A DNA stretch of 64,000 bases from Planctomycetota bacterium (GTDB lineage Bacteria > Planctomycetota > JAJSAM01 > JAJVHW01), in NCBI GenBank assembly GCA_021414065.1, contig JAIOPE010000055.1, positions 1-64,000 of the forward strand. The letters run 5' to 3'. The notes below the pieces were generated by a model. That model made no database searches and had not been told where the DNA came from. It saw only the letters and a program-made list of their open reading frames with translations. Both the position numbers and the translations under genes were made by a program. Shown one piece after another: positions 1 to 64,000 of this stretch. The number at the start of each line of letters is the position of its first letter. Position 1 is the first letter of the stretch.

Positions 1-1188
1 CACGGCGATTTCAACGGGGCTCCGGCCGACGGCAGTGCCTGGGAGTCGCCGAACGCGAACGCCCACGTAGTTCGCGATGGCGGGTACGCCTCCCGCGCCG
101 ACGGGCTCCGCTCGGCGTCCCGCGGATTCGGCGCGGCGCCCACCGCGACGATGAACGTCGTCGCCGGCTTCCGCCTCGCACGGTTCGCCGAGGCGTCCCC
201 AGCCGACGAGATCGCGCCCCAAGGTGGCGCGGCGACGGATGTGTCGGTCTCGACGCCGGAGGTCGAAGCCGAGGCCATGAAGATCCTCGAGACCTACCGC
301 GATGCGACGTCCGCTCACTACCCCGATCCGCGCGAGAAGGACCTCGTCGCGATCGGCCGCCCGGCGCTCGGCGTGTTTCTGAAGGTGCTGTCCGATCCCG
401 CGTTCAAGGACCAGTGGGCGATGCGCCAAGCAGTCAAGAGGGTGCTCGCGACGCTCGTCCTCGACGAGGACGTGCCGATGCTTGCGCGGCTCATGCGCGA
501 CGGACACCGCGAGGTCGAAGTCGCATTCGCGAACCTCAACGCGCCCGCGAGCATTGCGACCTATGCGGCCCTGCTCCGCGAAGGCTGCTTCGACACCGGA
601 CTCCACGAGGCCGCTCGGCCCCATTTGCGAGAAGCGGCCGTCGTCCAGGCGTGCTGCGAGTGGCTGGCCGAGCCGAGGTACGACGGCGACCTGAACTTCG
701 CGATCGCGACCATGGCGGAGCTCATGGGCGGGACCGGTCCCCATCGTCTAAGGGACGATCCGCCGTCTCAGGTGGCAAAGAGCCTGGAAGGGCATCAGCA
801 ACCGTTGCCCGCAATCGTGCCCGAGGCCGGGCCGGCGCTGAACGCGTTGCTCAAGACGCCACTGCGCGTCGATGCGCGTCGGCACGTCGCCGCGGCCCTT
901 GTGCGGGTAGGCGACATGGCCGGGATACCCGCGCTGATTGAGATCCTCGGCACTCCGTTGCCCAACGACGGGCCGCCCGACGCGTACCAGCGTCACGCCG
1001 CGGGGCTCCAGTTGAACGGCGTCTCGCGCACCGCGATGTACGGCAAGTCGGCGTTCGACGAACGCACAATGCAGGTGGTGAGTGAGGACTTGTTCGCAGC
1101 CGCAGCAGCGAGTTGCGCGCACTGGTGGGAGCGGGCCCAGTACGACCTTCGCTTCGATCCAGCGACTCAGACTTGGTCGGTCAGATAG
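1..1188 (+). CDS. SUMF1/FGE-fold domain fused to HEAT-like region (5' truncated by window edge)
   Basis: The reading frame is open from base 1, so the true start lies upstream. The first 50 or so visible residues have the hallmarks of the C-terminal end of a SUMF1/formylglycine-generating-enzyme fold: a VVRDGGY-like turn, an LRSASR segment and the terminal GFRLAR motif. The FGE active-site cysteines are absent from this part, so formylglycine synthesis is unlikely. The remaining 330 or so residues are alpha-helical with short repeated units resembling HEAT/armadillo repeats (for example ALVRVGDMAGIPALIEIL), typical of protein-binding scaffolds. The frame ends in TAG just before a 265-base gap. 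Automated annotation would probably start at an internal ATG at 151 and miss the SUMF1 part. The role is unknown; substrate or partner binding is inferred. Confidence 0.7.
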   Translation, partial: HGDFNGAPADGSAWESPNANAHVVRDGGYASRADGLRSASRGFGAAPTATMNVVAGFRLARFAEASPADEIAPQGGAATDVSVSTPEVEAEAMKILETYRDATSAHYPDPREKDLVAIGRPALGVFLKVLSDPAFKDQWAMRQAVKRVLATLVLDEDVPMLARLMRDGHREVEVAFANLNAPASIATYAALLREGCFDTGLHEAARPHLREAAVVQACCEWLAEPRYDGDLNFAIATMAELMGGTGPHRLRDDPPSQVAKSLEGHQQPLPAIVPEAGPALNALLKTPLRVDARRHVAAALVRVGDMAGIPALIEILGTPLPNDGPPDAYQRHAAGLQLNGVSRTAMYGKSAFDERTMQVVSEDLFAAAAASCAHWWERAQYDLRFDPATQTWSVR

Positions 1189-1233
1189 GTCAGCGGGAAC
1201 AGGGCTGACATCGCCCGGAGCGGCCCGGAAGTG

Positions 1234-1280
1234 ACGTCGGAACGCGCGAGTTTTTGAGCTTGTGGGGACCCTCCCCGAGT
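1234..1280. repeat. Copy 1 of a 45-bp dispersed repeat with a GGGGAC/GTCCCC core
   Basis: This stretch matches 5665-5709 at about 37 of 45 positions and ends in an imperfect GGGGACC...TCCCCG palindrome. It lies in the 265-base gap after the first gene. Nothing else was recognised in that gap. It may be a small REP-like or transcript-end element. Confidence 0.5.
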
Positions 1281-1453
1281 TCGCAAGTGATGCGCTGCGC
1301 CTTGCTCCGCCGACTTCGCAGCGGGACTGCCCCGTCGTAGCGTTGCGGGTTAGGCGCCTGCGGTGCGACCTGGGTCTCGTTGGGGGCCGTGAAGTGCGAC
1401 CGGTTGGGGATCGGGGCTTGAACGCACCCGGGGCCTGTCCACAATGACGCTCG

Positions 1454-3217
1454 ATGCGTGAGCGAACGTGCGGCAGAGTCCGGGACTGGATGCGGTGGTG
1501 CGTCGCGGTGGTCGGCGTGCTGCTCGCTGTGGCGACGGCGCGCGCGGGCGAAGGCGTGCCGCGATGGGCCGAGGTGGACGTGGACCTCGGGCGCGACGGG
1601 CGCAGCAGCGTGACGTACGCGGTCTGCTACGAAGTGACTTCGGGCGAGTTCCACGGGTTCTGGTTCTCGGGGCCGCAGATCGACGCGCTCCGCCCCGTGT
1701 GGGACGACCGGTTCGGACTCGCGACGGCCGACGGCGGGCGGACCTTCCCGCTCGTCCGTGGGAACCGGAACGGGAAGCAGACGATCGAACTCGCGAATGG
1801 CGCGGGCCTCTCGAGCGGCCGCGTGATCTTCAAGTTCCGCTTCGCGACGAACTTCGCGACCACCGGGATGCTCGCCCGCACGACCCCGGCGGAAGGCGAC
1901 GCGCTCGTCGTCTTCCACTGGAGCCCGAGCACGTGGGACCACGCACTCGAGCACGAGACGGTGCGCGTGCGTTATCCCGTGACGGTTCCCGAGGGGACGG
2001 ACCCGAAGTCGAAGGAGTTCCTCGAGTCGGTGCTGTTCCGGACGGAGGCCGCGATGAACGCGGCGTTCAAGATCGACTACCGGCGCACCGCCGACGACGC
2101 TCGCTTCGAGGTGCTGCTCCACAAGGACGGCGTCGCGAAGGACGCCACCTTCGACATCCAGCAGTACGTGCGAGCGACGATCTTCGACGCAACGCTCGGT
2201 GCGGCACCTGCGCCCACGCCGTCCCGGCACGATCCCCCGCGTCCTGAACCGCAACCGATCCCCGCGACACCCAACCGGCCCCCGCAGCGAGCGCCCGAGA
2301 GCGGTTCCGGCGGCGGGCGACTCGTCCTCACCGCCATTCTGCTCGCGCTCGGAGGTGGCTTCGTCTGGCTCCTCCTGCGCAAGCACAGAGAGACACGGAC
2401 CGCGCGGGCTTCGCTTGACCGCGTGGGCTGGTCGTCGGTCGAGTGGGTGCCGCCGAAGATCGAGATGTCGTCGTTCCGCAAGGCGGGGAAGGTGTGCGAA
2501 GACCTCACGCCCGTCGAGGTCGGCGTCTTCCTCGGCCTCCCGTACAAGCGGCTCCTCAGCATCGTGCTGCAGCGCCTGCTCCAGGCCGGGTTCTTCGAGA
2601 TCGTCACGGAGGACCCGCTGGAGGTGCGCATCCTGCCGCGGCACCCGTCGGAGCTCGCGAAGCTCGAGCCGTGCGAGGCCGAGATGATCGTGGCCGCGGG
2701 CGACGACGGGCGTTTCTCGGAGGCCGAGCTGAAGGCCGTGCTGCAGCGCGTCGTGGACTCCGTGCGGAAGAAGACGTGGGATTGCGACATCGACGCGACG
2801 ACGAAGCACTGGCGCGCGAAGATCGACACCGTGTGGGCCGAGCGCGAGAAGCTGGGCCACACGCCGCGCCCGGTGGACGCCGCTCGCACGCCCGCCTTGC
2901 AGAACATGGGCTGGTACCACTGGTACTACTGGAACCAGGGCTACCACGACTACGACCGGACCTACCGCCCCGGTCGGTTCGAGCGGTCGATCCCCGTGAC
3001 CGCCGGAACCGTGGACTACACGACGTACCTCGGCGACGCGACGCAGGCGGCACCGGATCTCGGCGCGACGGGAGCCGCCGACGCCTGCCACTCGGCGTGT
3101 CACTCGGCCTGCCACGACGCGTGCCACGACGCCTGTCACTCGGCGTGTCATTCCGCCTGTCACTCGGCCTGCCACTCCGCGTGTCACTCGGCCTGTCACA
3201 GCGGGGGATCGTTCTGA
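1454..3217 (+). CDS. Membrane protein with C-terminal (Ala-Cys-His-Ser/Asp)x10 repeat; likely radical SAM target
   Basis: 587 residues. Residues 1-31 form a signal peptide or membrane anchor, followed by a beta-rich extracytoplasmic domain to about 255, a Pro-rich linker, one transmembrane helix (about 290-312) and a cytoplasmic winged-helix-like segment (about 330-480) reminiscent of DUF2207/TIGR04222-type membrane proteins. Then come a Trp/Tyr-rich stretch (about 484-530) and ten consecutive A-C-H-S/D units (544-583) before a GGSF end. Codons for the repeated residues vary (tgc/tgt, cac/cat, tcg/tcc/agc), so the peptide is conserved, not just the DNA. With one internal helix the repeat tail should face the cytoplasm. 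The stop overlaps the start of the radical SAM gene (TGATG). Repeated Cys beside an RRE-radical SAM-SPASM enzyme suggests the tail is modified, for example by thioether crosslinks; a metal-binding tail is the alternative. Confidence 0.8.
   Translation: MRERTCGRVRDWMRWCVAVVGVLLAVATARAGEGVPRWAEVDVDLGRDGRSSVTYAVCYEVTSGEFHGFWFSGPQIDALRPVWDDRFGLATADGGRTFPLVRGNRNGKQTIELANGAGLSSGRVIFKFRFATNFATTGMLARTTPAEGDALVVFHWSPSTWDHALEHETVRVRYPVTVPEGTDPKSKEFLESVLFRTEAAMNAAFKIDYRRTADDARFEVLLHKDGVAKDATFDIQQYVRATIFDATLGAAPAPTPSRHDPPRPEPQPIPATPNRPPQRAPESGSGGGRLVLTAILLALGGGFVWLLLRKHRETRTARASLDRVGWSSVEWVPPKIEMSSFRKAGKVCEDLTPVEVGVFLGLPYKRLLSIVLQRLLQAGFFEIVTEDPLEVRILPRHPSELAKLEPCEAEMIVAAGDDGRFSEAELKAVLQRVVDSVRKKTWDCDIDATTKHWRAKIDTVWAEREKLGHTPRPVDAARTPALQNMGWYHWYYWNQGYHDYDRTYRPGRFERSIPVTAGTVDYTTYLGDATQAAPDLGATGAADACHSACHSACHDACHDACHSACHSACHSACHSACHSACHSGGSF
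3083..3202 (+). repeat. 12-bp period coding repeat encoding ten A-C-H-S/D units
   Basis: Ten in-frame 12-base units encode Ala-Cys-His followed by Ser (eight units) or Asp (units 3 and 4). Synonymous positions differ between units, so recent slippage alone does not explain the repeat; selection on the peptide is likely. Confidence 0.95.
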
Positions 3218-4629
3218 TGCGCGGCGGATCGACGTGCCCGGCCGCGGTGCCCGCGGCGCCCTCGGTGGCGACCGAGCCGGATCTCGCGTGGGCCGACACG
3301 TGGGCGCGGAACGTCCGCGACTTCGTGTTCGTCCGCGAGGAGGACTCGGTCTTCATCCAGCGGCCGAACAAGGCGTTCAAGCTGAACCCGTCGGCGATCC
3401 GCATCCTGAAGCGGCTCTTCGCCGGGGAGCCGATCGCGACCATTCTCGCGCCGTTCGGGAAGGACCCGCGCGTCCGGCGGGACACCGAGCGGTTCCTGCT
3501 CGACCTGCGCCATCTGCTCGCGCACGGGCTGCCCGACACGTACGCGTCGCCGGCCGTCGATCGGAAGCCCTTCGGCATGAACTTCTCGCCGCTCCCCGTG
3601 ATCTCGGAGATCGCGGTGACGTACCGCTGCAACGCCGCGTGCTCGTTCTGCTACGCGGGCTGCAACGAGACGGTCAACCCCGTCGGGAGCGCTTCGGAGA
3701 TGACTCTCGACGAGGTCCGCCGCGTCCTCGACCGGATCGCGCACGAGGCGCAGGTGCCGAGTGTGAGCTTCACGGGCGGTGAGGCGACGTTGCGCGACGA
3801 CCTGCCCGACATGATCCGCCACGCCCGGTCGCTCGGGATGCGCGTCAACCTGGTGACGAACGGCATCCGGTCGGCTTCGCCGGAGGTCGTCGCGTCGCTC
3901 GTCGCCGCAGGACTCCACTCCGCGCAAGTGAGCGTCGAAGGTACGACCGCCGGAGTTCACGAAGGGATCACGCGGATTCCGGGCTCGTTCGACGCCACGA
4001 TGCAGGGCATTCGGAACTTCACTGCCGCGGGCATCCGCGTCCACACGAACACGACGATCTGCAGGGACAACATCGACGACGTGCTCGCGTTCCCGGTCTT
4101 CGTGCGCGACGTGCTCCGCGGCGAACGGTTCAGCATGAACCTGTGCATCCCCACGGGCAGCGCTTCGCTCCGCGCGGCGCCGCCGGTCCTCTACCGCGAC
4201 GTCGCGCAGGTCCTGCCGCGCATCCTCGCGGCGAGTCGCGCCGCGGGAATCGAGTTCCTGTGGTACTCGCCCACGCCGGTCTGCATCTTCAACCCGGTCG
4301 CCGAGGGCCTCGGGAACAAGGGCTGCTCCGCGTGCGACGGACTCCTCTCCGTCGGCGCCGACGGCAGCCTGCTCCCATGCGCGAGTTGGGACCGCCCGCT
4401 CGGCTCCATCGTGGATCGCCCGTTCCGCGAGCTGTGGACGTCGCCCGAGGCAACGGCGCTCCGCGCGAAGTCCGCTGCGCCGGAGCACTGCCGCGCCTGC
4501 GAGCACCTGGCCGTCTGCAACGGGGCGTGCCCGCTCTACTGGCGACAGGTCGGATGCGGCGAACTCGACGAAGCACGCGCGGCGGTGGACGCCCGTGCGG
4601 CGGCGCGCCGGTCGGGAGGTGCCTCATGA
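3217..4629 (+). CDS. Radical SAM/SPASM peptide maturase with N-terminal PqqD-like domain
   Basis: 470 residues; the start ATG overlaps the stop of the upstream gene by one base. Residues about 28-107 look like a PqqD-type RiPP recognition element (FIQRPNKAFKLNPSAIRIL then a helical hairpin). The radical SAM core follows, with the CxxxCxxC cluster motif (C138, C142, C145; RCNAACSFCYAGC) and an SFTGGEATLR glycine-rich motif. Residues from about 369 form a SPASM domain with many Cys (GCSACDG, LLPCASW, HCRACEHLAVCNGACPLYW) for auxiliary Fe-S clusters. Enzymes with this architecture (PqqE, QhpD, sactionine/ranthipeptide synthases) modify ribosomal peptides or protein tails. The neighbouring ACHS-repeat protein is the obvious candidate substrate. 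The chemistry performed is not known. Confidence 0.92.
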   Translation: MRGGSTCPAAVPAAPSVATEPDLAWADTWARNVRDFVFVREEDSVFIQRPNKAFKLNPSAIRILKRLFAGEPIATILAPFGKDPRVRRDTERFLLDLRHLLAHGLPDTYASPAVDRKPFGMNFSPLPVISEIAVTYRCNAACSFCYAGCNETVNPVGSASEMTLDEVRRVLDRIAHEAQVPSVSFTGGEATLRDDLPDMIRHARSLGMRVNLVTNGIRSASPEVVASLVAAGLHSAQVSVEGTTAGVHEGITRIPGSFDATMQGIRNFTAAGIRVHTNTTICRDNIDDVLAFPVFVRDVLRGERFSMNLCIPTGSASLRAAPPVLYRDVAQVLPRILAASRAAGIEFLWYSPTPVCIFNPVAEGLGNKGCSACDGLLSVGADGSLLPCASWDRPLGSIVDRPFRELWTSPEATALRAKSAAPEHCRACEHLAVCNGACPLYWRQVGCGELDEARAAVDARAAARRSGGAS

Positions 4630-5639
4630 CTGCGCCCGTCGAGACGGCCCGCGCGAAGCCGTCGGCGTCGGCCCCCGGAGGCGTGCTCGGGATCGTCCGC
4701 GCTGAATCAGCCGAGCCGGTGCTGACGTTCGCGGTCGCGAGGCGCATGGCGTACCGCACGCGCCTCGGGTGGGTCATCGGTCTCGTGCTGGTCGGGATCA
4801 TCGTGCAGGTCGTGACGATGTCCGTGCTGCTCGGCGTCCCGTTCCTCGTCGCCGCCGTGGTGATGTCGTGGGTCGTCGGGTTCGACAGCCGCCTCGACCG
4901 CCGGGGGCTGCCGCGGGACCCCGCGTGGGAGAACGCGCCGATCGAGAGTGTGGCGGAGATCGTCGAGCGCGACGACGCCATGACACGCTGGGACCGGAGC
5001 GCCACCGACATCAGCAACGGCACCGGGTTCGGCGTGTGGTTCGGCACGGCGTTCGGCGTGCTCGTCGTCTCCGCGCTGACTGCCGTGAACGTCGGCGCCA
5101 CCCCGGGGGCGATCGTCGCCGTGGACGGCGCGGCGCTCTTGCTCCTCCAGTGGTTCAGCGGGATGCGCAGCGTGCAGCGGCGCCCGGGCCTCGTGCTGAA
5201 GGCCGGGCACCTGCGCGACGTGCTGCCGCCGCTGCGCGCCCTCGTTGACGGGGTGGGCGGACGTCTGCAGGCGCAGTTGCAGATGACCGGGACCGCCGGT
5301 AATCGCGCGCCGGACGACGTGCGCGTCGCCGTCACGTTCCCGGCGCCGAAGGGGTCCGTGTTGACGGTGCAGGGTCAGGTGGTCCTGAACCGGGTCCAGG
5401 GAGTGCCGAACCCGTACCTCTACGCGGTCGTCGTCGGGACGCCGGGCCAGGGGCTCCTCGACCGCGGCCGGGCGATGAAACTCCCGCCGGACGTCATCCG
5501 CGAGGTGAAGCACGAGAAGGGCATGGACCTCGTCATCGTTCGGCAGCACACGACGAAGACATCGGGCTACCGAACGAGCGTGACCGTCAGCCGCCAGATC
5601 CTGGAAGCGGCCATCCGTCTCGCGGCGGCGAAGGGCTGA
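4626..5639 (+). CDS. Conserved membrane protein of the radical SAM/CHSA operon
   Basis: 337 residues; the ATG overlaps the radical SAM stop in an ATGA. Four hydrophobic helices in two pairs are visible (about residues 43-85 and 140-180), with a GFDSRLDRRGLP loop between them and a cytoplasmic-looking C-terminal domain of about 150 residues (LRDVLPPLRALVDGVGGRL... and a beta-rich end). I do not recognise the family. Tight coupling to the radical SAM gene argues that it works with the modified repeat protein, perhaps as a membrane partner or export/assembly factor; this is inference. Confidence 0.75.
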   Translation: MTAPVETARAKPSASAPGGVLGIVRAESAEPVLTFAVARRMAYRTRLGWVIGLVLVGIIVQVVTMSVLLGVPFLVAAVVMSWVVGFDSRLDRRGLPRDPAWENAPIESVAEIVERDDAMTRWDRSATDISNGTGFGVWFGTAFGVLVVSALTAVNVGATPGAIVAVDGAALLLLQWFSGMRSVQRRPGLVLKAGHLRDVLPPLRALVDGVGGRLQAQLQMTGTAGNRAPDDVRVAVTFPAPKGSVLTVQGQVVLNRVQGVPNPYLYAVVVGTPGQGLLDRGRAMKLPPDVIREVKHEKGMDLVIVRQHTTKTSGYRTSVTVSRQILEAAIRLAAAKG

Positions 5640-5664
5640 CTTACTGAACCCTGTCCCCGTGGGA

Positions 5665-5709
5665 ACGTCGGAACACGGGAGTCTGTGAGTTTGCGGGGAC
5701 CGTCCCCGC
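5665..5709. repeat. Copy 2 of the GGGGAC/GTCCCC dispersed repeat, between convergent genes
   Basis: This matches 1234-1280 and ends in a perfect palindrome, GCGGGGAC-c-GTCCCCGC (5693-5709), lying across the 3' ends of two convergent genes. It could act as a transcription end signal or be a REP-like relic. There is no T-tract. Confidence 0.5.
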
Positions 5710-6752
5710 TACTTCCCGCGCAGCCGCGCCAGCAGCGAGCGCTTCGCTCGCATCGCGACGGGCGGGACCCAGCCGTCGGGGGCGGTGACGGACTCCATCG
5801 CGCGGCGGGCGATGTCGTCGGTCGTGACGCCCTCGGCGACGGCGAGGTAGCTCGGGATCACGCGGTGGCCGAGGACGGCCGGGAGGACGGCGCGTATGTC
5901 GCCCGCCTCGACGGCGATGCGGCCCTGGATGCGCGCGCGCGCCTTCCCGGCGAGGACGAGCGCCTGGCCGGCGCGGGGGCCGGCGCCCCACTGGACGAGG
6001 CCCTCGAGCGACTTCGGCAGGTCGGCGCCGGGGCGGGTCGCGCGCGCGATCTTCGTCGCGTACGAAACGATGTCGCGGCTGGCCGGCGTGCGGACGACGG
6101 ACTCCTGCAGGGCCAGGATGTCCGTGCGGGTCAGGATCACGGGCAGGTCCGCCGGTTTCCCGGCGGTCGTCCGACGGACGATCGTCTTCTCGTCGGCCTC
6201 CGGCGGGTAGCCCACGTGGATGCGGACGAGGAAGCGGTCGAGCTGGGCCGCGGGCAGTTCGTACGTGCCCTCCTGCTCGATCGGGTTCTGCGTCGCGAGC
6301 ACGAGGAACGGCGGGTCCAGCGGGCGCAGACGACCGCCGCACGTGACCTGACGCTCCTCCATCGCCTCCATCAGTGCGGCCTGCGTCTTCGGGGGCGTGC
6401 GGTTGATCTCGTCGGCGAGCAGGAGGTGGGTGAAGATCGGCCCGGGCACGAAGCGGAGCCCGCGGCCGCCCTCGGGGAGGTCGCCGAGAGTCTCGGTGCC
6501 GGTGACGTCTCCGGGCATGAGGTCGGGCGTGAACTGGATGCGCTTGAACTGCAAGTCGAGCATCTGCGCGAGCGAGGCGCAGAGCATCGTCTTCGCGAGT
6601 CCGGGCACGCCCACGAGCAGTCCGTGCCCGTTCGACAGGAGGCAGTAGAGGACGTGTTCGACCACGCCGTCCATGCCGACGATGCGACGCGAGAGCCCCT
6701 CGCGCAGCGCGGTCATCGTTTCGGGGAGTCGCTTCGCTGGGTCGGCGGCCAT
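5709..6752 (-). CDS. moxR: MoxR-family AAA+ ATPase
   Basis: 347 residues. The Walker A is GVPGLAKT (48-55), the Walker B LLADE (about 111-115), followed by the family signature INRTPPKTQAALMEAMEE and a sensor segment LATQNPIEQEGTYELPAAQLDRF. This is the MoxR/RavA-like chaperone ATPase type. Such ATPases usually sit beside DUF58 and von Willebrand domain genes; here none is present, and the gene is flanked by a convergent membrane protein and a divergent glycosyltransferase 29 bases away. The ATG start fits the usual N-terminus of the family. Confidence 0.93.
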   Translation of the reverse strand: MAADPAKRLPETMTALREGLSRRIVGMDGVVEHVLYCLLSNGHGLLVGVPGLAKTMLCASLAQMLDLQFKRIQFTPDLMPGDVTGTETLGDLPEGGRGLRFVPGPIFTHLLLADEINRTPPKTQAALMEAMEERQVTCGGRLRPLDPPFLVLATQNPIEQEGTYELPAAQLDRFLVRIHVGYPPEADEKTIVRRTTAGKPADLPVILTRTDILALQESVVRTPASRDIVSYATKIARATRPGADLPKSLEGLVQWGAGPRAGQALVLAGKARARIQGRIAVEAGDIRAVLPAVLGHRVIPSYLAVAEGVTTDDIARRAMESVTAPDGWVPPVAMRAKRSLLARLRGK

Positions 6753-6781
6753 CCGCGAAGGCTAACCGGGCGCGGCCGATC

Positions 6782-7888
6782 GTGAGCAGCACCGTCGGCG
6801 CGCCGCGGGTGCTCCACGTCATCACGACGCTCGACCGAGGCGGCGCGGAGAAGGCACTGCTCGAGTTGTGCCGCGCACGCGCCGCGGCGTCCGGTCCCCA
6901 ACGAATCGGCGTCGCCTACCTGAAGGGCGACGGAGAACTCACGCCCGAGTTCGAGAGTCTCGGCATCGAAGTGCGCGACCTCGAGGTCCGCGGCGTGCGG
7001 GCGGCGCGGGCGCAGAGCGCGTTCCAGAGCTTCCGCCGCGCGTTCGCGCCGGACGTGGTCCATTCCCACCTGTTCAAGGCGGACGTGCTCGCCGCGTCCT
7101 GCCTGGGCCGCAGCCGACCGGACCGGGATGCGCTCGTCTCGTCGAAGCACAACGTGGACGTCTATCTGGAACGCGCGCCGTGGCGGATGCTCGGCCGCGC
7201 CGCGCTCGCCCGGGCCGACGCCTGCATCGCCGTGAGCGAGGGCGTGGCAGCGTTCCTGCGCAGCGCTCTCGGCGAACCGCAGTGCGGGATCGACGTCGTT
7301 CGCTACGGCGTCGAAGCGCCGGCCGCGCCGATCGTCGCCGCGCCGGGCACGGGCCGCGTGCTGTGCGTCGGCCGTCTGGAGCCGCAGAAGGACCCGCTCG
7401 GGCTGATCGAGGCGTTCCGCCGCGTGCGCGAGGAACGGCCGGCGACGCTCACGTTCCTAGGCCGCGGGTCGATGGATGCGCAGGTCCGCCGAGCCGCGGC
7501 CGCGCTGCCCGCGGGCAGCGTGGAGTTCGCGGGGTTCGCGGCCGATCCGGTCCCCCACTTCGATGCGGCGGACATGGTCGTGCTCGCGTCGCGCTGGGAG
7601 GGCCTCGGACTCGCGCTCGTCGAGGCGGCGCAGCGCGGGCGTCCGGTCGTCGCCACGTGCGTCGGCGGCGTCCCAGAGGTCGTCGAAGACGGCGTGACGG
7701 GCCTGCTCGTCCCGCCCGGCGACGCGAAGGCGCTCGCGGAGGCGATCCTGCGCGTACTCGACGATCCGGAGTTCGCCCGGCGGATGGGCGCCGCCGCGCG
7801 CGCCCGCGCACTCGGTCGATTCTCCGTGGAACGCTGCCTCGCGCAGCACGAAGCGGTCTACGCGCGCGCCCTCGGGATGCGCGCGTGA
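6782..7888 (+). CDS. GT4-family glycosyltransferase
   Basis: 368 residues from a GTG. The N-terminal Rossmann half begins VLHVITTLDRGGAEKAL, the classic glycine-rich GT4 opening. The C-terminal half carries VGRLEPQKDP, then SRWEGLGLALVEAAQRGRPVVAT with the E-x7-E donor-binding motif, and GVPEVVEDGVTGLLVPPGD. It probably transfers a nucleotide-activated sugar in surface polysaccharide or LPS assembly. It overlaps the next glycosyltransferase by GTGA, so the two are likely co-translated. The sugar specificity cannot be read from the sequence. Confidence 0.92.
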   Translation: MSSTVGAPRVLHVITTLDRGGAEKALLELCRARAAASGPQRIGVAYLKGDGELTPEFESLGIEVRDLEVRGVRAARAQSAFQSFRRAFAPDVVHSHLFKADVLAASCLGRSRPDRDALVSSKHNVDVYLERAPWRMLGRAALARADACIAVSEGVAAFLRSALGEPQCGIDVVRYGVEAPAAPIVAAPGTGRVLCVGRLEPQKDPLGLIEAFRRVREERPATLTFLGRGSMDAQVRRAAAALPAGSVEFAGFAADPVPHFDAADMVVLASRWEGLGLALVEAAQRGRPVVATCVGGVPEVVEDGVTGLLVPPGDAKALAEAILRVLDDPEFARRMGAAARARALGRFSVERCLAQHEAVYARALGMRA

Positions 7889-8976
7889 GGGTCCTGCTGA
7901 TTGCGAGACCGGGCACGGGCGGCGCCGCTCGGGTGCTCGAGGCGCTGCTGCGGCGCCTACCGGAGCGCGGCATCCGCGGCACGGCCGCCCTGTCGTCGCT
8001 GGAAGGCACGGAGGTGCTCGACGCGGCCCGCGCGCACGGCTGGGACACCGTCCGCCTCGACATGGAGAGGTCGCCGTCGTGGTCCGATCTCGCGGCACGC
8101 CGCGAGATCGCGCGCCTGGCGCCGGGTCACGACGTCATCCACGCCCACGCCGCTAAAGCCGGTGCGCTCGCGCGATTGGCGGCGGGCGGCGTGCCCGTGG
8201 TCTATGCGCCGCACGGGCTCTACTTCACGTACCACGCGCCGGGTTCGATCCGCCATCGCGTGTGGCGTGCGATCGAGCGCCGCCTTGCATCGCGCACTGC
8301 GATTTTCCACTGCGTGAGCCCCACCGAGGCCGACACGTGCGTCGAAGCCGGACTGTGCGACAGGAGCCGCGCGGTCGTCGTGCCGAACCCGGTCCCGCAC
8401 CTGCCCGCCGTCCGCGCGCCGGAGGTGATGGCGGGCGACGACGGCCCGATCGTGCTCATGGCGGCGCGCTTCGCCGACCCGAAGGACCCGATCACGTTCC
8501 TGCGTGCCGCGGCCCGCGTGGACCCGTCGCTCCGCGCGCGATTCGTGCTCGTCGGGACGGGCCCCGACGAGAAGATCGTCCGCCAGTGGGCCGAGCGGCC
8601 GAGCGGCGGCCGCTGCTGGGTGCTGACGCCTCTCCCCGAGGTGCGAACGCTCCTCGCCCGGACGCGCGTCGCCGTGCTCTCGTCGCGCAGCGAAGCGATG
8701 CCGCTCTTCCTACTCGAAGCCCTCGCCGAGGGCGTGCCGGCCGTCGCGTCGGACCTGCCCGGGTGCCGCGACGCCTCGGGCGACGCCGCGCTCTACGTGC
8801 CGCCCGGCGATCCCGAGGCGATGGCCGCGTCGATCGAACGTCTCCTGCGCGATGCGGCGCTGCACGCGGACCTGTCGGCGAAGGCGCGGGCCCGCGCGCC
8901 GCAGTTCGACGAGGAACGCTGGCTCGACGGGATCGTCGCGATGTATGAGAAGGCTAAGGTTCCAGCAGCACCTTGA
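7885..8976 (+). CDS. GT4-family glycosyltransferase
   Basis: 363 residues from a GTG that overlaps the upstream stop. It starts VRVLLIARPGTGGAARVL and contains HAHAAKAGALARLA and PHGLYF, as in EPS/LPS glycosyltransferases, then AARFADPKDP and SRSEAMPLFLLEALAEGVPAVASD in the donor-binding half. It pairs with the preceding transferase and probably adds a neighbouring sugar in the same glycan. Its last 23 bases overlap the 3' end of the convergent dehydrogenase gene. Confidence 0.9.
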   Translation: MRVLLIARPGTGGAARVLEALLRRLPERGIRGTAALSSLEGTEVLDAARAHGWDTVRLDMERSPSWSDLAARREIARLAPGHDVIHAHAAKAGALARLAAGGVPVVYAPHGLYFTYHAPGSIRHRVWRAIERRLASRTAIFHCVSPTEADTCVEAGLCDRSRAVVVPNPVPHLPAVRAPEVMAGDDGPIVLMAARFADPKDPITFLRAAARVDPSLRARFVLVGTGPDEKIVRQWAERPSGGRCWVLTPLPEVRTLLARTRVAVLSSRSEAMPLFLLEALAEGVPAVASDLPGCRDASGDAALYVPPGDPEAMAASIERLLRDAALHADLSAKARARAPQFDEERWLDGIVAMYEKAKVPAAP

Positions 8977-9916
8977 GCACGCCGGGGCACGACGCGAGTT
9001 CGAACGCTTCGTCGCCGCGTTCCAGCGGGTAGCGCCCCGCGACGAGCGAGGCGACGTCCACCGCGTCGGTCGCGAGCAACTCGATCGCGCGCTCGAAGGG
9101 GCCGCACCGCGAGCCGACGATCGAGATCTCGTCCACCACCACGCGGTTCCAGTCCACAGCGTGGACGACGTCGGTCGCGCACGTGGACTTCAGCACCACC
9201 GTGCCCTGCGGGCGGACGAGTTCCATCGCCGCGGCCAGGCCGCGCGGGGTGCCCGTCGCGTCCACGACGACGTCCGCGCCCGGCGTCACGTCGCGGGCGT
9301 GCATCGCCGTCGCGATCCCCCGCGCGGCGACGATCTTGAGATTCGCAGCGTGGTGCCCGAGCAGCGTCACCGACGCGCCGCCGATCGCGAGCACCTGCGC
9401 GACGAGCAGGCCGAGGCGACCATCACCGACGACGATGGCCCGGACGCCGGGACCGCACTCGACCTGCTCCGCCACGCGAGCCGCGGCCGCGAGCGGTTCG
9501 ATGAAGACCGCGGCGTCGTCCGACACGTTCGCGGGCAACACGTGGAGATTCCCGACGGGCACCGCGACGCGCTCTGCGAACGCGCCGTCGCGCCCGATGA
9601 TCCCGATCACCGTGCGCCGCTCGCAGTGCGTGCGGCGCCCCGCCCGGCACGTCGCGCAGGTGCCGCAAACGACGTTGATCTCGCCGGCGACGCGCCGTCC
9701 GACGAGGCCCGACGCGCCCGCGACGCTCTCGACCACGCCGACGAACTCGTGCCCGATCACGCCGGCGAGGCCGCCCTTGTAGCCGCGGACCATCTCGAGG
9801 TCCGTCCCGCAGATCCCGGCGCGCACGACGCGCACCACGGCCTCGCCGGGAACGGGCTCCGGATCGCGGCGCGACGCGTCGAAACGAAGGCCGCGGTCGA
9901 GGACCAGCGCCCTCAC
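8954..9916 (-). CDS. Zinc-dependent medium-chain alcohol/polyol dehydrogenase
   Basis: 320 residues when started at the GTG that overlaps the heptosyltransferase stop (GTGA); a longer ATG start at 9979 would run into that gene. MDR-family features are visible: GICGTD with the catalytic zinc Cys, GHEFVG with the zinc His, a four-Cys structural zinc lobe (CGTCATCRAGRRTHC), IEPLA with the zinc Glu, and a Rossmann VVGDGRLGLLVAQ for NAD(P). Its place next to LPS genes suggests oxidation of a sugar or polyol precursor, but the family is broad and the substrate is open. Confidence 0.85.
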   Translation of the reverse strand: MRALVLDRGLRFDASRRDPEPVPGEAVVRVVRAGICGTDLEMVRGYKGGLAGVIGHEFVGVVESVAGASGLVGRRVAGEINVVCGTCATCRAGRRTHCERRTVIGIIGRDGAFAERVAVPVGNLHVLPANVSDDAAVFIEPLAAAARVAEQVECGPGVRAIVVGDGRLGLLVAQVLAIGGASVTLLGHHAANLKIVAARGIATAMHARDVTPGADVVVDATGTPRGLAAAMELVRPQGTVVLKSTCATDVVHAVDWNRVVVDEISIVGSRCGPFERAIELLATDAVDVASLVAGRYPLERGDEAFELASCPGVLKVLLEP

Positions 9917-11016
9917 GGTTTCGCCAGCGTCTGAGGGCCCGCGCGCTTCGTCGGCGGCAGGGCGAGTACGCGATCGCACGCGGCGAGGACGGGCTGCGAC
10001 CCAAGGTCTTCAAGGCACTTGTGGTGCTTCAGAGGGCACACCTTCTCGTGACACGGCATGCAATCAAGGATCGGCGCGAGCCGGACGACCTCGCTGCGCG
10101 TGCGCGGCTGGTCGGTCATTCGCGGGTCCGTCGAACCCATGACGCAGACACACGGGACGTCGTAGGCCAGCGCGAAGTGCCGCGGGCCGGTGTCGGTCGT
10201 GACGAGCAGCGTGAGACGCTTCACGAGCGACTTCAGCCCCGCGATCGACAGCTTCACGTCGCTCGTGCGAACGACGCCCGCGCAGCCCGCGTCGCGAACT
10301 GCGTCCTCGATCTCGCGACCGAGCGCTTCCTCGCCCGGCCCGCAGAGGACGATCGGGCGCATCCCGCGTGTCGCACGAAGCCGCGTCGCGACGTCGGCGA
10401 AGCCCTTCGCATGCCACAGTTTGCTCGGCCCGAACGACGCTCCGACGTTCAGCCCGACGAGCGGCGTGCCCGGCACGACGCCGCGCTCCGTGAGGAACCG
10501 CGCGGCTTCTTCGTCGCCCGACGCAGTCACGCCGAGCTCGGTCGCGTCGTCGAGGATCTCGCAGCCGAGGTGCCGCGCGAGGTCGAGATAGTACTCGGGC
10601 ATCGGCCGCGCGATACGGCGGTGCCCTTTCATCGCGGGGACGAGTCGATCCGTGAGCAGGAAGCCGCGCCCGCCGTACGACCAACCGACGCGCCGCGGGA
10701 TGGCCGCCCAACGCAGCGCCAGCGCGGAGCTGAACGAGTTCGGGCAGCAGATCGCGAGGTCGAACCGGCCCTTCCGCAGCTCGCGCGCGAGACGCGCCAT
10801 GCCGCGGACGCCGCGGTGCAGGTCGTTCTTCCGGAACGGGATCACCTCGTCGAAGAACGGCAGGCCGTCGAGCACCGCCGCGCCCCCCGGCGAGCACACG
10901 ACACCGATGTGCGCGCGGGGCCACGTCTCGCGGACGACCCGCAGGAGCGGCGTCGCCATGACGACGTCGCCGAGCCAGTTCGGCGCGCGGACGAGGATGC
11001 GGTCGAAGGATTCCAC
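9913..11016 (-). CDS. waaF: ADP-heptose:LPS heptosyltransferase (WaaF/GT9 type)
   Basis: 367 residues from a GTG at 11016; a longer frame exists upstream but enters the MITE-like repeat and looks non-coding. The N-terminus RILVRAPNWLGDVVMATPLLR is the GT9 heptosyltransferase signature (shown only in part), and TTDTGPRHFALAYDVPCVCV is the C-terminal donor site. A Cys-rich C-terminal patch (DCMPCHEKVCPLKHHKC) is typical of WaaF-type enzymes. It should add heptose to the LPS inner core, fitting the HldE gene further along. Confidence 0.9.
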   Translation of the reverse strand: MESFDRILVRAPNWLGDVVMATPLLRVVRETWPRAHIGVVCSPGGAAVLDGLPFFDEVIPFRKNDLHRGVRGMARLARELRKGRFDLAICCPNSFSSALALRWAAIPRRVGWSYGGRGFLLTDRLVPAMKGHRRIARPMPEYYLDLARHLGCEILDDATELGVTASGDEEAARFLTERGVVPGTPLVGLNVGASFGPSKLWHAKGFADVATRLRATRGMRPIVLCGPGEEALGREIEDAVRDAGCAGVVRTSDVKLSIAGLKSLVKRLTLLVTTDTGPRHFALAYDVPCVCVMGSTDPRMTDQPRTRSEVVRLAPILDCMPCHEKVCPLKHHKCLEDLGSQPVLAACDRVLALPPTKRAGPQTLAKP

Positions 11017-11028
11017 GCGCGTGAAGTT

Positions 11029-11266
11029 AGTGGCCGTCCGGGAATAACTGACACACTTGATCACGCGGCTTGCGGTCGTGATCTCGCGCACGCGCGCTGC
11101 ATGAGTGTGCAAGCCGCGCGCCGGCTTCGCCGCCGCTACTCCGACGGCCTGCTGCTGCGTTGGGCTCGGCGTGCAACTCGCTCCGTGGAGTTTGCCCGCC
11201 TCGCCCGCCTTGCAGCCGGCTCGCCGGAGCGCAGCCAAGTGTGCCACTTATTCCCGGACGGCCACT
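11029..11266. mobile_element. MITE-like element with 31-bp terminal inverted repeats
   Basis: Positions 11029-11059 and 11236-11266 are inverted copies matching at 29 of 31 bases (core GTGGCCGTCCGGGAATAA). The 176-base interior has no convincing gene. No clear target-site duplication is seen. It separates two glycosyltransferase genes transcribed in the same direction. A non-autonomous element or a paired REP-type structure are both possible. Confidence 0.65.
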
Positions 11267-11268
11267 GA

Positions 11269-12237
11269 TCACGCCAACAGGAACGTCCAGAACCCGCGAA
11301 GCGCGAAGCGGGCGGTGAGGCGCAGTTCGTCTCGCTTCTGCTCGCGGCCCCGGACGAGCAGCACCGCGGCGTCGCGGGCGGCGTCCGTCACGAGGCGCAC
11401 CACGAACAGCGGCTTGAACAGAGCGCGATAGACGAGGCCCGCGCCGCGCCCGTACCAGCGATCCACGTACAGGAACAGACTGCACAGGTACCAGGTGAGC
11501 GCTCGTTCCGGATCGCGGCGACTGCTCGCGCCGCCGGTGTGGCGGACGACCGCCGTCGGCACATAGCGCACGCGACGTCCCGACTCAGCGAGTCGCCGTT
11601 CCAGGTCGGCCTCTTCGAAGTAGAGGAAGTACCGCTCGTCGAACCCCTTCGCCGCGCGGAAGTCGTCGCCACGGACGAGCACGCACGCGCCGAGCACCAC
11701 CTCGGCGTCCGACGAGGCATCGCCCAGAGGGATCGACGGGGATCGATATCTTGCGAACGCCGCAGCGCCGACGCGCAGGAACCGCAGCGCCGTGTGCTGA
11801 TGGAGCAACGCGAGCCGCGTCGGATGCCCCCGCACCGACGGACGCGGCGAGCCGTCATCGCCGACGACGCGCGGGCCGCACGCCCCGACGCCGGGGTTCG
11901 ACTCCAACTCCGCGACGAGCGCCTCGAGCGCCCCCGGCGTGAGTTCGGCGTCGGCGTTGAGGACGAGTACGTGGCGCGCATCCGGAACCACGGCCGCGCC
12001 CTGGTTGCAGGCGGCTCCGAAGCCCCGGTTGTCGGCATTCGCGATGACGTCGATGCGACCGCCGAACGCACCGCGCAACGCGTCGGCCGTGCCGTCGCTC
12101 GATGCGTTGTCCACCACCACGAGGCGCGTGGTCGCGTCGTTCACTGTGCCCCGATCCAGCACGCTCCGGGCACATCGCACCGCCGCGTCCTTCGTGTCGC
12201 GACTCACGATGACGACGAGCACGACCGGCGCAGTCAC
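11269..12237 (-). CDS. GT2-family glycosyltransferase
   Basis: 322 residues from a GTG overlapping the upstream stop. The GT-A fold is clear: VVIVSRD at the start, VVDNASSDGTADALR, NRGFGAACNQGA, then the VLNADAELTPGALEAL DxD-like metal site and a FDERYFLYFEEADLERRL acceptor motif. This is the rhamnosyltransferase-like GT2 subgroup (WbbL-like). The C-terminus has hydrophobic, Arg-rich helices that may contact the membrane. Its job is sugar addition in LPS or polysaccharide synthesis, with unknown donor. Confidence 0.9.
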   Translation of the reverse strand: MTAPVVLVVIVSRDTKDAAVRCARSVLDRGTVNDATTRLVVVDNASSDGTADALRGAFGGRIDVIANADNRGFGAACNQGAAVVPDARHVLVLNADAELTPGALEALVAELESNPGVGACGPRVVGDDGSPRPSVRGHPTRLALLHQHTALRFLRVGAAAFARYRSPSIPLGDASSDAEVVLGACVLVRGDDFRAAKGFDERYFLYFEEADLERRLAESGRRVRYVPTAVVRHTGGASSRRDPERALTWYLCSLFLYVDRWYGRGAGLVYRALFKPLFVVRLVTDAARDAAVLLVRGREQKRDELRLTARFALRGFWTFLLA

Positions 12238-13271
12238 GCGACTTCGACTCCACGAGCCCAAGCCGCGAGCGCCGCGGCGAACTTCGGACCGAGCACCGCC
12301 GTGGACCAGCGCGCTTCGACGGCGGCGCGGCCCCGTGCGCCGAGCACAGCCGCAGCGGCCGGGTCGTCCGCGAGTCCGAGCAACGCCGCGACCCAGTCGT
12401 CGCTTGTGGCTGCGAGGAGCGCTGCGCCCCCGGCTGCGATGACGGTGTTCACGCCCACCGGGCTCGCGACCGACGGCACGCCGCAGGCCATCGTCTGGAG
12501 CAGCTTGAAGCCGCACTTGCCGCGACTCCACGGGTCGTCGGTGAGCGGCATGAGCCCCGCGTGCAGCGATTGGAGGAACGGGACTTCCGCGGCCTCGCTC
12601 CACGGCGTGAACTCGACGGGAAGCCCTGCCAGTTCGCGGGGTGTCGCGTCGGCCATCACGGCGACGACCAGGTCCGGCCGCTGCAGCGCAACCTCGCGCA
12701 GCGCTGGGGCGACGACCGCCAGGTACGGACGCGTCGATCGCGAACCGATCCACCCGACGCGGAACCCGCGACGCTCGTCGGTGTGTGCGTCGTCAACGAA
12801 CGCCCCCGCCCGGGGCCGGTAGCGATCGGCATCGACGGGCGTGGGCGCGACGACGATCTGCGCGTCGCCCTTTGCCGCGCGCGCCAGGCCTGCGAGATAC
12901 TCGTTTCCGGCGGTGACGAGATCCGCCCCGCGGACCGCACGGAGGAACCGGCGTTCGCGGACGTACGACGTGGATCTCCCCTGGAACGGATCGCGGAACT
13001 GCACCGCGTCGTCGAAGTCGAACGCGAGTCGATGCGCCGCGCCGCGGAGTGCCGCGAAGTCGAAGCGCTGGAAGAGACGCCGCATCAGGAGCACGTTCCC
13101 GCAGTCCGCCGCGGCAGCGAACGCGGCGCGGCGCGCGCGGTGACCCTTCGTCACCGCAACGAAACGCACGTCGTCAAGCCCTGCGTCGCGCAGCCACGGC
13201 AGCAGCGCGCGGACGCGGTGCCGGACGACCGGGCCGTCGAGGTCCTCGGCGAGGACTGCGAGTCGCGTCAC
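12234..13271 (-). CDS. Glycosyltransferase (GT4-like, divergent)
   Basis: 345 residues from a GTG overlapping the methyltransferase stop. The N-terminus (RLAVLAEDLDGPVVRHRVRAL) and the later FDFDDAVQFRDP are typical of a glycosyltransferase subgroup often found in O-antigen clusters. The donor half shows VGWIGSRSTRPYL, LMPLTDDPWSRGKCGFKLLQ and MACGVPSVASPVGVN. It sits between a GT2 gene and a methyltransferase in a coupled three-gene run. Its specificity is unknown. Confidence 0.85.
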   Translation of the reverse strand: MTRLAVLAEDLDGPVVRHRVRALLPWLRDAGLDDVRFVAVTKGHRARRAAFAAAADCGNVLLMRRLFQRFDFAALRGAAHRLAFDFDDAVQFRDPFQGRSTSYVRERRFLRAVRGADLVTAGNEYLAGLARAAKGDAQIVVAPTPVDADRYRPRAGAFVDDAHTDERRGFRVGWIGSRSTRPYLAVVAPALREVALQRPDLVVAVMADATPRELAGLPVEFTPWSEAAEVPFLQSLHAGLMPLTDDPWSRGKCGFKLLQTMACGVPSVASPVGVNTVIAAGGAALLAATSDDWVAALLGLADDPAAAAVLGARGRAAVEARWSTAVLGPKFAAALAAWARGVEVA

Positions 13272-14044
13272 GGCCGCTCCGCGATCACGTGGAAGCCGGT
13301 GGTGTGCTTGCGCTTCCGGTCGAGGGGGTCGAGCCACAGGCACAGAGCCGGGGCGAACACGGTGAAGAAGAGCATCGAGAACGGGTGGAGCGGCAGGAAG
13401 ACGATCTTCCAGACGAGCGCGCGGTCCTTCGCAAAGAGGAACCGGTGCGTCGGCTGGATCTTGTCCCCGAGCATCCTGAAGTAGCCGCCCTCGGGCTCGA
13501 TCGAAACCGGCCGGAGGCCCGCCCGCTCGCAGAGCATCCGCAGCGCGTGGCGCGTGAAGCGAAAGTAGTCGTGCGGCTCCTGGTGCTCGCGGAACGTCAG
13601 CGGCGCCGTCATGTGAAGGCGGCCGCCGCGCTTCAGCACGCGCGCAGCCTCGGAGATGAACGCCTGGGGCTCGGTCAGGTGCTCGAGCGTCTCCGTACAC
13701 AGGATCGCGTCGAACGCGCCGTCCTTGAACGGCATCCGGAGGAGGTCCCCGACCACGTCGAGGCCACCGTAGTCCCAGGAACGGTCGCCGCGGCGGTCGT
13801 CGAGTGCGACGTAGCGCACGTGGCGGAAAGCGGAGCGGTAGGGCCCCTCGCCCGCACCGGCGTCGAGCACGAGTGCGCCCTGCGGAAGGGACACCGCGGT
13901 GTCCTCCACGAAGTGCAGCACCGCCCGCCGATGCAGGTCGAGGCGGGCGCGGAGGCCCGACGGCAGGAGGTTGCGCAGGCGCACGGGTTCGGGGGATGTT
14001 CGCCCCAAGGAGCCCAGGCGCAAGCCTTCCCCCGCACCGGCCAT
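13268..14044 (-). CDS. Class I SAM-dependent methyltransferase
   Basis: 258 residues. Motif I is VLDAGAGEGPYRSAF (about residue 59), then GDLLRMPFKDGAFDAILCTETLEHL as motifs II/III and ARVLKRGGRL after it; the C-terminus has hydrophobic helices. This is the Methyltransf_11 type common in polysaccharide clusters, where it methylates a sugar or lipid-linked intermediate. It leads the coupled run methyltransferase-GT-GT2. The ATG start is the first sensible one. Confidence 0.87.
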   Translation of the reverse strand: MAGAGEGLRLGSLGRTSPEPVRLRNLLPSGLRARLDLHRRAVLHFVEDTAVSLPQGALVLDAGAGEGPYRSAFRHVRYVALDDRRGDRSWDYGGLDVVGDLLRMPFKDGAFDAILCTETLEHLTEPQAFISEAARVLKRGGRLHMTAPLTFREHQEPHDYFRFTRHALRMLCERAGLRPVSIEPEGGYFRMLGDKIQPTHRFLFAKDRALVWKIVFLPLHPFSMLFFTVFAPALCLWLDPLDRKRKHTTGFHVIAERP

Positions 14045-14136
14045 GCATCGGATGCACGAGCGACGAACGATACGCCTGAGGCGCTCGGCGTTGGTATCCT
14101 AGTTGCGCTTCCATCCCCGCAAGGAGGCTCAAGGCC

Positions 14137-15417
14137 ATGAGCAAGTTCGCCCGCCGTCCCGCCGTGCTCGCCCTTCTCGCTCTCGCTGCCCTCGGGGGCA
14201 CGTCCGCCGCGTACGTCGCGCTTCCTGCGGCCGCTGTCCAGGCCGAAGACATGGCGGCGGCGATCGCCGCGCTGAAGGAGGTCGTCAAGGCCGGCGACGA
14301 GAACAAGATCATCGCGAAGATCACCGAGCTCGAGTCGAAGAACGACCCCGCGCTGACCGAGGAGTTCGCCGACATCGGACGCACCGCGAAGAGCGACCGC
14401 GTCGCGAAGTCCGCGATGAAGGCCGCCGCGAAGAACAAGAGCGAGTCGCTCTTCAAGTGGCTCAAGTCGAAGACAGACGACAAGGACATGGCGAAGGACC
14501 ACCCCGAGCGCTACCTCGGCGTCCTCGACAGCCTCGCGTTCTACATGCCCACGAACCCCGACAAGGTCGCGCTCGAGAACCTCGCCGACGTGGTGAAGAA
14601 GTACCTCGCCTCGAACCCCGAGATCAGCAAGCGCGCCATCACCGCGTACGGGTCGGCCCGGGAGAAGCCGGTCGTCGAGCAACTGATCAAGTGGGTCGTG
14701 GAGACCGACAACACGCGCGGCGGCGGGTCCGGCAGCGGCAAGAGCGCCAGCGCACAGACGCGCGAGAACTACGGCATCGCGAAGGCCGCGGCGCTGAAGG
14801 CGCTCGTCGCGCTCACGGGCGAGGAGATCGAGGATCCCGCCGCGTGGGAGAAGTGGTGGAAGGAGAACGGCAAGACGTTCACGTTCCCCGACGCGAATGC
14901 AGCCGAGCCCGACTTCGCCACGCTCACCGCATACACCGACGGCGCGTACGGCTACACCATCAAGAAGCCGGCGGACAAGTTCTGGACCTTCCAGAAGTGC
15001 GAGGTCGCAGGCGGCCGCGTGACGCTCGTCTACAAGGACGACAAGAGCGTGCTCTGGGCGCGCTGCAACGCGATCACGCTGAAGACCTGGGGCGAGGCGT
15101 CGAACGCGGCCCAGTTCATGGCGTGGTTCGACAAGTCGTTCCGCAACGACGACTTCGAACAGTTCGCGAAGGGCGGCGAGCCGAAGATCGAAGAGAAGAA
15201 GATCGGCGGCCGGGAGTTCTCCGTGATCACCGCACGCGGCCTCGGCAAGGGCTCTTGGAAGGCGTGGGAGTCCTGCGAGCGTCGCATCTACGTCACGATG
15301 GTCAGCACGAACCGTTTCCTCTACTTCGAGTGCGCGGCCCGCGCCGGCGCCGAGGACGTGAACAAGCAGCAGTTCTGGGCCGCGATGGACGGGATCGCGT
15401 TCAAGGCCGCGAAGTAG
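14137..15417 (+). CDS. Secreted Lys-rich protein of unknown function
   Basis: 426 residues with a strong AAGGAGG ribosome site about nine bases before the ATG. An Arg-rich N-terminus and hydrophobic stretch (residues 6-36, ending AVQAED) form a signal peptide. The mature part is helical and Lys/Glu-rich with HEAT-like units (SVLKALVALTGEEIEDPAAWEKWW is similar to ends of HEAT proteins; only partly quoted as ALVALTGEEIEDPAAWEKWW), followed by a mixed alpha/beta C-terminal domain from about 270. Codon use is shifted to Lys-AAG compared with its neighbours. I do not recognise the family. It lies between two divergent LPS gene groups and its last 17 bases overlap a convergent glycosyltransferase. 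Confidence 0.75.
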   Translation: MSKFARRPAVLALLALAALGGTSAAYVALPAAAVQAEDMAAAIAALKEVVKAGDENKIIAKITELESKNDPALTEEFADIGRTAKSDRVAKSAMKAAAKNKSESLFKWLKSKTDDKDMAKDHPERYLGVLDSLAFYMPTNPDKVALENLADVVKKYLASNPEISKRAITAYGSAREKPVVEQLIKWVVETDNTRGGGSGSGKSASAQTRENYGIAKAAALKALVALTGEEIEDPAAWEKWWKENGKTFTFPDANAAEPDFATLTAYTDGAYGYTIKKPADKFWTFQKCEVAGGRVTLVYKDDKSVLWARCNAITLKTWGEASNAAQFMAWFDKSFRNDDFEQFAKGGEPKIEEKKIGGREFSVITARGLGKGSWKAWESCERRIYVTMVSTNRFLYFECAARAGAEDVNKQQFWAAMDGIAFKAAK

Positions 15418-16519
15418 CGGCCCGCTCGAGCGACGCGACGAGTCCCGCGAGCCAGACATCCACCGGGCGGTCCGCGCCTGCGTCGCGGGCCGCCCGGCTC
15501 CGTTCCGGGCCACGCCGGGCGATCACGTCCGACAGGGCCGCGGCGAGCGCCGACGCATCCCCCGCGGGGACGACCGTGCCGAGCTTCGCCGCGACGTCGG
15601 CCGCTCCGTTCGCTGCCGTCGTCACGACCGGAACGCCGGACGCGAGTGCTTCGAGCGTCGCGAGCGAGCACGGATCGCGCCACGTCGGCTGCACGCAGAC
15701 GTCGGCGGCCCCCCAGAGATCTCGCGGGTCCTGACGCGGCAGGAGGACGACGCGCTCGCGCACCGACGCCGGCACCGACGCGTTCTCACCGTCGTCCCCC
15801 GCCGCGACGAGCGTCCACGGTCCGCGCGTCGCAGGCAGCGCGTGGCAGAGGACATCCCACCCCTTCAGGCTCCAGTTGCCGCCGGGGAACACGACCACAG
15901 CGGAGTCCGGATCGATGCGATGACGCCGCAGGAACGCGGCGCGGCGGGCCTCGCGGAGGCCGGGGTGGAACGTCGCGAGATCCACGCCGTTCGGGTGGAC
16001 CTCAAGCCGCGGAGTGGCCGACGGGTGCGCCTTCGCGACTTCGTCGCGGATCATCGGCGAGACGCACCACACGACGCGCGCGCCGCCGCCGGAGAGGAGC
16101 CCCGTCTCGAGGTTCACGAACGTCCGGTGCTTCAGCGACACGCGGTGCAGCGTGCGCGCCACGCCCTCGCGGAAACCGATGTGCGACCGCTCGACGGCCT
16201 CGAGCGTCGCACCGTGCAGACCACCGTGGGGCCAGTAGACGTCAACATGTTCCAGGTGGCGCAGCCCGACGGAGACGTCGCAGCCGGCGGCGCGCGCGGC
16301 GTCGTTCGCGCGCCGAGCGAACTCCGCCTCCATTGCGCCGCGGAATCGAAGCGGACGCTCGATCTCGTGGACCACGCCCGGCGCGCCCGCAACGGCACGC
16401 AGCGCGAACACGTGCGCCTCGTGACCCGTCGCCACGAGGTGCTCGACGAGTTGCGCCGTCGCACGTTCTGCGCCGCCGCGCGCAGGGTCCCACCGGTCGA
16501 TGATGAACGCTGCCTTCAC
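15401..16519 (-). CDS. GT4-family glycosyltransferase (WaaG-like)
   Basis: 372 residues from a GTG coupled to the kinase stop (GTGA). It opens KAAFIIDRWDPARGGAERAT, close to the WaaG-type LPS glucosyltransferase start. It has EVHPNGVD, FPGGNWSLKGWDVL and PTWRDPCSLATLEALASGVPVVTT, the donor site. Position at the end of the LpxK-HldE-kinase operon supports a core-oligosaccharide role. The acceptor is not determinable. Confidence 0.88.
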   Translation of the reverse strand: MKAAFIIDRWDPARGGAERATAQLVEHLVATGHEAHVFALRAVAGAPGVVHEIERPLRFRGAMEAEFARRANDAARAAGCDVSVGLRHLEHVDVYWPHGGLHGATLEAVERSHIGFREGVARTLHRVSLKHRTFVNLETGLLSGGGARVVWCVSPMIRDEVAKAHPSATPRLEVHPNGVDLATFHPGLREARRAAFLRRHRIDPDSAVVVFPGGNWSLKGWDVLCHALPATRGPWTLVAAGDDGENASVPASVRERVVLLPRQDPRDLWGAADVCVQPTWRDPCSLATLEALASGVPVVTTAANGAADVAAKLGTVVPAGDASALAAALSDVIARRGPERSRAARDAGADRPVDVWLAGLVASLERAATSRP

Positions 16520-17979
16520 GGCTGCGCCGCCTGCGTCCCGTCTGCGCAAGCCTTGCGGGCCTTGCGTTCCTGACGCGCCGCGATCGACGCCTCTTTTGCC
16601 GAGACGGCCCGCGCGAACCGCTTCGCCTCTGCCGTCAGCTTCGGCACACGGAAGTACTCGCGGAGCCACCGCACGGCGTCGGTGCGAGTCACCGGCGGCT
16701 TCGGACATCCGTGCCACAGAGCGGCTGCGTCCTTGACGAACCAGCGCCGCTTCGGCCACGTCGCGAGGCCCGCGCGAGTCAGGTCGATCAACCGCAGTTC
16801 GAACCGGTTCGACGTGTCCGTGCGCGCTGCGAAAAGATGGCACGGGTACGCATCGCGGTGGCGCAGCCCGCAGTCGCGCATCCGCCGCCAGATGCGGGCC
16901 GACTGCACCGCGAGCGCGCGGCGCTCCTCTGGTGTGACGCCGCGCCGGAGGAGGTCGTCGAGCGGTTCGCCGTCGCACGCGACGACGGCGACGAACGAGC
17001 CGCGGTCCACGTCCTCAGCGTATGCCGCCACGCGATTCACGGGGATGCCCGCACGCTGGAACCGGTCGATCGCCGCGATCTCGGCCATCGCGGGCGACTC
17101 CCCGCGCCGGGTCGGCGGGAACGCCTTCACGAAGAAGAGCGGACGCCCGTCGGGCCCGGTGCCGAGTGTGCGGTTCTCGCGATCGGACAGCGTGCGAACG
17201 ACGCGCATCGTGCCGCGCTCGAACACGTCGTCCGGCATCGACACCGACCCGGCCCCGGCGGCGAATCGCGCGAGCGTGAACGCCTCCTGGAACCGCACCG
17301 TCGCGTCGAGGTGCGCGTGCCGCCACCGCGTGCGGGAGGCGAGGACGCTGATCCGCTCCGCGACGAGAGTGCACAGGCGGCAGAGACCGTCGCCCGTCTC
17401 CCCCGTCGCGTCGCGCAGGAGACGGACGCGCTCCGGGCGGGGGATCGCGGGCCAGTTCAGCGACGCGAGCAGCGCCGCCAGGTCGCGCGCGCGGAGCGCA
17501 ACGGGCGCCGGCCCGCGGAGGCGCTCGAGCCGCGCCGGGTCGATGAACCACGCGCCGTCCGCGCGCAGGAACGTGTGCCGCGCCGTGAGGTCGGGGAACG
17601 CGAGCCCCGCGTCGTGCAGGCGGCGTGCGGCCGCGGCGACGACCGCGAGCACCCGGCGGCGCGCTTTCGTGTCCGTGATGCCGCCCCGCGAGACGGCGAG
17701 GCACTCCGTGCCCGCGTCCTCGGTGACGATCCACTCGGAGTCGCCGTGCGCGCCGGCCGCGACGACCGGCGGGCCGAGCCCCATCTCCGCCAGGACCCGC
17801 GCGTTCGCGGCCTCGCACCGGATCTCCCGCCGCTTCGAGCCCCACCCGCGCTTCGCCCAGTGCGTCTCTGGGCCCTGCGCCGGGATTCCGAAGACCTCGC
17901 GCTCGCGCTTGCGCTGGGCGAGCCAGCCGGTCCGCCCCGCGGCGAGACCATCGACCCAGCGCGCGAGGCCGTCGTTCAC
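16516..17979 (-). CDS. Tandem WaaP/Kdo-kinase-like protein (two kinase domains)
   Basis: 487 residues from a GTG overlapping the nucleotidyltransferase stop. Two protein-kinase-like halves are visible. The C-terminal one has the LPS-kinase catalytic loop HRDAYPCHLFA and the metal motif LIDLTRAG, matching WaaP/KdkA. The N-terminal half has diverged equivalents (FPDLTARHTFLR and FIDPARLER). The fusion is about twice the usual WaaP length (about 265). It likely phosphorylates LPS core sugars at the inner membrane; the first domain may be regulatory or have another acceptor. It lies between a second RfaE-type nucleotidyltransferase and a core glycosyltransferase. Confidence 0.82.
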   Translation of the reverse strand: MNDGLARWVDGLAAGRTGWLAQRKREREVFGIPAQGPETHWAKRGWGSKRREIRCEAANARVLAEMGLGPPVVAAGAHGDSEWIVTEDAGTECLAVSRGGITDTKARRRVLAVVAAAARRLHDAGLAFPDLTARHTFLRADGAWFIDPARLERLRGPAPVALRARDLAALLASLNWPAIPRPERVRLLRDATGETGDGLCRLCTLVAERISVLASRTRWRHAHLDATVRFQEAFTLARFAAGAGSVSMPDDVFERGTMRVVRTLSDRENRTLGTGPDGRPLFFVKAFPPTRRGESPAMAEIAAIDRFQRAGIPVNRVAAYAEDVDRGSFVAVVACDGEPLDDLLRRGVTPEERRALAVQSARIWRRMRDCGLRHRDAYPCHLFAARTDTSNRFELRLIDLTRAGLATWPKRRWFVKDAAALWHGCPKPPVTRTDAVRWLREYFRVPKLTAEAKRFARAVSAKEASIAARQERKARKACADGTQAAQP

Positions 17980-18449
17980 ACGCCGCGCGCCTTCGCCGCG
18001 ATGTCCGTGGAACTGTGCGACTTCGGATCGCCGACGATCGCCACGCGTGCCCCGATCTCGCGCACGGTCGCCAACTCCGGCACGTTGTCCGCGCGCCATT
18101 CCGTGCCCTTCGCGTGAACGTCGGGGCGGAGCGCGCGGATCAGCGCGTCGGCCGTCGGCTCGTCGAACACCGTCACGTAGTCCACGCAGCCGATCGCGGC
18201 GATGAGTTCCGCCCGCTCGGACTCCGGTTGCAGCGGGCGCGACGGCCCCTTGTTCCGGCGCACGCTCGCGTCGGAGTTGATCGCGACGACGAGCACGTCG
18301 CCCTCGGCGCGCGCGCCCTGGAGGTATCGGGCGTGGCCCACGTGGAGCAGGTCGAAGCAGCCGTTCGCGAGAACGACCGTGCGTCCTGCCGCGCGCGCGG
18401 CGGCCAGGATCTGCGCGAGTTCCGCACGGTCGAGGACGACGCGGGCCAC
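17976..18449 (-). CDS. Stand-alone RfaE domain II-type nucleotidyltransferase
   Basis: 157 residues from a GTG one base after the HldE stop. The cytidylyltransferase motif NGCFDLLHVGHARYL (about 29-43) and NSDASVRRNKG, then DIAAKARGV at the end, match the adenylyl/cytidylyltransferase domain of HldE. The same domain is already present at the end of the HldE gene just upstream, so this is a duplicated function. It may activate a different sugar phosphate, or be the ADP-heptose transferase while the fused one serves another step. Confidence 0.85.
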   Translation of the reverse strand: MARVVLDRAELAQILAAARAAGRTVVLANGCFDLLHVGHARYLQGARAEGDVLVVAINSDASVRRNKGPSRPLQPESERAELIAAIGCVDYVTVFDEPTADALIRALRPDVHAKGTEWRADNVPELATVREIGARVAIVGDPKSHSSTDIAAKARGV

Positions 18450-18450
18450 C

Positions 18451-19926
18451 TCAGTTCCCCTGCTTGCGGATCTTCTCGACGATCGACGTCGTGGACCGCC
18501 CCGGGACGAGCGGCGCGAGCACGACACGCCCGCCGCGCGCCTCGACGACCTCGCGACCGACGACGCCCTTGTCGCGCCAGTCCTCGCCCTTCACGAGCAC
18601 GTCCGGCTGCACGGAGCGGATCGTCTCGAGCGGCGTGTCGTCGTCGAACACGACCACGTAGTTCACCGAGGCGAGCGCCGCGAGCACTTCCGCGCGGTCG
18701 TCCTGCCCGTTCACCGGGCGCCCCTCGCCCTTCAGGCGCCGCACCGACGCGTCGGAGTTGAGTCCGACGACGAGCACGTCGCCCTCGCGACGCGCCGCGG
18801 CGAGATAGCGAACGTGCCCGGCGTGGAGCACGTCGAAGCACCCGTTCGTGAACACGACGGAACGCCCGGAGCGGCGGACCTCGGCCAGATCCTCGACGAG
18901 CGTCGCGAGCGGCACGACGCGGTTCGACGCCGGCTGGGTCTCGCCGAGCGCTTCGAGAATCTCGTCCCGTGTGACGGGCACCGCGCCGACCTTGCTCACC
19001 TCGACGCCCGCGGCAACGTTCGCGAGGTGCACCGCGCAACTCAGCGGCAGCTTGTCGCCGAGCGCGACGCCGAGCGTCGCGATGACCACGTCGCCCGCGC
19101 CGGTCACGTCGTAGACCTCGCGCGGAGTCGTCGGGACGATCTCCTCCTGGCCCGCGCGCGTGACGATCGCAATGCCGTCCTTGTCGAGCGTCACGACCGC
19201 CGCTTCGACTCCCGTCAGCTCAAGGAGTCGCCGCCCCGCAGCGAACGTGGATTCGCGATCGCGCGGTTCGATGCCCGTCGCCTGCGCCGTCTCGGGGCGG
19301 TTCGGAGTGACGATCGTCGCGCCGCGGTACCGCGCGTAGTCCGAGCCCTTCGGATCGACGAGCACGGGCACGCCGACGTCGCGGGCACGGTCGATGACGA
19401 ACCGCGTCACGCGCGGCGAGAGCACGCCCTTCGCGTAGTCGGAGACGATCACGGCGTCGGCGCCCGCGAGGACCTTCTCGTACGCTGCCATCAGGTGCGC
19501 CTCGGCGTCGGCCGGGTAGTCCGTCGTATCCTCGTGATCGACGCGAACGACCTGCTGGCGGTTCCGGTGCGAGCGGCCTTCCGCGACGACGCGCGTCTTC
19601 TGCGTCGTCGGCCGGCCCGGCACCGCGACGATGGCGCTCGTGTCGATCCCGGCGACCTCGAGCAGGCGGCGGAGCGAGGAACCGGCGGCGTCGGTGCCCT
19701 GGTAGCCGACCATGCGGACCCGGGCGCCGAGGGCGCGGGCGTTCATCGCGACCGACGCGGCACCGCCTGCGCGCTCCTCGTCGCGCAGCACGCGCACGAC
19801 GGGGATCGGCGCTTCCGGCGAGATGCGCGAGGTCTCGCCGAACAGGTAGCGGTCGAGCATCGCGTCGCCGACGACGACGACGACGGGCGAGCCGAGTTCG
19901 CGGACCGTGCGGGCGAGGTCGGTCAC
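18451..19926 (-). CDS. hldE: Bifunctional heptose 7-phosphate kinase / heptose 1-phosphate adenylyltransferase
   Basis: 491 residues from a GTG overlapping the DHS-like gene's stop. The N-terminal PfkB-type kinase domain shows GDAMLDRYLFGETSRISPEA and the nucleotide site YDVTGAGDVV; the C-terminal domain has TNGCFDVLHAGHVRYL and NSDASVRRLKGEGRPV. Full-length HldE in Escherichia coli is about 477 residues, so both domains are complete. It makes ADP-heptose for the LPS inner core, which the WaaF-type gene in this window would use. Confidence 0.95.
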   Translation of the reverse strand: MTDLARTVRELGSPVVVVVGDAMLDRYLFGETSRISPEAPIPVVRVLRDEERAGGAASVAMNARALGARVRMVGYQGTDAAGSSLRRLLEVAGIDTSAIVAVPGRPTTQKTRVVAEGRSHRNRQQVVRVDHEDTTDYPADAEAHLMAAYEKVLAGADAVIVSDYAKGVLSPRVTRFVIDRARDVGVPVLVDPKGSDYARYRGATIVTPNRPETAQATGIEPRDRESTFAAGRRLLELTGVEAAVVTLDKDGIAIVTRAGQEEIVPTTPREVYDVTGAGDVVIATLGVALGDKLPLSCAVHLANVAAGVEVSKVGAVPVTRDEILEALGETQPASNRVVPLATLVEDLAEVRRSGRSVVFTNGCFDVLHAGHVRYLAAARREGDVLVVGLNSDASVRRLKGEGRPVNGQDDRAEVLAALASVNYVVVFDDDTPLETIRSVQPDVLVKGEDWRDKGVVGREVVEARGGRVVLAPLVPGRSTTSIVEKIRKQGN

Positions 19927-20882
19927 GGTTCCATCTCCGCGAGAACGGCCATCCGGAAGAGCGGGAGCATCAGCTCGTGGTGGCCGGTCAGGTTGTAGCC
20001 GCGTGCAGGCGGGCGTTTGACGACGTTCGTCGTCGGCCGGTAGTGCGGGAGCATGTCGAAGTTCGCGGTCGTGAGGTCCTCGACCGGGTGCCCCGTGTTC
20101 CGCGCGACCGTGACGGCCTTGAGGAACACCTCGGGCAGGATCACGGCCGAACCCGCGTTGATCCACACACCGTGCGCGAGCTTCGACACCACCGTACACG
20201 CCAGCCGAAAGTCCACGAGCGTCGCCTCGCCCAGGTCGCGGCCGTCGCCCGTCGGGTGCATGTGGACGGTGTCGGTGCCCACCGCCACGTGAACCGTGCA
20301 CGGGATACCGAGCCGCGCGGACTCTGCGAGGAGCGACACCCCGCAGTTCGGTGCAGACGACGCGAGGAGCCCCACGCCGAGCGCCCGGCCGAGGCCCGTC
20401 TGGTCCGCCGCGCCGCGCTGGGCCGCGGCAGCGAACGCGCGGCCGGTCTCGTCCGACATGCCGTAGATGCCTTCGCCGAGGCCCTTCGCCACGTCTTCCG
20501 ACGTGCCGCCGATCGCGGCGATCTCGAAGTCGTGGATTGCCGTGCTGCCCGCCATGTGGAACGACGTCACGATCCCGCGGCGGGCGAGGTCGATCAGGAA
20601 GGGCGCGCAGCCCGTCTTCACGACGTGCCCGCCCATCGCGACCGCCACGCCGTGGCCGCCGCGGTGCGCGCGGACTACGTGCCCTGCGAGCGCGCGCAAG
20701 TCCTTCGTGGCGAGCACGGGCGGCAGCCCCGCGAGGAAGTCGCGTACGGGCGCGTCCGGCCCGGTCGGCGTGCCGAGCATCGAGAGATCCACGAGGTTCG
20801 GGCGCCCGGCGAGCGGGCGCGTGCCGACCTTCGTCAGGTCGTACGGCGTCTCGCGCGGCGTGCGCGGCGTGCGATCGGTCAT
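19923..20882 (-). CDS. Deoxyhypusine-synthase-like NAD-binding protein
   Basis: 319 residues; the ATG overlaps the acyltransferase stop (ATGA). The central part (VAMGGHVVKTGCAPFLIDL, STAIHDFEIAAIGGTSEDV) resembles the deoxyhypusine synthase fold, where GxHVxKTG and the HDxE...GGTSEDV segments line the NAD pocket. The classical C-terminal lysine motif of eukaryotic DHS is not obvious, so it is unlikely to modify an eIF5A. Bacterial members of this superfamily are mostly uncharacterised; some make homospermidine-type polyamines. Its fixed place among LPS lipid A and heptose genes hints at an envelope role. Family assignment is by eye only. Confidence 0.55.
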   Translation of the reverse strand: MTDRTPRTPRETPYDLTKVGTRPLAGRPNLVDLSMLGTPTGPDAPVRDFLAGLPPVLATKDLRALAGHVVRAHRGGHGVAVAMGGHVVKTGCAPFLIDLARRGIVTSFHMAGSTAIHDFEIAAIGGTSEDVAKGLGEGIYGMSDETGRAFAAAAQRGAADQTGLGRALGVGLLASSAPNCGVSLLAESARLGIPCTVHVAVGTDTVHMHPTGDGRDLGEATLVDFRLACTVVSKLAHGVWINAGSAVILPEVFLKAVTVARNTGHPVEDLTTANFDMLPHYRPTTNVVKRPPARGYNLTGHHELMLPLFRMAVLAEMEP

Positions 20883-21832
20883 TCGGGCCGCGACTCCCCG
20901 TGTCTCTGGACGGTCTTCCAGCGCCGGTGCATCCAGAGCCACTGCTCGGGTGCCCGGCGGAGCGCCGCTTCCAGCCTCTGGTTCACGTCGGTCATGATGC
21001 GCGTCACGTCCGCGTCGCGATCGCCGGAAGACGAAGTGTCCACCGGAGGATCGAACCGCACGTGGTGCCGAAAGCCCGGACCCGTGCGCGCCGCGAACGC
21101 CGTGATCATCACCGCGCCGGTCCGAAGCGCCAAGTCCGCAGGCGTGCGGATCGTGCTCGCGGGGCGGCCGAGGAACGGCGCGAACACGCCCCGGCGGCGG
21201 GCGTCCTGATCCACCATGAGCACCGCGATGTCGCCCTTGCGGATCGCCCCGAGCATCGCCTTCAGCGCGCCGCGCTTGAGTTGCAGCACCTGGTCGTGCG
21301 CGCTCCGGAACGACCGGATCCAGTCGTCGATGAGTGGGTTGTCGAGGGGGCGGTAGACCGTGGTCACCTTCCAGTTCCTCGCGGAGACGATCCGCGCGAT
21401 GACCTCCCAGTTGCCGAGGTGCCCCGTGCAGATGATCACGCCCTTGCCGGCCGCCAGGCCGCGTTCGACGTGCTCCGCACCCTCGGTGGTGATGATCTCC
21501 TCGAATCCGTGCTTCTCGACGTTGCGGTCGAGCAGCAGGATCTCCACGGCGCACTTGAAGAAGTGGCGGTAGCTGTCGAGCGCGAGGCGCCGGGCGGCCG
21601 CCTCGTCGAGCCCGAATCCGAGGCGGATGTTGTCGGTCGCGACCTGCACGTGGCCCTTGTCGAAGAACGTGTAGAAGCGCGAGATCGCCGGGGCGAGCAC
21701 GTACCCGGCGCGGAGCCCGGCAACGTTGATGAACGCCGCGAACGTGCGGAGCCCCGCGTACTCGATGCGGTGCCTGAGCGTGATCCGACGCCTGGCACGA
21801 CCGGTCTCATCGGCCGCGTCGGTGGTCTTCAC
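20879..21832 (-). CDS. lpxL: Lipid A lauroyl/myristoyl acyltransferase (LpxL/HtrB type)
   Basis: 317 residues from a GTG overlapping the LpxK stop. The catalytic H-x4-E box is visible in CTGHLGNWEVIAR, followed by the family segment TTVYRPLDNPLIDDWI and VLMVDQDARRRGVFAPFLGRPAST, and the terminal QWLWMHRRWK. These are all hallmarks of late acyltransferases. It adds a secondary acyl chain to the Kdo-lipid A precursor at the inner membrane. It is encoded directly after lpxK. Confidence 0.92.
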   Translation of the reverse strand: MKTTDAADETGRARRRITLRHRIEYAGLRTFAAFINVAGLRAGYVLAPAISRFYTFFDKGHVQVATDNIRLGFGLDEAAARRLALDSYRHFFKCAVEILLLDRNVEKHGFEEIITTEGAEHVERGLAAGKGVIICTGHLGNWEVIARIVSARNWKVTTVYRPLDNPLIDDWIRSFRSAHDQVLQLKRGALKAMLGAIRKGDIAVLMVDQDARRRGVFAPFLGRPASTIRTPADLALRTGAVMITAFAARTGPGFRHHVRFDPPVDTSSSGDRDADVTRIMTDVNQRLEAALRRAPEQWLWMHRRWKTVQRHGESRPE

Positions 21833-22887
21833 TTCCGGGCGAGTGCCTCGTCGATCAGCCGGGTCCAGACGTCCGCGTCGCCCGTGATCACAGCCTTCAC
21901 GTCGAGGATGCGAAGCGGCGGCGCCGACTGCGGCCACGCGAGAGCGGCAAGTTTCACGGCGTCCTTCGACGTGGTCACCACGACCTCCGCCGCGACCTCG
22001 CTCGCGCGAGCCGCGACGCTCTTCACGTCGGCCGCCGTCCACGCGTGGTGATCGTCCATCTCCACGTGTGCACCGACGCGCGCGCCGGTCGTACGGACGT
22101 TCGCCTCGAACGCGTCGGGGTTGCCGATGCCGCTCACACAGAGCACGCGCTTGCCCGCCAGTTCAGTGGCGTCGGTGGTCGATCCGCCGTTCACGTCGGA
22201 CGTCGTGGCGCACTTCATCTCGGACACGACGATCCGCGCGTGCTCGTTCCATCGCAGGATCTCCGCGCGGATCTCGGCGATGCGTTCCGGCGTGGAGAGC
22301 TCGGCGCGGGTGATGAGCACCGGACGCGCCCGGTAGAGCGACGACAGCGGCTCGCGAAGGAGGCCGCGCGGCAGGACCGACCCGTAGCCGAACGGGTTCG
22401 TGGCGTCGATGCAGCAGACGTTCAGGTCGCGGTGAAGCGAGAGCACCTGGAAGCCGTCGTCGAGCACGATCACGTCGCCGAGCATGGACTTCGCCGCGCG
22501 CTGTGCCAGGGCGAGGCGATCCTTGCCCTGCAGGTGGAGCACTCCCGGGTGCTCGCGCTCGAGGAGGCGGGCCTCGTCGTTCATGCCCGTGTCGTCGGCG
22601 GCGTGGCCACGGGAGAGGATCACGGGGCGGAGCCCGCGCTTCTTCATCTCGGAGACCACGAGCGAGACCACGGGCGTCTTGCCGGTGCCCCCCGCTGTGA
22701 TGTTGCCGACCGAGATCACGGGGAGGCCGACTGCGACCGCCCCTCCCGAGTTGTACATGTCACGGAACGACGTGGCCCAACCGTACGGGACGGAGAGCAC
22801 CCCGAGCGCGCCACGCGCAAGCGAAGCACCGAGGCCGTGGGAGTCGCCGCTGATCACACGGCGGTAGGAAGTGCAGCAGGTGGTCAT
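21829..22887 (-). CDS. lpxK: Tetraacyldisaccharide 4'-kinase
   Basis: 352 residues. An N-terminal membrane-association helix precedes the Walker A SVGNITAGGTGKTP (59-72), the LpxK signature. SRGH, VIVLDDGFQ and a late DHH...TTSKDAVKL segment complete the family pattern. It phosphorylates the lipid A disaccharide 4' position. It is the first gene of the operon running lpxK-lpxL-DHS-like-hldE-nucleotidyltransferase-kinase-GT4, coupled by 4-base overlaps except for a one-base gap between hldE and the nucleotidyltransferase. Confidence 0.95.
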   Translation of the reverse strand: MTTCCTSYRRVISGDSHGLGASLARGALGVLSVPYGWATSFRDMYNSGGAVAVGLPVISVGNITAGGTGKTPVVSLVVSEMKKRGLRPVILSRGHAADDTGMNDEARLLEREHPGVLHLQGKDRLALAQRAAKSMLGDVIVLDDGFQVLSLHRDLNVCCIDATNPFGYGSVLPRGLLREPLSSLYRARPVLITRAELSTPERIAEIRAEILRWNEHARIVVSEMKCATTSDVNGGSTTDATELAGKRVLCVSGIGNPDAFEANVRTTGARVGAHVEMDDHHAWTAADVKSVAARASEVAAEVVVTTSKDAVKLAALAWPQSAPPLRILDVKAVITGDADVWTRLIDEALARK

Positions 22888-23154
22888 CGTGCGGGGAGTC
22901 TAGCCCAGCGCCGCGGCGAGGCACGAATCGCCGCGACGGAGTGTGGCGCCCGCTCGCCCGGACGATTCACGGGCGCTCGCGTGGGAACGGCACGCACCGC
23001 AGGGAACACAAGCCCCGCACGCCGATTCTGGGGACGCTCGCGGCACGACACACCGTCCCGGTCGAGATCCGCGGAGTCGGCTGCAAGAGGGGGTCGCGAC
23101 ATCGGCCGGGTTCCCGCTTGATCTCGCGAACCCTCGTGAACCGCCCGGGCGAGG

Positions 23155-23997
23155 CTACTTTCTCGCGCCCGGCTGCGGAGCGGGGACGCTCCCCGCGTCG
23201 GGCTTCGGCGCGGTCGGCGCCGGCGACGCAAGCGACTTCACCGCGGCCTGGGCGGCGGTCCACGCCTCCCACGCCTTCTTCCACTCACCGAAGACGGCGA
23301 GGAACGCGCGCTCCTCGGCCGTGGGGTTCACGCCGACCACCACGCGCCGCTGCTCGATCGCCGCCGGCGTCGAGGGCGTCCACTTCTCCGGCGGGAACCG
23401 CCCGAGCAGTTCGGCGAACCGCTTCGCGTCGGCCGGGCTCACGGCGGATGACTTCGCCGCTTCCGCCGCGGCGGCCTCCGCCTTCGCAACTTCCACCGCC
23501 TCGATGAGCGACTTCGCCTTCGCGGCAGCCTCGTCGAGCGTCGCCTTCTCTGCATCGGCCCTGCGGCGCTCGGCATCCGTGCTCTCGGTTGCGGCTCGCC
23601 GGCGCTTCTCCGCCTCGCGCGACTGTTCGAGCGACACGGAACCGGACTCCGCCACGTCGAGCAGGTCCCTTGCGGCGACGAACTGGAAACCGTCGAGGTC
23701 GTGGACCCACCAGAGCCGAATGCCGGCGCCCCGCTCCTCGCGGCGGGCGGCGACCCACCCCCGATCCGCGTCGCGACGCTCCCACGTCCCCGCCGTCAAC
23801 ACGACCCCCTCGACGGTCCGGCCGGTTCGGAACTTCACCCGGACCCGGCGGGACGAATTGCCGGAAGCGGCGGGCGACGCAGCGGGCACGGGCGCGTCGG
23901 CGGGCTTGTCGTCGGCGAAGAGTGGCGCGCTGGCCGCCACGGTGAGGGTGAGCGCGAGCGTGACGGCGAGCGTGAGGGACGCGAATCGTGCGGTCAT
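23155..23997 (-). CDS. Secreted coiled-coil protein of unknown function
   Basis: 280 residues from the ATG with a GGAGG site upstream; an alternative ATG lies 18 bases earlier. A signal peptide (MTARFASLTLAVTLALTLT to about residue 29, FADDKPADAP) precedes a Pro/Ala linker. A short beta region (VKFRTGRTVEGVVLTAGTW, LDGFQFVAARDLLDV) resembles the small SH3-like domain seen in other secreted planctomycete proteins. Then comes an Ala/Glu/Arg coiled coil (about 125-175) and a Trp-rich end. I do not recognise the family. It follows the LysM gene on the same strand, after a terminator hairpin. Confidence 0.72.
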   Translation of the reverse strand: MTARFASLTLAVTLALTLTVAASAPLFADDKPADAPVPAASPAASGNSSRRVRVKFRTGRTVEGVVLTAGTWERRDADRGWVAARREERGAGIRLWWVHDLDGFQFVAARDLLDVAESGSVSLEQSREAEKRRRAATESTDAERRRADAEKATLDEAAAKAKSLIEAVEVAKAEAAAAEAAKSSAVSPADAKRFAELLGRFPPEKWTPSTPAAIEQRRVVVGVNPTAEERAFLAVFGEWKKAWEAWTAAQAAVKSLASPAPTAPKPDAGSVPAPQPGARK

Positions 23998-24035
23998 CGG
24001 AGGGTCCTCCGCCATCCCCCATCGGAAGAAGGGCC

Positions 24036-24079
24036 AAAGAAACGAAGCCGGGCGCCTCGCTGTTCGCGTGGCGCCCGGC
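24036..24079 (-). terminator. Rho-independent terminator after the LysM gene
   Basis: A perfect 10-bp stem (24047-24056 with 24070-24079, GCCGGGCGCC/GGCGCCCGGC) lies 23 bases beyond the LysM gene's stop. On the minus strand it is followed by a T-rich run (TTCGTTTCTTT). Confidence 0.8.
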
Positions 24080-24102
24080 AGGACGAAGCGGGATCTCGGC
24101 GT

Positions 24103-25227
24103 TCAGCGAGCGTCGGTGCCGCTCGGGATCGTCAGGTCCATGCCGACGCTGATCTTGTCGGACCCATGGAGGATGGGCTCGTTCGCCGACACGATCTCAC
24201 GCCAGCGCCCGCTCGAACCGAGCATGCGGGACGCGATCGACGACAGGGTGTCGCCGCGCTGCACCTTGTACGACTTGCCGCCGACCGAAGGCGCCGCTGT
24301 TTCCTTGGCGGTGGGGACCTTTGCAGCGGGGACCTTGGCGGCCACGGCCGACTTGGACGGGATGCGCAGCTTCATGCCGGTCCGGATGACCTCCGACCCG
24401 CCCATCTCGGGGTTCGCGTCCACGATCATGTGCCACTTCGAGGCGCTGCCGAGCTCGCGGCGGGCGATGTCGGAGAGCGTGTCGCCGGGCTGCACGACGT
24501 AGGTCTTGTCCGCCGTCGGCGCCGGGACGTCAACGATCGGCGGAACCATCGGCTCATGCATCGGCGGAACGACGCCGAGGCCCCCGCCGGTGTTGCCGTT
24601 GTTGCCGTTGTTGAACGGGGAAGGCATCTGGTTGTCCGGTGCCTTGGGTGCCGCAGCGGTCGGAACCTTGATCTTCTGGTTGATCTTCAGCTTCCGAGCG
24701 TCGAGACCCGGGTTCGCGGCGACGATGTCGCTCCACGCGGTCGCCTTGCCGAGGAGCTTCTTGGCGATCGACGCGCCGGTGTCGCCCTTCTGCACCGTGT
24801 ACTCCGCGGTCTTCGGCTCGACCGGAGCAGGGACCGGGTTCACGATCGCGTTACCGCCGCCTACAGTACCGCCGCCCGCAGTGCCGCCGCCGGGCCCGCC
24901 GATCGACAGACCGTTGTTCGCGCCGCCACCCGCCGAGTTGTTCCCCGGAAGATCGCCCAGCTCTCGCCTGCTGTCGCCAAGGGGCCACTTCGCGGGGTCA
25001 CCGACCTTCGACTCCCCGATCTTGCTGTCCTCTCCAGGAGTCACGGGGTCGATGGAAGGGTCCTTCGCCGGGTCCAGCGGTTCGATCGGCCCCTCGATCT
25101 TCGGTTCATCGGGGAAGAGCGCCGTGTCCACGTTCGCCTTCGGGGTGATCGCAACCACTCCAACGACGACCACCAGGATCACGATCACGAGGATCCCAAG
25201 CTTCTCCAAGTTGCCCAACTGGTTCAC
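24103..25227 (-). CDS. Membrane-anchored protein with three LysM domains
   Basis: 374 residues from a GTG with a GGGAGGTG ribosome site; the longer in-frame ORF upstream lacks these signs. Residues about 8-33 form a single hydrophobic anchor (KLGILVIVILVVVVGVVAI). A Gly/Asn/Pro-rich linker follows, then three LysM units beginning YTVQKGDTGASIAKKLLG, YVVQPGDTLSDIARRELG and YKVQRGDTLSSIASRMLG. Each has the LysM pattern ending in a WxxIxxANP-like loop and an IKVP/LRIP/LTIP strand. LysM binds peptidoglycan-type polymers, so the protein probably bridges membrane and cell wall. It ends at a terminator and has a divergent SUMF1-fold neighbour. Confidence 0.9.
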   Translation of the reverse strand: MNQLGNLEKLGILVIVILVVVVGVVAITPKANVDTALFPDEPKIEGPIEPLDPAKDPSIDPVTPGEDSKIGESKVGDPAKWPLGDSRRELGDLPGNNSAGGGANNGLSIGGPGGGTAGGGTVGGGNAIVNPVPAPVEPKTAEYTVQKGDTGASIAKKLLGKATAWSDIVAANPGLDARKLKINQKIKVPTAAAPKAPDNQMPSPFNNGNNGNTGGGLGVVPPMHEPMVPPIVDVPAPTADKTYVVQPGDTLSDIARRELGSASKWHMIVDANPEMGGSEVIRTGMKLRIPSKSAVAAKVPAAKVPTAKETAAPSVGGKSYKVQRGDTLSSIASRMLGSSGRWREIVSANEPILHGSDKISVGMDLTIPSGTDAR

Positions 25228-25694
25228 GACGCACCTCCCGCTCGCGCCGCCTCCGCTGCGACCCCCCTGCACCCATCGGTTCCGTCCCCGGGCACGTGCC
25301 GGGGGCGCTGGGTTCAGGACGTCCGTGAGCACGGCATGTCCAAGGTCCCCCTGCCGGATGGGGGCCATCGTTCCCAGGCTAGCGATCAGCCGGCCGGGCG
25401 CAAGAGGGAAACCACCAGATGTCGTGGGATTACCGTCGATGGTTCGCAGGATATAGGAGGGGACCGACAGCGTCGCGCGGCCCGCGCGCGGGACCACGGC
25501 CGAGCCGCGGCGGCGCCGCGCAGGCGAACAGAAGCGACGGCTTCGGTGAGTCGGACCCGAGTTGGACTCGTTTCGCCTCGCCCCGGTACGCTGCGTGCTA
25601 CTCTTCCGCCGTTCCAGCCTGTTCAGTCTCGCCCAGCCCGGACGCAGCCTGGCCGGGTGGCCCCTTCGAAACCTTCCGTCACCGAAAGGCCCCG
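25228..25694. other. 467-base divergent intergenic region
   Basis: This lies between the LysM gene (minus) and the SUMF1-fold gene (plus), so promoters for both should be here. I see no RNA gene or repeat. A weak TTACCG...TATAGG pair near 25430-25457 is not good enough to call a promoter. Confidence 0.5.
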
Positions 25695-27707
25695 ATGCGC
25701 CCTCGCACCGCCCTCGTCCTGAGCTCACTCGCCGCGCTGGCCGCCGTGCCCGCCCTGGGCACCCGGTGCCTCGGCGCCCCCGACGAGGACGCGCCGAAGG
25801 CCGCCCCCCCGGCGTCGGCCACGCCCTGGATCGTCGAGTTCCCGGCCACGGACAACCAGCCGGTCGGGATGAACGAGAAAGAGATCTTCTCGATCTACGA
25901 GAAGCAGATGAAGAGCGAGTGGTACGCCGACCGGAAGAAGAACGAGTTCACGGCGAACTGGGAGGGCGCCCTGTCGCTCGCGACTCCCGCCTGGACCGTG
26001 GACGTGCCGGCGTTCGGACTCTCGAAGTTCGAGCTGACGAATGCCCAGTGGGATCGTTTCCTGCAGGATCGAATGGCGACGTACACGACGGAGGGCGACG
26101 AAACGCTCGAGTCTCTCGCCATTCGGCTCTGGAAGCTCGAGGACGTCGAGAAGATGCAGTCGGATCTCCAGCGCGGATGGAAGACGCTTCTCGCCGCGAA
26201 TCACGACGCACTCATGGAAGCGCTTAATCCGGCGAAGGACCCCGCATTCGACATCCAGAAGCGCCAGGGGGCGGACAAGAAGACCGGACTCGAGACGAAG
26301 CTCCCGAAGGGCTTGAAGATCACGTATCCGCGATACATGCCGCCCGTGCACTGGAAGGACGGAAACGAAGCCGGCAAACTCGGAGCGGCGCAGCGCAAGC
26401 AGCCGATGGACTTCCTGTCGTGGGAGCAGGCGTCGGACTTCTGCCTCTGGGCCGGGTTCCACCTGCCGACCGAGTTCGAGTGGGAGCGCGCCGCGCGCGG
26501 GACCACCGGTCGTCCATTCCCGTGGGAGGGGCCGTGGGACCAATTGAAGGCCGTCGGCGTCGGATACAACGACGCCGCGCTGAAGGCGAAGAAGCCTGAA
26601 TACAAACCGCTGTGCCTGCCCGGAATGGAGTCCGACCCGCCGAGCGTGACGCCCGGACCTGCGGACGTCGATTCATTCCCGCAGGGCGCGACCCCGGAGG
26701 GCGTCCTCCACATGGAAGGGAACGTCTCTGAATTCACGTCGTCGAGGGCCTCCATCTACCCCGGCTCGAAGACGAAGTTCCTCTTCTCCGACGGCAGCGC
26801 AGTGGTGGCTCGCGGCGCGAACTACCTCGACCGCCCGGAGGTCTTCCTGCCGGCGGATCGCCGCGCGCTCGGACACAACGGCGCGATGCTCCCGAGTCAC
26901 AGCGAGGGCGGCTACGGAATGCGCCTCGCGTCCTACCCCGTCGGCGGCGCCGATCTGACGCTGCCCCTGGCGCAGCGCTACAACGAGACCCGGGGCGTGG
27001 ACACGCCGTACCTGTGGATGCCCCTTCCCGCCGGCTTCACCGACAAGAAGGGCGCTGCGCCGCTGATGGGTTTCGACCCCCAGCTCACCGCCGGCTTCAT
27101 CGAGCGCCAGCTCGACATCGACTCGGCGGACCAAGTGTTCGTGAAAGGCCCGGCCACGGGCCTGGCGTTCCTGCCGGTGAAGGGTTTCTCCATCGAGCAC
27201 ATCAAGACGCCGGGCGATCTCCACCGGATGGCGACGCCCGACCGGGCCGTCGTGCTGGGCGTGCTCACCGGGACCGAGCTCTCGGCGATCGAGTTCGCCG
27301 TGTTCACCACGGACGTGCTCGGCGACGTCATCACGAAGAAGGGCAAGGTCGCCCTCCACGATCCGCGCTTCGAGTATCAGTCGAACGAACGCGTGCTGAC
27401 CAAGGAGACCGTCGGCGCACTCCTCGTGCTCGAGGGCGAGAAGCTCCAGGTCTACGCCCCGAACGAGACCCTGAAGGGCGCGATGAAGTACCGCAAGGGT
27501 CTGATCGGCCAACTCGAGATCAACCCCACGATCGAAGTCCAGAGGCAGATCGAGCCCCCCTCAGGCAAGCTCGAGGGTGACCTGGCCGTCCTCTCGACCA
27601 CGATCCCCTTCCTCGACAAGAACGGCCAGCCCGTGAAGAGCGCGGGCGGAATGCGCGTCACACTGAAGATCCCGTTCACGCGGGTGATGCCAAACGAGAA
27701 GAAGTAG
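25695..27707 (+). CDS. Secreted SUMF1/FGE-fold protein with C-terminal beta domain
   Basis: 670 residues; the ATG follows a GAAAGG site and begins a signal peptide (MRPRTALVLSSLAALAAVPA). Residues about 100-420 carry the SUMF1 fold: FELTNAQWDRFL, then MDFLSWEQASDFCLWAGFHLPTEFEWERAA (quoted in part: DFLSWEQASDFC and HLPTEFEWERAARG), GNVSEFTSS and VARGANYLDRP...GYGMRLASYP. The two FGE catalytic Cys are missing from the VARGANYLDRP...ADRRAL region, so it should be non-catalytic, like many planctomycete SUMF1 proteins. A long insertion lies between the first two motifs. The C-terminal 230 residues form a separate domain of unknown function. It probably acts in the periplasm. Confidence 0.85.
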   Translation: MRPRTALVLSSLAALAAVPALGTRCLGAPDEDAPKAAPPASATPWIVEFPATDNQPVGMNEKEIFSIYEKQMKSEWYADRKKNEFTANWEGALSLATPAWTVDVPAFGLSKFELTNAQWDRFLQDRMATYTTEGDETLESLAIRLWKLEDVEKMQSDLQRGWKTLLAANHDALMEALNPAKDPAFDIQKRQGADKKTGLETKLPKGLKITYPRYMPPVHWKDGNEAGKLGAAQRKQPMDFLSWEQASDFCLWAGFHLPTEFEWERAARGTTGRPFPWEGPWDQLKAVGVGYNDAALKAKKPEYKPLCLPGMESDPPSVTPGPADVDSFPQGATPEGVLHMEGNVSEFTSSRASIYPGSKTKFLFSDGSAVVARGANYLDRPEVFLPADRRALGHNGAMLPSHSEGGYGMRLASYPVGGADLTLPLAQRYNETRGVDTPYLWMPLPAGFTDKKGAAPLMGFDPQLTAGFIERQLDIDSADQVFVKGPATGLAFLPVKGFSIEHIKTPGDLHRMATPDRAVVLGVLTGTELSAIEFAVFTTDVLGDVITKKGKVALHDPRFEYQSNERVLTKETVGALLVLEGEKLQVYAPNETLKGAMKYRKGLIGQLEINPTIEVQRQIEPPSGKLEGDLAVLSTTIPFLDKNGQPVKSAGGMRVTLKIPFTRVMPNEKK

Positions 27708-27742
27708 GCGACCCGCGTACCCGTTTCGCGGGGGCATCCGGC

Positions 27743-27768
27743 CGGCGGGATTGTGAACGATCCCGCCG
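27743..27768. terminator. Hairpin between convergent genes
   Basis: A perfect 9-bp stem (CGGCGGGAT / ATCCCGCCG) with an 8-base loop sits midway between two convergent genes. There is no T-tract on the plus side, so it may work with Rho or simply protect 3' ends. Confidence 0.5.
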
Positions 27769-27788
27769 ACCTCGGCGAGCCCTCGTGG

Positions 27789-29936
27789 CTAGAACTTCAC
27801 GTCGATCGCCAGCACGAGGTTCCGGCCGAGTTCATTCGTGCCTGAGCCGTGGATGCGGTAGTCGCGATCGAATACGTTCTCGAGCGCGAGCGACAGCACC
27901 GCGTAGTCGTCGATGCTCCAGCTCCCGCCGACCGACCACACGCCGTAGCCGGGCGTGCCGCCGGCGGGAATGCGCTCAGAGTCCGTGTCGTCCTTGAGCG
28001 AGAGGTCGTCCTGCTTGTCGGCGAAACGGCCGGCGACCCACATCCGCCACGGTGACTTGCCCTCGTGGTAGGTCGCGTGAATCGTGCCCGTCACGGGCAT
28101 CATCCGAGAGAGCGGGCGACGCACGGTCGCGCCCGACGGACGGAGCTGATCGACCTCGCCCTCCTGCCACGTGCCGGTCACTCCCGCGGTCCATTCGTCG
28201 GTCAAGCGATACGACAACTCGGCTTCGATGCCTGTCGCCCATCCGTCGCCGACGTTGTCCTTCCGAACCTCAGGCGTGGAACCGACGAGCCCGCCCGTCG
28301 GTGACGGCACGATCAGATCCTTGATCCACGTGTGCCAGAACCCGACCTGACCGGACCACCGATCCGCGCGCGCCTTCAGGCCAAGTTCAGCCTGCACGAA
28401 CTTCTCCTCGTCCAGGTCGGGCGACGGCGTCTCGACGCCGCTCGTGTCGTCGAGGCGCGTGAGGTCCGACAGGTTCGGTGCGCGGAAGCCCTGCGAGACG
28501 CCGCCGAACACGCGGAACGAGTCGCTCAGCTTGTGCGATGCGCGCAGACTGCCGACGACCGTGCTCCAGTCTCCGTCGATCGAGATGATGTTTCCCGGCG
28601 TGGCGGGATCTCCGCCGCCGACGAGCGGATTGTCCACCTCGTCGGCCTCGGCGGTCGCCTTCGTCCAGCGGGCGCCCGCGGTGATCGTCGTCGCGCCAAC
28701 GGTGAATTCGTCCTGGAGGTACACGCCGAGCAGGCGGTAGCTCGCATCGTCGGCGACCGGCCCCTGGATGCGGTCCAGCACCTTCACGCCGTCTTCGAAG
28801 TCGCGACGATACGAGTCCACCGTGTCGTTCCACGACTCGACGCCGTACGTGAGCATGCCGATGTCGGTCGCCTTCTCCGCCTGGACCTGGAACCCCCACG
28901 TCGAGACGTCGTACCCCTGAACGTCGGACTTGCGCGGCGCCGTCGTGTCGCGATCGCGCTCCTGGTCCTCGTTCTGCTGCTGGAACGACACGGTCCACTC
29001 GATGTCGTCCGCGATCGCGGAACCCACGTGTCGCCGATTGCGCAGCCACGTGAGGTCGCGGGTCTGCGTCAGGTCGCGGCGGAGTTCGTCGCCGATCGTC
29101 GTGCCGTGGTACGGCACCGCGTCGAGCGTCCGGTGTGTGCGCGGCACGTCGTCCTGGTTGACGTGCTGGTGGCCGAACGTCCACACCGAGCAGGACGATT
29201 CGTTGAAGTCGAGGCGCAGGTCGCCGTCCTGTTCGCGGTATCCGGTCTGGGGTTGGCGGTCGCCGTCGTCGCCCGCTCGGAAGTCGCCGTAGGCCTTGTA
29301 GTTGAAGCCCGCGATCACGCCGAGTTGGTCCAGGTTCCCCTCGAACTCGGCGCGCGTGGTCCAGGAGTCCTCGGCCGTCGCGTAGCGCAGATACGTCCGG
29401 CCGCCGGAGTGGAGCCCGGGCTCGAAGCTGGTGCGCCGACGCAGCACGGCATTCACCACGCCGCCGACTGCGTCGGAACCGTAGAGCACGGACGCCGGGC
29501 CGCGCACTGTCTCAAGCCGATCCACCGTGAACGCGTCCACCGTGGACCAGTACTGGTTCGGCCCGGAGCGGAACGTCGAGTTGTTCACCCGGATGCCGTC
29601 CACCAGAAGAACCGTGTGATAGCCGGTGAAGCCGCGGATGAACGGAGACGCCTGGCCGTAGCCGGTCTTCTGCACCATCACGCCGGGGACGTCGAGCAAC
29701 GCGTCGGGCAGCGTGCGACGGAGTCGTTCGTGGAGGATCTCGTCGGATCCCGTCACCGTGGCCGACCACGGAACGTCGAACGACGGGTCGGTTCGGCGGG
29801 TCGCAGTGACGAGCACTTCGGTCGCCTCAGCGAGCGCGCCCGGCGCAGGCTCGGGGGCGGGGTCGGCGGCGAACGCGGGACACGCGACTGCGAGCGAAGC
29901 GAGGACTGCGAGCGATGCGCGCGACGGACGGGGCAT
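27789..29936 (-). CDS. TonB-dependent outer-membrane receptor
   Basis: 715 residues from the ATG with an AGGAG site 7 bases upstream; a longer frame exists but this start gives a clean signal peptide (MPRPSRASLAVLASLAVA, cut near FAADP). A TonB-box-like TEVLVTATRR precedes the plug domain (LPDALLDVPGVMVQKTGYGQ, FIRGFTGYHTVLLVDGIRVN, ETVRGPASVLYGSDAVGGV). The rest is a beta-barrel ending in Phe (VLAIDVKF). The plug resembles BtuB/CirA-type receptors for siderophore, haem or cobalamin uptake; the ligand cannot be assigned. It is alone, with no transport genes nearby. Confidence 0.93.
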   Translation of the reverse strand: MPRPSRASLAVLASLAVACPAFAADPAPEPAPGALAEATEVLVTATRRTDPSFDVPWSATVTGSDEILHERLRRTLPDALLDVPGVMVQKTGYGQASPFIRGFTGYHTVLLVDGIRVNNSTFRSGPNQYWSTVDAFTVDRLETVRGPASVLYGSDAVGGVVNAVLRRRTSFEPGLHSGGRTYLRYATAEDSWTTRAEFEGNLDQLGVIAGFNYKAYGDFRAGDDGDRQPQTGYREQDGDLRLDFNESSCSVWTFGHQHVNQDDVPRTHRTLDAVPYHGTTIGDELRRDLTQTRDLTWLRNRRHVGSAIADDIEWTVSFQQQNEDQERDRDTTAPRKSDVQGYDVSTWGFQVQAEKATDIGMLTYGVESWNDTVDSYRRDFEDGVKVLDRIQGPVADDASYRLLGVYLQDEFTVGATTITAGARWTKATAEADEVDNPLVGGGDPATPGNIISIDGDWSTVVGSLRASHKLSDSFRVFGGVSQGFRAPNLSDLTRLDDTSGVETPSPDLDEEKFVQAELGLKARADRWSGQVGFWHTWIKDLIVPSPTGGLVGSTPEVRKDNVGDGWATGIEAELSYRLTDEWTAGVTGTWQEGEVDQLRPSGATVRRPLSRMMPVTGTIHATYHEGKSPWRMWVAGRFADKQDDLSLKDDTDSERIPAGGTPGYGVWSVGGSWSIDDYAVLSLALENVFDRDYRIHGSGTNELGRNLVLAIDVKF

Positions 29937-30091
29937 GCGAGTCGTCTCCTGGATCGGCGGGGCCTGGTGGAGCCTGCGATCAACGGCGGAGACGGGAAAA
30001 GGTTCGAAGGGGCGGAGGGGGGCGGGTTGCGAACACACCGAGGACTCGGCTCTGCGCTCATGCTGGGCGCAGCGCGCTCACAGCAGCGACA

Positions 30092-30156
30092 TCGCCACGA
30101 GATGCCACCTCCGGCTGAAGCCGGGACTCCGAACGAGGGCACGACCTCAGCGAGGT
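30092..30156 (+). repeat. REP-like repeat, copy A
   Basis: It contains the hairpin CCGGC-tgaa-GCCGG followed by GACTCCGAACGAGGGCACGAC. It is shared with copy B (30272-30330) and a third copy at 59619-59700. Confidence 0.75.
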
Positions 30157-30180
30157 CGGCGCGTCGAGTTCGTTCTGCGG

Positions 30181-30213
30181 TTCGTTCGGAGTCCGACTTC
30201 AGTCGGACGTCGC
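30181..30213 (-). repeat. REP-like repeat, inverted copy
   Basis: Read on the minus strand this has the same plan as copy A: a GTCCGAC-tgaa-GTCGGAC hairpin then ACTCCGAACGAA. With copies A and B it forms a BIME-like array (plus, minus, plus). Confidence 0.65.
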
Positions 30214-30271
30214 TCGGGTCACGGCGCGTGCCCCGGCCGATGCGTCGCTCGAGTCGCGACGTCTACGGCGC

Positions 30272-30330
30272 CCGACGAGCGCCGGGTCGCCACGAGATGC
30301 CACCTCCGGCTGAAGCCGGGACTCCAAACG
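30272..30330 (+). repeat. REP-like repeat, copy B
   Basis: It begins CCGACGAGCGCCG and continues GTCGCCACGAGATGCC, the hairpin CCGGC-tgaa-GCCGG and ACTCCAAACGA. It is nearly identical to the distant copy at 59619-59700. Confidence 0.75.
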
Positions 30331-30740
30331 AACCGCACGCGCCCTATAAAAACGAACCGAGGGCGCGTTGCGGGCGCGCCCTCGGCCAAGCTTCGGCAGG
30401 AACCGGTGCGACTAGTCGGGGTTGGATGGGGCATCGAGATCAGGCTGTTTCGGCCGGGAGTGCAGTCCCGACCATGCTCGTCTCTTTGCTTCTGTGGCTC
30501 CTGCCTGCCGTCCACGGCTACACACCGCGAACCGGCGTGTCTCGTATCGCAAGGGGTGGGCCGTTTCGGGACGTGACGCCGTGCACCGTCCTAAGCTATT
30601 TCAAGTGAATATCTTACGGCCCGTTCTCCACATCACCCTCGGGACCCTGGCTGGGCGGACGTGCGGTTCCGCACGCCCCGGACCGGGCGCACCGCACGGG
30701 CGGCCATTCCTTCCGCCGTCCGCAGTGGCCGCCGAGTCTC

Positions 30741-32582
30741 ATGAACGTCCGTGCGAACCTCCCGGTGACACCCCCACTCCCCCCTTCCCCGCCGCCGGAC
30801 GCCGGACTCCGACCGTTCCGGCTCCTGCTCCCGATCCTGCGGCCGTACCGCCAGGCGCTGGCGATCGGCGCGCTGGCGATTCTCGCCACGCAGGCTGCGC
30901 AGGGGTGGCTCCCGATCCCGTTCCGACACGCGATCGAGGCCCTCGAAGGCGGCCGCCCGAACACCGAACTCGCCATGGGGTGGGCGGCGGTGTTCCTCGC
31001 GGTGACGGCGATCCGCGGGATGAGCCAGTGGGTCATGCGGCGCCTCATCGTGGCCGTCTCGCGCGACATGGAGCGGGACCTCCGCGACACGCTCTACGCG
31101 AAAGTGGTCCGGCAGAGCCCCGCCTGGATCGGCCGCCAGTCCACCGGCGACTTGATGAGCCGCTTCACGTCCGACGTCGAGGCCGTGCGGATGAGCGCCG
31201 GGCCGGGGCTCATGTACGTCGTCAACACGATCGCGCTCCTGCCGTGGGCGCTCTGGTTCATGTTCTCCATGAGCCCCGTGCTGGCGTGGCTCAACCTCAT
31301 TCCCTTGGCCGTTCTCGCCATCGGGACGCGGATCGTCTCGCCGCGGATGCACGCAGCGTCCACCGCCATGCAAGAGGCGCAGGGCGCGCTCTCGACGCAG
31401 GCCCAGGAGAGCTTCGCCGGGGTGCGCGTCGTGAAGTCGTTCGCCCGCGAAGAGGCGGAGGTCGCCGGGTTCCGCCGCGCCGCCGAGACGACGCTCACCG
31501 CGAGCCTCCGCACAGCCGACGTCCAGTCGCTCTTCTACCCGATGATCGGCCTCCTGAAGTGGCTCGGCTTCGTGCTGACCATCTTCTTCGGCGGCCGGAT
31601 GATGGCGCGCGGCGAGCTCACACTCGGCACCTTCCTGGCGTTCCACCTCTACGCTGGCATGCTCCTCTGGCCCATGATCTCGCTGGGCTGGGTGCTCGCG
31701 CTCTGGCAGCGCGGCAAGGTCGCGATGGCTCGGCTCGCCACGATCCTCGAAGCGCCGCGCGGGATTGACGACGCGGCGACGAGCACGGGGCCGCCGTCGC
31801 CCGCAGACCTGCACGCCATCGAAGTGCGAGGGCTCACGTTCACGTACCCCGGCGCGTCGCATCCGGCACTCGTCGACGTGTCGTTCCGCGTGGCGCCAGG
31901 CCACACGGTCGCGATCGTCGGCGGCACGGGCTCCGGCAAGAGCACGCTCCTCGCGACGATCCCCCGCCTGCTCGACCCGCCCGCCGGAACCGTCCTCGTG
32001 GACGGTTTCCCCGTGGAGTCGCGTCGCCTCGCGGACCTGCGTGCGCCGATCGGGTACGTCCCGCAGGACACGTTCCTCTTCAGCGACACCGTCGGCGCGA
32101 ACATCGCCATGGGACTGCCGTCGGCCGAAGACGTCCCGGCGCGGGCCGGCGACGATCCGCGCGTGCGGCGCGCCGCCGAGGAGGCGCGCATCCTCCCGGA
32201 GATCGAAGCGCTGCCGCAAGGCTTCGAAACGTTGCTCGGAGAGCGCGGCGTGAACCTCTCCGGCGGCCAGCGCCAGCGGACCGCGATCGCGCGCGCGCTC
32301 GTCCGCGATCCGAAGATCCTGCTCCTCGACGACTGCCTCTCCGCCGTGGACGCGAAGACCGAGTCCGAGATCCTCGCAAACCTGCGCGAGGTGCTCCGCG
32401 GGCGCACGACGTTGCTCGTCACCCACCGCGTCTCGGCCGCGAAACTGGCCGACGAGGTACTCGTGCTCGAAGAGGGCCGCGTCGTCGAGCGCGGCACTCC
32501 GGCCACGCTGCTCGCCTCCGACGGACCGTTCGCGCACCTCGCGCGCCGCCAGAGTCTCGAAGACGCGTTGGAGGCGGCATGA
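30741..32582 (+). CDS. ABC exporter half-transporter, subunit 1 (degenerate Walker B)
   Basis: 613 residues. Six transmembrane helices in the first 340 residues form an ABC exporter membrane domain. The ATPase part has Walker A GGTGSGKST (about 393-401), signature LSGGQRQR (about 505) and Walker B ILLLDDCLSAVD, in which the usual catalytic Glu is Asp. This is the pattern of TM287- or YheI-type subunits in heterodimeric exporters. Its stop overlaps the start of the second subunit (ATGA). The substrate is unknown; lipid or drug export is typical of the family. Confidence 0.93.
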   Translation: MNVRANLPVTPPLPPSPPPDAGLRPFRLLLPILRPYRQALAIGALAILATQAAQGWLPIPFRHAIEALEGGRPNTELAMGWAAVFLAVTAIRGMSQWVMRRLIVAVSRDMERDLRDTLYAKVVRQSPAWIGRQSTGDLMSRFTSDVEAVRMSAGPGLMYVVNTIALLPWALWFMFSMSPVLAWLNLIPLAVLAIGTRIVSPRMHAASTAMQEAQGALSTQAQESFAGVRVVKSFAREEAEVAGFRRAAETTLTASLRTADVQSLFYPMIGLLKWLGFVLTIFFGGRMMARGELTLGTFLAFHLYAGMLLWPMISLGWVLALWQRGKVAMARLATILEAPRGIDDAATSTGPPSPADLHAIEVRGLTFTYPGASHPALVDVSFRVAPGHTVAIVGGTGSGKSTLLATIPRLLDPPAGTVLVDGFPVESRRLADLRAPIGYVPQDTFLFSDTVGANIAMGLPSAEDVPARAGDDPRVRRAAEEARILPEIEALPQGFETLLGERGVNLSGGQRQRTAIARALVRDPKILLLDDCLSAVDAKTESEILANLREVLRGRTTLLVTHRVSAAKLADEVLVLEEGRVVERGTPATLLASDGPFAHLARRQSLEDALEAA

Positions 32583-34378
32583 GCCGCGACTCCGACAAGG
32601 TGACCGGCCAGTCGTTCGACCTGCGGGTCGTGCGGCGACTGCTCGGTTACGTGCGACCGTACCGCGCCATGTTCATCGGCTCGGTGATCGTGGTGACCAC
32701 GCTCGTCTGGATCGAGCTGTACTCGGTGCAGCGCCTGCGCGAGTTGATCGACGGTCCGCTCTCCCACGCGATCGGCTCCGGTCGGGGGATGGAGGCGCTC
32801 GAGTCGGCCAACGCACAGATCGCCACGGGCGCGGCCATCATCGGTGGCCTGCTGCTCGTCTCAGCCGTGATGCGCGTGGCGCAGACGCGCTGGTCGAATC
32901 GCGTGGCGCAGCGGGCGATGCGCGACCTGCGCGTGCAGGTCTTCACCCACGTCCACTCCCAGCCGCTCCGCTGGTTCGACCGCAACCCCGTCGGTCGTCT
33001 CGTCACGCGCGTCGTGCAGGACGTCGAAGCGCTCGCCGAGGTGCTGACGGGCGGACTCGACGCCATCTTCCACCAGAGCTTCCAGCTCGTGCTCATCGTG
33101 GCGTGGCTGCTGTTCGTCAACTGGCAATTGACGTTGGTCGTGATGCTGGTGCTGCCGCCCCTCTGGTACGCCACGCGGCTCTTCCGGAACATGTCGAGGA
33201 CCGCGTTCCGGCTCGTGCGCGAGCGGGTGGCGATCGTCAATTCCAACCTGCAGGAGTCCATTCAAGGCGTGCGCGTGCTCCAGGCCTTCGGCCGTGAGGA
33301 CCGTGCAGAGACTCGCTTCCGCGGCGAGGACCGCGATCTGCAGCAGGCGCATCTCCAGACCGTGAAGATGTTCGCGGCGTTCTTCCCGTCGATGGACTTC
33401 ATCTCCGCGCTCGGACGCGTGCTGCTGCTCTGGTACGGCGGCCGCGCGCTCTCGTCGCGCGAACTCACCTACGGCGAGCTGACGCAGTTCGTCGTGATGA
33501 TGGAGCTCTTCTTCCAGCCGATCCGCGACCTCTCCGAGACGTTCACGAACATGCAGAGCTCGCTCGCCGCGGCCGAGCGTCTCTTCCAACTCCTCGACCT
33601 GAAGCCGGGCCTCGTTTCGCCGCCCGACGCGATCCGCCCCGCGCGCCTCCGCGGCGCAGTCGAGTTCCGCGACGTGACGTTCTCGTACGAGGAAGGACGC
33701 CCCGCCCTGAAGCACGTCACCTTCAGCGTCCGCGAGGGCGAGACCGTCGCGCTCGTCGGCGCCACCGGCGCGGGCAAGACGACCGTCGCGGGCCTCCTCA
33801 CGCGGCTCTACGACGTGGACTCGGGCTCCGTGACCGTGGACGGCGAGGACGTGCGCCGCTTCGACCTCCGCGCGCTCCGCGGCGGCATCACCGTCGTCCC
33901 GCAGGACGTGTTCCTCTTCGCCGGGACGATCGAGGACAACCTGCGGATGGGCGACACGCGGCTCACCCGCGAGATGCTCGTCGCGGCGTGCGAAGCCGTC
34001 GGCGCCGACCGCATGATCCGCCGTCTCCCGCAGGGACTCGACACGCCCGTCGCGGAGCGCGGGTCATCGCTCTCGGTCGGCGAACGTCAGCTCCTCGCGC
34101 TCGCCCGCGCCCTCGCGCAGGACCCGGCCGTGCTCGTCCTCGACGAGGCGACGAGCAGCGTGGACAGCGAGACCGAGGCGCTCATCCAGGCCGCGCTCGT
34201 GAAGCTCCAGAAGGGCCGCACGACAATCGTGATCGCCCACCGCCTCTCGACGATCCGCCGCGCCGACCGCATCTTCGTCTTCCACCACGGCGAACTCCGC
34301 GAACAGGGCACCCACGCGGAACTCGTCCGCACCGAAGGCGGCATCTACCAGACGTTGCACTCGCTGCAGTTCGCGTAG
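32579..34378 (+). CDS. ABC exporter half-transporter, subunit 2 (catalytic)
   Basis: 599 residues, coupled to subunit 1. After six transmembrane helices come Walker A GATGAGKTT (about 395), a diverged signature SLSVGERQ (about 498) and an intact Walker B VLVLDEATSSVD. Together with subunit 1 this gives one competent ATP site (its Walker B with the partner's LSGGQ) and one degenerate site, as known for TM287/288 and LmrCD. The gene ends at a nested inverted repeat. Confidence 0.93.
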   Translation: MSRDSDKVTGQSFDLRVVRRLLGYVRPYRAMFIGSVIVVTTLVWIELYSVQRLRELIDGPLSHAIGSGRGMEALESANAQIATGAAIIGGLLLVSAVMRVAQTRWSNRVAQRAMRDLRVQVFTHVHSQPLRWFDRNPVGRLVTRVVQDVEALAEVLTGGLDAIFHQSFQLVLIVAWLLFVNWQLTLVVMLVLPPLWYATRLFRNMSRTAFRLVRERVAIVNSNLQESIQGVRVLQAFGREDRAETRFRGEDRDLQQAHLQTVKMFAAFFPSMDFISALGRVLLLWYGGRALSSRELTYGELTQFVVMMELFFQPIRDLSETFTNMQSSLAAAERLFQLLDLKPGLVSPPDAIRPARLRGAVEFRDVTFSYEEGRPALKHVTFSVREGETVALVGATGAGKTTVAGLLTRLYDVDSGSVTVDGEDVRRFDLRALRGGITVVPQDVFLFAGTIEDNLRMGDTRLTREMLVAACEAVGADRMIRRLPQGLDTPVAERGSSLSVGERQLLALARALAQDPAVLVLDEATSSVDSETEALIQAALVKLQKGRTTIVIAHRLSTIRRADRIFVFHHGELREQGTHAELVRTEGGIYQTLHSLQFA

Positions 34379-34399
34379 CGCTGACGGCGGTCGGGGAAG

Positions 34400-34492
34400 G
34401 GGACGTTCTTCAGAAACCACGTTCGCGGGGAGTCCGGCCTGGACACCTCACCGATGCAGATCCCCGCGAAAGTCGATTCTGAAGAGCGTCCC
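34400..34492. repeat. Nested inverted repeat between convergent genes
   Basis: The outer arms 34400-34413 and 34479-34492 match at 13 of 14 (GGGACGTTCTTCAG / CTGAAGAGCGTCCC). The inner arms 34422-34431 and 34461-34470 match perfectly (TTCGCGGGGA / TCCCCGCGAA), with a small GTCC/GGAC hairpin inside. Related GGGGACGTTCT starts occur near 37263. It may be a transcript-end structure or a small mobile relic. Confidence 0.7.
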
Positions 34493-34499
34493 GGGCGGT

Positions 34500-35429
34500 T
34501 CAGCGCCCGACGGCCTGCCGTAGCCGCGCCTGCAGGGCCGAGTCGGCATCGCGGAGCCGGTCCACCGCTTCGTCGAGTTCCCGCATCGCCCCGCGGGGGA
34601 CGAAGCGGACGCGACCGCGCACGACGACCACTGCGGAGAAGTCGTTCGGATCCGCCGGATCCACTCTCCCGCCGCGGATCTCGGCCAGGCAGTCCGCCAC
34701 GGCCCGCGAGATCTCCAAGTCCGTGGCGACGGCCGCGTCGCGGAACGCCGCCTCGACGGCCTGCCACTGCTCCGTCGTCATCGCCGTCAGTCCTGATTCC
34801 GGTCCCGGCTGCATGAATGGGGGCGCGAGTCCGGACGGAAGGCCCGCCTCCAAGATCCGCTCGTCCGAGACGGTCGGCCGCACCGAGGGCGAGGTTCCGG
34901 CGACGCTGCACCACCGACCCCCACGCGGGAACGCGAGGACGTCGAATCGTCCGCCCACGCGCTCGTCGGCGTGGTCCCAGGATCGGGCCGCCGCCCGGCG
35001 CACGGCTCCGGCCACGCTCGCCTCGATCGGCTCCCGCCGGACAACTCCGCTCGCGGCGGCGTAGCCGATGGGATCCAGGCGAACTCGGCGGAAGACGGAG
35101 TCGAAGTACTCTTCCAATCCGTATCGCCGACAGAGATCGAGCGCATCGCCGCAATCCGGGTCGACGCGCTCGCCGCGCGACTCCGATCCGCGCGGAATGA
35201 CCGGCGCCGCCGAGGGGTCCGCGGAGGTCAGAGTACCCGCGCCCATCGGCACGTCGGCAGAGGACGCCGCCCGCATCCGTGGCTGCGGTCCACCCGTGGT
35301 GCGTGACGGCGTAGGACCACCGGCATCATCCATCGCAGGCGCCGCGAGAGCCCGCCAGACCCCCACTCCGATCACGAGTCCGAGCACGAACCACGCCGCA
35401 GTCGAGAAGCCGTTCGATGCCTGCTTCAT
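34500..35429 (-). CDS. Membrane-anchored protein of unknown function, paralogue of the upstream gene
   Basis: 309 residues from the ATG that overlaps the upstream stop (ATGA). One N-terminal helix (about 9-30, TAAWFVLGLVIGVGVWRAL) is followed by a Pro/Ser/Gly-rich linker, a mixed domain, and an end segment (FSAVVVVRGRVRFVP then a charged helix) that resembles the end of the protein encoded just upstream (TVLVLVVDGALYRVP then a charged helix). The two are probably diverged tandem duplicates. No motif points to a function. Confidence 0.68.
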   Translation of the reverse strand: MKQASNGFSTAAWFVLGLVIGVGVWRALAAPAMDDAGGPTPSRTTGGPQPRMRAASSADVPMGAGTLTSADPSAAPVIPRGSESRGERVDPDCGDALDLCRRYGLEEYFDSVFRRVRLDPIGYAAASGVVRREPIEASVAGAVRRAAARSWDHADERVGGRFDVLAFPRGGRWCSVAGTSPSVRPTVSDERILEAGLPSGLAPPFMQPGPESGLTAMTTEQWQAVEAAFRDAAVATDLEISRAVADCLAEIRGGRVDPADPNDFSAVVVVRGRVRFVPRGAMRELDEAVDRLRDADSALQARLRQAVGR

Positions 35430-36331
35430 CGGAGCGCCTCGGCGACTTCCGCGCGTCGCCGCGCCTCGATGACTGCAACGGACTCCACGACGCGCCCGAC
35501 GGAAGGAACCTGCGACGCCGGGACGCGATACAGAGCACCATCGACTACGAGTACCAACACCGTCGGGCCATCGGCGTCCTCGACGGGGACCGCGGCTCCT
35601 CCCGCTGAGAGAGACCGGTCGATGCAACGGGCGATGGAGGCCATCGCGCCCGACGCAGTCCTGTCGTACTCGGAGAGAATGCTGAGAATCGTCTCCCGGT
35701 CCGCGGACGGGGCACTCCCTTCGGACGCGCCCACCCACCACTCGACGGACTCGTCGAGATCCGCCGGGAACTCGTAGTCGCGGCCGAAAATGCACCACGG
35801 CAGCCCCTCGACCTGCAGGAACTGGAACTGAATCCGGTTCCACGCCGCGTCGCGCACGGCAGCGGCGCGGGCCACGTCGCGCTCGAGCATGCGGTACGGC
35901 GGTGTCCCACTACGAAGAACGGCCACGACCGACGGAAACCGTGAGGCGAAGCTGACCGATCGCCCTCGCGCGGCGAACGCGGTGGGAGACTCGCCGATGC
36001 GCAGGGAGTCGGCATGTTCGTCTCCGTCGCCCTGCGCACCCGGTCCGGCTGTGCCGGACGGCACTCCGGCCGCCGGTGCCGACGCTCTCGCCTCCGGACT
36101 CGCGTCGGCACGACGCGGAACGGGCGCCGTGCCGGCGGCGTCCGCAGCATCTTGGCCCCGGAGTGGCACCGATCGAAACGACACAGTATCCGGACGCGAC
36201 GCCCCGACCTCAGGACCGACGATCGGCGCCGTCCCCAACCCGGGTGCCGACGACGCGAAGACACGGCTCGCGAGCGCCGCGACGACGGCGCCCATCCCAA
36301 TTCCGGCGGCCAGTGCAACGATGCGGGTCAT
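35426..36331 (-). CDS. Membrane-anchored protein of unknown function
   Basis: 301 residues from the ATG preceded by a GGGTGAG site; in-frame ATGs at 36367 and a start at 36397 are alternatives. An N-terminal hydrophobic helix (TRIVALAAGIGMGAVVAAL) is followed by a long Pro/Ala/Ser linker and a helical C-terminal domain with WCIFGRDYEFPADLDESVEW. It is coupled to its likely paralogue downstream. It is not recognised as any known family. Confidence 0.65.
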   Translation of the reverse strand: MTRIVALAAGIGMGAVVAALASRVFASSAPGLGTAPIVGPEVGASRPDTVSFRSVPLRGQDAADAAGTAPVPRRADASPEARASAPAAGVPSGTAGPGAQGDGDEHADSLRIGESPTAFAARGRSVSFASRFPSVVAVLRSGTPPYRMLERDVARAAAVRDAAWNRIQFQFLQVEGLPWCIFGRDYEFPADLDESVEWWVGASEGSAPSADRETILSILSEYDRTASGAMASIARCIDRSLSAGGAAVPVEDADGPTVLVLVVDGALYRVPASQVPSVGRVVESVAVIEARRRAEVAEALR

Positions 36332-36457
36332 GGGGCTCACCCGCCGCCCCGACTCGGTACGACTCATTGTCGGCAGGCTACGCCTTCCGGACACCACTCC
36401 CGCGGCGAAACTCGGTTCTATGCAGGGGACGATCCTGAGCGAGAGGCGACGACGCGC

Positions 36458-36940
36458 TCACGGGACGACGATCGCCACGCCCCGGTCGCCGAACCGGACG
36501 AAGTCGTCCGGATTGAGCGTGAGCAGGCGTGTCGCGCCGGCGACCGCCGCGCAGTCGAGGATCTCGAAGTCGTAGATGCCGCCGCCGTGAACGCCGGACG
36601 CGACGGCCTCGTCGAGAACGCGCCACGCCGCCGCGGATCCGGCCGCGGCGAGCGTCGCGCGCATTCGGAACGCGGCGCGGAGATGGTCGCGCGCATCGGC
36701 GGCCGACACGCGATGGCCGGGCGGCAGCCGAGTCATCACGGAGAACGCCTGCACCAATGCCGGGACCGGCACGAGCAGTTCGCCGCGCCCGGAGCGCGCA
36801 TGCGCAACTGCGGTGATCGCGCGCGCGTGCGACTCGTGCCACCCGAGAATCGCGGCGACGATCACCGACGTGTCGAGCGCCGTGAGGTGCGGGTCGCCGC
36901 GCGCCGTGCCGGGCATCACCTCCCTCGCAGCGCGCGTCAC
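36458..36940 (-). CDS. vapC: PIN-domain toxin (VapC family)
   Basis: 160 residues from a GTG overlapping the antitoxin stop (GTGA). The PIN fold is seen in TALDTSVIVAAILGWHESH (first catalytic Asp), a mid Glu region, and the late YDFEILDCAAVAGATRLLTLNPDDF with the clustered acidic residues. VapC toxins are RNases that typically cleave tRNA or rRNA. The order antitoxin-toxin is the standard arrangement. Confidence 0.88.
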   Translation of the reverse strand: MTRAAREVMPGTARGDPHLTALDTSVIVAAILGWHESHARAITAVAHARSGRGELLVPVPALVQAFSVMTRLPPGHRVSAADARDHLRAAFRMRATLAAAGSAAAWRVLDEAVASGVHGGGIYDFEILDCAAVAGATRLLTLNPDDFVRFGDRGVAIVVP

Positions 36941-37218
36941 TTCGACCGCCCCTCCCGCAGCGCACGGGTCGTCCGACGGACCTGGTCCGCCGTCAGCGCC
37001 TCACCGGGCTCGGTCCGTTCCATCACCTGCATCCCGTGGCGTTCCACGGACTGGATCGGCTCGTACTGCGGCTCGATCTCGATGTGACCGTCCCGCACGC
37101 GGATTCGGAGCGGGGCGCCGGGCCGAATCCCAGCCTCGTCGCGGATCGCCTTCGGAAGGACGAGCCGCCCCGAGCGGTCCATGGTAACGATCGTGGCAGG
37201 ATCAATGGCATCGGTCAT
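36937..37218 (-). CDS. vapB: AbrB-type antitoxin (VapB family)
   Basis: 93 residues from an internal ATG of a longer frame; the chosen start puts the swapped-hairpin AbrB motif (IVTMDRSGRLVLPKAIRDEAG, quoted in part: TMDRSGRLVLPKAIRDEAG) at the N-terminus as usual. The C-terminal tail, rich in Arg and Glu, would bind and block the toxin. It should also autoregulate the pair. Confidence 0.87.
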   Translation of the reverse strand: MTDAIDPATIVTMDRSGRLVLPKAIRDEAGIRPGAPLRIRVRDGHIEIEPQYEPIQSVERHGMQVMERTEPGEALTADQVRRTTRALREGRSK

Positions 37219-37322
37219 GCCATAGACTCTACCACGGCGCGCGGACGGAGTTGGCGGCCGTGCACAGGGGACGTTCTGAAGGGTGTCCACGAAGCGTCAG
37301 ACGGGCGGTCCCCCGCCCCTCG

Positions 37323-39428
37323 TCACTTCCGCGGCTTCGACTCCGCCGCGCCGCGCTTCGCGATCCCGCGCGCGATCACCGCGACCCACCGCTCGCTGTC
37401 CTTCGAGGCCGCTGCGAGCGCCTGCAACCGCGGGAACATCGCCAAGTCGCAGAACTGCACGACGACCCAGGCGGCACACATCTGGACGTCGTCGGCGGGT
37501 GCGGCTGGATGCTCTGCGTCGCCCGCGGGCGGGAGCAGGCCGACGAGGATCTCGCGCGCCTCCGGTAGATCGACGATCCGCTCCAGTAGGTCCACGCCGT
37601 CCTTGCGGTCGTTCTCGGACGTCATCGCGAGGAGCACGCGCGCCGCCGCGAGCCGGAGTCTCGGCAGGGCTTCGGCCGGGAATCGATCGCCGCGGTCGCT
37701 GTCGAGATCGTCGAACCTCTGCGCCGCGAGTTCGGCGTGGGGCTTCGACGCAAGCAGACGCTCGAACGCCGCCGCGAGCGCGGTCGGCTCCGCCGACTCC
37801 CGGAGCCACCACTTGACGCGGTCGTCCGCGAACGCGCCCGGGTCGTCGCCGTCGCGCGACGGCCGGTCGATTCCGGCGAAGCGGATCGCGAGCGCAGCCC
37901 GCTCCGCCGGGTCGGTGGACCACGTGGCGATGTGGGCCACGGCGGCGGCGGAGTCGGCGCAAGCGCGGAACGCTGTCGCGCGTTCGATCCCGAGGAGCGC
38001 GTCCTGCGCGGCGTCGCGCGCCTTCATCTCCGCGAGGACCCGCGCATCGGCTGCCCGCGGGCTCTCGACCTGCGCGCCGTGCTTCGTGAGCCACGCGCAG
38101 AACGCATCGGCCGAATCGAGCGTCAGCCGGCCGTCGCCGGGCCAGCCGTACCAGCGAATCGCTTGCCCGTGGTGGATCGTCAGTGACGCCGCGATCGTCC
38201 CGCCGCGGAGGAGTTCGACCGTGGGGCCGCCGCAGCACATGCAGTGACCCCGGCTCGCCGCGTCGTCGATGACGACGGATGCGAGCACCTCCCGGATCGA
38301 GTCGATCTCATTCGTCTCGAACAGCACCTGCTCCTCGGCTTCGTTCCGGTGGCACTGACCGCCGGTGCGCAGACGCAGGCCGTCCACCCCGGCGATTCTT
38401 GCGTCGAGCAGCGCGCGCCACGAGTGCTGCGTCGCGCACTGGGGGTTGGCGTCGAGGAAGGCGCGCAACTCGGCGTCGGGGACGCGATGGCGCAGGATGC
38501 GGAGCTTCCGGAGCGATGGGACCTTCCCCGCCGGGAGCTTCGCGACCTGGGTCATCGTCGCGTCCACCTCGCGGATGTCGCGGAGCCGCTCGATCGGTAT
38601 CAGGTCCGTCACGCCGGTGCTGTGGACGTCGAGGACTTGGAGCGCAGGGAATCGCGCGACGAACGAGATGTCGGTCACCTCGTCGCCGTAGTGGGCGGAG
38701 TACGTCCGGAGCAGCGGAAGTTCCGGGACGGTCGCGACCGTCACCGCGCAGATCTCGGCCTCGAGGTGCAGCAGTTCCCGCATCCCCGCGAGCGGCGACC
38801 AGTCGCGGACGGCCTCACCTTCGACGACGAGGCGGCGGAGTTTCGTCTGGTTCGCGAGAGGGCGCAGATCGGCCGGGTCGTCGGAAAAGCGTCCGATGCG
38901 GAGCGCGCGGAGCCCGTCCGGGAGCGCCGCCATCGTTCGGCGTCGCCCCACCGCGATGTTCACGGAGCACCGCGACGCGTCGATCCGCCGCAGGATCGGT
39001 CCGGTCTCTTCGCCCCACCCCTGGACCGCGACGCCGCGCAACGCGGCGAACTGCGCTTCGGGGATGGCGAGGGCGTCCTCGGGCGGCAGGAGTCCGTCCG
39101 AGATCGTCCCGCCGTCCGACACGGCCAGCCCGACGAGCGTCTCCTTCCCGTCGTCCGCGATCTCGAACCACCGACCATGATCGGTCCGCAGGCGCAGCGT
39201 GGTCCCCGCGCCGCGCATCATCGAGAATCCCGGCCAGTTGCCGATCGTGAGAAGGTCGTCCGCGCGCGGCGCGGAGCCGTCGCCCTCCAGCGCGGTCACC
39301 TCGGCCTGCTCCTCCGTGCCGTTCAGGACGACCGTCGCCGCAGGGGGGTCGGCGGCGCACGCGGGGGGTGGTGGGGCGAGGAGCGCGCCCAGGACGAGTG
39401 CGGCGGCTGGGACGAGGCGCGGCGCCAT
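37323..39428 (-). CDS. Secreted leucine-rich-repeat protein with CMC...HHG..RW motif
   Basis: 701 residues from the ATG that begins a signal peptide (MAPRLVPAAALVLGALLA, cut near ACAADP); a GTG at 39500 coupled to the upstream stop is an alternative start. Residues about 140-330 show LRR-like units (LPDGLRALRIG, LRPLANQTKLRRLVVEG, FPALQVLDVHSTGVTDL). A central motif HCMCCGG...LTIHHGQAIRW matches a Cys/His pattern I recall from planctomycete proteins. The C-terminus is helical with HEAT-like character. The gene upstream is a tandem paralogue. The cellular role is unknown; periplasmic protein binding is likely. Confidence 0.72.
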   Translation of the reverse strand: MAPRLVPAAALVLGALLAPPPPACAADPPAATVVLNGTEEQAEVTALEGDGSAPRADDLLTIGNWPGFSMMRGAGTTLRLRTDHGRWFEIADDGKETLVGLAVSDGGTISDGLLPPEDALAIPEAQFAALRGVAVQGWGEETGPILRRIDASRCSVNIAVGRRRTMAALPDGLRALRIGRFSDDPADLRPLANQTKLRRLVVEGEAVRDWSPLAGMRELLHLEAEICAVTVATVPELPLLRTYSAHYGDEVTDISFVARFPALQVLDVHSTGVTDLIPIERLRDIREVDATMTQVAKLPAGKVPSLRKLRILRHRVPDAELRAFLDANPQCATQHSWRALLDARIAGVDGLRLRTGGQCHRNEAEEQVLFETNEIDSIREVLASVVIDDAASRGHCMCCGGPTVELLRGGTIAASLTIHHGQAIRWYGWPGDGRLTLDSADAFCAWLTKHGAQVESPRAADARVLAEMKARDAAQDALLGIERATAFRACADSAAAVAHIATWSTDPAERAALAIRFAGIDRPSRDGDDPGAFADDRVKWWLRESAEPTALAAAFERLLASKPHAELAAQRFDDLDSDRGDRFPAEALPRLRLAAARVLLAMTSENDRKDGVDLLERIVDLPEAREILVGLLPPAGDAEHPAAPADDVQMCAAWVVVQFCDLAMFPRLQALAAASKDSERWVAVIARGIAKRGAAESKPRK

Positions 39429-39496
39429 GGCCGAAGTGTACCGGCGGGCGACGGAGAGGATGCGTCGCGATTGCGACCGACGTTCGTCCGGTTCAC

Positions 39497-41623
39497 TCAC
39501 CGCATCATCGCAGCCGCTTGATCGAACCGCGACAGGGCCTGTACGCGGTCGGCCTCATCACCCGGCGCGGCGGCGGCGATGGCTCGCAGACGCGACAGCA
39601 GCGCCGCATCGCACCAGCGCGCGAGGAGCGTCGCGGCGTCCACCTGGAGATGCGTCGGCGGCGTCGCGGGCTCGCCGTCCTCGCGGGCCGCGGGGAGCAC
39701 GCGCATCAGGTCCGGCGCGGACGCCGGGTCGCCGAGCTCGCGCAGGACGATCATCGCCAGGTCGCGGCCGCGCGGGTTCTCGCCGGCGAGGAGCAGGCGC
39801 GCGGCGGCGAGGCGCGACTTCGCGTACCAGGCGGGCGGGAAGCGGTCGCGGGAGTTGCGCAGGTTGACGACGAACCAGGCGGCGTACGGCGCTACGGCGG
39901 GCGCGGCGAACATGCGGTCCACGACGGCCGCGACGGCGACCGGGTCCTCGAGGTCGCGCAGGTACCGGCGCAGGCGCGACTCGACGTCGGTGCGAACTTC
40001 CGTCACCGACACCACGGCGTAGTACAAGCGGATGCAGATCGCGGCGCGCTCCTCGGCGCTGGGCGCGAGGTCCCGCAGAGTGCGCGCGATCGCGACGTCG
40101 GACGACGCGTCGCGGAGGTCCGCGACACGCGCCTCGCCGAGGAACGACGCTGCGAGCTTGTCGAGCGTACGGCGCGCCGAACGACCCCGCAGCACGCTCT
40201 CCGCCTGCGCCGCGTACTCGGGCCATCCCCGCGTCGCGAACCAGGGACCGAGCCGGCGCAGGGTGTCGTCGGTCATCACCGAGTCCCCGGGGGCGCCGGC
40301 CCTGGTCGCCACGTCGGCGCTGCGGAACCGGAGGCTCCCGAGCACGCGCTCGCCGGCGAGCAGATCGACTTCCCACGCGTCCTCGTCGTCGCACATGCAG
40401 AACGCGCCGCTCGCCGGGTCGTCGATCGCGAGGCGGTCCAGGAAGCCGCGCAACTCGTCCTTCCCGCGGCCGGTCCAGAGCGTGCGAGGCTCCCCCGCCT
40501 TCGCGTGCGCGCTCGGGACGAACCGGACGCGGATGCCGTCGGCGAACTCGGCCCCCGCCGCGAACCACGCCCGCCGGTCGTGCCGGATCTTCGCGGCGGG
40601 GTGCGCGGCGACGAAGCGGTCGAGGTCCGCGCGGGAGAGCCGGTGGCCGAACAGTTCCGCGAGGCGCAGCGCGGGGAGACCTTCCACCGGGAGCTTCGCG
40701 ACGCGGGTGTTGGACGCGTCGAGCTCGCGCAGTTCCGTCAGGCCGCCGATCGCCGAGAGGTCCTGCACGAGCGACGGCACGACGTGGCCAGCGACGTCCA
40801 GGACGTGGAGCGCCGGAAACCGCGCCACGAACGACGCGTCGCGCACCTCCGAGACGCTCGCCAGCCGGAACGCGCGGAGCACTGCGAGCCGCGGCATCGA
40901 CGACGCGTTCTCCGGATGAACCGGCGCCTCTAGGCGGAGGAGTCCCTTGGCGCCCGCGAGCGGGGCGAAGTCCACGACACGCCCCATGAGGATCTCCAAC
41001 GACCGCAGATCCGTCTGCGCCGCGAGCGGGGCGAGGTCGAGCGGCGCCTCGTCGTGCTGGGCGTTCAACCGCAGCACGCGCAGCCCGGGGGGCAGCGGAG
41101 GGAGCTTCCCTCCCTCGTTCGCGTTGCACTCGACGAAACACCGCGGGCCGTCGAGCTTCGCGTAGAGCGCGTCGAGTTTCCCGTCCCAGTCGAACTCGAC
41201 GACGACGCCGCGGAGTCGCGCGAGGATCTCCGGCGCGAGCGTCAGCGAGTTGATCTCGGGCGGGTCGCCGGCGCTCCGAGTGCTGCCGAGCTTCAACCCG
41301 ACGAGCATCTCCTTCCCGTCGGCCGCGATCTCGAACAACTGCTCGCGGACGCGGCGGAAGCGGAGGGACGTCCCCGCGCCGCGCAGGATCTCGATGCCGC
41401 TCGTGCCCCCGATTTGCAGCAGGTCGTCAGGACGCGGCGTCGTGCCATCGCCCTCGATGACCTCGACGGACTCGAACAGGCGCTCGTCGGACGCCTGACT
41501 CGGCGTCGGCTTCGGCCCGTCGTCGGGGGCAACGTCCTGGGCGCGAACGACGGCCGCGGGGCCGAAGACAAGCACGGCGAGCGTGACGAATGTCCCGAGG
41601 GCCGGCCACCGGAGGCTCCGCAT
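39497..41623 (-). CDS. Secreted leucine-rich-repeat protein, tandem paralogue
   Basis: 708 residues with a signal peptide (MRSLRWPALGTFVTLAVLVF, ending VRAQD). It aligns along its length with the next gene: EGDGTTPRPDDLLQIG corresponds to EGDGSAPRADDLLTIG, FVARFPALHVLDV to FVARFPALQVLDV, and AFCMCDDEDAWEVDLL to HCMCCGGPTVELL. The HHG..RW half of the motif has been lost here, so only one copy may keep the original activity. The C-terminal HEAT-like part is shared. Confidence 0.75.
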   Translation of the reverse strand: MRSLRWPALGTFVTLAVLVFGPAAVVRAQDVAPDDGPKPTPSQASDERLFESVEVIEGDGTTPRPDDLLQIGGTSGIEILRGAGTSLRFRRVREQLFEIAADGKEMLVGLKLGSTRSAGDPPEINSLTLAPEILARLRGVVVEFDWDGKLDALYAKLDGPRCFVECNANEGGKLPPLPPGLRVLRLNAQHDEAPLDLAPLAAQTDLRSLEILMGRVVDFAPLAGAKGLLRLEAPVHPENASSMPRLAVLRAFRLASVSEVRDASFVARFPALHVLDVAGHVVPSLVQDLSAIGGLTELRELDASNTRVAKLPVEGLPALRLAELFGHRLSRADLDRFVAAHPAAKIRHDRRAWFAAGAEFADGIRVRFVPSAHAKAGEPRTLWTGRGKDELRGFLDRLAIDDPASGAFCMCDDEDAWEVDLLAGERVLGSLRFRSADVATRAGAPGDSVMTDDTLRRLGPWFATRGWPEYAAQAESVLRGRSARRTLDKLAASFLGEARVADLRDASSDVAIARTLRDLAPSAEERAAICIRLYYAVVSVTEVRTDVESRLRRYLRDLEDPVAVAAVVDRMFAAPAVAPYAAWFVVNLRNSRDRFPPAWYAKSRLAAARLLLAGENPRGRDLAMIVLRELGDPASAPDLMRVLPAAREDGEPATPPTHLQVDAATLLARWCDAALLSRLRAIAAAAPGDEADRVQALSRFDQAAAMMR

Positions 41624-41706
41624 CCCCTGAGTGTACGCCCGGGGAGCGTTCGCGAGAGCGCGCGCTGTCGGCGAGAATGGCCCCTCTTCCCCAGGAGCAC
41701 CCTCCC

Positions 41707-42876
41707 ATGCCCTACGAAGCGCCCGATTTCATGGATGTCGATGGTCTCCTCACCGACGACGAGCGGGTCGTCCGCGACACCGTCCGGTCGTTCGTCGAAG
41801 AGCGCGTCATGCCGGACATCGGCAAGCACTTCGAGGAGGGCACGTTCCCGCACAACCTCATCCCCGAGATGGGCGAGATGGGCCTGCTCGGCGCGAGCCT
41901 CGAGGGCTACGGCTGCGCCGGCATGAACGAAACGACGTACGGCGTCATCTGCCGCGAACTTGAGCGGGGCGACAGCGGCGTCCGCTCGTTCGTCTCGGTG
42001 CAGGGCTCGCTCGTCATGTACCCGATCCACACGTTCGGGTCGGAGGAGCAGAAGCAGCGCTGGCTGCCCAAGCTCGCGGCCGGGAAGGCCGTCGGGTGCT
42101 TCGGGCTCACGGAGCCCGACTTCGGCAGCGATCCGGGCGGCATGATCACGAACGCCAAGCCCACGGCCGACGGCTGGGTGCTGAACGGCGCGAAGATGTG
42201 GATCACGAACGGGACGATCGCCGACGTCGCGGTCGTCTGGGCGAAGACGCCCGAGGGCATCCGCGGGTTCCTCGTCGAGAAGGGCACGAAGGGCTACACG
42301 ACGCGCGACACCGAGCGCAAGTGGAGCCTCCGCGCGAGCCACACGAGCGAGCTCTACTTCGACGACTGCCATGTGTCGAAAGACGCGATCCTGCCGGGCT
42401 CGACCGGGCTCGTCTCGGCGCTCATGTGCCTGAACAGCGCCCGCTACGGCATCGCCTGGGGCGCGATCGGTGCCGCGCAGGCCTGCTACGACGAGGCGCT
42501 CCGCTACGCGAAGACGCGCATCATCTACAAGAAGCCGATGGGCCGGTTCCAGCTCGTCCAGCAGAAGCTCGTCGAGATGCTCACCGGGATCACGAACGGG
42601 CAACTCCTCGCCTGGCGGCTCGGGAACCTGAAGGACACGGGCAAGTCGCACTTCACGCACGTCTCCATGGCGAAGCGGAACAACGTGAAGATGGCCCTCG
42701 AGTGCGCGCGGACCACCCGCGACATGCTCGGAGCCTCGGGGATCACGCACGAGTACGTCTCCGGCCGCCACATGGCGAATCTGGAGTCCGTGATCACGTA
42801 CGAGGGCACCCACGACATCCACGCGCTCATCGTGGGGATGCACGTGACGGGCCTGAACGCGCTCGGCAACGACTGA
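41707..42876 (+). CDS. gcdH: Glutaryl-CoA dehydrogenase-type acyl-CoA dehydrogenase
   Basis: 389 residues; the ATG follows an AGGAG site. The FAD-dependent acyl-CoA dehydrogenase fold is complete: CFGLTEPDFGSDPGGM, WITNGTIADVAVVWAK and a catalytic base in TYEGTHDIHALIVG (Glu about 366), the position and context used by glutaryl-CoA dehydrogenase. GCDH oxidises and decarboxylates glutaryl-CoA to crotonyl-CoA in lysine, tryptophan and benzoate breakdown. No electron-transfer flavoprotein or other degradation genes are near. A non-decarboxylating relative is the main alternative. Confidence 0.88.
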   Translation: MPYEAPDFMDVDGLLTDDERVVRDTVRSFVEERVMPDIGKHFEEGTFPHNLIPEMGEMGLLGASLEGYGCAGMNETTYGVICRELERGDSGVRSFVSVQGSLVMYPIHTFGSEEQKQRWLPKLAAGKAVGCFGLTEPDFGSDPGGMITNAKPTADGWVLNGAKMWITNGTIADVAVVWAKTPEGIRGFLVEKGTKGYTTRDTERKWSLRASHTSELYFDDCHVSKDAILPGSTGLVSALMCLNSARYGIAWGAIGAAQACYDEALRYAKTRIIYKKPMGRFQLVQQKLVEMLTGITNGQLLAWRLGNLKDTGKSHFTHVSMAKRNNVKMALECARTTRDMLGASGITHEYVSGRHMANLESVITYEGTHDIHALIVGMHVTGLNALGND

Positions 42877-42892
42877 ACGCTTCCCTCCGCGA

Positions 42893-43027
42893 CTCGGGCC
42901 TACCTCGTCGGGGACGTCCCCACGAGCGCCGGGCCCCCGTCTCCTCGGTCCGGGTGGTTCCTCGCTCCTCGGGCCTACCTCGTCGGGGACGTCTCCACGA
43001 GCGCCAAGCCCCCGACTCCTCTGTCCG
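42893..43027. repeat. Tandem repeat, 60-bp unit with 75-bp period, each with a palindrome
   Basis: Two copies (42893-42952 and 42968-43027) differ at about five positions. Each contains a near-perfect palindrome (CTCGT-c-GGGGACGTCCCC-ACGAG; 42904-42926 and 42979-43001). They lie in the 283-base gap before the histidine kinase and could be a transcript-end or protein-binding site. Confidence 0.75.
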
Positions 43028-43159
43028 GCCCGGCCGCGTGTCGTTTTCCCCGCCGCAGCCCCGCCTCGTCCGGGAGCCCGCCGCGAGCCCCCGGGTCCAG
43101 TTGCGCGCGTCCCCGTGCCGATGAGTCCACGACATCCCTGGAGTCTGGACACCGAATCG

Positions 43160-46100
43160 ATGGACTCGCGCACCGACCGGAGCAACGCGCAGCGCCCCCT
43201 CTTGCTGGGTGCGCTGACGTTGGCGATCCTCTTCGCCGCCGCCGGCGGAGCGGTCTGGTGCGTGGGCGGCGCTCGCGCCGCAGAAGCCTGCCGCAGGGAT
43301 GCGGTCGCGCGCGCTCAGGACGCCCGCGAAGGCGCGGCGCGGGTGAACGCAGCGGATCGCGCGGCCGCGATGCAAGCCAAGTTCGACCAAGCTCGCGTCT
43401 GGGGCGAAGCCATCGCTCGGGAGGCAGCCCGACCGCCCGCTCGCACTGGGCCGCCGGCGGGCGGGCCGTCGGCCACGGACGTTGCGAGCGATCCGGATGC
43501 TGCGAAGGCTGCGGCGACCACGACAGGTTCCGAGTTTCTCCCGTCGTTCCTGCCCCTGCCCGGTCGCGCCGAATCGTGGAACGAGTTCGCCGCCCCAGGG
43601 ACGTTCGCACTCACCCGAGAAACCGGCGACGCCGAACGCCGCGCGCTGACTGCGTGGGCGCAGCGTCTCGGCCCCATTCTCGGCATGATCGTCGGAGACA
43701 CGTCCGCGATCGGTGAGGCGTCCGTCGTGTTCGGCGGGCTGGGCGCGATCGGTGCGCCGGCGGCGTGGCCCGCGGACGCCGGGTCGAACCCCCAGGTCGC
43801 GTCGTTGCTCACGCACGACCTCGATGACTGGTCATCGACCGCTGTCGCCGGCTGGGACTTCTCCGCACTCGATCCGACGTACGAGACTCCGATCGTGGGC
43901 GCCGACGGCAGCCGCACCGGCGTCGTCCGAGTGCGACTGTCGCACGCCGCGGTAACGGCACTGCTCACGGTCAAGGACGGGAACGCGTCCGCGCGCGCGG
44001 CCCTCGTGACGGAGACCGGCGCGATCGCTGCATCGCTGGGGATCGACGACGCCTCGGACGACAAGAGCGTCCGGGCTGCGCTGCGGGCGGCGGTGCCGAT
44101 TGCGGCGCCAATCGCGGTACCGACGTCGGTGCCGAGCGTCGGCGGCTCCGCCCCCACCGCCACGTACGTGCAGTCGGGCAGACATCGGTTCGGTGTTGCC
44201 CGGGTACCCGGCGCGCCGTGCGCCGTCGCCGTGGTCGTGCCGGACGCCCCGTTGGCGATCGTGGATCCGCCGTCGGCAGTCGTGGCCCGGGAACTCGGTT
44301 TCGCCACGTTCGCCCTCGCGGTGACGCTCGGACTCACGACCATCCTCGGTGCCGTGCTCGCGGCGTCGCGCCACGCGAAACGCATTCGCCCCGTGCTGCG
44401 CGCCATCTACGCCCACGAAGCGGGCGACTACTCCGTGCCCGTCGATGTCGCCGGCGACGACGACACGGCCGACGTCGCGCGGTGGATGAACACCGCCGCG
44501 CTGCGGCTCCGGATCGCCGGCACGCGCGCGGAGGAAAGCGATCGCCGCATCGCGAACCTGATCGGCGCCACCGCCGACGGCTTCGTGACGACCGACGCAA
44601 ACGACCGGATCACGCAGGTGAATGCGCGGTTCGCCGAACTCCTTCACGTGCCGGAGAAGTCGCTCGTCGGTCGCGTGATCGAGGAACTGCTGCTGCCCGA
44701 GTCGGTCGAGCGGTGGCGCAACCACCGCCGACGCCAGCCCGAGGGGCGGCCTGCCAGATTCGAGTTGGCGTGGCAGGGCGGACGCCGCGCCCACCCGCGC
44801 ACGCTGGTCTCGTGCGTCCCGCTCCTCAACGACGACGGGAGCACCGCGGGGCGGTACGTCGTCGTCACGGACATGACCGACCGCGTGCGCGTACACGAGG
44901 AGATCGCCCGGGCCGAGAAGGTCCGCGCCCTCGGCGAGATGGCCGGCGGCGTCGCGCACGACTTCAACAACGTGCTCACCGTGATCCTCGGCAACACGCA
45001 GTTCCTGCTCCTCGAGGATCACCCGTCCGACGTGCAGCAGACTCTCAAGGTGGTCGAGCGCGCGGCGATCGACGGCACGGAGACGGTCCGCCGCATTCGC
45101 GAGTTCGCCAAGCCGCGCGCACTGCCCGTGAACGCGGCGCTCGTCAGTCCGAACGACGTGGTCGGGGCCGTGATGGACCGCGCCCGCGAGCGATTCAAGG
45201 CGGAGGGCATCGCGCGCGGAGTCGAGTTCAACGTGCGCGTCGAGTGCCGCTCGTGCCGCAAGCTGCGGGGAAACGCTGCGGAGCTCCGCGAGGCGCTCTC
45301 CAACGTGGTCGACAACGCGCTGGATGCGATGCCGCGCGGCGGATCGCTCGCCGTCGAAGCGTTCGATCGCGGCGAGGACGCCATCGCGATCCGGATCGAA
45401 GACACCGGCGTCGGCATGACCGCCGAGCAGGCGACCAAGGTGTTCGACCCCTTCTATACGACGAAGCAGGGCGGGCGCTGCCCGGGGCTCGGGCTTTCGA
45501 TCGCGTTCGGGATTGTGCGTGCGCACCGCGGTCAGATCGACCTGCGGTCGAGCCCCGGACAGGGCGCCACGTTCACCATCGTGCTGCCGGCCGCCGCCGT
45601 GGCGCCCGCTGCCGACGAGGCGGAGCCGATCACCGGCGGCGTGCCGGCCCGCGTGGACCCGCGCGTGCTGCTGGTCGGCGGCGAGGTCGGAGGGATGCAG
45701 CCGTTCCTCGACGAAATGAGGTCGCTCGGCGTCTACGTGACGAGCGTGCACCCGGCGGCGGCGCAACCGCTCATCGCAGAGTCCGGGATCTTCAACACGC
45801 TGGTCGTTGACTTCGAACTCGGCGCGACCTCCGGCTGGGAGATGGCCCGTCAGGCCCGCGCGCGGCGCGAGGACCTCCGGATCGTGCTGCTCACCACACC
45901 CGCGAACCCGGTGAGCGAGACGCAAGCGAAGAACGCCGGCATCGACCGCGTTCTCGTGCGGCCGTTCGACGCGCGCGACCTGCACGCCGAGGTGTTCGGC
46001 CTCCTCGCATCGCCCCGCGAGCGCACGGAAGCCCCCGCCCCGGCGTCGGTCCGCAACCGCGCTGCGCCGTCGATCCGTCTGCGCGACACCTCGGCGGACT

Positions 46101-46399
46101 CGTCGCAGACCTCGGAGGTCTGGAGCCCCGGCGCAGTCCGGCCCGCACCGATCCCCGCGCGCACGCGGACCACATCCGAGACCGGCGACGACGCGCCCGC
46201 CTCGGAGTCGGCATCAGCATCCGCCTCGACGACGGCGACGATTGCCGTGGACGCCGCCGTTGCCGCCGCCGTTGCCGCCGCCGTTGACGCCGCGGTTGCC
46301 GCCGCCGTGGCGGTGGCGGACCACGCCGTCGAAGAAGCTCCATCGGAAGCCGCGCCCGAGACGTCCGCCGACCCCACGAGCCGCAGGGAGACATCATGA
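43160..46399 (+). CDS. Hybrid sensor histidine kinase with PAS and degenerate-looking receiver domain
   Basis: 1079 residues from the ATG just before the first hydrophobic helix; a GTG at 43115 and ATG at 43121 are alternatives. Order: transmembrane helix (about 13-37), a large periplasmic sensor region, a second helix (about 380-402), HAMP, PAS (about 462-560), HisKA with the phospho-acceptor H600 in GGVAHDFNNVLTVI, an HATPase domain (NVVDNALDAMP, DTGVGMT, PGLGLSIAFGIV), then a receiver-like domain. The likely phospho-Asp is D884 (VVDFELGATSGWEM), but the acidic pair at its start reads LLVGGE, so phosphotransfer may be weak. A low-complexity Ala/Val tail (DAAVAAAVAAAVDAAVAAAV) ends the protein. 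Its stop overlaps a GNAT gene. Confidence 0.88.
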   Translation: MDSRTDRSNAQRPLLLGALTLAILFAAAGGAVWCVGGARAAEACRRDAVARAQDAREGAARVNAADRAAAMQAKFDQARVWGEAIAREAARPPARTGPPAGGPSATDVASDPDAAKAAATTTGSEFLPSFLPLPGRAESWNEFAAPGTFALTRETGDAERRALTAWAQRLGPILGMIVGDTSAIGEASVVFGGLGAIGAPAAWPADAGSNPQVASLLTHDLDDWSSTAVAGWDFSALDPTYETPIVGADGSRTGVVRVRLSHAAVTALLTVKDGNASARAALVTETGAIAASLGIDDASDDKSVRAALRAAVPIAAPIAVPTSVPSVGGSAPTATYVQSGRHRFGVARVPGAPCAVAVVVPDAPLAIVDPPSAVVARELGFATFALAVTLGLTTILGAVLAASRHAKRIRPVLRAIYAHEAGDYSVPVDVAGDDDTADVARWMNTAALRLRIAGTRAEESDRRIANLIGATADGFVTTDANDRITQVNARFAELLHVPEKSLVGRVIEELLLPESVERWRNHRRRQPEGRPARFELAWQGGRRAHPRTLVSCVPLLNDDGSTAGRYVVVTDMTDRVRVHEEIARAEKVRALGEMAGGVAHDFNNVLTVILGNTQFLLLEDHPSDVQQTLKVVERAAIDGTETVRRIREFAKPRALPVNAALVSPNDVVGAVMDRARERFKAEGIARGVEFNVRVECRSCRKLRGNAAELREALSNVVDNALDAMPRGGSLAVEAFDRGEDAIAIRIEDTGVGMTAEQATKVFDPFYTTKQGGRCPGLGLSIAFGIVRAHRGQIDLRSSPGQGATFTIVLPAAAVAPAADEAEPITGGVPARVDPRVLLVGGEVGGMQPFLDEMRSLGVYVTSVHPAAAQPLIAESGIFNTLVVDFELGATSGWEMARQARARREDLRIVLLTTPANPVSETQAKNAGIDRVLVRPFDARDLHAEVFGLLASPRERTEAPAPASVRNRAAPSIRLRDTSADSSQTSEVWSPGAVRPAPIPARTRTTSETGDDAPASESASASASTTATIAVDAAVAAAVAAAVDAAVAAAVAVADHAVEEAPSEAAPETSADPTSRRETS

Positions 46400-47223
46400 A
46401 ATCCACCACCAGCGTCGTGCCGGACAGCGTTGCGAGCGCCCTCGGCGAGTCGCTGATCAGCCTGCCCACGGAGCAGTTCGGTCAGCTCCAGGCGTTCGTG
46501 CCTGACACGCCGTGGACCTCGACCGTGATGCACGTGATCCAGCGCAAGCAGGGCAAGGTGTTCGTGGACTCCGCGGTCGCACCGCGGAATCTCGTGGTGA
46601 TCGCGGCGGGCGATCCGGCGAGCCGCACGATGGACCAGGCGTTCCTGTTCGGTTCGGCCGCCTCCGACGCGCTCCGCACGTTCGTCGAGTCCGTGAAGGG
46701 GCCGATGGAGATCGTCTGCGACGACGAGGTCGCGGCGCTGGTCGAGAAGCACCACCCCGACGCCAAGAAGCGCGACTCCGTGATCCACTGGTTCGCGCGC
46801 CTCGAAGACACGGATCACGTGCGCGCCGAGCCCGGGTCGCGGCGCCTTCGCATCACCGAGTCGGACCAGGTCGCGCCGCTGCTCCCGGGTTGGGCGCTCC
46901 GCACGTTCCGCACCCCGAAGGACCTGGTCACCGGCGGCACGGTGTACGTGGTTGACGCCGACTCGCGAATCGCGGCTGCGGCGTTCACCGTGGACCAGTC
47001 AGCGAAGTACGAGCGCGTCGCCGTCTCGACGCTCGAAGCCATGCGAGGCAAGGGATACGGCGCGAAGGCCGCCGTGAAGGTGGTTCGGGCCGTGGCCGAC
47101 CAGGGGCGGATTCCGTGCGCCGTGATCGACCGCCGCGACGCGGCCGGCCTGCGGATCGCCGAGAAGATCGGTTTCAACCAGCGCGCTCTCTCGACGACCT
47201 ACGTGACGGCCTTCAGGAAGTAG
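46396..47223 (+). CDS. GNAT-family N-acetyltransferase
   Basis: 275 residues, started at the ATG that overlaps the kinase stop (ATGA). The C-terminal half has the GNAT core: TVYVVDADSRIAAAAFTV, VSTLEAMRGKGYGAKAAVKVV with the acetyl-CoA loop (RGKGYG, about 216-221) and an AGLRIAEKIGF closing strand. The N-terminal half (about 120 residues) is a separate domain, as in GCN5-related enzymes of the YitI/Eis-like kind. Coupling to a sensor kinase suggests a signal-linked acetylation, but the acceptor is unknown. The 3' end overlaps the convergent Pus10 gene by 11 bases. Confidence 0.83.
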   Translation: MKSTTSVVPDSVASALGESLISLPTEQFGQLQAFVPDTPWTSTVMHVIQRKQGKVFVDSAVAPRNLVVIAAGDPASRTMDQAFLFGSAASDALRTFVESVKGPMEIVCDDEVAALVEKHHPDAKKRDSVIHWFARLEDTDHVRAEPGSRRLRITESDQVAPLLPGWALRTFRTPKDLVTGGTVYVVDADSRIAAAAFTVDQSAKYERVAVSTLEAMRGKGYGAKAAVKVVRAVADQGRIPCAVIDRRDAAGLRIAEKIGFNQRALSTTYVTAFRK

Positions 47224-48325
47224 CGACGGCGGTGACGTCGAGCTCGGTGCAGGCGCAGCACACGCCGAGCACGCCCGCCACAGACGGTGTGGTGCGCCCT
47301 TCGTCGCCGGAGACGAGTTCCTTCACGTAGGTGCCCGGGTCCGTGGCGACGTCGATCTCGATGCGCCGCGGTGCGAACGAGACGACCGCGATCTCGAGCA
47401 CGCGCCGACTGCGGACGAGGTCCGCGCGGCGGGCGTCCACCCGGTGCGGCGTACGCTGCGCCAACTCCACGCCGACGAGCGAGCGCAACCGTTCCGCCGT
47501 GTCGGCTGGGAACTCGCCGTCGCCCCGGATCTCCGCCACCGCGCGGTAGCACTTGGAGCCGTGCGATGTCGTCACGCGCCGCACGGCGTCGCGGTCCGTC
47601 GTCTCGACTTCGCGCACCGCGATGCGCCCGCCGGACGACGCGTGGACGTCGGCGGTGAGCGCCGCTACCGCCGCGGCGTCGAGTGTCCGCCGCACCGGCC
47701 GCTCGAGCGACACCACGAACGGCCGCCCCGGGCCGAGCATCCGTACGTCCACGTCCTCGCGGCCCGCGCCGTGGAAGAGCGCCAGATCGCCGCCGAGCGC
47801 GCGCAGGATCGGCCACGACACGAAGTCCTCGACGGACTCCGCGACGGAGCGCCCCGTGGTGCCGCAGTCGTCGCACCCCCACCCGCGCCCTTTGCACCGG
47901 CGGCAGAAGAAGATCGTCTGCGAAAGCCCGCGCGCGAGTTTCAGGTAGCGCCCGGCAACGAACACCGGCGAGATCGTGACGAGCGCATCCTGCGTGTCGG
48001 GCCGCGCATCGACGACCACGTCGGAGTCGTTCCCCTCGCAGGTGCGTCCGGGCCACGCCGCTTCCAGGATCGGCCGCATCGCGGCGCGCACCGCGAGCCG
48101 GAAGTCCTGTTGTTCGCGCGGCCGCGCCGGCACCAGGTCCGCCGGGAGTTCCGTCCCGCAACGGAAGCTCGAGAACTCGCGACCTCGCATCTCGTCGATG
48201 GCGTGGGCGGCGGCAGCCCGCGCGATCGCCGCGACGCGCGCCTGCAGCGCCGGTCGCAGGGCCGGGGGCACCGGCGGCGCCGACGTCGTCGGCGCGCGCG
48301 AATCGGGCATTTCCGGAGAATCCAT
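47213..48325 (-). CDS. pus10: Pus10-type tRNA pseudouridine synthase
   Basis: 370 residues. The segment HGAGREDVDVRMLGPGRPFVV is the Pus10 catalytic motif (quoted in part: GREDVDVRMLGPGRPF; the Asp after Glu is the expected nucleophile). The end shows RTPHRVDARRADLVRSRRV, then PGTYVKELVSGDEGRTTPSV, the Pus10 C-terminal signature also found in human and archaeal proteins. A CxxC-x6-CxxC zinc motif (FCRRCKGRGWGCDDCG) precedes the catalytic region. Pus10 makes pseudouridine 54/55 in archaeal tRNA; in bacteria position 55 is normally made by TruB. The gene is divergent from rnpB with 22 bases between. Confidence 0.9.
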   Translation of the reverse strand: MDSPEMPDSRAPTTSAPPVPPALRPALQARVAAIARAAAAHAIDEMRGREFSSFRCGTELPADLVPARPREQQDFRLAVRAAMRPILEAAWPGRTCEGNDSDVVVDARPDTQDALVTISPVFVAGRYLKLARGLSQTIFFCRRCKGRGWGCDDCGTTGRSVAESVEDFVSWPILRALGGDLALFHGAGREDVDVRMLGPGRPFVVSLERPVRRTLDAAAVAALTADVHASSGGRIAVREVETTDRDAVRRVTTSHGSKCYRAVAEIRGDGEFPADTAERLRSLVGVELAQRTPHRVDARRADLVRSRRVLEIAVVSFAPRRIEIDVATDPGTYVKELVSGDEGRTTPSVAGVLGVCCACTELDVTAVATS

Positions 48326-48347
48326 GCCCGAATGATACGATTTCCGT

Positions 48348-48758
48348 GCTGGAGCGGCGCGGACGGCCGCGGCGGCCACGGCGCAAGCCGGCGGCCGACG
48401 AGGAAAGTCCGGGCACCGCAGGGCAGGACGGTGGGTAACGCCCACCGGGCGCGAGCCCAGGGACAGTGCAACAGAGAACAGACCGCCGAACGGCGGCCGC
48501 AAGGCCGCGCGTGGCAAGGGTGAAACGGTGGGGTAAGAGCCCACCGCTCCCGTGGTGACACGGGGGGCAAGGCAAACCCCGTCCGGTGAAAGTCCAAATA
48601 GGGGAGCATCCGGGGAGCGATCTCCGGACGAGGCCGGCCCGCCTCGGCAGACTTCCGGGTTGGGCGTTCGAGGCGGCGGGCAACCGCCGTCCTAGTTAAA
48701 TGGTCGTCATGGGTCCGCAAGGGCCCTTCCAGGACCCGGCTTAGAGCGCCGCTCCAGC
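48348..48758 (+). ncRNA. rnpB: RNase P RNA (bacterial type A)
   Basis: The ends pair perfectly over 13 bp (GCTGGAGCGGCGC, 48348-48360, with 48746-48758), giving helix P1. Conserved blocks are GAGGAAAGTCCGGGC, ACAGAGAACAGACCGCC, AAGGGTGAAACGGTGGGGTA, GGCAAGGCAAACCCC, AAATGGTCGTC and GACCCGGCTTA. The size (411 nt) fits. It processes tRNA 5' ends with protein RnpA, which is not seen here. The promoter should overlap the Pus10 start; a GATACG at 48334-48339 is a possible -10. Confidence 0.97.
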
Positions 48759-49271
48759 ACACGCTCCGCCGCATGTTCCGGCCCTCGTCCGGCCCCTCGT
48801 TCCGAGTCGCCCGAATCGGAGCGACGACCGCGTGCGCAGACGTTCCGACGACGACTCGGGAGTTTTCCGTCGCGCCCTGTCCCCGCCGTCCGGTAGATAC
48901 TCACATGACCGCACGAGGGAACGCTCCCTCGGAGCCCGCGCGCAGATCGCGCAGCGCCGTCCGACGTCTGCCGCTCCCTGGCGACAACGTCCAAGCGCAG
49001 CCATCGCGCCCGAGCCGTCCTGCCCCCACTGCAACTCCGCACGGGAGCTGACTGCGGTTGCGTTTCGCTCCACCTCGCTCGCGCGCTCCTCGCGCCGTTT
49101 TCGTACCGCCCTTGTGGTCTCTCCGGGCTTCGCACGCCTCGCCGTGGTCACGGCATCGCGGCGGCCTCCCGGGTCGTGCCGTTCTCTCCTCGTCCTCCGT
49201 GCGTCCGGCGCTCCGGATGCCTGTTACCGGCTCACTCCGGACCTCATTTCACGTTTCGGGAATCCCTTCCG
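48759..49271 (+). promoter_or_regulatory. 513-base pyrimidine-rich leader before rho
   Basis: There is no gene in this gap; the sequence after about 49050 is C/T-rich with few G runs on the coding strand. rho leaders in other bacteria contain Rho-binding (rut) sites used for autoregulation, so this one may be similar. The exact transcription start is not visible. Confidence 0.45.
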
Positions 49272-50957
49272 ATGGATAGCGACTTCTCCTCTGGTCCCCC
49301 TTCTTCCGGCGGCGGCCCTCCTGGCGGCGGTGGCGGTGGCGGCAACTTTGACGGAGGAGGAGGACGCAGGCGTCGGCGCGGTCGCCGCGGTCGCGGGAAC
49401 TTCGGCGGCGGAGGTGGCGGCGGCGGTGGCGGCGGGCCGAACGCTGGCGGAGGTGGCGGCGCGCCCCAGGGCGGCGGATACGTCGGTGGCGGCGGCCCGG
49501 CGCCGAACTTCGGCAACCAGGGCGGCGGCGGTGGCGGCTTTGCTGGCGGCGGTGGTGGTGGCGGCGGCGGCAACTTCGGCGGCGGCCGCGGGCCCGGACG
49601 CCGTGGTCGCCGCGGCGGACAGCGCGGCGGCGGTGGTGGTCCCCGCGGCCCCGGCGGCGGCGGTCCCGGTGGTGGCGGCGGCGGCGGTGGCGGCAACTTC
49701 GGTCCCCCGCGCGGTCAGCGCCCCTTCGGAGGCGGTCGCGGCGGACGTGGCGGTCCGCGCGGCGGTGGCCCCCGTGGCGGCGAGGGCATGGGCAACTTCC
49801 AGCCCTGGTACCAGCGTCAACCGGAGTTCATCCCCGGCGGCGAGATCCCGACGGAGTGCGACGGCATCGTCGAACTCATGGGCGAGGGCTACGCCTTCCT
49901 CCGGCGCGTCGAGAAGAACATGCTCGCGCAGCACGACGACCTCTACCTGCCGGCGAACCTCGTCCGCCAGTGGAACATCGCGTCGGGCTCGCGCGTGATC
50001 GGCACGGTCATCCCACCGCAGCGCCCGGGCCAGCGCCCGACCGTCGGCGAGATCCAGACGATCGACGGCGTCTCGCCCGAGGACTACCGCGTCCGCGTGC
50101 CGTTCAAGCACCTCACGACGATCGACCCCGATCTCTGGATGCGCCTCGAAGGCGACGGCAAGGAACTGACGACGCGCGTGATGGACCTGCTCGCGCCGAT
50201 CGGCTTCGGCCAGCGCTACCTGATCGTGGCCCCGCCGCGCACCGGCAAGACCGTGATCCTCCAGAAGATCGGCGCCTCGCTGAACTCCTTCTATCCCGAG
50301 GTGGACGTCTGGGTCCTGCTCATCAACGAGCGCCCGGAGGAAGTCACCGACATCCGCCGCAGCATCCAGGGCACGGTGATCGCGTCGTCCCTCGACGACG
50401 CCGCGCCGTCGCACGTGGCCGTGGCCGAGATGACGTTCGCCCGCGCGCAACGCCTCGTCGAGCAGGGGCGCCACGTCGTCCTCCTCGTGGACAGCCTCAC
50501 TCGCATGGCACGCGCCTACAACATGGAGATCGGCTCCTCGTCGAAGACGCTCTCCGGCGGTCTCGACAGCCGCGCGATGGAGCACCCGAAGCGCCACTTC
50601 GGCTCGGCGCGCAACGTCGAGGGCGGCGGCTCCCTCACCGTCATCGCCACGTCGCTCATCGACACCGGCTCGCGCATGGACCAGGTCATCTTCGAGGAGT
50701 TCAAGGGCACCGGCAACGCCGAGCTCGTCCTTTCCCGCGGCCTCGCCGACCTGCGCATCTTCCCCGCGATGGACATCGGCAAGTCCGGCACCCGCAAGGA
50801 GGAGAAGATCCTCCCGCCCGACATCCTCCAGAAGACGTGGACCCTCCGTCGCGTCCTCAACAAGCTGAAGCCCATCGAGGCCATGGAACTCCTGGTGGAC
50901 AAGCTCGAGGCCACGAAGAACAACGACGCGTTCCTCAAGTACTTCGAAGTGAAGTAA
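49272..50957 (+). CDS. rho: Transcription termination factor Rho with Gly-rich N-terminal extension
   Basis: 561 residues. Residues 1 to about 175 are an extremely Gly-rich, Arg-containing disordered region (many RGG/RRG motifs). The conserved core then starts GEIPTECDGIVELMGEGYAFLR (in part: CDGIVELMGEGYAFLR) with the RNA-binding OB domain. The ATPase domain has Walker A VAPPRTGKTVIL (about 320), Walker B VVLLVDSLTRMARAYN, the Q-loop and the R-loop LDSRAMEHPKRHFGSARN. RNA binding by such tails and condensate formation are reported for some other Rho proteins; here that is inference. A weak ribosome site precedes the ATG. Confidence 0.96.
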   Translation: MDSDFSSGPPSSGGGPPGGGGGGGNFDGGGGRRRRRGRRGRGNFGGGGGGGGGGGPNAGGGGGAPQGGGYVGGGGPAPNFGNQGGGGGGFAGGGGGGGGGNFGGGRGPGRRGRRGGQRGGGGGPRGPGGGGPGGGGGGGGGNFGPPRGQRPFGGGRGGRGGPRGGGPRGGEGMGNFQPWYQRQPEFIPGGEIPTECDGIVELMGEGYAFLRRVEKNMLAQHDDLYLPANLVRQWNIASGSRVIGTVIPPQRPGQRPTVGEIQTIDGVSPEDYRVRVPFKHLTTIDPDLWMRLEGDGKELTTRVMDLLAPIGFGQRYLIVAPPRTGKTVILQKIGASLNSFYPEVDVWVLLINERPEEVTDIRRSIQGTVIASSLDDAAPSHVAVAEMTFARAQRLVEQGRHVVLLVDSLTRMARAYNMEIGSSSKTLSGGLDSRAMEHPKRHFGSARNVEGGGSLTVIATSLIDTGSRMDQVIFEEFKGTGNAELVLSRGLADLRIFPAMDIGKSGTRKEEKILPPDILQKTWTLRRVLNKLKPIEAMELLVDKLEATKNNDAFLKYFEVK

Positions 50958-51010
50958 GGGCGCCGCCGCTTCACGCCGACCGGTCGCTGCACGGCCGTAC
51001 ACTGGCGCCG

Positions 51011-51289
51011 ATGTCCGCCTCCGACCCCCTCGACGACACGAGCCCTGCAGCCCACGCGGCGCAGATCGAGGTGCTCCGTCGGATGGGCCCGTCGGGGCGG
51101 CTCCAGGCCGGGCTCCGGTTCAGTGCAGCCATGATCGCGATGTCCCGCGCCGCGCTTCGCGCCCGCCATCCGGAGGCGGACGAGACCCTGCTCAAGATCC
51201 TGTGGATCGAGGAGCAGTACGGCGTGGACCTGGCCGCAGCCGTCGCCCATCGACTCGGAGTGACCACGTGGACGCCCGCGACGAAGTGA
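51011..51289 (+). CDS. Small helical protein, possibly Rv0078B-like
   Basis: 92 residues with no clear signal or membrane helix. The motif GPSGRLQAGLRFSAAMIAMS, then RARHPEADETLLKILWIEEQYG resembles small proteins (the Rv0078B-like kind) that often sit next to nucleotidyltransferases or PIN proteins as possible antitoxins. Here the following genes are not of those types. Its stop overlaps a possible 24-residue ORF. Confidence 0.6.
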   Translation: MSASDPLDDTSPAAHAAQIEVLRRMGPSGRLQAGLRFSAAMIAMSRAALRARHPEADETLLKILWIEEQYGVDLAAAVAHRLGVTTWTPATK

Positions 51290-51360
51290 GCGGCTCGTTG
51301 GGAGTAGCGGACCTGCTGGACGACGCACTCGCCGGGCGGCCGCAGCCGAGAGCCGAGTGA
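51286..51360 (+). CDS. Possible 24-residue translationally coupled microprotein
   Basis: A GTG here overlaps the preceding stop as GTGA, and its own stop overlaps the next gene's GTG, again GTGA. The protein would be SGSLGVADLLDDALAGRPQP plus a short end. The double coupling is suggestive, but the frame is too short to be convincing; it may just carry ribosomes to the next gene. Confidence 0.3.
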   Translation: MSGSLGVADLLDDALAGRPQPRAE

Positions 51361-52742
51361 GTTCCAAGAAGGCGACGAGCCGGTCCCCCACCGCGCGGCG
51401 GCTGACGCGGGCCGAGTTCGCGCGGGCGCTTCGACTCGGACTCGGCCGGGCGCGGCTCGACGTGCGGAAGTACGGGATCGCGGGACGTGAGGACCTGCTC
51501 GCGGCGGCGTGTCGGAAGGACCCGCGCGTCATCCGTGAGCTCGAGGACTCGCCCGCGAGCTGGCTCGTCGCACTTGCCCGGGACGGCGGAACACTCGACG
51601 TCGTGCGCGAGGCGGCCATCGCTGCGGCGACGCAGCGGACCCTCGCGGACCAGCACCGCAGTCACGCTGCGGGGATACTCGCCCAGCTCGCGATGGACGG
51701 TGACACGTCCGCGCGGCAGGCGCTGCTCAGGGTGTGGGATTCGGCGGATCACGCGAACTCGCGAGTGGCCCAGCAACTCATCTGGCTGCTCGGAGCTCAA
51801 GGGTGGCGGCGCGTCGTGGATCAGCTCGCGCGGCGGTGGCCCTTGTCGCGCGATTTCGATCTTGGCTGGATCGCGTACGTCGGTCGTAAGCACGTTGGAA
51901 CGCGACGGGCGCTCGCCGCCCTCCCGACCCGCGGGACGCCGAATGCGCTCGCGTTCGCCGCCGTCATGCGAACGGCTATCGTCGAAGAGGGGCGGCGGCG
52001 CACACGATCAGAGGAGCGGGCCGCAGCACCGCGCGACTCCAGTCTCGATCGTCTGGAAGGTCTCGTGCGGAGTCGCCGCCGGTACCCGACGGGAATCAGG
52101 AACTGGGCTGAGCATGCCACACCCGACGACCGCGAGGTCGCGTGGCGCCGCCTGTTCTCCGAGCGCGACACGTCACGTCTGCGGAAGCGACTGTGGGCGA
52201 TGAGCTACGACCGCAACGTCGCCCTGAGCCCGGCGCTGATGCGCCTCACTCGGCATCGAGATCCGCTCGTGCGGATCAACGCGTTCCGGTACTTGGCCGA
52301 GATCACCGACCCGCAAGTTCGTGACTTCGCTCTCCGCGCGCTCCGCCGGAACCCGGCGCAGGCCGTGCGGGACGGCGCGATCCGACTCCTCGAACGGAAC
52401 GGGCGCGACGAAGACGCCGATGCGATCGCGGTCGCGTTCCCGCGGCACGGCGGCCCGGACGTGCTCCACGATTGGGTCCGCGGCGTGTTCTGGGCCGCCG
52501 CTCCGCTGGACGATCGCGTTCCGAGGCGAACCGGTGCCGCGTGGACCGCCCTCCTGCTCCGCGCCTACGAAGCGGCGCCCTGCCGCGAGTGCCGCAACTC
52601 GATCCTCGGAGTGCTCGTCGAACGCGGCGAGGCGCCGGTCGCCCTCCTCCGCGAAGCGCTCTGGGACGCGCAGCATCAGACGCGGTCCGACGCCCGGAGG
52701 GCCCTCGCCGCCCTGCGGGCAGCGCGCCCCGCGAAGCGCTGA
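51357..52742 (+). CDS. HEAT-like repeat protein of unknown function
   Basis: 461 residues from a GTG. It is Arg- and Ala-rich and helical, with HEAT-like units such as RITDPQVRDFALRALRRNP (read ITDPQVRDFALRALRRNP), VRDGAIRLLERNGRDEDADAIAVA and LWDAQHQTRSDARRALAAL. There is no signal peptide. Such scaffolds bind proteins or nucleic acids; the high Arg content would allow nucleic-acid contact. The tight GTGA overlaps upstream make it part of a small operon. Confidence 0.7.
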   Translation: MSSKKATSRSPTARRLTRAEFARALRLGLGRARLDVRKYGIAGREDLLAAACRKDPRVIRELEDSPASWLVALARDGGTLDVVREAAIAAATQRTLADQHRSHAAGILAQLAMDGDTSARQALLRVWDSADHANSRVAQQLIWLLGAQGWRRVVDQLARRWPLSRDFDLGWIAYVGRKHVGTRRALAALPTRGTPNALAFAAVMRTAIVEEGRRRTRSEERAAAPRDSSLDRLEGLVRSRRRYPTGIRNWAEHATPDDREVAWRRLFSERDTSRLRKRLWAMSYDRNVALSPALMRLTRHRDPLVRINAFRYLAEITDPQVRDFALRALRRNPAQAVRDGAIRLLERNGRDEDADAIAVAFPRHGGPDVLHDWVRGVFWAAAPLDDRVPRRTGAAWTALLLRAYEAAPCRECRNSILGVLVERGEAPVALLREALWDAQHQTRSDARRALAALRAARPAKR

Positions 52743-52842
52743 CGGCCGAGGCGCATTCGGGTGTTCGTGACCAGAGCCCCACGCGGGCTCCGGCGAGCCG
52801 TGGAAGATCCCCACACCCGCCGTGGCGTTCTTCGACAGGCCG

Positions 52843-52909
52843 TGGAATCCTTTGTTTCATTGGGTTCCAGACCCGTTCGACGCCGGTTCGGCCGGGTGTC
52901 GTGGAATCC
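52843..52909 (+). promoter_or_regulatory. Candidate enhancer sites (UAS) for the sigma-54 activator
   Basis: TGGAATCC (52843-52850) and GGGTTCCA (52862-52869) form an inverted pair, and TGGAATCC recurs at 52902-52909, roughly 100-165 bases before the sigma-54 promoter, the usual distance for NtrC-type activators. Confidence 0.4.
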
Positions 52910-53006
52910 ATCAACGGTCGGCCGCGCGGCGTCGAGTTCCTCGACGATCGTCACAAATCGATCATCGTCAATGGGTTAGGAGCGGCGGCGCGCGCGGCTG
53001 CGAACA

Positions 53007-53021
53007 TGGCCCGGCGGTTGC
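53007..53021 (+). promoter_or_regulatory. Sigma-54 (RpoN) promoter of the redox operon
   Basis: TGGCCC-N5-TTGC matches the -24/-12 consensus TGGCAC-N5-TTGC with one change and exact spacing. Transcription would start near 53033, and an AAAGGAGG ribosome site follows at 53037-53044 before the ATG at 53049. The operon's last gene encodes a sigma-54 activator. Confidence 0.75.
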
Positions 53022-53048
53022 GTTAGGAGAGGCAGAAAGGAGGGCTCC

Positions 53049-53747
53049 ATGACAGTCCTCTTGGTGCTAGCGCTCTTCGTGGTCTTCATGAGCATCGACT
53101 GGGTGCTCGAACGTCGGCGGGCGGGTCGCCCGGCCGTGGTCGCGATCCCTGCGGAGATGAGGATGCCTGCGATGGTCGCGGCAACCGCGGGCGCGGAACC
53201 GGTCTTCGTTGCGGGGTACGAGCTGCCCGACGGGCTGCACTACCACCGCGGTCACACCTGGGCGCGCGTGGTCGCGCCGGACGTCGTTGCGATCGGTGTC
53301 GATGACTTCGCGCGCCGCCTCACGGGTCGCGCGGACGCCGTGAAGGTGCCGGAGGTCGGCACGGTTCTGCGGCAGGGTGCGCGGAGCTTCAGCTTCGCCC
53401 ACGACGGCCGGACGGCCGAGCTGGTCTCCCCGGTCGCGGGCGAGATCGTCGAGGTGAACGCGGCGCTCGAGAAGCAGCCGTCTCTCGCCACCGACGACCC
53501 CTACGGCCGCGGATGGATCTGCAAGGTCCGGTCCTCCGAGCTCGCGACGAACCTCCGGAACCTGCTCTCGGGCAACCTCGCCCGCCGCTGGACGGAAGAC
53601 GCCCGCGAACAGCTCGAACTGCGCCTGATGGCGCTCTCCGGTTCGGTCCTCCAGGACGGCGGCGAGCCGGCCCCGGACTTCGCGGACCACCTGAAGCCCG
53701 AAGAGTGGAAGTCACTCAGCGTGAACTTCCTCCTGGGCGAAGAGTAA
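53049..53747 (+). CDS. GcvH-like membrane protein lacking the lipoyl lysine
   Basis: 232 residues with one N-terminal transmembrane helix (about 3-20). Residues about 65-165 match the lipoyl-carrier H-protein fold: YHRGHTWARV, IGVDDFARRLTG, SPVAGEIVEVN and DPYGRGWICKV. The lysine normally lipoylated lies in a motif such as ESVKA-SD; here the equivalent stretch is DGRTAELVSP with no Lys, so it is not a normal glycine-cleavage carrier. No glycine-cleavage genes are near. GcvH-like proteins occur beside Fe-S/NrfD complexes in several bacteria; I infer a structural or redox-partner role at the membrane. Confidence 0.8.
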   Translation: MTVLLVLALFVVFMSIDWVLERRRAGRPAVVAIPAEMRMPAMVAATAGAEPVFVAGYELPDGLHYHRGHTWARVVAPDVVAIGVDDFARRLTGRADAVKVPEVGTVLRQGARSFSFAHDGRTAELVSPVAGEIVEVNAALEKQPSLATDDPYGRGWICKVRSSELATNLRNLLSGNLARRWTEDAREQLELRLMALSGSVLQDGGEPAPDFADHLKPEEWKSLSVNFLLGEE

Positions 53748-53766
53748 GGACGAACGGGAGGCCACC

Positions 53767-54588
53767 ATGGACACGATCCCCACTGCCAAGTCTCGGGCGA
53801 TCCTCTTCGACATGGTGCGGTGCACCGGCTGCCGGGGCTGCATCAACGCCTGCTTGAAGACGCACGACTTCAAGGGCGAAGCGAAGGACACGACCGAGCT
53901 CTCCGCGACCGCGTACACCGCGATGCGCACCGAGGGCGAGTTCAACGTGCGGCAGATGTGCCGGCACTGCGTGACGCCTTCCTGCGCCAGCGTGTGCCCG
54001 GTCGGCGCTCTCCACAAGACGGACCTCGGGCCCGTCGTGTACGACGAGAGCAAGTGCATCGGCTGCCGGTACTGCATGGTGGCCTGCCCGTTCAACGTCC
54101 CCCGCTACGAGTGGAACAGCCCGGTCCCCGCCGTTCGCAAGTGCGACATGTGCATCGACCGCCTGAAGGAAGGCAAGCCGACGGCGTGCGCCGAGGCGTG
54201 CCGCTTCGGCGCGACGGTGTGCGGAACGCGCGAGGAGCTCGTCGCGGAAGCGCGCAAGCGGATCGCCGAAGACCCGGACATGTACTACGACCACATCTAC
54301 GGCGAGAAGGAGCTCGGCGGGACGAACGTCATGTTCATCACGCCGCAGCCGATCGAGTCGCTCGGATACAAGGCCAAGCTCGGCGAGACGCCGCTGCCGA
54401 ACCTGACCTGGAACGTCCTCGAGAAGCTGCCGGGCGTGGTGGTCGTCGGAGGCGCGGCGCTCTCCGCGTTCTGGTGGATCACGAACCGGCGCGACGAAGT
54501 GTCTGCGGCGCACGCGGCCGCGAAGCACGACGCGACGAACGGCGGGACGCACAAGGCGTCCGGGGAGAACGACCATGACCGCGCTTGA
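53767..54588 (+). CDS. HybA-like 4Fe-4S ferredoxin with C-terminal membrane helix
   Basis: 273 residues. Four cysteine groups are visible: CTGCRGCINAC, CRHCVTPSCASVCPVGAL, CIGCRYCMVACPF and CDMCIDRLKEGKPTACAEACR, as in the HybA/DsrO/HmcB electron-transfer family with four [4Fe-4S] clusters. A C-terminal helix (VVVVGGAALSAFWWI) should anchor it. No twin-arginine signal is seen, so it may face the cytoplasm. It overlaps the NrfD gene by 14 bases, and the two would form an electron-transfer module. Confidence 0.92.
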   Translation: MDTIPTAKSRAILFDMVRCTGCRGCINACLKTHDFKGEAKDTTELSATAYTAMRTEGEFNVRQMCRHCVTPSCASVCPVGALHKTDLGPVVYDESKCIGCRYCMVACPFNVPRYEWNSPVPAVRKCDMCIDRLKEGKPTACAEACRFGATVCGTREELVAEARKRIAEDPDMYYDHIYGEKELGGTNVMFITPQPIESLGYKAKLGETPLPNLTWNVLEKLPGVVVVGGAALSAFWWITNRRDEVSAAHAAAKHDATNGGTHKASGENDHDRA

Positions 54589-55810
54589 ACGACCGCGCAT
54601 GTCCTTCTGGAAAGCAGTGTTCCTGGCCATCGTGGCCGTGGGCCTCGTGCTCTGCTACGTGCGGTTCACGAAGGGCCTCGGCGCGGTGACGAACCTCTCC
54701 GACAAGTTCCCGTGGGGCCTCTGGGTCGGCTTCGACCTGCTCTGCGGCGTCGGCCTCGCGGCCGGCGGGTTCGTCATCACCGCCACCGTCTACATCTTCC
54801 ACATCGAACGCCTGCGGCCGGTCGTCCGGGCCACGATCCTGACGGCCTTCCTCGGGTACATCCTGGTGGTGAGTGCGCTGATGTTCGACATCGGCCGCCC
54901 CTGGGCGATGTGGCACCCGCTGGTCATGTGGAACCCGCACTCCGTGATGTTCGAGGTCTCCTGGTGCGTGACGCTCTACACGACGGTCCTCTTCCTCGAG
55001 TTCTCCGGGATGATCTTCGAGAAGCTGAAGTGGCCCCGGGCGATGAAGGTGCAGCACGCGATCACGCTGCCGTGCGTCGTGGCGGGCGTGCTGCTCTCCA
55101 CGCTTCACCAGTCTTCCCTCGGCACGGTCTACCTGATCGTCCCGGGCAAGCTCCACGCGCTCTGGTACACGCAGACGCTTCCGATCCTCTTCTGGATCTC
55201 CTCCGTCGCGGCCGGCCTCGCGATGCTGATCTTCGAGTCCCGTCTCTCCTCCAAGGCGTTCGGCCGCCAACTCGAGATGCCGATCCTCTCCGAGGCCGGG
55301 CGCGTGCTCGCCGCGGTGCTCGGCGTCTACGGCGCGCTCCGGGTCTACGACCTCGGCACGCGCGGGATGTTCGGCCAGGCCCTCGACTTCTCTTACGAGT
55401 CCCGCATGTTCCTCCTGGAGTTCGTCGGCGGACTGCTCGTTCCCTTCGTGATGCTGCTCTTCCCGAAGGTCCGCGCGAACGCGAAGTGGCTCTACGGCGC
55501 AGCGGTCCTCACGATCCTCGGGTTCGTCACGAACCGCCTGAACGTGAGCATCACCGGCTTCGAGGGAGCCCAGGGCGGAACGTATCTTCCGTCGGTCAGC
55601 GAGACACTGATCACGGTCTTCTTCGTAGCTCTCGGCTTCGGCGCCTTCGCCCTCGGGGTGCGCCACCTGAACATCTACCCTGAGAACGAAGAGAAGCACG
55701 GCGCCGGAACGAAGACCGCGAAGCCAGAGGTTGGCTCTGCGATCGAAGCAACGGCGGCCGCTCCTGTCGTCCGCGAGATGGCCACGGCGGTGCGCATCCC
55801 GACCGCCTGA
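54575..55810 (+). CDS. NrfD/HybB-type quinone-interacting membrane subunit
   Basis: 411 residues, nearly all in transmembrane helices (about ten), with motifs of the NrfD/PsrC/HybB family (FPWGLWVGFDLLCGVGLAAG, DIGRPWAMWHP). It exchanges electrons between the quinone pool and the adjacent Fe-S protein. No hydrogenase, nitrite or polysulphide reductase catalytic subunit is present in the window, so the partner is unknown. Confidence 0.92.
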   Translation: MTALERPRMSFWKAVFLAIVAVGLVLCYVRFTKGLGAVTNLSDKFPWGLWVGFDLLCGVGLAAGGFVITATVYIFHIERLRPVVRATILTAFLGYILVVSALMFDIGRPWAMWHPLVMWNPHSVMFEVSWCVTLYTTVLFLEFSGMIFEKLKWPRAMKVQHAITLPCVVAGVLLSTLHQSSLGTVYLIVPGKLHALWYTQTLPILFWISSVAAGLAMLIFESRLSSKAFGRQLEMPILSEAGRVLAAVLGVYGALRVYDLGTRGMFGQALDFSYESRMFLLEFVGGLLVPFVMLLFPKVRANAKWLYGAAVLTILGFVTNRLNVSITGFEGAQGGTYLPSVSETLITVFFVALGFGAFALGVRHLNIYPENEEKHGAGTKTAKPEVGSAIEATAAAPVVREMATAVRIPTA

Positions 55811-55844
55811 GCAACCTCGTCCATCGTCCGATCGAACGTGTGAT

Positions 55845-57599
55845 GTGAACCAACCCGTCGTACCAGCGGAACGCGACCGCCCCTCCCTCCGGGACCGGCT
55901 CGCGTTCCGCTTCGCGTTGGCGCTCTGCCTCGGCGCCACGGTGATCCTGGCGGCGGCCGGACTCTGGAACGTGTCGCTCCAGCGACGGCACATGACCGAC
56001 CTCGTCCGGTCGAGCGCGGACCGCACCGGCGACATCATCCTTCGGTCGCTCCGCACCGCCATGCTCGACAACGCGCCCGACGAGGTGAACCGCATCCTCG
56101 AGACCGTCGGCGCCCAGCGCGGCATCGACCGCATCCGCATCTTCGACAAGCAGGGCCGCATCCAGAAGTCCACGCGAGAGAACGAGGTCGGTCACCTCGT
56201 GGACAAGCAGGCGGAGCAGTGCTTCGTCTGCCACCAAGCCGGACAGCCCATCGAGCGCCTCGAAGGCATGGACCGCGTGCGCATCTTCCGCGACGCCGAC
56301 CAGCACCGGATCCTCAGCGTGATCGTGCCGGTCAGGAACGAAGCCGACTGTTCGTCGGCGATCTGCCACGCGCACCCGAAGGGACAGTCGGTCCTCGGCG
56401 TGCTCGACGTGCAACTCTCGCTCGATGCCGTGGACGAGCGGATCTCCTCGTCGGAGCGGCAACTCGCGCTCGGACACATCACGTCGGTCGCCGCGGTGGT
56501 GCTGCTCGCCGGCTTCCTCGTGTGGCGGATGGTGATCCGCCCCGTGCGGCTCCTCGCAACGGCGAGCACGCTCGTGGCGAAGGGCGACATGACGACCCGC
56601 GTGGCGGTCACGTCGAAGGACGAGATCGGCCGAGCCACCAGCGCGTGGAACGACATGGTCTTGGAGCTGTCGAAGGCACGCACCGAGCTGGAGACGTGGA
56701 GCAAGACGCTGGAAGCCCGCGTCGAGCAGGCCAAGGGCGAGTTGGAGACGGCGCACAAGAGCGTGCTCCTCAGCGAGAAGATGGCGTCGCTCGGCAAGCT
56801 CTCGGCCGTCGTCGCCCACGAGCTGAACAACCCGCTCGCGGGGATCGCCACGTACGCGAAGCTCTTGAAGAAGCAGGCCGAGAAGCGCGCCGGCGACCCG
56901 CCGTCCGAGACCGATGCGGCCACGATCCGCGCGCTCGACCTCGTGGAGACCGAGGCGCTTCGATGCGGCGGGATCGTCCGCAATCTGCTCGTCTTCAGCC
57001 GCACGCCCGGCAGTCGCTTCGCCGACGAAGACGTCGCCCCGTTGCTCGAGCGCTGCGCGCTCCTCGTCCATCACCAGGCGCAGTTGCTGGACGTCGATGT
57101 CGCGGTCGAGATCGAACCAGGCCTGCCGCGCGCGTCCTGCGACGCCTCGCAGGTGCAGCAGATGGTCCTCGCGCTCACGATGAACGCGCTCGAAGCGATG
57201 CCCGACGGCGGGCGCGTCGTGCTCCGCGCGGCGGCGGATCCGGTCGGCACATCGCTGCGCATCCAGGTCGCCGACACCGGCTCGGGCATCGCCGAGGCGG
57301 ATCTGCCGCACGTGTTCGAGCCGTTCTTCACGACCAAGCAGGACGGCAAGGGCGTCGGACTCGGCCTCGCGGTCGTGTACGGAATCGTCCAGCGACACGG
57401 CGGTCGGATCGACATCGAGTCGAAGGTGGGCATCGGGACGACGTTCACCGTGCTCCTGCCGCTCAAGCGCCCGGATGTCGCTGCCGCAGACGTCCCGGCG
57501 GTGAATGCCCCGCCAGTAAGTGCCCCGCCAGTGAGTGCCCCGGCGGTGAGTGCCCCGGCGGTGAATGTCCCGGCAGTCGAACGAGGAGGTGACGCGTGA
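55845..57599 (+). CDS. Membrane histidine kinase with c-type haem sensor domain
   Basis: 584 residues from a GTG. Two transmembrane helices flank a periplasmic domain (about 45-200) with a haem-attachment motif CxxCH (C126-C129-H130, QCFVCHQAGQP) and a second Cys pair as CxxxxCH (C169-C174-H175). A HAMP domain, coiled coil and histidine kinase core follow (His in VVAHELNNPLAGIATYAKLL, quoted as AHELNNPLAGI; GKGVGLGLAVVYGIV in the ATPase). The tail has five-residue repeats (PxVSAPxVSAP). It is coupled to the response regulator (GTGA). It should sense redox state or a diatomic gas at the haem and control the sigma-54 promoter of this operon. Confidence 0.9.
   Translation: MNQPVVPAERDRPSLRDRLAFRFALALCLGATVILAAAGLWNVSLQRRHMTDLVRSSADRTGDIILRSLRTAMLDNAPDEVNRILETVGAQRGIDRIRIFDKQGRIQKSTRENEVGHLVDKQAEQCFVCHQAGQPIERLEGMDRVRIFRDADQHRILSVIVPVRNEADCSSAICHAHPKGQSVLGVLDVQLSLDAVDERISSSERQLALGHITSVAAVVLLAGFLVWRMVIRPVRLLATASTLVAKGDMTTRVAVTSKDEIGRATSAWNDMVLELSKARTELETWSKTLEARVEQAKGELETAHKSVLLSEKMASLGKLSAVVAHELNNPLAGIATYAKLLKKQAEKRAGDPPSETDAATIRALDLVETEALRCGGIVRNLLVFSRTPGSRFADEDVAPLLERCALLVHHQAQLLDVDVAVEIEPGLPRASCDASQVQQMVLALTMNALEAMPDGGRVVLRAAADPVGTSLRIQVADTGSGIAEADLPHVFEPFFTTKQDGKGVGLGLAVVYGIVQRHGGRIDIESKVGIGTTFTVLLPLKRPDVAAADVPAVNAPPVSAPPVSAPAVSAPAVNVPAVERGGDA
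57495..57579 (+). repeat. 15-bp coding tandem repeat in the kinase tail
   Basis: Five copies of a 15-base unit (CCGGCGGTGAATGCC-like) plus a partial one encode P-A/P-V-N/S-A units at the end of the sensor kinase. Confidence 0.85.
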
Positions 57600-58957
57600 C
57601 CGCGGCCGAACCCTTCCGAATCCTGGTCGTGGACGACGAGACGATCGTGCGCGAGTCGCTGGGCGGCTGGTTCCGCGAGGACGGCTGCAAGGTGGACTGC
57701 GTGCCGTCGTCCCGCGAGGCCCTGCGACTCGTCGCCGAGAACCGGTACGACCTCGCTCTCCTCGACGTGAAGATGCCCGGAATGGACGGCCTGGAACTCC
57801 AGGCCCGCCTCGCCGAGGCCGCGCCGGACCTCACGATCATCATCATGACGGCGTATGCGTCGGTGGACACCGCGGTGCGCGCGTTGAAACAAGGCGCGTA
57901 CGACTACATCGTCAAGCCGTTCGACCCGGACGACCTGTCGCACCTCGTCCGCAGGGCGCAGGAACACCGGTCGCTCCGCTCCGAGAACCGCCGCCTCCGC
58001 GAGAGCCTCGAAGCGGTCGCCACGCCCGAGAGCATCGTCGGGACGTCGCCGCAGATGCGACGCGTGCAGGAACTCATCGCGTCGGTCGCGCCGACCGACG
58101 CCACCGTGCTCGTCACGGGCAAGTCGGGCACCGGGAAGGAACTCGTCGCGAAGGCCATCCACGCGGGATCGCCGCGGCGGCTGAACGCGCTCGTCACGGT
58201 GCACTGCGGGGCCCTCGCCGAGGGCGTACTCGAGAGTGAACTGTTCGGCCACGAGAAGGGTGCGTTCACCGGCGCCGCGTACCACCACAAGGGCAAGTTC
58301 GAGCAGGCCGACGGGGGCACCATCTTCCTCGACGAGATCGGCGAAGTGAGCCCGCGGGTGCAGGTCGAGTTGCTGCGCGTGCTGGAGGAGAAGACCGTCA
58401 CGCGCGTCGGCGGGAAGCAGCCGGTGCCGACCGATTTCCGCGTCGTCGCGGCGACGAATCGCGACCTCGAGTCGATGGTGAAGGAAGGGAAGTTCCGCGA
58501 GGACCTCTGGTGGCGGCTCAACGTCGTCACGATCCTCATCCCGCCGCTCTCCGACCGTCCGGACGACATCGAACCGCTCGCGCGGCACTTCCTCGACCGC
58601 TTCGCGCGCCAGATGAACCTGAAGGACGTGAGCTTCTCGCCCGAGGCCATCGTCGCGCTGAAGGCGCACCCGTGGCCGGGGAACGTGCGCGAGTTGCAGA
58701 ACGCGATCGAGCGCGCCGTGGTGCTCGGCAAACCGCCGGTGATCCGCATGGATGACCTCCCGTTCTCCGTGACGCACGGCGGCGCGCCGCGCATCACCGG
58801 GAGGAAGCTCGAAGACGTCGAGCGCGGGCACATCGCGGCCGTGCTCTCCGAGACGAACTGGAACATCACCCGCGCAGCCGACGTGCTCGGCGTCGATCGC
58901 GGCACGCTCTACAACAAGATCCAGCGGTACAAGCTCGAGCGTCCGGCCTCGGTGTAG
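57596..58957 (+). CDS. Sigma-54-dependent response regulator (NtrC family)
   Basis: 453 residues from a GTG overlapping the kinase stop. A receiver domain has the phospho-Asp in LLDVKMPGMDGLELQ and the late Lys in YIVKPFDPDDL. The AAA+ domain shows Walker A GKSGTGKELVAKAIH, the sigma-54-contact GAFTGA loop and LLDEIGE-like FLDEIGEVSP, then a Fis-type helix-turn-helix (NWNITRAADVLGVDRGTLYNKI). This is the activator expected for the promoter at 53007. Confidence 0.96.
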   Translation: MTAAEPFRILVVDDETIVRESLGGWFREDGCKVDCVPSSREALRLVAENRYDLALLDVKMPGMDGLELQARLAEAAPDLTIIIMTAYASVDTAVRALKQGAYDYIVKPFDPDDLSHLVRRAQEHRSLRSENRRLRESLEAVATPESIVGTSPQMRRVQELIASVAPTDATVLVTGKSGTGKELVAKAIHAGSPRRLNALVTVHCGALAEGVLESELFGHEKGAFTGAAYHHKGKFEQADGGTIFLDEIGEVSPRVQVELLRVLEEKTVTRVGGKQPVPTDFRVVAATNRDLESMVKEGKFREDLWWRLNVVTILIPPLSDRPDDIEPLARHFLDRFARQMNLKDVSFSPEAIVALKAHPWPGNVRELQNAIERAVVLGKPPVIRMDDLPFSVTHGGAPRITGRKLEDVERGHIAAVLSETNWNITRAADVLGVDRGTLYNKIQRYKLERPASV

Positions 58958-58968
58958 GCTTGGCCGCA

Positions 58969-59553
58969 ATGTCGCCATCGGCGCTGTCACCATCGGCGCT
59001 GGCCTTCCGCGCCGTCGGCGCGATCGCGCAACCGTTGCTCCGCGACGTCGTGACCCGCGTGAGCCGCATGGTCGGTCTGCCATGCCGCGCGCTCGCTTTG
59101 GACGACGAAGTCCGGACCGCGAGCGTCGTCGGTCGCAAGCAGTGGGACGCCGACCGGTTGCTCGCGGAGTTGGAGATGCGCGCCGAAGCGCTCGCCGTGC
59201 CGCCGATCGGTGCGCCGGGCACCGTGCTCGTCGGCCTCGCTGCGGAGGACATGGGCAACGCGATCTTCACGCACTTCTTCGGACGAGCGCGCATCGGCGG
59301 CGGCGCGGTGGTCGTGTCCGTCGCGCGCCTCTCGCCGACGTTCTACGGAATGCCGGACGACCCCGACCTGACGGCGCGTCGCGCGTCGCTCGAGGTGCTG
59401 CACGAACTCGCGCACGTGGCGGGCCTGCGACACTGCACGCTGCCGAACTGCCTCATGCGACTCGCGCACAACGTCGAGGCGATCGACCTCCGCGGGGGCG
59501 CGTTCTGCGCGGAGTGCGCGTCGCGGTTGCCGCGGCACTTCCTCGCGGGGTGA
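58969..59553 (+). CDS. amzA: Archaemetzincin-like zinc metalloprotease
   Basis: 194 residues from the ATG; an upstream TTG in frame is an alternative start. The active site HELAHVAGLRHCTLPNCLM matches HExxHxxGxxHCx4CxM, and a CxxC follows (FCAEC), giving the archaemetzincin signature. These are zinc peptidases found in archaea, some bacteria and vertebrates; their substrates are mostly unknown. It lies downstream of the redox operon but is not clearly part of it. Confidence 0.88.
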   Translation: MSPSALSPSALAFRAVGAIAQPLLRDVVTRVSRMVGLPCRALALDDEVRTASVVGRKQWDADRLLAELEMRAEALAVPPIGAPGTVLVGLAAEDMGNAIFTHFFGRARIGGGAVVVSVARLSPTFYGMPDDPDLTARRASLEVLHELAHVAGLRHCTLPNCLMRLAHNVEAIDLRGGAFCAECASRLPRHFLAG

Positions 59554-59570
59554 TGGTTGCGAAGGGAACA

Positions 59571-59610
59571 CCCCCCGGGGGGGGGGGGGGGGGCTCCCCC
59601 CCCGAGGGGG
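59571..59610. repeat. Homopolymer C/G tract with 17 consecutive Gs
   Basis: A C6-G17 run followed by CT, C8, GA and G5 lies just after the protease gene. It could fold as a hairpin or G-quadruplex, or reflect a sequencing/assembly problem in a long G run. Confidence 0.7.
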
Positions 59611-59618
59611 CCGTGCGT

Positions 59619-59700
59619 CCGACGAGCGCCGCGTCGCCACGAGATGCCACCGCCGGCTGAAAGCCGGTACTCCAAACGAGGGCACGACGTCGCCGAGGTT
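59619..59700 (+). repeat. REP-like repeat, distant copy C
   Basis: It repeats CCGACGAGCGCCG, GTCGCCACGAGATGCC, a CCGGC...GCCGG hairpin and ACTCCAAACGA with GGGCACGAC, as at 30092-30156 and 30272-30330. Nothing further was recognised in the rest of this gap, 59701-59952, apart from a weak tRNA-like T-loop at about 59790-59815. Confidence 0.75.
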
Positions 59701-59952
59701 GCGACGTCGGCGGGGCCGGGCCCGGGAAGGAGTGGCCGGCGAAGCCGTGCATGGAGAGAGCGCGAAAGCGCGAACGAACATGGCCGACGGGAGACCGGAT
59801 TTGAACTGCGCGGAGCGCGGAGCGCGAGCACAGTAGCCGAGCGCCGACGACGTGGATCTGGTGGGCGAGGTCGCCGCGATGGCAACCAGCGAAGCGGTGA
59901 AAAGCCAGCAAAGGCCCACCACACGGAGCCGACGGCGAAGCCGCCGGCGAAG

Positions 59953-60027
59953 TGGTGGGCCGTGCTGGATTTGAACCAGCGACTTCCACCGTGTGAGGAT
60001 GGCACTCTACCGCTGAGTTAACGGCCC
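59953..60027 (-). tRNA. tRNA-Val(CAC)
   Basis: On the minus strand a full cloverleaf is seen: acceptor GGGCCGT/ACGGCCC, D arm ACTC/GAGT, anticodon loop CTCACAC with anticodon CAC, T arm GCTGG/CCAGC with TTCAAAT loop, discriminator A and an encoded CCA end. It reads GTG valine codons, which are very frequent here. Confidence 0.96.
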
Positions 60028-60185
60028 ACTTGCGATCCCGCCGTAGCGGGTTCCGAAGAGTATCGGCAGGCGCCCCGGGGGAAAGGGAATCCGGCGGTTT
60101 GCCCCGAGTGGGTCGGCGCAGCGTCGGTCGGCGCATCCGTCGCGACGCCCGGCGGGCCGGACGTCGCAGGGGAGGGCGCGCTCCG

Positions 60186-63100
60186 TCAGCGGCCGAGGAG
60201 CGAGCGGGCTTCCGCGTGGTCGGGCGCGATGCGCAGGACGCACTCGAGCGTGACGGTCGCGGAGTCGGTCTCGCCGAGATCGCTCTGGCGCTTCGCGTGG
60301 GCGAGGAGCGACTGGACGATCGTCCGCATCGAGTCGCCGGTCGTCTGGAGGTCGCGCGCGTCGTCGTCGTCGGGGAACAGGGCGAGAAGGTCCTTCGCGG
60401 ACTTCGTGCAGGCATCGCCGTCGCCGCCGCGGATGGCCGACTCGCACGCTCGGACGAGGGCCGCGCGCTGGGTGCGCAGGGTCTCGACCTCGGCCATTCG
60501 CTGCCGGAGCGCGGCGTCGCCGGGGTTCAGCGCCAGCGCCTCGCGACAGGCGTCGAGGGAGCGCGTGAGGTCGCCGCGGCGCTTCGTGGTCTCGGCCGTG
60601 TCGAGGCGCGCCGTGAATTCGCGAATGGTCTCGTCGGCCTCGTGGACGTCCTGTTTCGCGCCTGGGTCGTCGGGCAGCACGACCTGCACCTGGCGCAACG
60701 CCGCGAGTGCACCGTCGAGGTCGCCCGCCGTGCGTTTCGCCGCGGCCTGCGCGCGGAGCGACGTCACCTCGTCGATCACCCGCCGCGCCTGCATCTCCGC
60801 GGCGTCGAGGTCGTTGCTGGCGACGCCCTGGGATCGCAGGTCCGAGGCGAGCCGGACGGCCTCCTCGTAGCGGTGGTCGCGGACGAGCTTGCGGACCTGC
60901 GACACGGCGAGGGCGCGTCGGCGCTCTTCGGCGGCGGCGGCGGCGCGGGCGGCGGTGTCCCGCGCCTTGGCCGAGCGGGGGAAGCGGGTCGCGAGCGCCC
61001 GCGCAGCGTCGGCCACGGCGGTGAGCTCACCCTCGACCGACGCGACGTCGCGCTCGATCGCTCGCGTGCCGCGGTCCACTTCTTCGACGAGCGCGCGCGC
61101 CCGTCGAAGTTCGTCGTCCATCTTGTCCCAGGCGCCGAGCCGCGTGCGGGCATCCTGCGCTGCGGCGAGTGCGGCGTCCGGGTCGCCGTCTGCGATCTTC
61201 TCCGCGATCGCCGCGAGAGCCCGGTCGGCGCTGACGATCCACGTGCGGAGGCGATCGATCTCGGCGCCCGCCTTCGAGTTCGTCGGGTCGATCGCGAGCA
61301 CCCGCTGCCAGGCGTCGAGCGCTTCGGCGCGACGACCGGCGCGGTCTGCCTGCACCGCTTCACCGAGCGCCTTGCGAAGGGCGTCGCGCGCCTTCTCGAC
61401 CGCGGCCGCTGCGGCGTCGCGACCGGCCGCCGCAGCGGCGCTCTCCGGGTCGGCGTTGAGCGCTTCTTCCAACGCGTCGAGCGCGTCGGCGTGGCGGCCT
61501 GCATCGCTCGCGGCGCGGGCGTCCTCCACCAACTGCGCCGCCCGGGCGCGCCGCGAGGTGACCTTCTCGAGCAGTGCGGCCACGAGAGAGTCCGCGGGCT
61601 CGATCGACTGCGCGTCGAGGCAGCTTCGTTCGGCGTCGCCGAGGCGACCTTCGGAGAGGGCGCGCTCCGCTTCGGAGATGCGGGACGCGATGCGACGCCG
61701 GCGGGCCGTCGCGCGAGCGGTCTCGAGGACGGTCGCAGCGCGAGCCTCGAGATCAGCGCAACGCTTCGAGCCTGGGTACTTCGCCATGAGGCGCCGCACG
61801 CGATCGAGTTGCGACTCCGCGCGATCGGCGTCCACGTTCGCCCCGCCGTCGAACGACTCCGCCGCACGGTCGATCTCCGCGACTGCCGTGCGGGCCCCGG
61901 CGAGAACGCCCGCCGCGCGGACCTGGTCGGGGAGAAGGCGCAGAGCCTCTTCGGCGAGCGTGCGGGCGGCGTCGGGGTCGCCCGCGTCGAGTCGCGTCTG
62001 GGCGTCGTCGGTCTTCGCCGCCGCCGACGTCAGGCGCTCGCGCAACGCGTCGAGCGAGGCCTTCGCCTTCAGGTTGCCCGGGGCGAGGCGGACGGCGTCC
62101 TCGTAGGCCTTCGCCGCGCGTTCGAACTGGCGCTCGTCTTCGAGCTTCGCCGCGCGGGCGAGGAGCGTCTTTGCGCGCGACTCCGACGCCTTCTCGTCGG
62201 CCTCACGGCACGCTTTCTCGGTCTCACGGAGGACGTCGGCCGCGAGCGTGCTGCCGGGGAACTGTCCGGCGAGTTCTCGTGCCCACGTGAGGACGTCTTC
62301 ATCGGCGTCCGCTCCGAGCGACGCGCGGATGCGGTCGGCCTCGTGCTGCATCGTCTCGAGCGTGGTCCGGGCGCGGGCGAACTGCGCGGCCACCGCGGGG
62401 TCGTCGGCGAGGATCGCGATGGCCTGCTCGGCGGCAGCGAGCGCGCCCTCCGGGTCACCGACGGAGACAAGCGACCGTGACTGGCCGAGCAAGGCCTCCG
62501 ACTCGGCGATCCCGCGCTGGGCCATCGCCAAGCCCTCGGTCGCCTCCGTGCAGTCCGGGTCGAGACTCGCCGCCTCGCGGAAAGCCGTCGCTGCGTCCCG
62601 CAGGTGGCGCGCGGTGGTGTGCCGACGGGCCGCAGTCAGCGCGCGTTGCACGCGGTCGCGGGCCGCGCCGGCGGTCGCAGCGCGGCCGGCGTTCTCGGCG
62701 TGGTCGAGCGCGGTGCGGGCGCGGCGGCTGCCGGGGTTTCTGGCGCACAGGATGCGCAGACGTTCGACCGCCGCGTCCGACGGGCCCTTTGCGAGTGCCG
62801 CCTCTGCGGCGGCGAGCTCGGTCTTCAGTTCCTCGCACGCGCGGTCTGCTTCACGCAGGCGCCCGTCGATCACGGGATCACCGACCAGGATGCGCGCCGC
62901 CTCGCTCAGCAGGTCGCGCGCAGTCTCCGGGTCGCCCTGCTGGATGGCGGCGACGCCGTCCGCAGCGAGCGCGTCCGCGCGTTCCACGGTCTCTCGCGCC
63001 CTCGACTCTCCTTGCAGGGCCTCGTCGTTTCCCGGGAAGAGAACGAGCACGCCGCGCCATGCGACCAGCGCTTCGCGCACGCGGCCCTCGCTCTCGTGGC

Positions 63101-64000
63101 GGCGGGCGTTTGCAAGGGCGTCGGCCGACGCTGTGCCGGCGGCCTCACGCGCCGCGAGCGCGCTCTGGACGTCGGTCTCGAGCTCGCCGATCAGACTCGA
63201 CTCAGGGAAGTCCGCCTTCGCGAGCTTCCAGCGCTCGAGGGCCTCCTGGGGACGCCCGTGGGCAAGGAGTTCGCGGACGGCGTCGCGGTGCTGGTCGCGC
63301 TGCTCGCAGCGTACCTCCAGGTCGCGGATGAGTTGCGCGACCTTCATGTTCTGGGGCGACCGCTCTTGCGCCTGCTGGAGCTTTTCCCGCGCCCGCGTGA
63401 GACGTCCGACGCCGAGGAGCGCCTGGCCCTCCTGGATCAGCGCGAGCACTGCGCGTTCGAGCGGGATGTTCGCGCCGCAATCGCCGCAGAACTTCGTGCC
63501 CGCAGCGTCGGTCGCGCTGCAGACGGGGCAGGTCTCCTGGAGCGACTCTCCGCAGCCCGAGCACGTGGAAGCGTCGAGCCCATTCGGAACGCCGCACGCG
63601 GGGCAGTAGAGCTGTTCGACCTCTTCCTCGCCGTGCCCCTGCAGCCTCTCGACGTCGGCCACGATCTCCGCGCACGTGGCGTAGCGCTTGTCGAGATCGC
63701 GGAGGATCATTCTGCGGACGATGGGCCAGAGCCCCTCGGGCAGGTCCGGTCGGTACTCGAGGATCGAGGGCGGCTCTTTCGTCATCACGGAGAGCAGGAT
63801 CTGCGCCGGCCCCGCGCCCGTGTGGGGGCGCTGCATCGTGAGCATGTAGTAGAACGTCACGCCCAGCGCGTAGATGTCGGTACGCCCGTCCTTCGCCTTG
63901 CCCTCGAACTGCTCGGGCGGCATGAAGTACGGCGTGCCGATGACCGTGCTCTGCGCCGCTTCCGCGTCGTAGATCTTCGCGAGGCCGAAGTCGGTGATCT
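60186..64000 (-). CDS. Ser/Thr protein kinase with zinc ribbons and a long coiled-coil/TPR region (N-terminus beyond window)
   Basis: 1271 residues are visible; the start lies past the right edge. The first visible residues contain ITDFGLAK (DFG loop), then GTPYFMPPEQFEGKA and DIYALGVTFYYMLT, the end of a Hanks-type kinase domain. A zinc-ribbon cluster follows (CPACGVPN, CSGCGES, CPVCSATD, FCGDCGANIP). The remaining roughly 1,100 residues are helical, Ala/Glu/Arg-rich repeats of TPR/coiled-coil kind. Such giant kinases are typical of planctomycetes. Autophosphorylation and scaffolding roles are inferred. Confidence 0.92.
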   Translation of the reverse strand, partial: ITDFGLAKIYDAEAAQSTVIGTPYFMPPEQFEGKAKDGRTDIYALGVTFYYMLTMQRPHTGAGPAQILLSVMTKEPPSILEYRPDLPEGLWPIVRRMILRDLDKRYATCAEIVADVERLQGHGEEEVEQLYCPACGVPNGLDASTCSGCGESLQETCPVCSATDAAGTKFCGDCGANIPLERAVLALIQEGQALLGVGRLTRAREKLQQAQERSPQNMKVAQLIRDLEVRCEQRDQHRDAVRELLAHGRPQEALERWKLAKADFPESSLIGELETDVQSALAAREAAGTASADALANARRHESEGRVREALVAWRGVLVLFPGNDEALQGESRARETVERADALAADGVAAIQQGDPETARDLLSEAARILVGDPVIDGRLREADRACEELKTELAAAEAALAKGPSDAAVERLRILCARNPGSRRARTALDHAENAGRAATAGAARDRVQRALTAARRHTTARHLRDAATAFREAASLDPDCTEATEGLAMAQRGIAESEALLGQSRSLVSVGDPEGALAAAEQAIAILADDPAVAAQFARARTTLETMQHEADRIRASLGADADEDVLTWARELAGQFPGSTLAADVLRETEKACREADEKASESRAKTLLARAAKLEDERQFERAAKAYEDAVRLAPGNLKAKASLDALRERLTSAAAKTDDAQTRLDAGDPDAARTLAEEALRLLPDQVRAAGVLAGARTAVAEIDRAAESFDGGANVDADRAESQLDRVRRLMAKYPGSKRCADLEARAATVLETARATARRRRIASRISEAERALSEGRLGDAERSCLDAQSIEPADSLVAALLEKVTSRRARAAQLVEDARAASDAGRHADALDALEEALNADPESAAAAAGRDAAAAAVEKARDALRKALGEAVQADRAGRRAEALDAWQRVLAIDPTNSKAGAEIDRLRTWIVSADRALAAIAEKIADGDPDAALAAAQDARTRLGAWDKMDDELRRARALVEEVDRGTRAIERDVASVEGELTAVADAARALATRFPRSAKARDTAARAAAAAEERRRALAVSQVRKLVRDHRYEEAVRLASDLRSQGVASNDLDAAEMQARRVIDEVTSLRAQAAAKRTAGDLDGALAALRQVQVVLPDDPGAKQDVHEADETIREFTARLDTAETTKRRGDLTRSLDACREALALNPGDAALRQRMAEVETLRTQRAALVRACESAIRGGDGDACTKSAKDLLALFPDDDDARDLQTTGDSMRTIVQSLLAHAKRQSDLGETDSATVTLECVLRIAPDHAEARSLLGR

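Follow-up and report, generated by a model that had tools for sequence, protein, structure and literature searches.

Three genes, which we designate A, B and C, lie on the forward strand near the start of the window, the whole 64,000-nucleotide stretch of planctomycete DNA that was analysed. Gene A (positions 1454 to 3217) encodes a tail-bearing membrane protein of 587 aa with a distant DUF2207/TIGR04222-like scaffold, the proposed substrate; gene B (3217 to 4629) encodes an RRE-radical SAM-SPASM enzyme of 470 aa, the proposed tail maturase; and gene C (4626 to 5639) encodes a protein of 337 aa that belongs to no known family, with four predicted transmembrane helices (4-TM) and a C-terminal domain carrying an RQxTTxxSGY motif. 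The TGA of A shares one nucleotide with the ATG of B, and B and C overlap by ATGA; an earlier reading made from the letters alone (the sequence-only reading) had described three tightly overlapping genes, and these open reading frames were all located, with overlapping start and stop codons. The cassette is flanked by a 44-nt direct repeat, whose upstream (1234 to 1277) and downstream (5665 to 5708) copies are 84% identical and are the only two found genome-wide. Promoter and terminator consensus scans and Rfam gave nothing useful.

Protein A begins with a signal peptide or first hydrophobic segment (aa 1-31; 1454 to 1546), recognized by hydropathy and helical in the AlphaFold model. This is followed by an outer beta-sandwich domain (aa 33-245; 1550 to 2188; AlphaFold model and Foldseek), a single transmembrane helix (about aa 286-321; 2309 to 2416; hydropathy and AlphaFold model) with a Lys/Arg-rich C-terminal side, and a conserved domain, predicted to be cytoplasmic (aa 326-470; 2429 to 2863; AlphaFold model, mean pairwise identity 0.32). 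The outer domain resembles the N-terminal domain of M1 aminopeptidases and ribophorin I/Ost1 (Foldseek E ~3e-6 over ~230 residues), a likeness of fold only, with a whole-chain TM score of ~0.25. Because Lys and Arg are more frequent after the single transmembrane helix than before it, the C-terminus of A is predicted to be cytoplasmic, which is where B works, and from sequence and model we infer that the tail faces the cytoplasm at the membrane. A PDB profile search with A returned nothing, and the window protein matches neither DUF2207 (PF09972) nor TIGR04222; among 42 A homologues, nine match the former at E<0.01 (best 5.4e-5) and six match the latter (best 4.2e-8). The scaffolds that were compared (61 of 61) join into one connected homologous family.

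The tail of A runs through ten ACH[S/D] units to a final GGSF (3083 to 3214), and is predicted to be disordered (pLDDT ~40). The ten units of the sequence-only reading proved exact, with eight ACHS and two ACHD units spanning 3083 to 3202. Codons in the ten units vary at the third position (Ala GCC/GCG, Cys TGC/TGT, His CAC/CAT, Ser TCG/TCC/AGC) with Ala-Cys-His fixed, so that selection must act on the protein to maintain the repeat, which is no recent duplication of DNA. Elsewhere in the 5.5-Mb genome to which the window belongs, the pattern does not recur. Between lineages, and across phyla, the mean pairwise identity of the tail is 0.94, as against 0.32 for each folded domain. The tail thus differs at ~6% of positions versus ~68% for the folded domains, so that the function of A probably resides in the tail itself. 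Tails across loci usually have 7-9 CH units, and the residue that follows CH is Ser in 673 of 793 cases and Asp in 77 of 793. The commonest tail ends are of the form ACHSACVSGG[A/S][H/R], and the last unit of most tails has Val in place of His.

Protein B had been read as a PqqD-like, radical SAM and SPASM protein, and the profile searches agree. The window protein matches PF04055 (1.7e-23) and the SPASM family PF13186 (2.4e-9), the latter being matched in 49 of 50 B homologues as well. The PqqD-like/RRE region (aa 51-98; 3367 to 3510) is sub-threshold in the window protein (PF05402, E=0.002) and in most members, and is matched at E<0.01 in 20 of the 50 homologues (best 6.6e-11). The CxxxCxxC radical SAM cluster motif (C138, C142 and C145; 3628 to 3651) is invariant in all 50, and the SPASM region (4282 to 4530) contains invariant C356, C370, C388, C425, C428, C434 and C438; the Cys that usually comes last, after Cx2Cx5Cx3C, is not conserved. 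Among solved structures, SkfB (sactionine) and PqqE are the nearest relatives of B. B also scores against the non-peptide enzymes AhbD and NirJ2, so that by homology alone its substrate might be other than a peptide. B belongs to no curated equivalog, and among the NCBIfam models listed, none reaches its cut-off for the A or B of the window.

For protein C, the four membrane helices noted earlier were predicted again, as two hairpins, along with a soluble C-terminal domain whose charge pattern indicates a cytoplasmic location. Its invariant residues include W101, Y266 and T317, and the RQ...SGY stretch is near-invariant. The earlier designation of C as a membrane partner is borne out by its conservation, since about 70 distinct loci have a family member directly adjoining A or B. 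In one of these (L058) the gene order is A-C-B, and another (L132) starts with A-C at a contig edge. In a second type of locus (type II; mainly Chloroflexota, Myxococcota and Cloacimonadota) B is followed by an unrelated soluble protein of ~400 aa instead of C, and C is therefore not universal. Profile searches of Pfam, NCBIfam and the PDB assigned C to no family, and the C model (pLDDT 88) has no Foldseek match in the PDB at an E below 0.09. Biotin ligase was considered as a relative and set aside as noise (Foldseek TM ~0.13). No further gene family was found to recur across the neighbourhoods.

The distribution of the tail was surveyed with a tail-only DNA pattern, blind to B, which was scanned over 84,980 genomes and listed at least 116 loci. 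Fifteen of the 116 listed were dropped as not genuine, since they lacked the scaffold or the enzyme or were interrupted by a stop within the repeat (L055, L081-L083, L085, L090, L100, L124, L127, L142, L150, L151, L157, L158 and L163). Same-tail homologues of A are thus present at 101 of the 116 loci among the matches listed, and hence at no fewer than 101 loci overall. Their source genomes are mostly metagenome-assembled and represent more than 25 phylum-level groups among the matches listed, Asgard archaea included; Desulfobulbus alkaliphilus DSM 24258 and Herbivorax sp. ANBcel31 are represented by records that are not metagenome-assembled. The bacterial lineages listed include Planctomycetota, Chloroflexota, Spirochaetota, Myxococcota, Thermodesulfobacteriota, Acidobacteriota, Aminicenantes, WOR-3, Omnitrophota, Elusimicrobiota, Kiritimatiellota, Verrucomicrobiota, Lentisphaerae, Hydrogenedentota, Sumerlaeota, Calditrichota, Bacteroidota, Bacillota, Gammaproteobacteria, Gemmatimonadota, Armatimonadota, Cloacimonadota, Riflebacteria and Fermentibacteria, and the archaeal lineages include Thorarchaeota, Lokiarchaeota, Heimdallarchaeota and Thermoproteota. 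Viral contigs gave 12 matches to the tail pattern, none of them with a B enzyme. Among 59 relatives, full-length A homologues retain the tail, and a B homologue follows wherever the locus is complete.

Co-occurrence of the tail with such an enzyme was the check that the sequence-only reading had proposed, and it came out in favour of the pairing. B lies within the fetched piece at 93 of the 101 genuine tail loci among the matches listed (89 downstream on the same strand, three divergent and one upstream), and the remaining eight genomes all encode B elsewhere. For four of these eight, the separation of A and B is a locus, contig or scaffold edge: B is divergent and just beyond the fetched piece (L073); the contig ends 200 bp past A and overlaps the B contig by ~101 bp (L098); A runs off its contig and the end of the tail lies on the B contig (L136); or assembly N-gaps stand beside both A and the distant B (L114), so that this apparent exception is probably a scaffolding artefact. 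A fifth (L057) is a second A copy, accompanied by C; the other A of that genome is paired with B. In the last three (L146, L154 and L155) the tail gene is unlinked to B in the sequence examined.

Tail proteins regularly found apart from a radical SAM neighbour, which the same reading had named as evidence against itself, were also looked for, and the opposite was found. In 392 planctomycete genomes, strong A matches and strong B matches number 13 each and fall in identical sets of genomes; the probability of this coincidence under independence is ~1e-24, a figure that treats as independent events what are counts from related genomes. Among 251 Chloroflexota genomes, A matches fall in 16 and B matches in 17, the seventeenth (G634) having a frame-broken scaffold with the sister tail described below. 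The mirror-tree correlations are 0.77 for A-B, 0.87 for A-C and 0.78 for B-C, whereas permutation gave 0.28 at most.

A sister branch has the same scaffold, which here ends in a Gly-rich run and CACACACAGCACACAGGGR or close variants. This CACA-type tail, also written CACACACAG, is without His and has its own B. It is carried by 14 of the Chloroflexota genomes, by G413 and by the planctomycete G283, and the B homologue beside it scores ~280-330 bits. Several of the sister-tail loci have a second radical SAM gene adjoining (~80-120 bits). In G413 both systems are present, ACHS and CACA, each with its own enzyme. A maximum-likelihood tree of 66 enzymes and five outgroup enzymes divides the ACHS-linked from the CACA-linked sequences by one change, with support of 100/100 on the ACHS branch and 95/69 on the CACA branch; the type of tail follows the enzyme clade. 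The regular spacing of Cys, the Ser or Asp that follows His, the Val in place of His in the last unit and the His-free sister tail together favour Cys over His as the primary target residue. Canonical DUF2207 proteins, which are present in 10 of 149 planctomycete genomes, serve as a control. The seven full-length examples have Gly-rich, Cys-free tails, and within the flanks examined, some of them short, none of the 10 loci has a B-like enzyme nearby. It is therefore the Cys tail that the enzyme accompanies, and not a DUF2207-like scaffold as such.

We consider it likely, with a probability of roughly 70%, that A-B-C is a three-gene protein-maturation cassette in which B modifies the tail of A, most likely by Cys-centred crosslinks. 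In this mechanism, A would be exported and held by its one transmembrane helix, so that the disordered (Ala-Cys-His-Ser/Asp)n tail is left in the cytoplasm. B would dock via its PqqD-like RRE and use 5'-deoxyadenosyl-radical chemistry to modify one unit of the tail after another, most likely producing repeated intrapeptide Cys-centred crosslinks, and C would be a dedicated partner, acting or assembling with the matured tail or reading it out. We infer the enzyme-substrate relation of B to A and the covalent modification of the tail from the comparisons described above. As to the bond, our conjecture is a thioether that joins the sulfur of Cys to carbon in an adjacent Ser, Asp, His or Ala residue, or failing that a Cys/His crosslink; as to physiological role, we conjecture a membrane-bound redox or metal-binding chain, such a role being plausible for the tail. 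More tentatively, and at somewhat worse than even odds, the tail may be a hitherto unrecognized membrane cofactor that is widely shared by Bacteria and Archaea: a genetically encoded, radical-SAM-crosslinked Cys/His chain, with a Cys-Ala sister version, that forms a redox or metal relay at the cytoplasmic face with C as its dedicated partner.

Other explanations account for parts of these data. The tail might be an unmodified metal- or Fe-S-binding strip, with B either acting on another molecule or receiving iron or electrons from the tail, and the density of Cys and His ligands and the similarity in score of B to heme-pathway enzymes such as AhbD and NirJ2 fit this reading. We regard it as unlikely, however, since B has an RRE, which is typical of peptide modification, the His-free Cys-Ala tail goes with a different B clade, and the neighbourhoods have no further recurring family. 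It is slightly harder still to see A as a RiPP precursor, with the scaffold as a membrane-bound leader and the tail, once modified, cleaved and set free as a small bioactive peptide. The flanking genes show no recurrent peptidase or exporter family, conservation of the folded domains extends to both sides of the membrane, and the tail is nearly invariant across phyla, unlike antagonistic peptides, although the combination of RRE, radical SAM and repetitive core is RiPP-like and the tail is C-terminal, often with a conserved short GG-containing end motif. Attachment of c-type heme is extracytoplasmic, and the tail is predicted to be cytoplasmic; this makes it very improbable that the tail binds covalent heme with CHSACH read as a CX3CH heme-c motif, even though C-X3-C-H is present in each CHxACH, and in addition the sites would overlap and the sister tail has no His. 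Finally, unrelated repeat ORFs do match the tail pattern, as the 15 discarded loci among the 116 listed illustrate, but the coincidence of a low-complexity repeat with an unrelated radical SAM gene is refuted by the counts, since recurrence of the tail at 101 or more other genuine loci excludes chance, the genome sets are identical and tail type is tied to enzyme clade.

The maturation cassette remains our preferred reading. Most known radical SAM maturases have small-peptide substrates and occur in limited lineages. In the present case the repeat is near-invariant and belongs to a large conserved membrane protein, which is accompanied by its own enzyme and another membrane protein across dozens of phyla and as far as Asgard archaea, and a sister chemistry on the same scaffold is suggested by the CACA sequences. 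The putative enzyme-substrate pair is open to immediate test, and would probably yield a new bond or cofactor.

RRE-radical SAM-SPASM maturation is itself known, and it is the substrate class that is undescribed within the literature and families searched. The sequence-only reading knew of no described system with such a repeat on a long membrane-protein substrate, and this holds within the open-access literature and curated families that were searched; in that literature, no paper was found for CHSACHSAC, for DUF2207 together with radical SAM, or for "CXXX repeat" together with radical SAM. SkfB and other sactionine synthases, as well as PqqE, share with B the radical SAM core, the SPASM Cys pattern and the RRE, but their substrates are small precursor peptides, and B scores 93 bits against the PqqE model TIGR02109 (cut-off 381). 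QhpD forms thioether crosslinks in a protein subunit that is soluble and has no repeat tail; by description, the likeness is that radical SAM chemistry makes thioethers in a protein and not in a small peptide.

For the Hxs repeats, HxsB and HxsC are the putative maturation enzymes (cited in PMC9062424), and this radical SAM survey makes no mention of the ACHS repeat. The Hxs systems are similar in that repeats containing His and Ser are paired with radical SAM proteins, but the repeat unit and scaffold are different, and B is far below the HxsC/HxsC4 cut-offs (97 bits against HxsC4, cut-off 500). The CXXX (TIGR04117) and ACGX (TIGR04340) systems also combine Cys at every fourth residue with a radical SAM/SPASM enzyme. 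The 98-position TIGR04117 model gives 18.3 bits against the tail (E=0.002, cut-off 50), with a weak match in six of 42 members, and TIGR04340 gives 78 bits against B (cut-off 400); a TIGR04117 search of the window's own genome and 14 control genomes had no match in any, and is hence uninformative. The difference is that the target here is a conserved membrane protein of 500-900 aa.

Within the literature searched, the closest published counterpart is the group of TIGR04222 membrane proteins described in PMC12452194 (2025), which have Cys-rich C-terminal tails, predicted to be periplasmic, and lie beside MNIO (DUF692-type) enzymes. In both systems a membrane protein with a low-complexity Cys-bearing tail, on what is probably a distantly related scaffold, adjoins a candidate modifying enzyme. 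They differ in the enzyme, which is MNIO there and a radical SAM-SPASM protein with an RRE here (in the window operon it is B, not an MNIO, that adjoins A), and in the tail, which is Ser/Gly with scattered Cys there and a strict ACHS or CACA repeat here. The tail of A is predicted to be cytoplasmic rather than periplasmic, and its association with the enzyme is near-total, whereas about one-third of the genomes with TIGR04222 genes are without MNIO genes (PMC12452194). The cassette offers a handle on the DUF2207/TIGR04222 proteins.

The three-gene cassette, which comprises gene A (the membrane protein with the ACHS-repeat tail), gene B (the RRE-radical SAM-SPASM enzyme) and gene C (a four-helix membrane protein), is bracketed by two copies of a 44-nt direct repeat, one upstream (window 1234-1277) and one downstream (5665-5708). 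The copies are 84% identical, and each is preceded, a short distance upstream, by AGGGCTGAC. When the 5.5-Mb genome was searched with the 35-nt consensus of this repeat, the only two sites were those flanking the cassette, and the repeat may mark a cassette inserted as one unit. Horizontal transfer of the cassette is suggested by the maximum-likelihood tree of the B enzymes, which is discordant with the species phylogeny: for example, Desulfobulbus L088 neighbours Chloroflexi L060, and Acidobacteria L058 neighbours planctomycete G008.

In locus L057, an extra copy of A (449-2152) is followed directly by C (2174-3136), without B, and the other A copy in the same genome (L063) has the full cassette. 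This arrangement suggests that a single B enzyme may serve two A substrates.

Type-II cassettes (L056, L064, L067, L076, L092, L102, L103, L111, L115, L116, L121 and L125) have tails in which CVHDAC/CVCHSAC-like units break up the repeat and which end in ACVSxF or ACVSSCAGGF; in place of gene C they encode a protein of ~400 aa that is soluble and looks like a coiled coil. Three IMG/VR contigs (L194, L195 and L196) carry short ORFs of the form (ACNS)n(ACHS)nASSKHNAYS(ACHS)n, with neither the scaffold (the folded part of A) nor a radical SAM gene within the stretch of contig examined.

A sister system (L209-L211, L215-L232 and L188), for the most part from Chloroflexota, is often adjoined by a second radical SAM gene. 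Here the same scaffold as in A bears a CACACACAGCACACAGGGR tail, and the enzyme forms a separate radical SAM-SPASM clade of its own.
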